Source: Flavobacteriaceae bacterium (GTDB taxonomy: Bacteria > Bacteroidota > Bacteroidia > Flavobacteriales > Flavobacteriaceae). From it: a DNA stretch of 35,850 nucleotides. Positions 1-35,850 of the stretch are shown here, piece by piece. How positions within the stretch are numbered: position 1 is the stretch's first letter; every line of letters begins with the position of its first letter. The position numbers were made by a program, and so were the translations under genes. The notes beneath the pieces were generated by a model. The model had not been told where the DNA came from. It saw only the letters and a list, made by a program, of their open reading frames with translations, and made no database searches. The DNA lies in contig JABAZA010000005.1 of the NCBI GenBank assembly GCA_018608725.1, positions 1 to 35,850 of the forward strand, read 5' to 3'.

Positions 1-30
1 CATTATAAAAATATGGATTAGTTGATTTAG

Positions 31-54
31 CACTTCGGCTGCGCTCAGTGTGAC
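31..54. repeat. Fragment of a dispersed palindromic repeat (probable)
   Basis: A GC-richer 24-base stretch sits in AT-rich sequence just before queG. Its outer bases CACT and AGTG can pair. The wording, with a core of CTGCGCTCAGTGTGAC, resembles short palindromic repeats I recall scattered between genes in flavobacterial genomes. Copy number cannot be judged from this window. All three plus-strand frames hit stops within the first 30 bases, so no upstream gene runs into it. Confidence 0.4.
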
Positions 55-60
55 ATTAAA

Positions 61-987
61 ATGAATTTAAAAAACCATTATACTAGCTTAATAAAATCTG
101 AGGCCAAACGCCTGGGGTTTTTATCTTGTGGTGTGAGCAAGGCCGGTTTTTTAGAAGAAGAAGCACCCCGTTTGGAGTCTTGGCTTAAAACGAATAGCCA
201 TGGCAAAATGCAATACATGGAAAATCATTTTGACAAACGTTTGGACCCTACATTGTTAGTAGAAGACTCCAAAAGTGTTGTGTCATTAATCTATAATTAT
301 TTTCCTGAAGATACTCAACACGATCCAGAAGCTCCAAAAATAAGTAAGTATGCCTACGGTAGAGATTATCATTTTGTAATTAAAGATAAACTCAAACAAC
401 TTCTCGAATTTATTAAGGCAGAAATAGGGGAGGTGCATGGTCGTGCTTTTGTGGACTCCGCTCCAATTTTAGAAAAAGCATGGGCCAAAAAATCAGGACT
501 AGGATGGATTGGAAAACACAGCAATTTACTGACCCAGCAAGTGGGTTCTTTTTATTTCATTGCAGAACTAATTATTGATTTAGAATTGGATTACGATTTG
601 CCTGTAACAGACCATTGTGGCAGTTGTACAGCTTGTATAGATGCTTGTCCAACTGAAGCAATTACTTCAGAATATGGCGTTGATGGCAGTAAATGTATCT
701 CCTATTTTACCATAGAACTCAAAGAGCAAATTCCCTCCGAAATGAAAGGACAATTTGATAACTGGATGTTTGGCTGTGATGTATGTCAGGATGTGTGTCC
801 ATGGAATCGATTTTCAAAAGCACATAACGAACCCTTATTCAATCCCAAACCTGAATTGTTGTCCATGACCAAAAAAGATTGGGAAGAAATTACACAAGAA
901 ACATTCAGTAAAGTATTTCAACATTCAGCTGTAAAACGCACAAAATTTTCAGGACTAAAAAGAAATATTGAGTTTTTAAAAGACTAG
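61..987 (+). CDS. queG: Epoxyqueuosine reductase QueG
   Basis: Catalyses the last step of queuosine biosynthesis in tRNA, reducing epoxyqueuosine to queuosine with a cobalamin cofactor and two 4Fe-4S clusters; cytoplasmic. The 308-residue protein shows the family signatures in order: a [12 protein letters not shown] segment with the probable general acid Asp132, a [11 protein letters not shown] segment, a first cluster motif [12 protein letters not shown] (Cys186, 189, 192, 196), an isolated Cys212, and a second motif [11 protein letters not shown] (Cys239, 242, 246). Length is normal for the shorter QueG forms that lack the C-terminal HEAT-like domain. The ATG at 61 gives a natural N-terminus. 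No clear promoter is visible in the 60 bases upstream. It is separated by 118 bp from the unrelated gamma-glutamyltransferase gene. Confidence 0.95.
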
Positions 988-1105
988 TGTTAAAATCTTT
1001 ATTAATTTTATAACCCTAAATTATAAAGTTAATCCTAAATGTTATAATTAATAACAATTGAGGTAATGATTAAAATAGTCCCCTTTTTAAACTAAAACTA
1101 CAATC

Positions 1106-2803
1106 ATGAACAAAACCATCTCTCTCCTGCTCATTTCAATTTTATGTATTCAGTGCAACACAAAAGTTAAGACGCTCCCAGTTGACAAAACCCATGGTCT
1201 TATTGTAGAAAAAGCCATGGTGGTTTCCGCTAGAGAAGAAGCCTCCAAAATAGGGGTTTCGATTATGAAGCAAGGCGGAAATGCTTTTGATGCCATGATT
1301 GCGACCGATTTAGCATTGTTAGTCTCATATCCCGTAGCAGGCAATATTGGTGGTGGTGGTTTTATGGTTTATAGAATGAAGGATGGTACGACAGGCAGCT
1401 TAGATTACCGAGAAAAAGCACCCATAGCAGCTACAAAAGACATGTATCTTGATGAAGATGGAACTGTAAACCCAGTTTCAAGTAAAATAGGTGCTCTGGC
1501 TGTTGGTGTTCCCGGAACAATTGCGGGACTCTTCGAAGTCCATAAAAAATTCGGGTCACTTCCTTTTGAAAAATTGATAGATCCCGCCATAAAGCTCGCC
1601 AGTAACGGAGTTGTTGTAACAAAAAATCAAGCAAAATACTTAAATAAAAACAAACAAAATTTTAGGCAAGCTAATAAAAGAATTATCCTACTAGACAACA
1701 ACTGGAAAGCAGGGGATACAATCAAATATCCCAAGTTGGCCGAAACATTAAAACGTATTAAAGCAAATGGTCGAGATGAATTTTATAAAGGAAAAACCGC
1801 TACTATTTTAATTGATCAAGTTCAAAAATTAGGGGGTATTATGACCCTTGAAGACTTGGCTAACTATGAAGTTAAATGGAGAGATCCAATCACATTTATA
1901 TATAAAAAACATAAAATCATTTCGATGCCACCACCTTCAAGCGGAGGTATTTGTATGGCGCAAATTTTAAAAAGTATAGCCCCTTATAACATCAAACAGT
2001 ACGCGCACAATTCAATGGAGTACATCCAACTACTTGTAGAAGCAGAACGCAGGGCTTACGCAGACCGATCTTACTTTTTAGGAGATCCAGATTTTGTAAA
2101 CATCCCAACAGACAGTTTAATGTCTGAGGACTACCTTAACAAGCGCATGTCCGATTTTAATTGGGAAAAAGCCACAAAGTCTAGCGTACTCACCAGAGGT
2201 TCAATCCCAGGATATGAAAGTGATGAAACTACCCATTATTCAATAGTGGATCCTTTTGGAAACAGCCTAGCCGTGACCACTACTTTAAACGCAGCTTATG
2301 GATCTAAAGTTTATGTTGAGGATGGCGGATTCTTTTTAAATAATGAAATGGATGATTTTAGTGCCAAACCCGGAGAACCAAACATGTATGGTTTAGTAGG
2401 TGCTAAGAGCAATGCAATCGCTCCCCAAAAACGAATGTTAAGCTCCATGTCGCCAACTATTATTGAAACAAATGGTAAACTCAAAATGGTATTAGGGTCA
2501 CCAGGAGGTTCTACGATAATTACGTCTGTGATGCAAAATATTCTGAACGTTTTGGAGTATAATATGAGCATGCAAGAATCGGTTACAAAACCACGGTTTC
2601 ACCATCAATGGTTGCCAGATAACATCAAATTTGAAACCTCTTTTGACACCATTGTTTTTAATTCATTAAAAAAATTAGGGTATTCTATAGATCATTCAAA
2701 TTCACCAATCATAGGAAAAGTAGATGCCATTTTGATTATGCCTGACGGTAAACTAGAAGGAGGTGCAGATCCAAGAGGTGATGATACAGCGGTCGGATTT
2801 TAA
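1106..2803 (+). CDS. ggt: Gamma-glutamyltransferase (glutathione hydrolase), probable lipoprotein
   Basis: Autoprocessed N-terminal nucleophile hydrolase that cleaves the gamma-glutamyl bond of glutathione and transfers or releases glutamate. The 565-residue precursor begins with a hydrophobic signal and an ILCIQC stretch, in which Cys17 could be lipidated under the relaxed Bacteroidota lipobox; periplasmic or surface location is inferred. The processing site is TTHYS, with Thr375 expected to become the N-terminal nucleophile of the small subunit. Further family motifs follow: NNEMDDFSAKPG, the SSMSPTI serine pair, and the oxyanion/substrate loop GSPGG. All catalytic elements are intact and the length matches E. 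coli GGT. The gene stands alone, with no obvious terminator in the 124 bp before maeB. Confidence 0.95.
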   Translation: MNKTISLLLISILCIQCNTKVKTLPVDKTHGLIVEKAMVVSAREEASKIGVSIMKQGGNAFDAMIATDLALLVSYPVAGNIGGGGFMVYRMKDGTTGSLDYREKAPIAATKDMYLDEDGTVNPVSSKIGALAVGVPGTIAGLFEVHKKFGSLPFEKLIDPAIKLASNGVVVTKNQAKYLNKNKQNFRQANKRIILLDNNWKAGDTIKYPKLAETLKRIKANGRDEFYKGKTATILIDQVQKLGGIMTLEDLANYEVKWRDPITFIYKKHKIISMPPPSSGGICMAQILKSIAPYNIKQYAHNSMEYIQLLVEAERRAYADRSYFLGDPDFVNIPTDSLMSEDYLNKRMSDFNWEKATKSSVLTRGSIPGYESDETTHYSIVDPFGNSLAVTTTLNAAYGSKVYVEDGGFFLNNEMDDFSAKPGEPNMYGLVGAKSNAIAPQKRMLSSMSPTIIETNGKLKMVLGSPGGSTIITSVMQNILNVLEYNMSMQESVTKPRFHHQWLPDNIKFETSFDTIVFNSLKKLGYSIDHSNSPIIGKVDAILIMPDGKLEGGADPRGDDTAVGF

Positions 2804-2901
2804 TTTAAATTTTTAAGCAAATCCTGTTTTTAGATTTTAGGGTAGGTTTCTAAGTTTTGTAAAAGAACAGCCATAAAATTTCATTATTAAACTGAAGTGT
2901 C

Positions 2902-2909
2902 TAACTTTG
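2902..2909 (+). promoter_or_regulatory. Probable -7 element of the maeB promoter
   Basis: TAACTTTG matches the Bacteroidota -7 consensus TAnnTTTG and lies 18 bp before the maeB ATG, predicting a leader of about a dozen bases. I see no good TTG at the usual -33 distance. Confidence 0.45.
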
Positions 2910-2927
2910 TAGATCAAACCAACGAAT

Positions 2928-5210
2928 ATGTCAAAATTGAGTAAACACGATTTAGAAGCGCTCGCTTATCACCAAAAACCTTCTCCAGGAAAAATACAAG
3001 TAGTCCCTACAAAAAAATATGCAACCCAAAGAGACTTGGCATTGGCCTATTCTCCCGGAGTTGCGGCTCCTTGTTTGGCGATAGAAAAAAATCCATCCGA
3101 CGCCTATAAATACACCGCTAAAGGAAATTTAGTCGCTGTAATTACAAACGGAACCGCCGTTTTAGGGTTAGGAAATATTGGTGCAGAAGCTTCCAAACCA
3201 GTGATGGAAGGAAAAGGGTTGCTCTTTAAAATATTTGCCGATATTGATGTGTTTGATATCGAAGTAAATACTGAAAATGTAGAAGAATTTATTCAAACAG
3301 TTAAAAATATAGCCCCCACTTTTGGAGGGATTAATTTAGAAGACATCAAAGCACCAGAAGCCTTTGAAATTGAAAAACGTCTGAAAGAAGAACTCGATAT
3401 TCCTGTGATGCATGACGATCAGCATGGAACAGCGATTATTTCTGCTGCCGCCCTATTGAATGCCTTAGAAATTGCTGAAAAGAACATCCAAGATGTAAGG
3501 ATTGTAGTAAGTGGTGCTGGTGCTGCAGCTATTTCCTGTACACGGTTGTACCAATCATTTGGTGCGAAAAGCGAAAACATTGTAATGCTAGACAGTAAAG
3601 GAGTCATCAGAAAAGATCGTGAAAATTTAACGTCTCAGAAAGCCGAGTTTGCAACCCAACGAACTATTGATACTTTAGAAGAAGCAATGAAAAATGCCGA
3701 TGTATTTATTGGTCTTTCGACTTCTGATATTGTAAGCCCAGAAATGCTCATCACAATGGCAAAAAATCCAATTGTGTTTGCAATGGCAAACCCTGACCCA
3801 GAAATAAAATACCATCTCGCCGTTAAAACACGAGACGATATCATTATGGCAACGGGACGAAGTGACACCCCTAATCAAGTCAATAATGTACTTGGTTTTC
3901 CGTTCATATTTAGAGGTGCCTTAGATGTGAGAGCGACTTCTATTAATGAAGAAATGAAAAAAGCAGCGGTCATTGCACTGGCCGATCTTGCAAAAGAACC
4001 CGTTCCAGAACAAGTAAATATTGCTTATGGAGAAACACGATTGACTTTTGGCAAAGACTATATCATTCCAAAACCATTTGATCCTCGTCTGATTGCAGCA
4101 ATTCCGCCCGCAGTAGCAAAAGCGGCAATCGAAAGCGGTGTGGCCTTAGCACCAATTACGGATTGGGAGCATTACGAAGACACCCTTTTAGAGCGTATGG
4201 GGTCCGACAATAAAATTGTAAGACTTTTATTTAACAGAGCAAAACTAAATCCGAAACGTGTTGTTTTTGCAGAAGCCGATCAATTAAATGTGCTTAAAGC
4301 AGCACAAATTGTTTTAGAAGAAGGGGTGGCAACTCCTATTTTATTAGGACGACGAGATGAAATAGAACGTTTGATGGAAGAATTGGAATTTGATGATGAA
4401 GTGTTGATTATCGACCCAAAATCCGATGAAAGTAGTATTCAAAAAAATAAATACGCTGAAATATATTGGAAACAACAACAGCGAAAAGGCATTACACTTT
4501 TAGCGGCTCAAAAATTAATGCGTGAACGTAATTATTTTGCGGCAATGATGGTAAATGAAGGGGATGCTGATGCCCTTGTTTCTGGATATTCTACTAATTA
4601 TGGATCCGTACTAAAACCAATGTTGAATTTAATTGGGATGGCACCCGGAACCACACGAATTGCCGCCACTAATGTGATGATTACACAAAGAGGTCCTATG
4701 TTTTTGAGTGATACAGCGATCAATATAAATCCATCTGCAGATGATCTGATAAAAATTGCACAAATGACATCAGGCGTTGTTAAAATGTTTGGTATTGAAC
4801 CTGTGATGGCGATGACTTCATACTCAAACTTTGGCTCATCTAAGGATAAAACTGCAACTAAGGTAAGAGAAGCGGTTTCGTATCTGCATCGAAGACACCC
4901 AGATTTATTAGTAGATGGTGAATTACAAACAGATTTTGCGTTGAACAGTGATATGTTAAAAGAAAACTTTCCTTTTTCTATACTAGCAAATAAAAAAGTA
5001 AATACACTAATTTTTCCAAATTTAGAATCGGCAAACATTACCTACAAATTGTTAAAAGAACTCAATAAAGCAGAATCTATTGGACCAATTGTGATGGGAT
5101 TACGCAAGCCTGTTCACATTTTACAACTAGGCGCCAGTGTCGATGAAATAGTGAATATGACTGCTGTTGCGGTCGTTGATGCACAGCAAAAAGGAAAAGC
5201 AGGAAATTAA
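2928..5210 (+). CDS. maeB: NADP-dependent malic enzyme with C-terminal phosphotransacetylase-like domain
   Basis: Oxidatively decarboxylates malate to pyruvate while making NADPH; cytoplasmic. The 760-residue protein has the MaeB layout. The malic enzyme N-domain covers about residues 10-160, with LAYSPGVAAP (catalytic Tyr41), MEGKGLLFK (probable catalytic Lys96), and metal-site acids in INLEDI and MHDDQHGT (Asp163/164). The dinucleotide-binding domain covers about 165-410, with GAGAAA at 197-202 and FAMANPDPEI. A phosphate acetyl/butyryltransferase-like domain runs from about 425 to the end. In characterised hybrid malic enzymes this last domain binds acetyl-CoA as a regulator rather than acting as an enzyme. 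Length and motif order are normal. A -7 promoter element precedes it, so it is probably transcribed on its own. Confidence 0.95.
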   Translation: MSKLSKHDLEALAYHQKPSPGKIQVVPTKKYATQRDLALAYSPGVAAPCLAIEKNPSDAYKYTAKGNLVAVITNGTAVLGLGNIGAEASKPVMEGKGLLFKIFADIDVFDIEVNTENVEEFIQTVKNIAPTFGGINLEDIKAPEAFEIEKRLKEELDIPVMHDDQHGTAIISAAALLNALEIAEKNIQDVRIVVSGAGAAAISCTRLYQSFGAKSENIVMLDSKGVIRKDRENLTSQKAEFATQRTIDTLEEAMKNADVFIGLSTSDIVSPEMLITMAKNPIVFAMANPDPEIKYHLAVKTRDDIIMATGRSDTPNQVNNVLGFPFIFRGALDVRATSINEEMKKAAVIALADLAKEPVPEQVNIAYGETRLTFGKDYIIPKPFDPRLIAAIPPAVAKAAIESGVALAPITDWEHYEDTLLERMGSDNKIVRLLFNRAKLNPKRVVFAEADQLNVLKAAQIVLEEGVATPILLGRRDEIERLMEELEFDDEVLIIDPKSDESSIQKNKYAEIYWKQQQRKGITLLAAQKLMRERNYFAAMMVNEGDADALVSGYSTNYGSVLKPMLNLIGMAPGTTRIAATNVMITQRGPMFLSDTAININPSADDLIKIAQMTSGVVKMFGIEPVMAMTSYSNFGSSKDKTATKVREAVSYLHRRHPDLLVDGELQTDFALNSDMLKENFPFSILANKKVNTLIFPNLESANITYKLLKELNKAESIGPIVMGLRKPVHILQLGASVDEIVNMTAVAVVDAQQKGKAGN

Positions 5211-5259
5211 CACTCTCAACCCCTTTCTTTTTTCTTCTTAAAATATTGTATTATTTTAG

Positions 5260-5267
5260 TACATTTG
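5260..5267 (+). promoter_or_regulatory. Probable -7 element of the ruvA promoter
   Basis: TACATTTG matches TAnnTTTG and ends 21 bp before the ATG at 5289. Its last three bases are the in-frame TTG at 5265 that would otherwise extend the ruvA frame. This argues that the TTG is promoter sequence, not a start codon. Confidence 0.45.
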
Positions 5268-5288
5268 AAGTTCAAAGGAAGCGAAGAT

Positions 5289-5870
5289 ATGATTACACAC
5301 ATTGAGGGTAAATTAGTTGAAAAAACTCCTACTCACGTCATTATAGACTGTAATGGTATTGGGTATTTTATTAACATCTCACTTCATACATTTTCTCAAA
5401 TACCAGATCAAGAAGCAATTAAAATCTTCACCCACCTTCAGGTGAAAGAAGATTCTCATACGCTTTACGGATTTATTAGTGCTTCAGAAAGAGAAATTTT
5501 TAGACTGTTAATTTCTGTTAGTGGAATTGGCGCAAATACTGCACGTACCATGCTTTCATCGCTTACACCCAAACAAATTAGAGAAGGAATTGCTGTTGGA
5601 GACGTAGCTTTGATACAATCCGTAAAAGGCATTGGTCTTAAAACAGCACAAAGAGTCATCATCGATTTAAAAGATAAAATTCTTAAAATTTATGATATTG
5701 ATGAAACTTCCTTGACTCAAAACAATACAAACAAAGATGAAGCGTTATCTGCTTTAGAAGTTTTAGGTTTTATGAAAAAACAATCCGAACGCATTGTCGA
5801 TAAGATCGTAGGATCTTCCCCAGATGCCACTGTAGAATTTATTATTAAGGAAGCGCTTAAAAACCTGTAA
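5289..5870 (+). CDS. ruvA: Holliday junction branch migration protein RuvA
   Basis: Binds four-way DNA junctions as a tetramer and loads the RuvB helicase during recombinational repair. The protein starts MITHIEGKL, the usual RuvA N-terminus, from the ATG at 5289, giving 193 residues. The open frame extends 8 codons upstream to a TTG at 5265, but that TTG overlaps a TAnnTTTG promoter element and the extra residues are not RuvA-like. The order is an N-terminal OB fold (about 1-62), tandem helix-hairpin-helix motifs (SVSGIGANTA and SVKGIGLKTAQR, about 70-130), a variable linker, and a C-terminal three-helix RuvB-binding domain (DEALSALEVLGF onward). sprA starts 5 bp after the stop, so the two are probably co-transcribed. 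ruvB is not in the window. Confidence 0.95.
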   Translation: MITHIEGKLVEKTPTHVIIDCNGIGYFINISLHTFSQIPDQEAIKIFTHLQVKEDSHTLYGFISASEREIFRLLISVSGIGANTARTMLSSLTPKQIREGIAVGDVALIQSVKGIGLKTAQRVIIDLKDKILKIYDIDETSLTQNNTNKDEALSALEVLGFMKKQSERIVDKIVGSSPDATVEFIIKEALKNL

Positions 5871-5875
5871 ATCAC

Positions 5876-8800
5876 TTGAAAACCGCTAACTATAAACCAT
5901 ATTTTAAAAGGCTCTTTTTTGCAGTCTTGTTTTTGCATAGTACTTCAGCTTTGTTAGCACAAGAACCTACGACTGTTAGAGATTCTACATCCACCACCTT
6001 TTCGTTTGGAAAACTAGATACGCCAGATCCAGCGAGTATTGAAAGTAAATACACTTACGACCCACTTACAGACCGCTATTTCTACACCTCAACCGTTGGG
6101 GATTTCAATATTAATTACCCTGTTATCTTAACACCAAAAGAATTTCAAGACTTAGTTGTCAAAGAAAGTTTGAAAGCCTATTACAAAGAAAAATTAGCTG
6201 CGTTAGACGGAAAGAAAGAAGGCTCTGAAGAAGCTAAGAAAAATCTAATTCCAGATTTATACATCAACTCCAAGTTTTTTGAAACCATATTTGGGAGTAA
6301 TGTAATTTCGGTAGTCCCACAAGGATCTGTAGAAATGGATCTTGGAGTGATGTACACAAAACAAGAAAATCCAGCATTTTCACCAAGAAATCAAAGTAAT
6401 TTTACATTTGATTTCGATCAACGGATTAGTTTAAGTTTGACAGGAAAAGTAGGAACCCGATTAATCGTCAATGCGAATTATGACACCCAATCCACTTTTG
6501 ATTTTCAGAATTTATTCAAAATTGAATACACACCGCTTAATAATCCAGAAGAACTGCTTGGTGAAAAAGAAGGAAAATTACTTAACAAAGGAAGACAATT
6601 AGAAGATTCAGGAAGACAACTCCTTTCAGATCCCAATGGTGGAGCACAAAACCTTGCTCAAAAAGAATTAAATAAACTTAATTCTGATAATGAAGACTCA
6701 ATTTTACAAAAACTCGAACTCGGTAATGTAAGCATGCCTCTCAATAGTTCCCTTATTACAGGGGCACAAAGCTTATTTGGTGTAAAAACTGAATTACAGT
6801 TTGGAAAAACAAGAGTTACAGCCGTGTTTTCTGAGCAACAATCCGAAACACGTTCAGTGACTGCACAGGGTGGAGGGACATTAGAAGACTTTGAGTTTTT
6901 TGGTTTAGATTATGATGAAAACAGGCACTTTTTTCTAGGCCATTACTTTAGAGAACGATATGATGATGCACTCAAAAACTATCCATTTATCAACTCGCAA
7001 GTTCAAATTACAAGGGTAGAAGTTTGGATAACCAACCGAACGAACCGTATTGAAAACGTCCGAAATATTGTTGCACTCCAAGATTTAGGAGAATCTTCAG
7101 AGATTGGGTTAACAGCAATTCCAACAGGATTTGTAAATGTAGGCCCCAATGCATATCCAGATAATGGAAATAATAAGTTTGATCCTACAAATATCGGTAC
7201 TGGCTCTCTGCTTTCTGAAGCCGTCCGAGATATTGCTACCGTCCAATCAGGATTTTTAATCCCCGGGGTCAATGAAGGATTTGATTATGGAAAGCTCGAA
7301 AATGCGCGAAAATTAACTCAAGGAAACGAGTTTACAGTTGACACCCAATTAGGATATATTTCTTTAAATCAACGCCTTCAAAATGATGAGGTCTTAGCCG
7401 TTGCTTATCAATATACGGTTGGAGATCAAGTGTATCAAGTTGGAGAGTTTGCAAATGACGGACTCGCCGCAACGGATGTTGAGGTGGATCAGAATACAAA
7501 CATACAAACCGTTACCAATCAGAGTTTAGTCCTAAAAATGTTAAAGAGTGCCGTTACCAACGTCAATCTTCCTATATGGGATTTGATGATGAAAAACATT
7601 TATAATACAGGAGCCTATCAATTAGATCAAGAAGATTTTAGATTAAATATTTTCTATAATGAAACCTCAGCACTCAACTATATCACACCCGCAGGTTCGG
7701 ATCCATTTCCAGCGCCCACAGGAAACAATGACCCAATAGAGGAAACGCCTTTAATTCGATTGTTTAACTTCGATCGATTAAACTTTAATAACGATCCTCA
7801 GAACAAAGGTGATGGTTTTTTTGATTTTGTTCCGGGTGTTACCGTCATTCCTCAAAACGGTAAAATTATATTCACCAAAGTAGAGCCTTTTGGAAGTTAT
7901 TTGTTTGAAACCCTGCGACTCAATGGTTCTGAAAACTATGAAGGCGACCAAACAACCTATAACGCGAATCAATCAAAATACGTTTATAGATCCCTCTATA
8001 AGAGCACAAAAACAGCAGCATTACAAGACAGTGAAAAAAACAAATTTTTGATGCGGGGTCGCTATAAATCTTCTGGAAGTTCAGGCATTCCGATTGGCGC
8101 TTTTAATGTCCCACGAGGGTCTGTAAAAGTAACTGCTGGAGGACGTGTCCTTGTAGAAGGTGTTGACTATACCGTGAATTATCAAATTGGAACTGTCCAA
8201 ATTTTAGATCCCTCATTACAAGCTTCAAATACCCCTATTCAGGTGTCGGTTGAAAACAATGCGGTCTTTGGACAACAAACAAAACGTTTTACAGGAATTA
8301 ACGTAGAGCACCAATTCAACGAAAACTTTGTGTTAGGTGCCACCGTTTTAAACTTAAATGAACGCCCCATAACACAAAAAGCAAATTATGGCAGCGAATC
8401 AATCAACAATACTATTTTTGGGTTTAATGGAAACTATTCAACAGAAGTTCCATTCCTCACCCGATTGGCAAACAAACTACCAAATATTGATACGGATGTA
8501 GCATCCAACCTCTCCTTACGAGGGGAGTTTGCCTATTTAAAACCGGGTGCTCCAAAAGGAACCGATTTTGACAGTGAAGTCACTTCTTATGTTGATGATT
8601 TTGAAGGCACACAAAATGGGATTAGTTTATTAAGTCCACAATCTTGGTTTTTATCAAGTCGCCCTAAAGGTCTTGGGCGTGTATATACAGAAGGTGGTGA
8701 AGATGAGTTAGGGTATCAGAACGGATTTGATAGAGCACACTTAAACTGGTACACAGTCGATCCTATTTTTTACAGCAGCCAACGCCCTGGAAGCATTACA

Positions 8801-11800
8801 GATGACGATGTTTCTGATCTTTATGCTAGGAGAGTTTTTATTGATGAACTGTTTCCACAAGTTGACATCGTTACTGGACAGTACACCGTTATCAACACCT
8901 TAGATTTAGTTTATAACCCTACAGAAAGAGGCCCCTACAATTATAAGCCCGATGCTGCAGACGGGATTTTAGAAACACCACAAAACAGTTGGGCAGGAAT
9001 CACCAGACAACTCACCTCTACAGATTTTGAACAATCAAATGTAGAATACATTGAGTTTTGGTTGATGGATCCCTTTTTGGACAACCCCTCTAATCCTGGT
9101 GGAAAATTAGTATTTAATTTAGGGAACATTTCGGAAGATGTTATTAAAGATGGAAAGAAACAATATGAAAATGGACTTCCAGAAGATGGTGACATTAGTT
9201 TTTTATCACCAACCACATGGGGAACCGTAACGCCTCAAAATCAGTCCTTAATTTATGCGTTTTCATCGCAAGGCTCCGAACGTAACAATCAGGATGTTGG
9301 TTTGGATGGCTATGATGATATCGAAGAAAGTAACACCTCCGACGCACGATTCACTGCCTTTAGAGCACTTGAAGATCCAGCAAATGATAATTACAAATAT
9401 TACCTAAATACAGAAGGGGATATTTTTGAGCGTTACAAAAGATATAATGGACTTGAAAGAAATTCACCAGATACGGTTTCAGACACCGATCGTGGTTCTA
9501 CAACACTTCCAGATGTAGAAGATATTAATAGAGATAACACTATGAATACCATAGACAGTTATTATGAATATGAAATAGAGATTTCTACTTCAGATCTAAA
9601 TAATCCAAGCAACTCCTTTATAGTTGATAGAAAATCAGTTTCAAATATCACTTTGCCAAATGGGTCTTCTTCTGGAACAATCAACTGGTATCAGTTTCGA
9701 ATACCAGTTTCAGAATTCACAAATGATGTTGGAGGAATATCCGATTTTAGATCCATTCGATTTGCACGTATGTATTTAAAAGAGTTCACAGAATCAACAG
9801 TGCTTCGATTTGGAACCTTGGATTTAGTACGAAGCGATTGGCGTCGTTATCAGTTATCATTAGATGAAGAGTCGAATGAGGCGACGCTGTCCGATCCCAC
9901 TGATTTTAGTGTTGGAATCGTAGGGATTCAAGAAAATGATGGCGGTTATGTATCTCCACCAGGAGTTGAGCGCGAACAATTAAACAACAACAACAGCATT
10001 GTGCGTCAAAACGAACAATCCTTAGTATTGGATGTTTGTGAGTTGGAATCTGAAGATGCGAGAGGTGTTTTCAAAAACATCAATGTGGACATGCGTCAGT
10101 ACAAAAAACTGAAAATGTTTATCCATGCCGAAGATGGTGAAACGGATAGCTTTGAAGAAGGAAGCTTAGTAGGGTTTATTAGAATGGGAAATGATTTTAC
10201 TCAAAATTATTACCAAATAGAAATTCCTTTGCGTAAATCTTCAGGAGCTTCAGGAGCCACTCCAAACGAGGTTTGGCCAGTAGAAAATGAGATTGATATT
10301 CCCTTAGAATTTCTAGAAAAAATAAAAGCCTTGGGTATTAGCCAAGGAACCTTAGGCAATGAAGTTCCAACATTTTATAATGTGATTGATGGAGTCTTAC
10401 AAGAAAATCCCGTTTTAGATTTTACGCCATTTTCTTTAGGTACAAACTCTGATCCTGTAGAACAACGAATTGCCATTAAAGGAAATCCAAATTTTGGAGA
10501 CATTCGAACCTTAATGGTAGGGGTCAAAAATATTAGTGGAAATGCACAATGTGCAGAAGTTTGGTTCAATGAGTTGCGTCTTGCAGACATGGATAACGAA
10601 GGAGGCTGGGCTGCCATTTTGAGTATGGATAGCAACATCGCCGATTTTATGAACATCAATGCCACCGCAAAACGAAGCACGACTGGTTTTGGAAGTTTAG
10701 AACAAGGACCAAATCAGCGAAGTCGTGAAGACTTAAAACAATACGATGTGGTTACCAATATGAATCTGGGGCAATTGTTACCAAAAAAATGGGGCTTGGA
10801 AATTCCTTTTAATTACGGACAAAGTGAAGAGCTTATCACACCCGAGTACGACCAGCAATACAAAGATTTAAAACTTCAAAGTCGATTGGATGCTGCCACA
10901 TCTTCGGAAGAACGTGAGCGTATCAAAACGCAATCTGAAGATTATACAAAACGACAAAGTATTAATTTTATAGGCGTCCGAAAACAACGTACTGGAGATG
11001 CCAAACCTAGAATGTATGACGTCGAAAATTTAACGATGAACTATTCGTTCAATCAAATTAAACACCGCGATTTTGAAATTGAAAACTCTTTAGATCAAAA
11101 TGCAAGAGTTGGGGCCAACTATAATTATAGTTTTAATCCCATAAAACTAGAACCCTTCAAGAAAAATGATTCTCTATTTGTAAATAAATACTGGAAACTC
11201 ATAAAAGACTTTAATTTAAACTTACTGCCTTCCAATCTTTCTGTGAGTTCAGATTTTGTGCGTCAATTTAACAGTCAGAAATTTAGAGATGCTGACTTGG
11301 GCGCTAATAATATTACAGTCGATGAATTGATTAGAAGAAACTATACGTTTGATTTTCAATACACCGTCAATTACAACCTTACGGATGGGCTACGCCTTAA
11401 CTTTACGTCTTCTACAAATAATATTGTAAGAAATTATTTTATAGACGATGAATTAAATGGTGATCAAGACCCCGAACTTGGAGTGTGGGATCGCTTCTTT
11501 GATTTTGGAGATCCAAACCGACACACGCAACAATTAGGAATCAATTATGAATTGCCGTTAAATAAATTTCCGGCATTAAGTTTTGTGACTTCTAATTATT
11601 CCTACACTGGAGATTTTCAATGGAACAAAGGCTCTGACCTATTGGTAGGAGATGACGATATTACACTAGGAAATTCCATTTCTAATGCGAACCAACACAA
11701 CTTGAATACATCGTTTGATATGCGCAATCTCTATCGTTATTTAGGGATAAAAAAATCCTCAAGAAGAGGGAGTAGAGCTAGAAAAACAGAGGATAACACA

Positions 11801-13210
11801 CAAAGCCGTAGAGTCTCCTCCAAATCAAATAAAATTAACTTAAAGGATTTTGGAATTGGATTGTTAACCAGTATCAACCGAATGCAAGTTAATTACTCCG
11901 AAGGAAACAGCTCCTTTTTACCGGGCTACCTTCCAGCTCCTGGGTTCTTAGGAACACTTCGACCAACCGCTGGATATACCTTTGGAAGTCAACGTGATAT
12001 TAGAAGAATTTCTGCAGAAAATGGCTGGCTTACAACCTTTGAAGATTTCAACCAGCAGTACACAGAAACGCATACCCAAAATATTGACTTTTCTATTAAT
12101 ATGGAACCCATCTCCGATCTGAAAATTGATTTGAATGGAGGGAAAACGTATGCAACTAACGATACTGAAACTTTTAATGCCGTTGGCAATACATATAATT
12201 CATTAATCCAAAATACGTTTGGGAATTTCAATATATCAACGATATTAATTAAAACAGCTTTTAGTCAAAGTGACGAAAATCAATCCGTTCCATTTGAAGA
12301 ATTTAAAAGCAACCGTTTGGTGATTGCCAACCGTTTGGCTCAGAACTTTTATGGTGCCAATGGATACAACACCGATGCAGATGGCTACCCTGAAGGTTTT
12401 GGAAAAAACAGTCAAGCCGTATTATTACCCGCGTTTTTAGCAGCTTACTCCGGTAAAAAATCAAATAAAATTAGTTTGGACGCTATCAGAGACATCCCTA
12501 TTCCTAATTGGACGCTGAAATATACCGGGTTTATGAAAAACAAATGGTTTAAAAAGCACTTTAGAAGATTCTCTATAACTCATGGCTATAATGCATCATA
12601 TACCATCAATCAGTTCAGAAAAAACCTTGATTACCAAGCTGCAGATCCAAACGTAGCGTATGGAGATCAAAATAATGAAACCAAAGATCAATCGGGTAAT
12701 TATAAACCCGAAATGCTATACAGCAACATCAATTTGGTAGAACAATTTAGTCCTTTGGTGAAGCTCGATTTTGAAATGAAAAACTCAATTAAAGTCACTG
12801 CCGAAGTTAAAAGAGACCGTAGTCTTTCTTTAAGTTTCGATAACAATCTTCTTACTGAAATCCATGGGAATGAATATATTTTTGGACTTGGCTATCGAAT
12901 TAAAGATTTAAAAATCCGATCGAAATTAGCAGGTCCACGTAGAATCATTAAAAGTGATTTGAATATGAAAGCCGATATTTCAATGCGAAATAATAAAACG
13001 ATCATTCGGTATTTGGATTTAGACAACAATCAAGTGAGTGCAGGTCAAACGATTTGGAGTATGCGTTATGCCGCAGATTATGCGTTTAGTAAAAACTTAA
13101 CAGCCATCTTTTATTTTGACTATGCATTCTCAGAATATGCAATATCAACGGCATTTCCTCAAACGACGATTCGTTCAGGATTTACCTTACGTTATAACTT
13201 TGGAAATTAA
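5876..13210 (+). CDS. sprA: SprA (Sov), outer-membrane translocon of the type IX secretion system
   Basis: Forms the giant outer-membrane beta-barrel through which T9SS cargo (gliding adhesins, secreted enzymes) leaves the periplasm. The 2444-residue product fits the 2300-2500 residues usual for flavobacterial SprA. A signal peptide (KRLFFAVLFLHSTSALLAQ) is probably cut near Ala28-Gln29. The body is rich in Asn, Thr and aromatic beta-strand sequence, and the end (SGFTLRYNFGN) is typical of a barrel strand. TTG at 5876 is the start: it directly precedes the signal peptide, and no ATG occurs in frame before the mature region. A Ser/Arg/Lys-rich stretch around residues 1960-1985 probably forms a loop. 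It lies 5 bp after ruvA, so translational coupling is likely. No frameshift is seen over 7.3 kb. Confidence 0.95.
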   Translation: MKTANYKPYFKRLFFAVLFLHSTSALLAQEPTTVRDSTSTTFSFGKLDTPDPASIESKYTYDPLTDRYFYTSTVGDFNINYPVILTPKEFQDLVVKESLKAYYKEKLAALDGKKEGSEEAKKNLIPDLYINSKFFETIFGSNVISVVPQGSVEMDLGVMYTKQENPAFSPRNQSNFTFDFDQRISLSLTGKVGTRLIVNANYDTQSTFDFQNLFKIEYTPLNNPEELLGEKEGKLLNKGRQLEDSGRQLLSDPNGGAQNLAQKELNKLNSDNEDSILQKLELGNVSMPLNSSLITGAQSLFGVKTELQFGKTRVTAVFSEQQSETRSVTAQGGGTLEDFEFFGLDYDENRHFFLGHYFRERYDDALKNYPFINSQVQITRVEVWITNRTNRIENVRNIVALQDLGESSEIGLTAIPTGFVNVGPNAYPDNGNNKFDPTNIGTGSLLSEAVRDIATVQSGFLIPGVNEGFDYGKLENARKLTQGNEFTVDTQLGYISLNQRLQNDEVLAVAYQYTVGDQVYQVGEFANDGLAATDVEVDQNTNIQTVTNQSLVLKMLKSAVTNVNLPIWDLMMKNIYNTGAYQLDQEDFRLNIFYNETSALNYITPAGSDPFPAPTGNNDPIEETPLIRLFNFDRLNFNNDPQNKGDGFFDFVPGVTVIPQNGKIIFTKVEPFGSYLFETLRLNGSENYEGDQTTYNANQSKYVYRSLYKSTKTAALQDSEKNKFLMRGRYKSSGSSGIPIGAFNVPRGSVKVTAGGRVLVEGVDYTVNYQIGTVQILDPSLQASNTPIQVSVENNAVFGQQTKRFTGINVEHQFNENFVLGATVLNLNERPITQKANYGSESINNTIFGFNGNYSTEVPFLTRLANKLPNIDTDVASNLSLRGEFAYLKPGAPKGTDFDSEVTSYVDDFEGTQNGISLLSPQSWFLSSRPKGLGRVYTEGGEDELGYQNGFDRAHLNWYTVDPIFYSSQRPGSITDDDVSDLYARRVFIDELFPQVDIVTGQYTVINTLDLVYNPTERGPYNYKPDAADGILETPQNSWAGITRQLTSTDFEQSNVEYIEFWLMDPFLDNPSNPGGKLVFNLGNISEDVIKDGKKQYENGLPEDGDISFLSPTTWGTVTPQNQSLIYAFSSQGSERNNQDVGLDGYDDIEESNTSDARFTAFRALEDPANDNYKYYLNTEGDIFERYKRYNGLERNSPDTVSDTDRGSTTLPDVEDINRDNTMNTIDSYYEYEIEISTSDLNNPSNSFIVDRKSVSNITLPNGSSSGTINWYQFRIPVSEFTNDVGGISDFRSIRFARMYLKEFTESTVLRFGTLDLVRSDWRRYQLSLDEESNEATLSDPTDFSVGIVGIQENDGGYVSPPGVEREQLNNNNSIVRQNEQSLVLDVCELESEDARGVFKNINVDMRQYKKLKMFIHAEDGETDSFEEGSLVGFIRMGNDFTQNYYQIEIPLRKSSGASGATPNEVWPVENEIDIPLEFLEKIKALGISQGTLGNEVPTFYNVIDGVLQENPVLDFTPFSLGTNSDPVEQRIAIKGNPNFGDIRTLMVGVKNISGNAQCAEVWFNELRLADMDNEGGWAAILSMDSNIADFMNINATAKRSTTGFGSLEQGPNQRSREDLKQYDVVTNMNLGQLLPKKWGLEIPFNYGQSEELITPEYDQQYKDLKLQSRLDAATSSEERERIKTQSEDYTKRQSINFIGVRKQRTGDAKPRMYDVENLTMNYSFNQIKHRDFEIENSLDQNARVGANYNYSFNPIKLEPFKKNDSLFVNKYWKLIKDFNLNLLPSNLSVSSDFVRQFNSQKFRDADLGANNITVDELIRRNYTFDFQYTVNYNLTDGLRLNFTSSTNNIVRNYFIDDELNGDQDPELGVWDRFFDFGDPNRHTQQLGINYELPLNKFPALSFVTSNYSYTGDFQWNKGSDLLVGDDDITLGNSISNANQHNLNTSFDMRNLYRYLGIKKSSRRGSRARKTEDNTQSRRVSSKSNKINLKDFGIGLLTSINRMQVNYSEGNSSFLPGYLPAPGFLGTLRPTAGYTFGSQRDIRRISAENGWLTTFEDFNQQYTETHTQNIDFSINMEPISDLKIDLNGGKTYATNDTETFNAVGNTYNSLIQNTFGNFNISTILIKTAFSQSDENQSVPFEEFKSNRLVIANRLAQNFYGANGYNTDADGYPEGFGKNSQAVLLPAFLAAYSGKKSNKISLDAIRDIPIPNWTLKYTGFMKNKWFKKHFRRFSITHGYNASYTINQFRKNLDYQAADPNVAYGDQNNETKDQSGNYKPEMLYSNINLVEQFSPLVKLDFEMKNSIKVTAEVKRDRSLSLSFDNNLLTEIHGNEYIFGLGYRIKDLKIRSKLAGPRRIIKSDLNMKADISMRNNKTIIRYLDLDNNQVSAGQTIWSMRYAADYAFSKNLTAIFYFDYAFSEYAISTAFPQTTIRSGFTLRYNFGN

Positions 13211-13237
13211 TACAAACCACATTAATATTATAAAATC

Positions 13238-13618
13238 ATGAATGTTCCTACAGATTTAAAATACACAAAAGATCACGAATGGGTAAAAGTTGACGGCGAC
13301 CTAGTAACCGTTGGAATTACCGATTTTGCACAAAGTGAATTGGGTGATATTGTTTATGTTGAAGTTGACACCTTAGACGAGGAATTAGAAGCTGATGCTG
13401 TTTTTGGAACTGTGGAAGCAGTCAAAACCGTTTCAGATTTGTTCTTGCCTTTGGCAGGAGAAATCATTGAATTTAATGAATCTTTAGAAGAAGAGCCTGA
13501 AAAAGTAAATGACGACCCTTATGGCGAAGGCTGGATGATCAAAATTAAGGTAGCCGACACATCAGATTTGGAAACTCTTTTGAGTGCAGATGAATATAAA
13601 GAAATTATAGGTGCTTAA
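13238..13618 (+). CDS. gcvH: Glycine cleavage system H protein
   Basis: Lipoyl carrier that shuttles the aminomethyl group between the P, T and L proteins of the glycine cleavage system. The 126-residue sequence matches GcvH throughout: the N-terminal KYTKDHEWV, GITDFAQSELGDIVYVE, and the lipoylation motif GTVEAVKTVSD with modified Lys63. The C-terminal half contains the conserved NDDPYGEGWMIKI. The start ATG is 27 bp after sprA. Its last 8 bases overlap the next gene, so it forms a small operon with a VanZ-like gene. No other gcv genes are in the window. Confidence 0.97.
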   Translation: MNVPTDLKYTKDHEWVKVDGDLVTVGITDFAQSELGDIVYVEVDTLDEELEADAVFGTVEAVKTVSDLFLPLAGEIIEFNESLEEEPEKVNDDPYGEGWMIKIKVADTSDLETLLSADEYKEIIGA

Positions 13619-13982
13619 AAACTACTTGATACACAGCATCTCATTATTATATACAATCTCAATAGGGGTTTTAGGTTTAGCGCATCTTACAAAAGTGCCA
13701 AAACTCAACACCGGTTTTGATGATAAAATAGCACATTTTGTTTTGTATGCTGGGCTTTGTTTGTTTTGGTTTATGAGTTTCCATGTTCTAAAATCAAACT
13801 CAAGTTTGCTTTTAGCATCGTTACTGTCAATAGCTTATGGAGCTGTTATCGAAATATTGCAAGGAGTTCTCTCTATTCATAGAACAACCGATATCTTTGA
13901 TCTTGTAGCAAATTGTCTAGGAGTTTTCGCTATGTCCCTTATTATTAAGGTAAAAAAAGAAGTAATCATTAAAAAACTTTAA
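13611..13982 (+). CDS. VanZ-like small membrane protein
   Basis: A 123-residue integral membrane protein with four predicted hydrophobic segments (about 6-26, 40-60, 65-85 and 95-115). It carries VanZ-family features: DDKIAHFVLYAGL, AYGAVIEILQ and DIFDLVANCLG. VanZ itself contributes to teicoplanin resistance, but most family members have no known function and nothing here indicates drug resistance. The frame opens with GTG at 13611, inside the end of gcvH, with an 8-bp overlap that suggests translational coupling. This gcvH-VanZ pairing is one I recall from other flavobacteria. Confidence 0.75.
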   Translation: MLKNYLIHSISLLYTISIGVLGLAHLTKVPKLNTGFDDKIAHFVLYAGLCLFWFMSFHVLKSNSSLLLASLLSIAYGAVIEILQGVLSIHRTTDIFDLVANCLGVFAMSLIIKVKKEVIIKKL

Positions 13983-14042
13983 ACTCTTGTGTATTTATTA
14001 ATTTTTTAAGTAATTTAACCCTCGCAAAAAATAACACCAAAA

Positions 14043-14759
14043 ATGGAATTAAAGAAAAACTCAAAAGCAGATGTTAGTAAGAATGCATCTCTCTATTTCG
14101 CAGTTGGTTTAGCACTTATGTTGTTTTTATCATACAGTGCGCTTAATCATAAGACTTATGATAAATCAGCAATTGATATCGGAAAATTAGATTTAGATGC
14201 AGAACTCGATGAAGAAATTCCTTTAATAGATCAATTAACTCCACCACCACCACCGCCACCACCACCGGCAGCACCAGAAGTCATAGAAATTGTGGAGGAT
14301 GAAGAAGAAATTGAAGAAACGGTTATTGAATCTACAGAAACGGATCAAGACGAAGAAATTGAAATAGAAGAAATTGAAGTAGAAGAAATTTATGAAGATG
14401 TTGAGGTGCCTTTCTCTGTGATTGAAAATGTACCTGAATATCCAGGATGTGAAAAAGGATCTAACGCTGATAAAAGAAAATGTATGTCTGCTAAAATTGC
14501 AAAATTTGTACAACGCAAATTTAATACAGATTTAGCGGGTGATTTAGGCCTGTCAGGAAGACAACGTATCAGTGTGATTTTCAAAATTGACAAAAAAGGG
14601 AATGTAACTGGTGTACGATCTAGAGCACCACACCCACGATTAGAAAAAGAAGCGGCACGTGTAATTAATATGTTGCCAAAAATGAAACCAGGACGTCAAC
14701 GCGGAAAAGCTGTGATCGTTCCATACTCTTTACCTATTACTTTTCAAGTTCAAGATTAA
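14043..14759 (+). CDS. TonB-family energy transducer (paralogue 1)
   Basis: Inner-membrane-anchored protein that carries proton-motive energy from ExbB-ExbD to outer-membrane receptors. The 238 residues comprise a short cytoplasmic N-terminus, one membrane segment (about 18-37), a run of nine prolines, and a strongly acidic linker rich in Glu, Ile and Val. A TonB C-terminal domain follows, beginning at VPEYPGCEKG and containing VIFKIDKKGNVTGVRSRAPHPRLEKEAARV. The linker is acidic rather than the Pro/Lys-Pro type of enterobacterial TonB. Two cysteines in YPGCEKG and KRKCM could form a periplasmic disulfide. A tandem paralogue follows, and exb genes lie about 3.6 kb downstream in the same direction. 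Its own terminator follows immediately. Confidence 0.88.
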   Translation: MELKKNSKADVSKNASLYFAVGLALMLFLSYSALNHKTYDKSAIDIGKLDLDAELDEEIPLIDQLTPPPPPPPPPAAPEVIEIVEDEEEIEETVIESTETDQDEEIEIEEIEVEEIYEDVEVPFSVIENVPEYPGCEKGSNADKRKCMSAKIAKFVQRKFNTDLAGDLGLSGRQRISVIFKIDKKGNVTGVRSRAPHPRLEKEAARVINMLPKMKPGRQRGKAVIVPYSLPITFQVQD

Positions 14760-14785
14760 GTTCTTTTAACGTTGTTAAACTATAT

Positions 14786-14810
14786 AAATCCCGCTTTGGC
14801 GGGATTTTTT
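14786..14810 (+). terminator. Rho-independent terminator after tonB paralogue 1
   Basis: A 9-bp GC-rich stem (AAATCCCGC paired with GCGGGATTT) closes a TTTG loop and runs into a T tract. It lies 26 bp after the stop codon and separates the two tonB transcripts. Confidence 0.9.
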
Positions 14811-14859
14811 GGTATGTTTATTGTGGTATATAAATTCATAACCCCTAAAACCTATCCTT

Positions 14860-15606
14860 ATGAAATCGCCACCTGACAAACCCCAACAACGCTTACCAAA
14901 GAAAAATTCGAAAGCTAATGTTGGTCAAAATAGTGCCATCTATTTTGCTCTTGGCTTAGTATTGATGTTATTCGTTTCGTATCAATCCATTAATTATAAG
15001 TCATACGATAAATCTGATATCGATATAGGTGCTTTAAATCTTGAAGAAGAAAACGAAGAAGAAATTCCAATCATTGATTTAGTCAAGCCACCTCCACCGC
15101 CACCACCGCCACCGGCAGCACCAGAAGTCATAGAAATTGTGGAGGATGAAGAAGAGGTCGAAGAAACAGTCATTGAATCGTCGGAAACCGACCAAGAAGA
15201 AGAGATTGAAATCGAAGAAGTTGAGGTCGAAGAGGTCGAAGAGGATGTTGAGGTACCATTTTCAGTGATCGAAAACGTTCCGGAATACCCAGGCTGTGAA
15301 AAAGGCACTAATTCCGAAAAACGTAAATGTATGTCCAAAAAAATCGAAAAATTTATCCAAAAAAAGTTCAATACAGACTTAGCGGGTGATTTAGGATTAA
15401 CCGGAAAACAACGGATTAATGTTATTTTTAAAATTGACAAAAACGGAAATGTAACAGGAGTGCGCTCTCGAGCACCACACCCCCGCTTAGAAAAAGAAGC
15501 CGCACGTGTAGTGAATTTGTTGCCAAAAATGAAGCCAGGGCGTCAACGCGGAAAGGCAGTAGTCGTTCCTTATTCGTTGCCAATTACCTTTTTAGTTCAA
15601 GATTAA
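14860..15606 (+). CDS. TonB-family energy transducer (paralogue 2)
   Basis: Tandem paralogue of the preceding gene with the same order in 248 residues: a longer basic N-terminus (PPDKPQQRLPKKNSK), one membrane segment (about 26-45), nine prolines, an acidic Glu/Val linker, and the TonB C-terminal domain with the same two cysteines and an almost identical NVTGVRSRAPHPRLEKEAARV stretch. Forty-seven bases spanning the end of the proline run and the start of the acidic linker are identical to paralogue 1, although synonymous differences are frequent on both sides. The two copies are separated by a terminator, so they may be expressed differently and serve different receptor sets; that division of labour is inference. 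Confidence 0.88.
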   Translation: MKSPPDKPQQRLPKKNSKANVGQNSAIYFALGLVLMLFVSYQSINYKSYDKSDIDIGALNLEEENEEEIPIIDLVKPPPPPPPPPAAPEVIEIVEDEEEVEETVIESSETDQEEEIEIEEVEVEEVEEDVEVPFSVIENVPEYPGCEKGTNSEKRKCMSKKIEKFIQKKFNTDLAGDLGLTGKQRINVIFKIDKNGNVTGVRSRAPHPRLEKEAARVVNLLPKMKPGRQRGKAVVVPYSLPITFLVQD

Positions 15607-15632
15607 GTTTTCTTAGTCTAGTGAAATTATAT

Positions 15633-15699
15633 GAGGCTGTCTAAAAAGCAATGTTTTCAGAACGACAGGGTTTCATACTTTTTAGACAGTCTCTTTTTT
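15633..15699. terminator. Long hairpin terminator between convergent genes
   Basis: Arms 15633-15648 and 15678-15693 are 16 bases each and pair completely with one G-T wobble. A T tract follows on the plus strand. It ends the tonB transcript and lies between convergent genes. The 29-base loop contains TCAGAACGACAGGG, which resembles repeat wording I recall in flavobacterial intergenic DNA, so this may be a dispersed element used as a terminator. Confidence 0.8.
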
Positions 15700-15706
15700 G
15701 CAACGG

Positions 15707-16162
15707 TTATTTGTGTTTTAGATACAAATACCGTTTTTCATAATCAATAACTGCAAACCCTTTTTTAAGAATGTCTGCCCCAATGATGCCATCAACGGCA
15801 GATGAGTTTATAGATTCAAAAGCATCGTTCACATAACTCAAGTCTATTAATGCGATTGGAAAACGTGTTTTTACCCATTTACCAATTGAAAGTGTATTGT
15901 TTTTGGAGAGAAGCGTATCAATTTTATCAGGGCCTGCTCCCCTTGCTTTAACAATAGAGGGATGAGAGGTAAGTTTAAATTTCTCTTTTAGTTTAAGGTC
16001 TATAAAGGTTGTAGAAGCACCAGTATCCAAAATAAAGACTCCTTTTACGCCATTAATTTTTGATATAATTTTAAAATGATTGGATGCGATAGGGTGCATC
16101 TTTATCTTAAAATACGACTTATTTAGTAAAAATTCGGACAACGACATAGGGAGTGTTTTCAA
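15707..16162 (-). CDS. Retropepsin-like aspartyl protease family protein
   Basis: A 151-residue single-domain protein with the aspartic protease signature FILDTGAST (catalytic Asp46) and a C-terminal hydrophobic IIGADIL segment, the usual second half of the retropepsin-like fold. One domain of this size would need to dimerise to build an active site. No signal peptide or membrane segment is evident, so it is probably cytoplasmic. Internal ATGs at codons 6 and 22 make the exact start uncertain. It lies convergent with tonB paralogue 2 and divergent from tatD across 48 bp. Substrate and role are unknown; the family call is firm, activity is inferred. Confidence 0.8.
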   Translation of the reverse strand: MKTLPMSLSEFLLNKSYFKIKMHPIASNHFKIISKINGVKGVFILDTGASTTFIDLKLKEKFKLTSHPSIVKARGAGPDKIDTLLSKNNTLSIGKWVKTRFPIALIDLSYVNDAFESINSSAVDGIIGADILKKGFAVIDYEKRYLYLKHK

Positions 16163-16177
16163 AGTAAATTATTTTTA

Positions 16178-16185
16178 CAAAGATA
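16178..16185 (-). promoter_or_regulatory. Probable -7 element for the retropepsin-like gene
   Basis: Read on the minus strand, TATCTTTG matches TAnnTTTG and ends 15 bp before the start codon. It shares a 48-bp divergent intergenic space with the tatD promoter. Confidence 0.45.
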
Positions 16186-16198
16186 CTATTCAAAATCT

Positions 16199-16206
16199 TA
16201 CTTTTG
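16199..16206 (+). promoter_or_regulatory. Probable -7 element of the tatD promoter
   Basis: TACTTTTG matches TAnnTTTG and ends only 4 bases before the tatD ATG. If used, transcription would start at or within a few bases of the start codon, giving a leaderless or nearly leaderless mRNA. Confidence 0.45.
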
Positions 16207-16210
16207 TACT

Positions 16211-16978
16211 ATGATAATCACAGATACACATACCCACCTATATAGCGAAGCATTTGACACAGATCGAACCGAAGTTATCGATCGTGCAATAGCCGCAGGT
16301 GTCACTCGATTTTTTATTCCTGCGATTGATTCTAGTTACACAAAGGACATGTATGCGCTTGAAAGGAGTTATCCAGATAATATATTTCTGATGATGGGTG
16401 TACATCCAACCCATGTTAAAGATAATTATTTAGAAGAATTATCACATGTTAAAGAGCAATTGCAACTCCGAAAATTTATTGCTATTGGCGAAATTGGGAT
16501 TGATCTTTTTTGGGATCAAAGTATGTTAAAGGCACAGCAAGACATGTTTAGAGCTCAAATTCAATTGGCAAAACAATATAAATTACCAATAGTTATTCAC
16601 TGTCGTGAAGCTTTCGATGAAGTGTTTGATATTTTAGAAGAAGAAAAAGGGCCTGATTTATTTGGAATATTTCATTGTTTTACGGGCACTTTAGTGCAAG
16701 CACATCAAGCGATTTCTTACAATATGAAACTTGGAATAGGGGGTGTGGTTACTTTTAAAAATGGAAAGATCGATCAATTTTTGAATCAAATCGATTTAAA
16801 GCACATTGTTTTAGAAACAGATGCCCCTTACTTATCACCTGTTCCATACAGAGGTAAGCGAAATGAAAGTAGTTATATTTTAAACGTTTTAGAAAAATTA
16901 TCTGAAATTTATGGAGTCTCAAAAAACTCTATTGCAGAGATTACTACTCAGAACTCAAAATCTGTTTTTAAACTATAA
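16211..16978 (+). CDS. tatD: TatD-family metal-dependent hydrolase/DNase
   Basis: Member of the TatD amidohydrolase-like family of TIM-barrel metal-dependent nucleases; characterised members have DNase activity. The 255-residue protein keeps every metal ligand of the family: DTHTH (His7, His9), GEIGID (Glu94), VIHCRE (His130), FHCFTG (His155) and LETDAPY (Asp204). Length is normal and no export signal is present. It starts at ATG 16211, right after a probable promoter. ansA follows after 5 bp, so the two form an operon. Confidence 0.93.
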   Translation: MIITDTHTHLYSEAFDTDRTEVIDRAIAAGVTRFFIPAIDSSYTKDMYALERSYPDNIFLMMGVHPTHVKDNYLEELSHVKEQLQLRKFIAIGEIGIDLFWDQSMLKAQQDMFRAQIQLAKQYKLPIVIHCREAFDEVFDILEEEKGPDLFGIFHCFTGTLVQAHQAISYNMKLGIGGVVTFKNGKIDQFLNQIDLKHIVLETDAPYLSPVPYRGKRNESSYILNVLEKLSEIYGVSKNSIAEITTQNSKSVFKL

Positions 16979-16983
16979 ATCAA

Positions 16984-18006
16984 ATGAAACCTCAAATACT
17001 ATTAATATATACTGGTGGTACTATTGGAATGATTAAGGATCCAATCACAGCAACCTTACAGGCATTTGATTTTGCATACCTAATAGAAAAAATTCCAGAA
17101 CTAAATTTATTAGACTGTGATATTCACCCCGTTTCTTTTGAAACACCATTAGATTCGTCCAACATGAATCCATCCCACTGGATCGCTATCGCTACTATTA
17201 TAGAAGAAAATTACCAGACCCATGACGGTTTTGTTGTGCTTCACGGCAGTGATACAATGAGTTATACTGCCTCAGCACTGAGTTTTATGCTTGAAAATCT
17301 TGCAAAACCAGTCATTCTTACGGGGTCTCAGCTGCCTATTGGCGACTTGCGAACGGATGCGAAAGAAAACCTAATTACCTCTATCCAAATTGCCGCATTA
17401 CAAAATAATAATACGGCTGTGATCAAAGAAGTTGGATTGTATTTTGAGTATAAATTATATAGAGGAAATCGCACCACCAAAATTAATGCAGAGCACTTTC
17501 AGGCATTTGCCTCCTTAAATTTCCCTGCACTCGTCACTTCTGGAGTGCATTTAAAGGTAAATCATGAAATATTGCACAAGAATTATTCACAGGCTCGACT
17601 GGTTGTTCATAAAAAAATGAACACAAATATTGTTCTTTTAAAACTATTTCCAGGGATTAGCCCTGTTATTTTACAATCGATTTTAGAAATTCCAACTCTC
17701 AAAGCGGTTGTGATTGAAACCTATGGAAGTGGAAATGCCACCACAGAAGACTGGTTTTTAGAAGCGATTGAAGAAGCTTTAGACAAAGGTGTTTTTGTAA
17801 TTAATGTCACACAATGTGCTGGTGGCAGTGTGTCTATGAATCAATATCAAACTGGAAAAACGCTACAAAAGTTAGGGGTTATTTCTGGAAAGGATATGAC
17901 TACAGAGTCAGCAATGACAAAATTAATGTTCATGTTAGGGCTCGAAACTCCAAAAAATATGTTCAAAACAGTTTTTGAAACAAGTATTCGTGGAGAAATA
18001 TCATAA
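16984..18006 (+). CDS. ansA: Type I (cytoplasmic) L-asparaginase
   Basis: Hydrolyses asparagine to aspartate and ammonia. The 340-residue protein has both asparaginase signatures: YTGGTIGM near the N-terminus (nucleophile Thr13) and LHGSDTMSYTASALSFML (Ser89-Asp90), followed by RTDAKENL. The second signature has Ser where E. coli AnsA has Thr in HGTDTM; the side chain keeps a hydroxyl, and I believe the Ser form is common in Bacteroidota. No signal peptide is seen, so this is the cytoplasmic type. It is co-transcribed with tatD (5-bp gap) and followed by the tRNA-Ser gene. Confidence 0.92.
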   Translation: MKPQILLIYTGGTIGMIKDPITATLQAFDFAYLIEKIPELNLLDCDIHPVSFETPLDSSNMNPSHWIAIATIIEENYQTHDGFVVLHGSDTMSYTASALSFMLENLAKPVILTGSQLPIGDLRTDAKENLITSIQIAALQNNNTAVIKEVGLYFEYKLYRGNRTTKINAEHFQAFASLNFPALVTSGVHLKVNHEILHKNYSQARLVVHKKMNTNIVLLKLFPGISPVILQSILEIPTLKAVVIETYGSGNATTEDWFLEAIEEALDKGVFVINVTQCAGGSVSMNQYQTGKTLQKLGVISGKDMTTESAMTKLMFMLGLETPKNMFKTVFETSIRGEIS

Positions 18007-18074
18007 AATTAGGCCCCAAAATTTCACCAATTAAACTATTTTTTCTTTATTTGGGCTGCTTAAAAAAGCAAATT

Positions 18075-18159
18075 AGAGAGGTGGCCGAGTGGCTTAAGGC
18101 GCACGCTTGGAAAGCGTGTATACGGCAACGTATCGAGGGTTCGAATCCCTTCCTCTCTG
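18075..18159 (+). tRNA. tRNA-Ser (anticodon GGA)
   Basis: An 85-base class II tRNA folds fully. The acceptor stem AGAGAGG pairs with CCTCTCT and is followed by discriminator G. The anticodon stem CACGC/GCGTG holds the loop TTGGAAA with anticodon GGA at 18109-18111. A long variable arm (TATACG-GCAA-CGTAT) and a T arm with TTCGAAT follow. CCA is not encoded. It reads UCC and UCU codons. Confidence 0.97.
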
Positions 18160-18353
18160 CAATTGCCTTTGTGTTAATGATTTAGACTTTTTTTAATTGG
18201 CAAGCAATCGCTTTTCATTTAAAATTGGTATTGAATATTTGTACTAAAACTTGTTGAGTTTTGTCATTTTTGTTTTGGTAATTACATTTTTTTTATATCT
18301 TTATCATCTTGTATAAAGAGTAATATTTTTAATAAAATCAACAACATAGAACA
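18160..18353 (+). promoter_or_regulatory. Intergenic region with candidate exb operon promoter
   Basis: AT-rich spacer between the tRNA and exbB with no gene. TTTTG ending at 18277, then 18 bp, then TATCTTTA (18296-18303), resembles the Bacteroidota -33/-7 arrangement, with A instead of G at the last -7 position. It predicts a start near 18310 and a leader of about 45 bases. The rest shows no clear structure. Confidence 0.4.
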
Positions 18354-19139
18354 ATGAAAAGATTATTTCCAATTCTAGCTATTGCATTTGTAATGGCATT
18401 CGGGTCTGTAAGTGCAACTTCATACACGAACATTAACATGAACATTCTTGCTACGACTATTGTGAGTCCTGTTCAAGATGACGCCGCTTCAGATGGCGCA
18501 GAAGAATCTATCGGCTTTCACCAAGAACTAAAAAATAGATTTATTGAAGGGGGTCCTGGATTTATGGGCATCGTTTTGTTATGTCTTATATTAGGACTTG
18601 CAATTGCAATTGAAAGAATTATTTTCTTAAACCTTTCAACTACCAATTCTAAAAAATTAATTGATGAAGTAGAAGGCGCTTTATCCTCTGGCGGATTAGA
18701 GGCTGCTAAGGAAGTTTGTAGAAACACAAAAGGACCTATCGCATCCATCTTTTATCAAGGATTAGATCGTGCCAACGAAGATTTAGACTCTGCCGAAAAA
18801 GCAGTGGTTGCTTATGGAGGTGTTCAAATGGGACAATTAGAGAAAAACGTTTCTTGGATCTCATTATTTATTGCATTAGCTCCAATGTTAGGATTTATGG
18901 GAACTGTAATCGGAATGATTCAAGCCTTTGATAAAATTGAAGAAGCAGGAGACATGCAACCATCACTTGTTGCTGGGGGTATTAAAGTTGCACTTCTAAC
19001 AACAGTATTTGGACTGGTTGTTGCAATCATACTTCAAGTCTTTTATAATTATATCATTGCTAAAATTGACAGCATTGTAAATGACATGGAAGATTCCTCT
19101 ATATCTTTAATGGATATATTGGTTAAAAACAAAAAATAA
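18354..19139 (+). CDS. exbB: ExbB/TolQ/MotA-family proton channel subunit
   Basis: Inner-membrane proton-channel subunit that, with ExbD, energises TonB. The 261 residues begin with an extra hydrophobic segment (about 4-22, cleaved signal or additional helix) and an acidic periplasmic stretch. The conserved core has membrane helices at about 69-91, 168-190 and 211-235, including APMLGFMGTVIGMIQAF and LLTTVFGLVVAIILQ, the hallmark of the family. The N-terminal extension is common in Bacteroidota ExbB. It is the first gene of a four-gene operon with an unknown four-TM protein and two ExbD proteins. TonB partners are encoded upstream at 14043-15606. Confidence 0.92.
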   Translation: MKRLFPILAIAFVMAFGSVSATSYTNINMNILATTIVSPVQDDAASDGAEESIGFHQELKNRFIEGGPGFMGIVLLCLILGLAIAIERIIFLNLSTTNSKKLIDEVEGALSSGGLEAAKEVCRNTKGPIASIFYQGLDRANEDLDSAEKAVVAYGGVQMGQLEKNVSWISLFIALAPMLGFMGTVIGMIQAFDKIEEAGDMQPSLVAGGIKVALLTTVFGLVVAIILQVFYNYIIAKIDSIVNDMEDSSISLMDILVKNKK

Positions 19140-19167
19140 TAACACCTCAATACTAAATCAAATAATT

Positions 19168-19605
19168 ATGGATTTACAAAAATTATTGAAAATTGTAGCT
19201 ATTGTCATTGGTGTAATTTCAATCTATTTCCTAGGAAATATAATATCTACTGGAAATGATCAGATAAGAGCAGGCGAAGGCAGCGGGATCGTAAATATGT
19301 TTATGTACGTATCTTATATCGTCCTAGCCATTGCTGTCCTTATTGTATTAGTTTTTTCAGTGCTCAATACAGTTTCAAACACTGCAAGCTTAAAAAACAC
19401 CCTTACAGGAGTTGCCGCTTTTGTGGTTCTAGCTTTGCTTTGCTACTTCGTTGCCGATGGCGCAGAAACGCCCCTTAAAAATGGCGACATGCTTTCAGCA
19501 AGTGGTTCAAAGTTAGTTGGAGCAGGATTGTATTTATTCTATCTATTGGCTGTAATTGCTGGTGGAATAATGTTAGGATTTGGAATCAAAAAAATGGTAA
19601 AATAA
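19168..19605 (+). CDS. Conserved four-TM protein of the exbB-exbD operon, function unknown
   Basis: I do not recognise a named family. The 145-residue protein is mostly membrane: hydrophobic segments at about 6-26, 42-68, 77-97 and 114-140, with short loops (ISTGNDQIRAGEGSG and ADGAETPLKNGDMLSASG) and a positively charged end (KKMVK). It sits 28 bp after exbB and 1 bp before exbD, so its expression is tightly linked to the proton-channel genes. The position suggests an accessory subunit or assembly factor of the Exb complex, but this is inference from context only. Confidence 0.8.
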   Translation: MDLQKLLKIVAIVIGVISIYFLGNIISTGNDQIRAGEGSGIVNMFMYVSYIVLAIAVLIVLVFSVLNTVSNTASLKNTLTGVAAFVVLALLCYFVADGAETPLKNGDMLSASGSKLVGAGLYLFYLLAVIAGGIMLGFGIKKMVK

Positions 19606-19606
19606 T

Positions 19607-20212
19607 ATGGCTAAGCGATCTGCACCTGAAGTGAATGCGGGCTCTATGGCCGACATTGCCTTCTTATTGTTAATATTTTTCTTGGTTACAACAACCATAG
19701 AAAAGGATTCTGGACTCAATCGAAAACTTCCTCCTATTGAAGAAGATATTGAGCCGCCTATCATTAAGCAAAGGAATATTTTTACAGTACTCCTGAACGG
19801 TAAGGATCAATTGCTAGTCGAAGAAGAATTGATGGAAATCAAAGACTTGAGAGCTGCAGCTATCGAGTTTTTAGATAACAATGGAGACGGAACCTGCACC
19901 TATTGTCAAGGTCCTAAAAACGCCTCCTCTTCAGATAATCCAGACAAAGCAATTATATCCTTAAAGAACGATAGAGAAACTTCTTATGCAACTTATATTT
20001 CTGTTCAAAATGAATTGGTAGCAGCCTACAATGTGCTTCGAAACAGAAGAGCACTAGAATTAGGGCCGCCTCAAGGATTTACAGATATGAATTTTGTGGA
20101 AATGCAAAAGAATTATAAAGACGCTCGCTTTGTAGGAAACAAAACAAAGTTAAAAGAAGTGATTAATCAGATAAAATTAGAGTTTCCTCAGAAACTTTCT
20201 GAAGTCCAGTAG
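19607..20212 (+). CDS. exbD: ExbD/TolR-family protein 1, with Cys-containing insertion
   Basis: Proton-channel partner of ExbB. The 201 residues have a short cytoplasmic N-terminus, then NAGSMADIAFLLLIFFLVTT, the single helix with the conserved Asp16 that carries protons, then a periplasmic domain. That domain is longer than in E. coli ExbD (141 residues). It includes an insertion with DNNGDGTCTYC at 90-100, which resembles a calcium-binding DxNxDG loop fused to a CxxC pair (Cys97, Cys100). The start ATG is 1 bp after the four-TM gene. A second ExbD follows after 25 bp. Confidence 0.9.
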   Translation: MAKRSAPEVNAGSMADIAFLLLIFFLVTTTIEKDSGLNRKLPPIEEDIEPPIIKQRNIFTVLLNGKDQLLVEEELMEIKDLRAAAIEFLDNNGDGTCTYCQGPKNASSSDNPDKAIISLKNDRETSYATYISVQNELVAAYNVLRNRRALELGPPQGFTDMNFVEMQKNYKDARFVGNKTKLKEVINQIKLEFPQKLSEVQ

Positions 20213-20237
20213 TTTAATTAAAAAGTAAAGAAACAAC

Positions 20238-20717
20238 ATGTCAAAATTTAAAAAGAAATCTGACGGAGGCACACCGGCCATTTCAACGGCTTCACTTCCA
20301 GATATTGTATTTATGTTACTGTTCTTTTTTATGGTAGCTACTGTGATGCGCGAAAATTCACTCAAAATCCAAAATGCACTTCCTGTCGCAAACCAAGTTG
20401 AAAAACTCGATAAGAAAAACCCAGTAAGCTATATTTATATGGGTAAACCAAGTGCAGGTTATGAAAAGTTTGGAACCGAACCAAGAATTCAACTGAACGA
20501 TCAATTCGCAGAGCTTTCAGAAGTAGGCGCATTTATTGGAGCTGAAAGAGCAGCCTTAAGAGAAGAATTAATTCCGTTTCTTACCGTTGCCCTTAAAGTT
20601 GACAAAGATGCCAATATGGGAATTGTGGGCGATGTTAAGTACGAACTTAGAAAAGTCAACGCGCTTAAAATTAACTACACCACCGGAGTTGGTGATGCGT
20701 TGAACAACATCAAATAA
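20238..20717 (+). CDS. exbD: ExbD/TolR-family protein 2
   Basis: Second ExbD of the operon. The 159 residues have a basic N-terminus (SKFKKKSDGG), a membrane helix at about 20-38 with the conserved Asp22 (SLPDIVFMLLFFFMVATVM), and a periplasmic domain lacking the insertion seen in its neighbour. Two ExbD proteins per ExbB are common in Bacteroidota and may assemble as a heterodimer within the ExbB ring; that arrangement is inference here. A strong terminator ends the operon. Confidence 0.9.
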   Translation: MSKFKKKSDGGTPAISTASLPDIVFMLLFFFMVATVMRENSLKIQNALPVANQVEKLDKKNPVSYIYMGKPSAGYEKFGTEPRIQLNDQFAELSEVGAFIGAERAALREELIPFLTVALKVDKDANMGIVGDVKYELRKVNALKINYTTGVGDALNNIK

Positions 20718-20737
20718 AAACGCACTTCAAAATATAT

Positions 20738-20768
20738 AAAAGGCATTCTACTCAGAATGCCTTTTTTT
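20738..20768 (+). terminator. Rho-independent terminator of the exb operon
   Basis: A 12-bp perfect stem (AAAAGGCATTCT with AGAATGCCTTTT) closes a four-base loop ACTC and continues into a T tract, 20 bp after the exbD2 stop. Confidence 0.92.
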
Positions 20769-20803
20769 ATTTAATTTAGTAGTATAAAACTAGGACATAC
20801 TTT

Positions 20804-21484
20804 ATGAGATTTCGTGTATTTTTATTCCTTTTTTGCAATTTTGTAGGTGCCTATGCACAATCTAATAAAGCTGCCGAATTGGATAGTTTGTATAGAGAAG
20901 ATCAAATTTATATTGGAGTTACTTATAATGCACTTGTAAATTTACCGTCTGGAGTCTCTCAAAACAGTTTTTCTACTGGGTTTCATTTGGGTGTTATTAG
21001 AGATTTTCCGATCAATAAACGTCGCAATGTCGCCATTGGTTTAGGGCTTGGCTATTCCATTAATACATTCAATCAAAACATTAGAATTAGTTCAACAACC
21101 CCAACGACTTACACAATTTTAGAAGACATTAATTATTCCAAAAATAATTTCTCCCAACACCTTTTAGAAGTTCCTTTGGAATTTCGCTGGCGAACCTCTA
21201 ATGCAGAAACGTATAAGTTTTGGCGGGTATATACAGGAGTAAAAATGGGGTATTTATTGGCTTCAAAATCTGTGTACAACGGCGAGCCGGGCAATGAAAC
21301 ACATAGAGGTTTGACAGGGTTAAATACGTGGCAGTACGGACTAACTCTGAGTGTTGGCTATAACACTTGGAACGGCTACATTTACTATGGTTTGAATCCG
21401 ATTTTTGACTCCATTTCCTCTACAAACGCACAATCTATTGAAATGAATGCCTTAAAAATAGGTCTGATTTTCTATATCTTATAG
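20804..21484 (+). CDS. PorT/SprT-like outer-membrane beta-barrel protein
   Basis: A 226-residue exported protein: signal peptide RFRVFLFLFCNFVGAYAQ cut before Ser20, then alternating hydrophobic beta-strand sequence with Gly and aromatic residues, ending ALKIGLIFYIL. Size and pattern fit the PorT family of eight-stranded barrels, whose founding member in Porphyromonas gingivalis (SprT in Flavobacterium) is needed for type IX secretion. Family-level similarity to other small barrels is low, so assignment to PorT itself is moderate. sprA in the same window is consistent but 7.6 kb away. It overlaps the convergent downstream gene by 6 bp. Confidence 0.65.
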   Translation: MRFRVFLFLFCNFVGAYAQSNKAAELDSLYREDQIYIGVTYNALVNLPSGVSQNSFSTGFHLGVIRDFPINKRRNVAIGLGLGYSINTFNQNIRISSTTPTTYTILEDINYSKNNFSQHLLEVPLEFRWRTSNAETYKFWRVYTGVKMGYLLASKSVYNGEPGNETHRGLTGLNTWQYGLTLSVGYNTWNGYIYYGLNPIFDSISSTNAQSIEMNALKIGLIFYIL

Positions 21485-22087
21485 CCAGTGATTGAATAAT
21501 AAAAGCTGAGGAACAACACCAACAAAAAGACCAACGGCAAGTTCTTTAGGGGTATGTGCGTTCAAATGCAATCGTGAACTTGCCATTGCACCCATAACAA
21601 TCACAAAGAAGGCAAAAGTAGTGCTAAATGAATAATCATAATGCAAATTAACAAGCACCATAAAAAAGAAAGCGCCTCCAGTACTCATCATGTGAATACT
21701 TGTTTTGAATTTTAAAAGCGCTAAAATCATCCCTAAAGCTGCAGTTATTAGAGCTCCTAAAAATAAATAATGTAATTCTACGCATATAGATTTTGGTAAA
21801 AGACTAAAACTTAAATATCCTAAAATAATACTATTCAGTAATAAAGGCCAAATACGTTCTTTAGAAGATTTCAGATCTATGGACTGGACGAGTTTTATTT
21901 TCTTTAAAATAAAATACAAAATCAGAGGGACAACAACACTCCAAAGAATAATAGAAAGCAACCAAAAACTGATTTTAATGGGATGGTATTGTACAGGGGT
22001 TACAGTAAAAAAATATACAGCACCCATCCACGGCATGAGTAAGGGATGTAAAATATAAGAAACGCTTTTTAATAATGAAGTTAACAT
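21479..22087 (-). CDS. PAP2-like integral membrane protein, divergent
   Basis: A 202-residue protein with about six hydrophobic segments. The C-terminal part has IHMMSTGG, then SRLHLNAHTPKELAVG, which resembles the phosphatase PAP2 motifs SGH and SRxxxxxHxxxD, but the first is changed to STG and the last Asp to Glu. It may be a PAP2-superfamily relative with altered or lost phosphatase activity acting on lipid phosphates, or only share the fold. It is convergent with the PorT-like gene, sharing six bases that include both stop codons. A 6-bp inverted repeat (TACTAA-AAAA-TTAGTA, 22112-22127) lies upstream and could be an operator. Confidence 0.6.
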   Translation of the reverse strand: MLTSLLKSVSYILHPLLMPWMGAVYFFTVTPVQYHPIKISFWLLSIILWSVVVPLILYFILKKIKLVQSIDLKSSKERIWPLLLNSIILGYLSFSLLPKSICVELHYLFLGALITAALGMILALLKFKTSIHMMSTGGAFFFMVLVNLHYDYSFSTTFAFFVIVMGAMASSRLHLNAHTPKELAVGLFVGVVPQLLLFNHWL

Positions 22088-22111
22088 AGGTAGGATTCAT
22101 TCCTGTAATAT

Positions 22112-22127
22112 TACTAAAAAATTAGTA
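22112..22127. promoter_or_regulatory. Perfect inverted repeat in the divergent ileS / PAP2-like spacer
   Basis: TACTAA, AAAA, TTAGTA forms a perfect 6-bp inverted repeat 25 bp before the minus-strand start at 22087. It could be an operator or a weak hairpin; AT-rich context makes chance occurrence plausible. Confidence 0.25.
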
Positions 22128-22228
22128 TTTAGAACACTTATAAGGCGAAAATTAAAGCTGTAAATTTAAGAATCTTATGTAAACTCAAAATGACCTGATT
22201 TATTCGGTGGCTTTTTATTTTAATTTCT

Positions 22229-22236
22229 TAATTTTG
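22229..22236 (+). promoter_or_regulatory. Probable -7 element of the ileS promoter
   Basis: TAATTTTG matches TAnnTTTG and ends 21 bp before the ileS ATG, predicting a leader of about 15 bases. No clear -33 TTG is visible. Confidence 0.45.
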
Positions 22237-22257
22237 CGACCTTAATAGCAAGTAATA

Positions 22258-25200
22258 ATGAGCGCGACATTTCCTGAGTATAAAGGACTTAACTTACCAA
22301 ACCTAGCAGATGAGATGCTAAAGTTTTGGGAGGATCATGATATTTTTAATAAAAGTATCACCTCTCGGGAAGGTAAACCACCCTATGTATTTTTTGAAGG
22401 CCCACCATCCGCCAATGGATTACCAGGGGTTCATCATGTTTTAGCGCGTGCTATAAAAGATATTTTCCCCCGCTATAAAACCATGAAAGGGTTTCAAGTA
22501 AACCGTAAAGCTGGCTGGGATACACATGGACTTCCTATTGAACTGGGCGTTGAAAAAGAATTGGGAATCACGAAAGAAGACATCGGTAAAACGATTTCTG
22601 TTGAAGACTATAATGCTGCCTGTAGAACTGCGGTGATGCGCTACACTGATATTTGGAATGACCTCACTCAAAAAATGGGCTACTGGGTGAATATGGACGA
22701 TCCCTATGTGACCTACGATCCAAAATATATGGAAAGTGTATGGTGGCTCCTCAAACAAATTTACAACAAGAACCTTATTTATAAAGGCTATACGATTCAA
22801 CCCTATTCCCCAAAAGCGGGAACAGGTTTGAGCTCCCACGAGCTGAATCAACCTGGAACATATCAAGACGTTACAGACACCACCATTGTGGCACAATTTA
22901 AAGCAAATGAGGCATCACTCCCAGAATTCTTGCAAAACGAAGGACCTGTTTTATTTTTGGCATGGACCACAACACCTTGGACGTTGCCGAGTAATACGGC
23001 TTTAACTGTAGGACCAAAAATTGAATATGTACTCATAAAAACCTATAATCAATACACTTTTGAGGCTACAAACGTGGTAGTTGCAAAGGCCTTGGTTGGA
23101 AAACAATTTAACGGAAAATATAAAGAAGTAGAAAACGCAGAAGGATTGGAAGGCTATCAATCATCAGATAAAACCATTCCATTTTATGTTGTAAAATCGT
23201 TTACGGGAAAAGACCTTGTAGGAATCTCCTATGAGCAATTGTTAGATTATGCCTTGCCAAACGACAACCCAGAAAATGCGTTTAGAATTATTTCGGGGGA
23301 TTTTGTAACCACCGAAGATGGAACTGGAATTGTACATACCGCACCAACATTTGGAGCCGATGATGCAATTGTTGCAAAGCAAGCAACACCAGAAATCCCA
23401 CCATTATTAGTAAAAGATACGGATGGTAATTTAGTACCACTTGTAGATTTACAAGGACGTTTCAGACCTGAAGTTGAAGAATTTGCAGGGCGTTTTGTTA
23501 AAAATGAATACTATCCAGAAGGCGAAGCACCAGAAAAATCTGTGGATGTAGAACTGGCAATTAAGCTGAAAACAGAAAATAAAGCCTTTAAGGTTGAAAA
23601 ATATAAGCACAGCTATCCAAATTGTTGGAGAACAGATAAACCTATTTTATACTATCCGTTAGATTCTTGGTTTATAAAAATCACCGACGTAAAAGAGCAG
23701 ATGTTTAATCTAAACCAAACCATTAATTGGAAGCCAAAAAGCACGGGTGAAGGTCGTTTTGGGAACTGGCTAGCAAATGCAAACGATTGGAACTTATCAC
23801 GCTCACGTTATTGGGGAATTCCGCTTCCAATATGGCGAACGGAAGATGGTAAAGAAGAAATCTGTATTGGATCTGTAGAAGAACTCAAAGCAGAAATGCA
23901 AAAAGCAGTACAAGCAGGCGTTTTAGAAAATGACATTTTTGAAGATTTTGTAGTCGGCGATCATTCTCTTGAAAATTATTCAAAGATTGACTTCCATAAA
24001 AACATTGTGGATGCCATTATATTGGTATCGCCATCTGGAAAACCCATGCACCGAGAGAGCGATTTAATTGATGTATGGTTCGACTCTGGAAGTATGCCCT
24101 ATGCACAATGGCATTATCCATTTGAAAACAAAGCGCTTATCGATCAGAACAAAGCCTTTCCTGCAGATTTTATTGCGGAAGGTGTCGATCAAACGCGAGG
24201 ATGGTTTTATACACTCCATGCGATTGCAACCATGGTTTTTGACTCCGTGGCTTACAAAAACGTTGTTTCTAATGGATTAGTTTTAGATAAAAACGGGCAG
24301 AAAATGTCAAAACGTTTGGGCAATGCAACCGATCCTTTCGAAACCTTATCCACTTATGGGGCTGATGCAACACGTTGGTATATGATTAGCAATGCGAATC
24401 CATGGGATAATTTAAAATTTGATATAGAAGGTATCGAAGAAGTTAAACGAAAGTTTTTTGGAACCTTATACAACACCTATTCCTTTTTTACGCTCTATGC
24501 AAATATTGACAAATTTAGTTATGCAGAGCCTGACATTTCCAGTCAAGACCGTCCAGAAATTGACCGTTGGATTTTATCAGAACTAAATTCGTTAACTGAA
24601 AAAGTGGATGCCTATTATGCGGACTATGAACCTACAAAAGCAGCCCGTGTGATTTCTGAATTTACACAAGAATATTTAAGCAACTGGTATGTTCGTCTGA
24701 GTAGAAGACGTTTCTGGAAAGGGGAATATGCAACAGATAAAATATCAGCCTATCAAACCTTATATACTTGCATGCTTACCATTGCTAAGCTCAGTGCGCC
24801 AATCGCTCCGTTTTTTATGGATCGTTTGTATTTAGATCTAAATTCAGCTACAAATAAAGAAACATTTGAAAGTGTTCACTTAGCAGATTTCCCATCAGTA
24901 AATGAGACTCTAATTGATAAAAACTTAGAGCGCAAAATGGAGCAAGCACAAACAATTTCATCTTTAGTTTTGTCCTTACGAGCAAAAGAAAAAATTAAAG
25001 TTCGACAGCCTTTACAAAAAATCATGATTCCGGTGAATTCCACCACTCAAAAAGAAGATATTTTAGCAGTAGTTGACTTAGTAAAACACGAAGTCAATGT
25101 AAAAGAAGTTGAATTATTAGAAGATGCGTCCGATATTTTAGTGAAACAAATCAAGCCAAATTTTAAAGCTTTGGGTCCTCGATTTGGAAAGGACATGAAG

Positions 25201-25665
25201 CTTATTGCCAATGCCATTCAAAACATGAATGCTGAAGATATTAAGGAAATTGAAGAAAAAGGTTTATTAGGTATTGAAATTAACGGAAAAAGTATAAATT
25301 TGGAACGCAATGATGTAGAGATTACCTCTCAAGATATCGAAGGATGGTTGGTCGCCAATCAAGGAGCTGTAACAGTTGCTTTGGATGTAACTATTTCGGA
25401 GGTTTTAAAAGAGGAAGGAATTGCGAGAGAATTGGTCAATAGAATTCAAAATTTGAGAAAAGATTCTGGATTTGAACTTACCGATCGAATTGAGGTTTAT
25501 CTACAATCAGAAGCTGCTATTAAAAATGCTGTAAAACAAAATTTAGAATATATTAAACTAGAAACATTAACGGAAAAGCTACACTTAGTAGCGCAACTAG
25601 AAAAAGGTGATGACATTTCTTTTGATGCGATCAACACCAAGTTATACATCCAAAAATCCATATAA
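22258..25665 (+). CDS. ileS: Isoleucyl-tRNA synthetase, type 2 (IleRS2-like) with GxHH signature
   Basis: Charges tRNA-Ile with isoleucine. The 1135-residue length is that of the eukaryotic-like type 2 enzymes rather than the roughly 940 of E. coli IleRS. The class I catalytic domain shows GWDTHGLPIELGVEKELG, the CP1 editing region with WTTTPWTLPSNTAL, GWFYTLHA, and the second signature KMSKR (682-686), the form found in type 2 enzymes. The first signature reads GVHH at residues 57-60, that is GxHH in place of the usual HxGH. A long C-terminal anticodon-binding and extension region follows. It heads a tight cluster with a DksA homologue (2-bp gap) and lspA (1-bp gap). The ileS-lspA link also exists in E. 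coli. Confidence 0.97.
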   Translation: MSATFPEYKGLNLPNLADEMLKFWEDHDIFNKSITSREGKPPYVFFEGPPSANGLPGVHHVLARAIKDIFPRYKTMKGFQVNRKAGWDTHGLPIELGVEKELGITKEDIGKTISVEDYNAACRTAVMRYTDIWNDLTQKMGYWVNMDDPYVTYDPKYMESVWWLLKQIYNKNLIYKGYTIQPYSPKAGTGLSSHELNQPGTYQDVTDTTIVAQFKANEASLPEFLQNEGPVLFLAWTTTPWTLPSNTALTVGPKIEYVLIKTYNQYTFEATNVVVAKALVGKQFNGKYKEVENAEGLEGYQSSDKTIPFYVVKSFTGKDLVGISYEQLLDYALPNDNPENAFRIISGDFVTTEDGTGIVHTAPTFGADDAIVAKQATPEIPPLLVKDTDGNLVPLVDLQGRFRPEVEEFAGRFVKNEYYPEGEAPEKSVDVELAIKLKTENKAFKVEKYKHSYPNCWRTDKPILYYPLDSWFIKITDVKEQMFNLNQTINWKPKSTGEGRFGNWLANANDWNLSRSRYWGIPLPIWRTEDGKEEICIGSVEELKAEMQKAVQAGVLENDIFEDFVVGDHSLENYSKIDFHKNIVDAIILVSPSGKPMHRESDLIDVWFDSGSMPYAQWHYPFENKALIDQNKAFPADFIAEGVDQTRGWFYTLHAIATMVFDSVAYKNVVSNGLVLDKNGQKMSKRLGNATDPFETLSTYGADATRWYMISNANPWDNLKFDIEGIEEVKRKFFGTLYNTYSFFTLYANIDKFSYAEPDISSQDRPEIDRWILSELNSLTEKVDAYYADYEPTKAARVISEFTQEYLSNWYVRLSRRRFWKGEYATDKISAYQTLYTCMLTIAKLSAPIAPFFMDRLYLDLNSATNKETFESVHLADFPSVNETLIDKNLERKMEQAQTISSLVLSLRAKEKIKVRQPLQKIMIPVNSTTQKEDILAVVDLVKHEVNVKEVELLEDASDILVKQIKPNFKALGPRFGKDMKLIANAIQNMNAEDIKEIEEKGLLGIEINGKSINLERNDVEITSQDIEGWLVANQGAVTVALDVTISEVLKEEGIARELVNRIQNLRKDSGFELTDRIEVYLQSEAAIKNAVKQNLEYIKLETLTEKLHLVAQLEKGDDISFDAINTKLYIQKSI

Positions 25666-25667
25666 TT

Positions 25668-26051
25668 ATGTCCATTGAAAATACAAGCAGATATTCGGAT
25701 ACCGATTTAAAAATTTTTAAAGCAATTATTTTAAAAAAAATTGAGAAAGCGCAGCATGATTTAGATCTTATTAAAAGCGCTTATATGAACGATTTAGATA
25801 ACGGAACTGAAGATACGTCGCCGACCTTTAAAGCTTTTGATGAAGGAAGCCAAGTAATGAGTAAAGAATCAAATTCTCAATTGGCCATCCGCCAAGAGAA
25901 GTTTATTAGAGACCTTAAAAACGCCTTGAACCGAATTGAAAATAAAACCTATGGTGTTTGTAGAGTGACTAAAAAACTTATCAATAAAAAACGCTTGGAG
26001 TTGGTTCCACATGCAACCTTAAGTATAGAAGCAAAGAATATGCAAAAATAA
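25668..26051 (+). CDS. DksA/TraR-family protein lacking the zinc finger cysteines
   Basis: DksA/TraR proteins bind RNA polymerase and modulate promoters together with ppGpp. The 127 residues have a helical, coiled-coil-like N-terminal part (about 12-90) and a C-terminal segment aligned to the family zinc finger: YGVCRVTKKLINKKRLELVPHATLSIEAK. Only Cys98 of the four expected cysteines remains; the others are Thr101, Ser119 and Ala122, so zinc binding is unlikely. I recall similar cysteine-poor versions in other Bacteroidota, so the loss is probably old and tolerated. It is placed between ileS and lspA with 2-bp and 1-bp gaps. Confidence 0.85.
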   Translation: MSIENTSRYSDTDLKIFKAIILKKIEKAQHDLDLIKSAYMNDLDNGTEDTSPTFKAFDEGSQVMSKESNSQLAIRQEKFIRDLKNALNRIENKTYGVCRVTKKLINKKRLELVPHATLSIEAKNMQK

Positions 26052-26052
26052 A

Positions 26053-26679
26053 ATGTCTAAAAAACAGACATTTTTATTAGTTGTGTTGATTCTTTTTATA
26101 GATCAAGCTTCAAAAATATATATCAAAACTCATTTTGAGTTAGGGCAAGAACTGAAAATCTTTGATTGGTTTAGAATCTACTTCATTGAAAATGAAGGCA
26201 TGGCGTGGGGTGCCAAACTTAGTGACATTTCTTCCTTTATCTCTGACTCGAGTGCCAAATTATCTTTAACAATTTTTAGAATCTTTGCCGTTTGTGGTAT
26301 TGGCTATTGGCTTTATCAAAGTCTTCATAAAAAAACATCTAAAATCTTGACGGTTGCACTCGCTTTGGTCTTCTCTGGAGCCTTAGGAAATATTATTGAC
26401 TCTGTTTTTTATGGCATTCTTTTCGATGGAAGTTTAGGACAAACAGCAACTTTATTTCCGACTGAAGGCTATGCCAACCTATTTCATGGAAAAGTAGTTG
26501 ACATGCTTTATTTCCCTTTGTTTAAAGGCTATTTTCCTGAATGGATTCCATTTTTTGGAGGTAATTATTTTTCCTTTTTTGATCCTGTTTTTAATATTGC
26601 TGATATGGCGATTAGCACCGGTGTTGGATTACTTTTGGTATTCAATAAAAAAGTATTTCCAAAGTCCTCAACAGTTTAA
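26053..26679 (+). CDS. lspA: Lipoprotein signal peptidase (signal peptidase II)
   Basis: Inner-membrane aspartyl protease that removes signal peptides from prolipoproteins. The 208-residue protein keeps the conserved elements: DQASK near the N-terminus (Asp17), ENEGMAWG, GALGNIIDSVFYG with catalytic Asp116, and FNIADMAIS with catalytic Asp184. It is longer than the roughly 160-residue proteobacterial enzyme because of an insertion between the catalytic motifs (about 122-176, including a HGKVVDMLYFP segment), which I recall as usual in Bacteroidota. It is the last gene of the ileS cluster. Its stop codon overlaps that of the convergent cyclo-ligase gene by 4 bp. Confidence 0.94.
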   Translation: MSKKQTFLLVVLILFIDQASKIYIKTHFELGQELKIFDWFRIYFIENEGMAWGAKLSDISSFISDSSAKLSLTIFRIFAVCGIGYWLYQSLHKKTSKILTVALALVFSGALGNIIDSVFYGILFDGSLGQTATLFPTEGYANLFHGKVVDMLYFPLFKGYFPEWIPFFGGNYFSFFDPVFNIADMAISTGVGLLLVFNKKVFPKSSTV

Positions 26680-27239
26680 AACGTATAAATTTTATTTGGA
26701 GTCACACAATAATCCAAAGGTACATCATGCAATTCAACATCATGAATAACAGTTTCAGCTTCAAAAAAGGAAAGTCCAATCTTTACAGTATCCTTTGAAC
26801 AGTTTTTTAAAAAAGCATCATAAAATCCTTTTCCATACCCTACACGATTTCCTGTTTTATCAAAAGCAACTAGAGGAAGAAACACCACTTCTATTTGTGT
26901 ATCGTTTATTGAAATTCCATTTTCGGGTTCTGGAATATTCCAAGAATTAGGTTTTAGAATGGTGTTATCTTGCAGAAGAACATGCGACATCGTTCGAGTT
27001 TTAAAATCGCTTTTAGAAACCACAATATGTTTGTCTTTCCCTGAGAGAATAGATATGATAGGTTCAGTAAGGACCTCTTTTAAGGATTCAATTGTCAAAA
27101 ATACATGAAAAAAAGAATGCTCCCATATTGGAAGTTTAAGGACTGAGTTTGCGATTTGAAGACTCAAATCGTCCACATCCTTCAAACTCAACTCTTTTCG
27201 AAGTGTTTTGTAAATTGCTCTTAACTCTGATTTTTTCAC
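26676..27239 (-). CDS. 5-formyltetrahydrofolate cyclo-ligase
   Basis: Converts 5-formyltetrahydrofolate to 5,10-methenyltetrahydrofolate using ATP, returning folate to the one-carbon pool. The 187-residue length is standard. The C-terminal signature VFLPLVAFDKTGNRVGYGKGFYD is complete, and the N-terminus KKSELRAIYKTLRKEL is the usual basic start. It lies 36 bp after rimK on the same strand and is probably co-transcribed with it. It converges on lspA with overlapping stop codons. Confidence 0.93.
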   Translation of the reverse strand: MKKSELRAIYKTLRKELSLKDVDDLSLQIANSVLKLPIWEHSFFHVFLTIESLKEVLTEPIISILSGKDKHIVVSKSDFKTRTMSHVLLQDNTILKPNSWNIPEPENGISINDTQIEVVFLPLVAFDKTGNRVGYGKGFYDAFLKNCSKDTVKIGLSFFEAETVIHDVELHDVPLDYCVTPNKIYTF

Positions 27240-27275
27240 GCGTTGATTTTTGTTGAAATATAATTAACACCTTAA

Positions 27276-28154
27276 TTATAAGCGTCTATTTCTTTCAATA
27301 TAGGTTATGATAGCTTGTGCAACATTTTTTTTAGAAGCGCCTTCAATTCCTTCGAGTCCTGGGGTCGAATTGACTTCCATTATTAAAGGTCCTCGATGCG
27401 ACTGTATAATATCGACTCCACAAACGGGTAATTTTAATTTTCTTGCAGCTTTCAAGGCAATCTTTTTTTCGTCTTCGTTGAGTTTATGATAAGAATAAGT
27501 TCCACCTCTGTGAAGGTTCGATCTAAATTCACCTTCCTTTCCTTGACGTTTCATAGCACCCACAACCCGATTATCTACTATTAAGGCACGTAAATCACTG
27601 CCCTTAGCTTCCGCAATGTATTCTTGTACCAATGCTCTTGCTTCTAATCCATTAAAAGCTTCTAGTACAGATTCAGCAGCATTTTTAGTTTCTGCCAAAA
27701 CAACTCCAATTCCTTGTGTGCCTTCTAGTAATTTAATCACAACAGGGGAGCCACCGACATGAGCAATTACTTTTTCTACATCAGTAGAATAATTGGTAAA
27801 TACTGTTTTTGGCATATCTATACCCGCCTTGGAAAGGTGTTGAAAGCTTCTTAGCTTATCTCTAGACCGTATAATGGCATCAGAAGAAACGGTCGAAAAC
27901 ACATTCATCATTTCAAACTGCCTGACCACTGCACACCCATAATAGGTTACCGAAGCACCTATACGCGGAATGATGGCATCCACATCATCCAGATACCTGT
28001 CGTTATAGAAAACCGTCGGCTTTTCCTTTTCAATAATCAAATCGCAATTCAAAGGATTTATGACTTCGACATGATGATTTCGACGCTCAGCTTCTTCAAC
28101 AAGTCTTTGTGTTGAATACAGAGCTTCATTGCGAGATAATATTACAATATTCAT
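27276..28154 (-). CDS. rimK: RimK-family ATP-grasp glutamate ligase
   Basis: RimK adds glutamate residues to the C-terminus of ribosomal protein S6; relatives modify other acceptors. The start used here is the ATG whose first base is 28154 (MNIVILSRN, 292 residues), matching the E. coli RimK N-terminus and length; the open frame runs 21 codons further upstream without similarity. ATP-grasp features are present: [38 protein letters not shown], and the metal/ATP site [25 protein letters not shown]. It is divergent from uvrC across 86 bp. Confidence 0.92.
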
Positions 28155-28227
28155 ACGTATTGGCTGGATTATTCCCTTGCAAGATACTAAAAATGCAAAT
28201 TCAATTTTTACAATCACTGGAATTAAT

Positions 28228-28235
28228 TACCTTTG
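28228..28235 (+). promoter_or_regulatory. Probable -7 element of the uvrC promoter
   Basis: TACCTTTG matches TAnnTTTG and ends 5 bases before the uvrC ATG at 28241, again predicting a leaderless or nearly leaderless mRNA, as for tatD. Confidence 0.45.
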
Positions 28236-28240
28236 AATTG

Positions 28241-30043
28241 ATGAGTAATTTTAATATTGAACTTCAATTAAAAACCTTGCCGAACACACCTGGTGTTTAT
28301 CAGTTTTATGATGCTAAAGGTGTTGTTATATATGTTGGTAAAGCAAAAAACTTAAAAAACCGAGTTCGCTCGTATTTTAATAAGGTTCATGATGACGGAA
28401 AAACAAATGTACTTGTTAAAAAAATTGTTGAGATTAAGCATATTGTCGTAGAAACAGAAACGGATGCTCTATTGCTCGAAAACAATCTGATTAAAAAATA
28501 CCAACCCCGTTACAATGTGCTCTTAAAAGATGATAAATCCTATCCTTGGATTTGCATTAAAAAAGAACCTTTTCCAAGAGTATTCCAAACCCGACGCATG
28601 ATTAAAGATGGGTCTGAATACTTTGGACCCTACACCAGTATCAAAACCGTATATACCCTTTTAGACCTTATCAAAGGGTTGTTTCCGCTTCGGACATGTA
28701 AATACGATTTGTCGAAAGAAAAAATTCACAGTCAGAAATATAAAGTATGTTTAGAATATCATTTGGGCAACTGTAAAGGAGCCTGTGAAGCCAAAGAAAC
28801 GGAAGCCTCTTACTTAGAGAATATTGCCGCAATTCGTGAAATTTTAAAAGGAAATTTTAAAAATTCAATTTCGGTTTTCAAATCACAGATGAAAACCTAT
28901 TCAGAAAATTTAGAGTTTGAAGCGGCACAATCTTTGAAGGAAAAATTACAAATTTTAGAAAACTATCAGGCAAAATCAACCATTGTGAATCCAAAAATCA
29001 GCAACGTAGATGTGTTTTCAATAGTGAGCGACGAAAGTTATGCCTACGTCAATTTTTTACAACTTTCTTATGGAGCAATAATTCGTTCTCATACGATGGA
29101 GCTAAAAAAGAAACTTCAAGAAAGTGATCAAGCACTCTTGGAACTTGCGATTACAGAACTCCGCCAACGTTTTGCACTCGATTCCAAAGAAATTTACGTG
29201 CCTTTTGAGGTAAATTTAGGATCAAATTTTAGGATTACGATTCCTAAAGTTGGCGATAAAAAACAACTTATTGATCTATCGCTACGGAATGCAAAGTACC
29301 AACGTTTGGAGCAGTTAAAACAGGTTAAAATAACAGATCCTGACCGTCATGTAGCGCGGATCATGGCACAGATGAAGTCTGATTTGAGACTTTCTGAAGC
29401 ACCAACCCATATTGAATGTTTTGATAATTCTAATATTCAGGGAACACATCCCGTTGCTGCCTGTGTTGTTTTTAAAAATGGAAAACCTAGCAAAAAAGAA
29501 TACCGGCATTTCAACATTAAAACTGTTGAAGGCCCCGACGATTATGCCTCCATGACCGAGGTGGTTTTTCGACGGTATAAACGATTGCTAGATGAAAAAC
29601 AGCCATTACCACAATTAATTGTTATTGATGGAGGAAAAGGACAACTTTCCGCTGCTTTAAAGAGTTTGGACGATTTAGAGCTCCGCGGAAAAATTGCGAT
29701 TATCGGAATTGCAAAACGTTTAGAAGAATTGTTCTATCCAAATGATCCAATTCCCTTATATTTAGACAAAAAAAGTGAAACCCTAAAAATCATTCAGCAA
29801 CTCAGAAATGAAGCACACCGATTTGGAATTGAACACCATCGAAATAAACGAAGTAAAACAGCTTTAAATTCGGAACTGGAATCAATTGTAGGCGTTGGTG
29901 ATAAAACAATTTTAGAGTTGTTAAAAAAGTTTAAGTCTGCACAACGTGTTTCATTTGCAGCTTTAGACGAATTAGAGCAAGTTATTGGAGTGTCAAAAGC
30001 TCGAATTATTTATAATTATTATCAAAACAAACCCCATGCGTAA
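28241..30043 (+). CDS. uvrC: Excinuclease ABC subunit UvrC
   Basis: Makes both incisions beside bulky DNA lesions in nucleotide excision repair. The start is ATG 28241 (MSNFNIELQLKTLP), giving 600 residues, the usual UvrC size; the 44 codons open upstream overlap the rimK promoter region and are not UvrC-like. Domains in order: a GIY-YIG nuclease (about 15-95, PGVYQFYDAKGVVIYVGKAK), a cysteine cluster region (LRTCKYDL to CLEYHLGNCKGACE), a UVR helical pair (about 205-240), the RNase H-like endonuclease (HIECFDNSNIQGTHPV and QLIVIDGGKGQLSAA), and tandem helix-hairpin-helix motifs at the end (IVGVGDKTI and VIGVSKARI). The next gene starts inside its last eight bases. Confidence 0.96.
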   Translation: MSNFNIELQLKTLPNTPGVYQFYDAKGVVIYVGKAKNLKNRVRSYFNKVHDDGKTNVLVKKIVEIKHIVVETETDALLLENNLIKKYQPRYNVLLKDDKSYPWICIKKEPFPRVFQTRRMIKDGSEYFGPYTSIKTVYTLLDLIKGLFPLRTCKYDLSKEKIHSQKYKVCLEYHLGNCKGACEAKETEASYLENIAAIREILKGNFKNSISVFKSQMKTYSENLEFEAAQSLKEKLQILENYQAKSTIVNPKISNVDVFSIVSDESYAYVNFLQLSYGAIIRSHTMELKKKLQESDQALLELAITELRQRFALDSKEIYVPFEVNLGSNFRITIPKVGDKKQLIDLSLRNAKYQRLEQLKQVKITDPDRHVARIMAQMKSDLRLSEAPTHIECFDNSNIQGTHPVAACVVFKNGKPSKKEYRHFNIKTVEGPDDYASMTEVVFRRYKRLLDEKQPLPQLIVIDGGKGQLSAALKSLDDLELRGKIAIIGIAKRLEELFYPNDPIPLYLDKKSETLKIIQQLRNEAHRFGIEHHRNKRSKTALNSELESIVGVGDKTILELLKKFKSAQRVSFAALDELEQVIGVSKARIIYNYYQNKPHA

Positions 30044-32258
30044 GCTAGTTATCTTATTTTTTCTATTCTCTTTTTATGGGGGTTTTTCTCAAGAATTTGA
30101 GCGAAAAAACCCTAGAGTCGGTTTAGTTCTTAGTGGAGGGGGTGCAAAAGGATTAGCTCATATAGGAGTGTTAAAAACACTAGACAGCTTAGGGGTTCGT
30201 GTCGATTACGTTGCGGGAACAAGTATGGGCGCTGTTATGGGAGGCTTATATGCATCTGGATATACAGGAAAACAAATAGATTCTATTATTAGTGCAACCA
30301 ATTTTGATTTGCTAATCTCTGATGATGTACCAAGAAAATCAAAGACATTTTATGAACGAAAAAATGCAGAAAAATATGCCCTTACACTCCCTTTCAATGA
30401 TTTTAAGGTTCAATTGCCATCTTCTATTTCAAGGGGGCAAAACGTGTTTAATGCACTTTCAAAATTAACTTTAAATGTGAGTGGAGTAGAAGACTTTAGC
30501 AAACTTCCAATCCCATTTTATTGTATTGCAACAGATATGAAAACTGGAACAGAGGTTGTTTTAGATCGTGGGAATTTAGCACAAGCAATCGCAGCGAGTA
30601 GTGCCTTACCAACACTTTATCAGCCCGTAAGTTTGGACAATAAATTATTGATGGATGGAGGTATTGTGAATAATTATCCAATACAGGGTTTAGAGTCAAA
30701 AGATTTAGATATTATTATTGGAGTGGATGTTCAAGATGATCTTCTGACAATTAATAAGTTGGAATCTGTGTCAAATATTATAATTCAAATAAGCAACTTT
30801 AGAGCGACTAAAGATATGAAAAACAAGTCCAAATTAACCGACATATATATCAAACCAGAAGTTTCTGAATATTCGCTTGTTTCCTTTAAAAATAGTAATA
30901 AAATCATTAGCAAAGGACAAACAGCTGCGTCCCCTTATATAGAGGAATTAAAAACCATTGCTAAGGCACAGAATTTTAAAAAAATGAAGGCTGCGAATCC
31001 TAATTTTGATAAAATAAAAATAAATGATATTTCAATTTTTGGTCTTGAAAAATATACACCATCGTATGTAAGAGGCAAACTCAGATTTAGAACAGGAGAA
31101 ACGATAAGTTTTGACGACTTTAGCAAAGGGGTTAATAACTTAGTGGCCACGAATAATTTTGACAGTTTTTTATATAAATTTTCTCCTGCTGGACAAGGCT
31201 ATAATTTTATTGCGAAAGCTACGGAAGCCAAAAACACTACTTTTATAAAGTTTGGAGTGCATTATGATCAGTTGTATAAAAGTGCAGCGCTACTCAACCT
31301 TACAAAAAAACAATTGCTTCTTAAAAATGATGTGCTTTCAATGGATTTTATTCTTGGTGATAACACACGTTATAATTTTGACTACTATATTGACAAGGGG
31401 TTTTACTGGAGTGTGGGGATTAATTCTAAATATATAGGGTTTAATAATTTAATAAAACCAACAAGTCTTATCAATGGGAGTTTATATCCAAATATTGATG
31501 AAATTCAAATGGATTTTAGCGAATTTACACATCAATTTTTTGTAGAAACGTTAATTCATAAAGACTTAGCAATCAAAATAGGTATAGAACTTAAGGATTT
31601 AAAAATCACTACGAATGACAATGTATTTTCCACCTTTTTTAGCACTTCAGAATACAAGATTGAGGATAGGGAGTTTTACAGCCTTTTTGGATCGTTAAAG
31701 ATTGACTCTATCGACAATAAATTTTTTCCTACGAGTGGGTTTCTCTTTGAAGGAAGGGCTAAATTTTATTTTGGATCCTCAAACTTTAGAGATGACTTTA
31801 ATGAATTATCAGTCTTTAAATCACAAATTTCTAAAGCATTTAAAATTGCAGATAAGCTCGCTATGAGTATTAGTACTGAAGGGGGATTTAAAATAGGAAA
31901 CAACGATAACAAGGCACTTCTTTTTGGGCTTGGAGGTTATGGCTCTAATTACTTTAACAACTATTCAACATTTTATGGATATGATTATTTTTCACTGAGT
32001 GGAAATAGTTATGTAAAATTGGATTCGACACTTGATTATGAGTTTATAAAAAACCATCATTTTAATTTTTCAGCAAACTTCGCAAACATTGGGGATGATA
32101 TTTTTTTAAGTAGCGAATGGATTGAATCTCCTTTGTATGGAGGGTATTCAATTGGGTATGGACTAGAAACAATTTTTGGACCTATAGAGGTGAAATATAA
32201 CTGGTCAAAAGACTCAAATGAGTCAGGTTTTTATGTTAATGTGGGTTACTGGTTTTAA
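30036..32258 (+). CDS. Patatin-like phospholipase with C-terminal outer-membrane barrel
   Basis: An exported 740-residue protein. A signal peptide (RKLVILFFLFSFYGGFSQ) is followed by a patatin domain with oxyanion loop GGGAKG (34-39), nucleophile Ser63 in GTSMG, and Asp207 in DGG; the Ser-Asp dyad is intact. After about residue 330 a POTRA-like stretch (IFGLEKYTPSYVRGKLRFRTGE) leads into a beta-rich region that ends with NVGYWF, an outer-membrane barrel ending. The layout is that of PlpD-like (type Vd) patatin-barrel proteins, which display or release a lipase at the surface; barrel assignment is inferred from strand pattern. The start ATG at 30036 overlaps uvrC by 8 bp. The ATG-containing frame upstream lies inside uvrC and is not used. 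Confidence 0.87.
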   Translation: MRKLVILFFLFSFYGGFSQEFERKNPRVGLVLSGGGAKGLAHIGVLKTLDSLGVRVDYVAGTSMGAVMGGLYASGYTGKQIDSIISATNFDLLISDDVPRKSKTFYERKNAEKYALTLPFNDFKVQLPSSISRGQNVFNALSKLTLNVSGVEDFSKLPIPFYCIATDMKTGTEVVLDRGNLAQAIAASSALPTLYQPVSLDNKLLMDGGIVNNYPIQGLESKDLDIIIGVDVQDDLLTINKLESVSNIIIQISNFRATKDMKNKSKLTDIYIKPEVSEYSLVSFKNSNKIISKGQTAASPYIEELKTIAKAQNFKKMKAANPNFDKIKINDISIFGLEKYTPSYVRGKLRFRTGETISFDDFSKGVNNLVATNNFDSFLYKFSPAGQGYNFIAKATEAKNTTFIKFGVHYDQLYKSAALLNLTKKQLLLKNDVLSMDFILGDNTRYNFDYYIDKGFYWSVGINSKYIGFNNLIKPTSLINGSLYPNIDEIQMDFSEFTHQFFVETLIHKDLAIKIGIELKDLKITTNDNVFSTFFSTSEYKIEDREFYSLFGSLKIDSIDNKFFPTSGFLFEGRAKFYFGSSNFRDDFNELSVFKSQISKAFKIADKLAMSISTEGGFKIGNNDNKALLFGLGGYGSNYFNNYSTFYGYDYFSLSGNSYVKLDSTLDYEFIKNHHFNFSANFANIGDDIFLSSEWIESPLYGGYSIGYGLETIFGPIEVKYNWSKDSNESGFYVNVGYWF

Positions 32259-32395
32259 ATTTGAAAGCCACGTATACAATCGCAAACAAAAAATATTTTA
32301 TACTAAAGAGGGATTCGTTTTATAATTTGGAATAATAATTGCAAATTTGTAACAAAATTTATTATTCTTTAAATAATAATTGGTCATTTGTTTTC

Positions 32396-33172
32396 ATGAA
32401 AAAACTAGTAATAGCACTCTTTTTATTAATAAGTTTTCAGTTTTTAGGAGCTCAAGAACCCTCCTCTTTTCAAGTTGGGGAATGGTTACGATTCAAACTT
32501 AGCTATAGTGGATGGATGAAAGCAGGCAATGCAACTCTTGAAGTTTCTGAAAGTACCTACAAGGATAAACCTGTCTATAAAGTTATTGGTAAAGGCTGGA
32601 CTACAGGTGCAATTAAATGGTTTTTTAAAGTAAAAGATCATTACGAAAGTCATTTTGACAAAATTACAGGTCAACCTTATAAGTTTGTTAGAAATATTAA
32701 CGAAGGCGGTTACACTAAAAACAGAATTGTAGAGTTTGATTATACGCAAAACAAAGCATTGGTCAATGATCTGAAAGAAAACACCAATTCAACAGTTGAT
32801 ATTGAACAAAACATTCAAGATTTGGTTTCTGCGTATTATTATTTGAGAGATAACTACGACTCAGAAACCATTCAAGTAGGAGGCATTGTAGAACTTAATA
32901 TTTTTTTTGATAATGAAATATTTTTATTCAAATTAAAATATTTAGGCCGAGAAACGATTAACACTAAATTTGGAAAAATTAAATGCATAAAATTCAGACC
33001 CTATGTGATGGCTGGTCGTGTTTTTAAAGAAGAAGAAAGCTTGACCTTATGGGTAACAGCCGACAAAAATAAAATACCAATGAAAATAAAAGCAGACTTA
33101 CGCGTTGGCTCATTGAGAGCTGATTTAGAAGCTTTAAAAGGACTTAAGCACCCCTTTGAAATACAATTATAA
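32396..33172 (+). CDS. DUF3108 family exported protein
   Basis: A 258-residue protein of unknown function. The start is ATG 32396, which begins a clean signal peptide (KKLVIALFLLISFQFLGAQ, cut before Glu21); the 19 codons open upstream from a TTG lack signal-like sequence. The mature part fits DUF3108: GEWLRFKLSYSGWMKAGNATLEVSE, KVKDHYESHFD, a central VDIEQNIQDLVSAYYYLRDNY, and the closing LTLWVTADKNKIPMKIKADLRVGSLRADL. It is predicted periplasmic or outer-membrane associated. kynA begins 6 bp after its stop, so the two are co-transcribed although no functional link is obvious. Confidence 0.85.
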   Translation: MKKLVIALFLLISFQFLGAQEPSSFQVGEWLRFKLSYSGWMKAGNATLEVSESTYKDKPVYKVIGKGWTTGAIKWFFKVKDHYESHFDKITGQPYKFVRNINEGGYTKNRIVEFDYTQNKALVNDLKENTNSTVDIEQNIQDLVSAYYYLRDNYDSETIQVGGIVELNIFFDNEIFLFKLKYLGRETINTKFGKIKCIKFRPYVMAGRVFKEEESLTLWVTADKNKIPMKIKADLRVGSLRADLEALKGLKHPFEIQL

Positions 33173-33178
33173 CATCTA

Positions 33179-34114
33179 ATGACAAAAAAACCAACCACTG
33201 AAAAACTATTAAACCTTCTTGATGAAAAATACAATGCGATACATCAAGATCGTGAAGTGCATTTAGAAGGATTGTTGCACAGTAATTCAATAACGTATTG
33301 GGACTATATTCACACGGACGCTTTACTAGGGTTACAAATTCAACGCACGACTCTCCCCGATGAAATGGTTTTTATTGGCTACCACCAAATCAATGAATTG
33401 ATTTTTAAAATGATCCTTTGGGAAATTAAACAAATTGCGGACGCATCCTCACTCGAAGTAGTTTTTTTTCAAGATAAGCTCATGCGAATCAGTCGCTATT
33501 TTGATATGTTAACCACCTCTTTTAATATAATGAGAGAAGGAATGGATGTTGCTCAATATAATAAATTCAGACAGACTCTGACTCCGGCCAGTGGATTTCA
33601 AAGTGCACAGTACCGTAAAATTGAATTTGCCTCTACAGAACTTATCAATCTAATTGATGTGCGTTTTCGTGCAAAAATTGACAGAGACACACCTTTTGAG
33701 CATGCCTTTGAACATTTGTATTGGCAAGCTGCTGGAAAAGATTACAAAACAGGTCAAAAATCCCCCTTACTAATCAATTTCGAAAACCGTTATAAAGAAG
33801 AATTTATCACCTTCATGAAGACTTATAACACCAAAAATATATGGACCCGTTTCAAAGAACTTTCAGTTGATAGCCAAAAAGACAAAAGCCTAATAGATGC
33901 CATGCGACATTACGACTATACAGTAAACGTTACTTGGGTAATGGCACACTACAACGCCGCAAAACATTATATTTTAGGAAAAGAAGGCGATGGAGAAGCA
34001 ACAGGTGGAAGTGATTGGCAAAAATATATGCATCCAAAATACCAAAAAAGAATATTTTTTCCAGAACTTTGGAGCCAAGATGAAAAAGACAATTGGGGAC
34101 ATGGACTTGACTAA
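33179..34114 (+). CDS. kynA: Tryptophan 2,3-dioxygenase
   Basis: Haem enzyme that opens the indole ring of tryptophan to N-formylkynurenine. The 311-residue protein aligns with the family: ITYWDYIHTDALLGLQ, IGYHQINELIFKMILWEI (with the conserved active-site His in YHQ), LTPASGFQSAQYRKIEF, and an EHLYW segment. It is somewhat longer and more diverged than proteobacterial TDO, but the haem-enzyme core is recognisable. No other kynurenine pathway gene is in the window. The downstream peptidase gene starts inside its final 14 bases. Confidence 0.88.
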   Translation: MTKKPTTEKLLNLLDEKYNAIHQDREVHLEGLLHSNSITYWDYIHTDALLGLQIQRTTLPDEMVFIGYHQINELIFKMILWEIKQIADASSLEVVFFQDKLMRISRYFDMLTTSFNIMREGMDVAQYNKFRQTLTPASGFQSAQYRKIEFASTELINLIDVRFRAKIDRDTPFEHAFEHLYWQAAGKDYKTGQKSPLLINFENRYKEEFITFMKTYNTKNIWTRFKELSVDSQKDKSLIDAMRHYDYTVNVTWVMAHYNAAKHYILGKEGDGEATGGSDWQKYMHPKYQKRIFFPELWSQDEKDNWGHGLD

Positions 34115-35363
34115 GTATAAAAAATATTTTAATATAAAATTTTTCTTATCGGGATTTGTAGTGGTTATTTTTTACAATCTGGTTGTCAAAAGCTGTTCAG
34201 AAGACGAACTTCCGCAAGAAAATAAAGTCGAAATTCCTCAACAAGACAACTATAAATTTGGCTACAATTTTAATAACTATCAGGTTGTAAATGATACGGT
34301 TAGAAGTGGAGACAGCTTTGGTGTACTGCTCGAAAAACATCAGTTATTCTATCCCAAAATCCATCATATTGCCGAAAAAACAAAAGAAGTTTTTGATGTC
34401 CGTCGTTTGAGAATTGGAAAACCTTACACCGTTTTGTTTTCAAAAGGAGCGGTTAAAACCCCTTTAGTTTTTATATACCAACCCAACAAAGTTGAATATC
34501 TAGTTGTAGAGTTTTGTGATTCAATTATTTCTAGTATTGAAAGAAAACCCGTTAAAATTATTGAAAAAGAAACTTTTGGGTTTATCGAAAACACACTCTC
34601 CGAAACAATGGAAGATCAGGGCTTGCCTTCGCAGTTGATTTATGACATGTCAGATGATATCTATGCTTGGACCATCGATTTTTCAAGGCTTCAAAAAGGG
34701 GATAATTTTAAAGTAATTTATAACCAACGTTTTGTAGATGACTCTGTATATGCAGGGATTGAAAGCATCAAAGCAGCATTTTTTGAGCATAAAGGCGAAT
34801 CCTTTTACGCTTTTAATTTTATGAACGAAGAGTCGAAGAACAATACCGATTATTTTGATGAAAATGCCAAAAGTCTTAGAAAAGCCTTTTTAAAAGCCCC
34901 TTTACAATTCAGTCGTATTTCCTCCAGATACAATTTAAAAAGAAGAATTGCCTTTTATGGAAACCGTGTCAAACCCCATAAAGGAACCGACTTTGCAGCA
35001 CCTATTGGCACTCCTATTTTGGCAACAGCCAATGGAACCGTTATTGAGTCCAGACGAAAAGGAGGGAACGGTAACTATGTAAAAATAAGACATAACGCAA
35101 CTTACAGTACTCAATACCTTCACATGAGTAAACGCCTAGTAAAAGTTGGAGACTACGTCAAACAAGGCGATGTAATTGGAAAAGTAGGAATGACCGGAAA
35201 CACTGCTGGTCCACACGTATGTTATCGTTTTTGGAAAAATGGCAAACAAGTCGATCCATTTCGTCAAAAACTACCAGATGCAAAAGCACTCCCAGCCTAT
35301 TTAAAACCTAACTTTGAGGAATTTATCGCACCTTTGAAGCAACAACTCGATTCAATTAATTAA
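34101..35363 (+). CDS. M23 family (LytM-like) peptidoglycan endopeptidase, membrane anchored
   Basis: Probable cell-wall remodelling metallopeptidase. From ATG 34101 (MDLTKYKKY) it has 420 residues and overlaps kynA by 14 bp; ATG 34080 is an alternative. One membrane segment (about 9-30) is followed by a periplasmic region with a LysM/OapA-like domain (VRSGDSFGVLLEKHQL) and a linker, then a C-terminal M23 domain. Catalytic-site residues are His293 and Asp297 (VKPHKGTD), His341 (QYLHMS) and His372 (GPHVCYR). In the last motif the usual HxH is HVC, with Cys374 in place of the third zinc ligand. The same HVC wording is one I recall from other Bacteroidota, so activity with a Cys ligand is possible. 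Confidence 0.88.
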   Translation: MDLTKYKKYFNIKFFLSGFVVVIFYNLVVKSCSEDELPQENKVEIPQQDNYKFGYNFNNYQVVNDTVRSGDSFGVLLEKHQLFYPKIHHIAEKTKEVFDVRRLRIGKPYTVLFSKGAVKTPLVFIYQPNKVEYLVVEFCDSIISSIERKPVKIIEKETFGFIENTLSETMEDQGLPSQLIYDMSDDIYAWTIDFSRLQKGDNFKVIYNQRFVDDSVYAGIESIKAAFFEHKGESFYAFNFMNEESKNNTDYFDENAKSLRKAFLKAPLQFSRISSRYNLKRRIAFYGNRVKPHKGTDFAAPIGTPILATANGTVIESRRKGGNGNYVKIRHNATYSTQYLHMSKRLVKVGDYVKQGDVIGKVGMTGNTAGPHVCYRFWKNGKQVDPFRQKLPDAKALPAYLKPNFEEFIAPLKQQLDSIN

Positions 35364-35386
35364 TACTATATATTAAAAATTATCCA

Positions 35387-35850
35387 ATGGCATTACAATC
35401 AATCAATCCAACGCAAACAAAATCCTGGACAAAATTAAAAGCTCACTTTGAAGCAGTCAAGGATGCACACATGAAAACATGGTTTGCTGAAAACCCAAAG
35501 CGTGCGGATGAATTTACCATTCAATGGGAAGATTTTTATGTCGATTTTTCAAAAAATAGAATCAATTCTGAAACCATGCTTCTTTTTAAGGAACTGGCTG
35601 AGGAATTGAAGCTTAAGGATGCTATTTCAAAATATTTTGAAGGCGATATTATTAATCATACCGAAGGTAGAGCAGTACTTCACACAGCACTTAGAGCACC
35701 AAAAGAGGTTAAAGTTTTTGTAGATGATAAAAATGTTATTCCCGAAATTCATGAAGCAAAAGCCCTGATAAAAAACTTTTCTGAAGCGATCATCAATGGC
35801 ACCAAAAAAGGCTACACCAACAAAACATTTACCGATATTGTAAATATTGG
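35387..35850 (+). CDS. pgi: Glucose-6-phosphate isomerase, N-terminal part (cut by window end)
   Basis: Interconverts glucose-6-phosphate and fructose-6-phosphate in glycolysis. An open frame from ATG 35387 runs uninterrupted off the end of the window, giving about 154 residues. The translation starts MALQSINPTQTKSWTKLKAH and contains WEDFYVDFSKNRI and INHTEGRAVLHTALRAP, the hallmark of the bacterial Pgi N-terminus, so the call is firm although about two thirds of the gene is missing. It lies 23 bp after the M23 gene, with no terminator between them. Confidence 0.95.
   Translation, partial: MALQSINPTQTKSWTKLKAHFEAVKDAHMKTWFAENPKRADEFTIQWEDFYVDFSKNRINSETMLLFKELAEELKLKDAISKYFEGDIINHTEGRAVLHTALRAPKEVKVFVDDKNVIPEIHEAKALIKNFSEAIINGTKKGYTNKTFTDIVNI

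Follow-up and report, generated by a model that had tools for sequence, protein, structure and literature searches.

A small membrane protein encoded between exbB and exbD1 as a probable accessory subunit of one Ton motor lineage in Bacteroidota

Described Ton systems and the exb locus of the window

Members of the Bacteroidota rely on TonB to drive their import of glycans, iron, and vitamins, and most knowledge of the Ton motor comes from E. coli and its relatives. In the available text of a Ton/Tol review, the E. coli motor is a proton-driven 5:2 assembly that pulls on TonB, the only subunits named are ExbB, ExbD, and TonB, and the TonB helix meets ExbB at its lateral face through an SHLS-type contact with ExbB TM1 (PMC12905483). 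In Riemerella anatipestifer, the TonB2 system is given as exbB2-exbD21-exbD22-tonB2 in the accessible part of the report (PMC4446302). A proteome study of Maribacter forsetii, likewise available in part, lists an ExbB (P177_RS03305) and the ExbDs RS03315 and RS03320 (PMC11345257).

The window, i.e., the whole stretch of 35,850 nucleotides analyzed here, carries on its forward strand a Ton motor cluster in which both ExbB and ExbD score above their Pfam cut-offs (PF01618 and PF02472). The exbB gene (18354..19139) encodes a 261-residue proton-channel ring subunit of the lineage that we call type I (PF01618, E 2.7e-30, 105.1 bits, cut-off 22.9). Its stop at 19139 is followed, after a gap of 28 bp, by an ATG-start ORF (19168..19605) that encodes a four-helix inner-membrane protein of 145 residues, predicted to be N-in/C-in, for which no family scores above cut-off and which we call X. 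A gap of 1 bp separates the stop of X at 19605 from the start of exbD1 (19607..20212), encoding a single-helix axle subunit of 201 residues with its membrane Asp at residue 16 (PF02472, E 9.2e-18, 65.0 bits, cut-off 25.4). The exbD2 gene (20238..20717) encodes a second, different axle subunit of 159 residues with its membrane Asp at residue 22 (PF02472, E 3.2e-13, 50.3 bits, cut-off 25.4). The original prediction of a 145-residue membrane ORF, 28 bp past exbB and 1 bp ahead of exbD, held when the ORF was re-read. Its placing of X between exbB and exbD also stands, while its account of the neighborhood overlooked the second exbD, two tandem tonB genes nearby, and a terminator-like stem.

The four genes exbB-X-exbD1-exbD2 are likely to form one transcription unit. 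The terminator-like stem lies 3′ of exbD2 (20738..20765, listed on both strands) and, as a consensus match, comprises 12 pairs, four of them G-C, and a T run. The promoter type of the phylum is TTG-N17-23-TANNTTTG; a script scan without shuffled control gave six near-matches in the 347 bp 5′ of exbB (18007-18353) vs. one in 18354-20717, and the promoter-like region upstream of exbB was placed at 18197..18303 on the forward strand. Since the stretch 5′ of exbB is AT-rich, part of this excess may reflect base composition. Generic sigma-70-like matches (9 of 12) cover 19111-19166, a stretch that takes in the exbB-X gap and the last part of exbB, and an internal promoter may be present there. A tRNA-Ser (GGA) gene lies between the asparaginase gene and exbB (18075-18160). 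On the other side of the cluster, the gene at 20804-21484 encodes a beta-barrel protein of the outer membrane (PF13568) with a weak, sub-cut-off likeness to PorT/SprT (E 0.031); in many loci of the window’s family, such a gene adjoins the exb operon at its 3′ end.

The membrane Asp is kept in 151/151 aligned homologues of ExbD1 and in 151/151 of ExbD2, which makes it probable that the axle is a heterodimer whose two helices are both able to carry protons. ExbD1 (19607-20212) also has a periplasmic CxxC, GDGTCTYCQGPKN; the CxxC is present in 64/89 ExbD1 homologues of the window’s own class and in 0/62 of other classes. Candidate force transducers for the motor are two very similar, proline-rich TonB paralogues encoded in tandem on the forward strand. 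The first (14043..14759, 238 aa) scores over the PF03544 cut-off at 14565-14747, and the second (14860..15606, 248 aa; PF03544, E 8.4e-9) does so at 15412-15591, ending 2.7 kb 5′ of exbB. Together these two genes (14043-15606), within 4.4 kb 5′ of exbB, give the only PF03544 matches in the 82.5%-complete assembly, and the 308-residue transducer of a second exb cluster in the same genome (contig C99) does not score as PF03544. Type I is thus probably the cell’s Ton motor, and it would energize the tandem TonBs. The membrane segment of the second TonB is without histidine, and the first has one just past the segment end; with no histidine within either segment, and with the spacing of the E. coli SHLS-type contact in mind, the contact with ExbB TM1 probably differs here. 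No homologue of the window’s TonB was found in 28 other-class loci of ~7 kb.

Occurrence of X and its tie to type-I ExbB

The occurrence of X was surveyed in a phylum sample of 395 genomes with one ExbB profile and two X profiles, A1 and A3. The searches scored the best 6-10 first-look candidates per genome, so that a miss in them does not prove absence; for 125 genomes in which all candidates were scored, the strong X matches were the same as in the best-candidate A3 search. Profile A1, built from the window’s order only, missed nearly all short forms of other classes, finding 2 of the 93 other-class X later found by the wider A3. ExbB was called type I above 330 bits in the window’s own class and at a best E of 6.7e-77 or lower in other classes. 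On this basis, type-I ExbB is present in 162/395 genomes (36 of the own class, 125 of other classes, and G373, in which it is cut by the contig start), and X, at E 6.9e-12 or lower, in 129/395 (36, 92, and the one at the contig start). The X genomes of the sample represent 20 families, or 33 when close relatives and re-read genomes are added.

All 129 strong X matches lie directly 3′ of a type-I ExbB, i.e., in this sample of one phylum every such match (129/129) belongs to a locus of this motor. The gaps between ExbB and X, taken from profile matches (in G373 by reading), measure 8-108 bp in genomes of the own class and range from -9 to 269 bp in the others. No strong X match away from type-I ExbB was found in the 395 genomes; matches elsewhere had weak E values, from 1.4e-4 to 9.3e-3, and fell in open frames 166-1059 aa long. 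They numbered two, eight, and six per search, some being shared. The original prediction had named homologues mostly away from exb genes as the finding that would speak against it, and the survey gave the opposite picture. Its wording, a partner of “the Bacteroidota Exb motor,” was sound in that X goes with Exb genes and too broad in that X goes with one ExbB lineage only, 33 of the 162 type-I genomes being without it.

Among close relatives, a profile search found X in 53/60. Two of the seven misses (G045 and G054; loci L206 and L207) carry X in place when the DNA is read, and the other five have no type-I ExbB; they comprise two incomplete assemblies of the same genus, one 0.3-Mb genome, and two members of family f5. 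In 72 loci read (L001-L072), which include 18 from named records, several of them duplicates of other genomes of the set, ExbB lies 5′ of X in 70 and ExbD1-ExbD2 3′ of X in 71, the three exceptions being cut by contig ends. X is nearly always single-copy; one genome has two type-I clusters (L022 and L057) with an X in each, that of L057 being partial. Neither type-I ExbB nor X was found in 21/23 sampled genomes of genus g40, of the window’s own family, which indicates that the motor type can be replaced, nor in the sampled genomes of families f5, f17, f18, f23, and f24.

X does not occur wherever the type-I motor does. The 33/162 type-I genomes without a strong X match belong to families f27, f29, f31, and f49 only. 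In 22 of the 23 such loci that were read, ExbD1 comes 13-50 bp after ExbB; the remaining one, L288 in G063, is the single f29 locus that was read; it stops 141 bp past ExbB, and X may therefore lie off the contig. A reading of 31 loci for contrast comprised one X-less type I (L175), one degenerate type-I orphan (L176), and 29 of other ExbB lineages. In 28 of these 29, ExbD follows at a distance of at most 92 bp and no membrane ORF intervenes; in the 29th (L189) no ExbD was recognized. The 28 include the second exbB of the window’s genome, on contig C99, which is followed by exbD after 1 bp, with no X. The orphan (L176 1498-2280, genome G407) is a degenerate type-I ExbB with an altered APMLGFMGTVIGM stretch, and neither X nor ExbD was found in the 1.4 kb behind it.

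After removal of duplicates by ExbB sequence, 272 clusters were reduced to 201 unique ones, of which 153 are type I with X, seven are type I without X (plus L057, cut by a contig end), 39 are of other kinds without X (including L176 and L189), and one (L011) has X and an ExbB cut by the contig start. Exactly two ExbDs are present in 151/153 of the unique clusters with X. A maximum-likelihood tree was built from 87 ExbBs (56/153 with X, 7/7 type I then known to be without X, and 24/38 others, several of the latter on long branches). Type I forms one group (support 100/99), within which the rows with X form one group (84/80, moderate support) and the seven rows without X another (94/85). This pattern suggests that X was either gained once or lost once, the root leaving gain vs. 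loss undecided. In the X-less clade, exbD2 of L144 (4874-7001) is followed by yqeY and cvpA, as assigned by Pfam, and then by an ORF that is weakly MutS-like, below cut-off; L145 and L162-L164 have ORFs of similar size 3′ of exbD2.

The cluster is a conserved unit while its flanks change outside the window’s class. TatD is present in 12/24 and asparaginase in 15/24 loci of the window’s family and order (L049-L072), and TatD in 12/12 further loci of the own class. None of seven window neighbors was found in the 28 other-class loci of ~7 kb, of which 22 keep exbB-X-exbD1-exbD2 and six belong to the X-less clade. In five other-class loci, the flanking genes encode isocitrate/isopropylmalate dehydrogenase (Iso_dh), DUF4293, EamA, AIR synthase-like, and peptidase M32 proteins. 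No ORF fusing X to ExbB or to ExbD was found among 995 ORFs with a match.

Properties of X and its possible roles

X is conserved as a protein, and the window copy, compared with those of five close relatives, has a dN/dS of 0.05-0.19 (a sixth pair being saturated), which together indicate a real gene under purifying selection. The dN/dS values of exbB, exbD1, and exbD2 in close-relative pairs were 0.02-0.09. X is the fastest-evolving of the four genes, with a dN ~2-4 times that of ExbB in six pairs, and is for that reason less expected as a core part of the motor. The four membrane helices originally predicted are borne out for the window copy; among 151 aligned homologues, 75 have four predicted helices and 76 have three, the short forms being without the first helix. 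In four-helix forms, K and R lie at the N-terminus, middle loop, and C-terminus (means of 1.8, 2.2, and 2.5) and D and E in the two outer loops (means of 3.5 and 3.6), a distribution that points to an N-in/C-in topology. Across the 151 homologues, no position in the helices has a conserved ionizable residue (K/R/D/E), and X is therefore probably not the proton path itself. A soluble domain for signaling is absent. The structure model, made from only 19 close sequences, has four long helices (pLDDT 65, pTM 0.42), and comparison of this weak model with PDB folds gave no match with E below 2.5.

Searches against known families were largely negative. No Pfam or NCBIfam model scored over its cut-off on the window’s X, and over 54 X members the matches to both collections were few and weak. 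Sub-threshold matches to DctQ (PF04290) in 3/54 members at E ≤ 0.01 (best 4.3e-7) and to Colicin_V (CvpA, PF02674) in 2/54 (best E 7e-4) might be taken to place X, much diverged, in an established family of small membrane proteins, either DctQ of TRAP transporters or CvpA. We consider the chance of this close to negligible. DctQ was rejected because the window copy scores 20.4 bits against a gathering cut-off of 28.3 and so few members match; in addition, no TRAP Q subunit was among the 25 matches listed for the X family profile against the PDB, and a TRAP gene was absent among eight window proteins scanned. CvpA (Colicin V production protein, PF02674) was rejected on the small number of matching members and on an hhalign probability of 1.1% for X against five CvpA neighbors. 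The MotA/TolQ/ExbB proton channel family (PF01618) was likewise rejected, there being no PF01618 match in the 54 members and an hhalign value of 1.3% against ExbB; without conserved ionizable helix residues, X also has no counterpart of the polar channel residue expected of that family. The best PDB profile match of X, NuoJ (E 0.0017), was taken to reflect helix composition. Designed armadillo proteins returned by phmmer against the PDB matched over a short hydrophobic stretch and were rejected as a composition effect.

We consider it fairly probable that X serves constitutively as an accessory subunit in a variant Ton motor whose two ExbDs differ. X would be made right after ExbB and, within the inner membrane, would pack on the outer side of the ExbB ring; its C-terminus would lie in the cytoplasm, as would the N-terminus of the long form. 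There it could keep the ring stable around an axle built from two different ExbD helices, shape a lateral site for TonB docking, or do both; protons would pass via ExbB and ExbD as usual, and X would carry none. A position on the outside of the ring is suggested by the place of the gene, the lack of ionizable residues, the topology, and the strict tie to one ExbB lineage. The more specific arrangement of an ExbB ring, a two-ExbD axle, TonB, and X as a lateral subunit that makes or guards the TonB docking surface, amounting in part of the phylum to a distinct class of Ton motor with a larger set of subunit types than the textbook one, is put forward tentatively and seems rather unlikely; under it, X may be the missing adaptor, older than the split of the classes that carry it. 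Counted against a subunit role in general are the 33/162 type-I genomes without X, the weak structure model, and the lack of X-ExbB or X-ExbD fusions.

Other explanations make different use of the same observations. X could be an assembly factor, acting on the ExbB ring as it forms, e.g., so as to admit one ExbD1 and one ExbD2 rather than two alike, and then leaving; this is a possibility to be taken seriously if not a likely one. The location of X in the clusters read, after exbB and ahead of exbD1, the near-constant pair of ExbDs beside it (151/153 unique clusters), its helices free of conserved ionizable residues, and its faster evolution than the motor genes would all agree with such a factor. 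However, motors with two different ExbDs exist without X, at 22 loci in the type-I clade that lacks it (7 plus 15 of 16 read later) and in 15 unique clusters of another ExbB lineage, and X is therefore not generally needed to build one. Alternatively, X could work with the motor without binding ExbB, e.g., by setting local lipid or peptidoglycan contact or by regulating motor activity or turnover. Gene linkage, however strong, does not prove contact. Comparison of ExbB conservation with and without X gave no clear docking signature; four scattered sites are conserved where X is present and relaxed where it is absent, and 12 show the opposite direction, the X-less set being of low diversity. 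In a mean-field DCA on 151 of 153 paired ExbB, X, ExbD1, and ExbD2 rows (Neff 69), 19 of the 50 top-ranked pairs lay within one protein vs. ~26% expected from lengths, an enrichment so slight that true contacts barely stand out. Yet a block kept across changing flanks is typical of members of a complex, and X has no soluble signaling domain; we regard a role without binding as unlikely.

It is very improbable that X is a passenger, i.e., an unrelated membrane protein kept in the operon for historical or expression reasons. The type-I genomes that do without X (33/162) would fit this explanation, but X occupies the same place in 129/129 genomes of 20 families, has no strong match away from type-I ExbB, and is under purifying selection. 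An accessory subunit of the type-I motor thus remains the reading that we favor.

Comparison with known systems

A literature search, with preprints and most subscription journals outside its scope, found no paper naming the X gene. X is unmentioned in the available portions of reports on R. anatipestifer (PMC4446302), E. anophelis (PMC4026382), and Maribacter (PMC11345257, PMC11036162), and in those of the Ton/Tol review (PMC12905483) and a force-transducer survey (PMC12204202). In M. forsetii, judging by locus tag numbers in the accessible part of the study, one gene, RS03310, would fit X between ExbB and the ExbDs if tags step by five, and the second system of this organism (RS16115, RS16110) has no tag gap (PMC11345257). 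The R. anatipestifer TonB2 system is like the type-I cluster of the window in having one exbB and two different exbDs; unlike that cluster, it has no gene between them in the part of the report available (PMC4446302), and it resembles instead the second X-free arrangement (15 unique clusters), a likeness of gene order alone. The C99 cluster of the window’s own genome, exbB-exbD-transducer, shares the Pfam families of ExbB and ExbD but has one ExbD, no X, and the 308-aa transducer that is not PF03544.

The MotAB stator, likewise a 5:2 motor, has small membrane proteins associated with it, FliL among them. FliL combines a single membrane helix with a periplasmic domain; its likeness to X would be one of role. 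If X is a further motor protein in several classes, the textbook set of ExbB, ExbD, and TonB is incomplete for one motor lineage. X is small and nearly always present as one copy, which makes its role directly testable, and natural comparison sets exist in the clades of type-I ExbB with and without X and in the X-free second motor of the same cell. Overall, the type-I cluster of the window resembles the E. coli TonB-ExbB-ExbD system in its PF01618 and PF02472 homologues with the membrane Asp, and differs from it in adding X between the motor genes and in having two different ExbDs.
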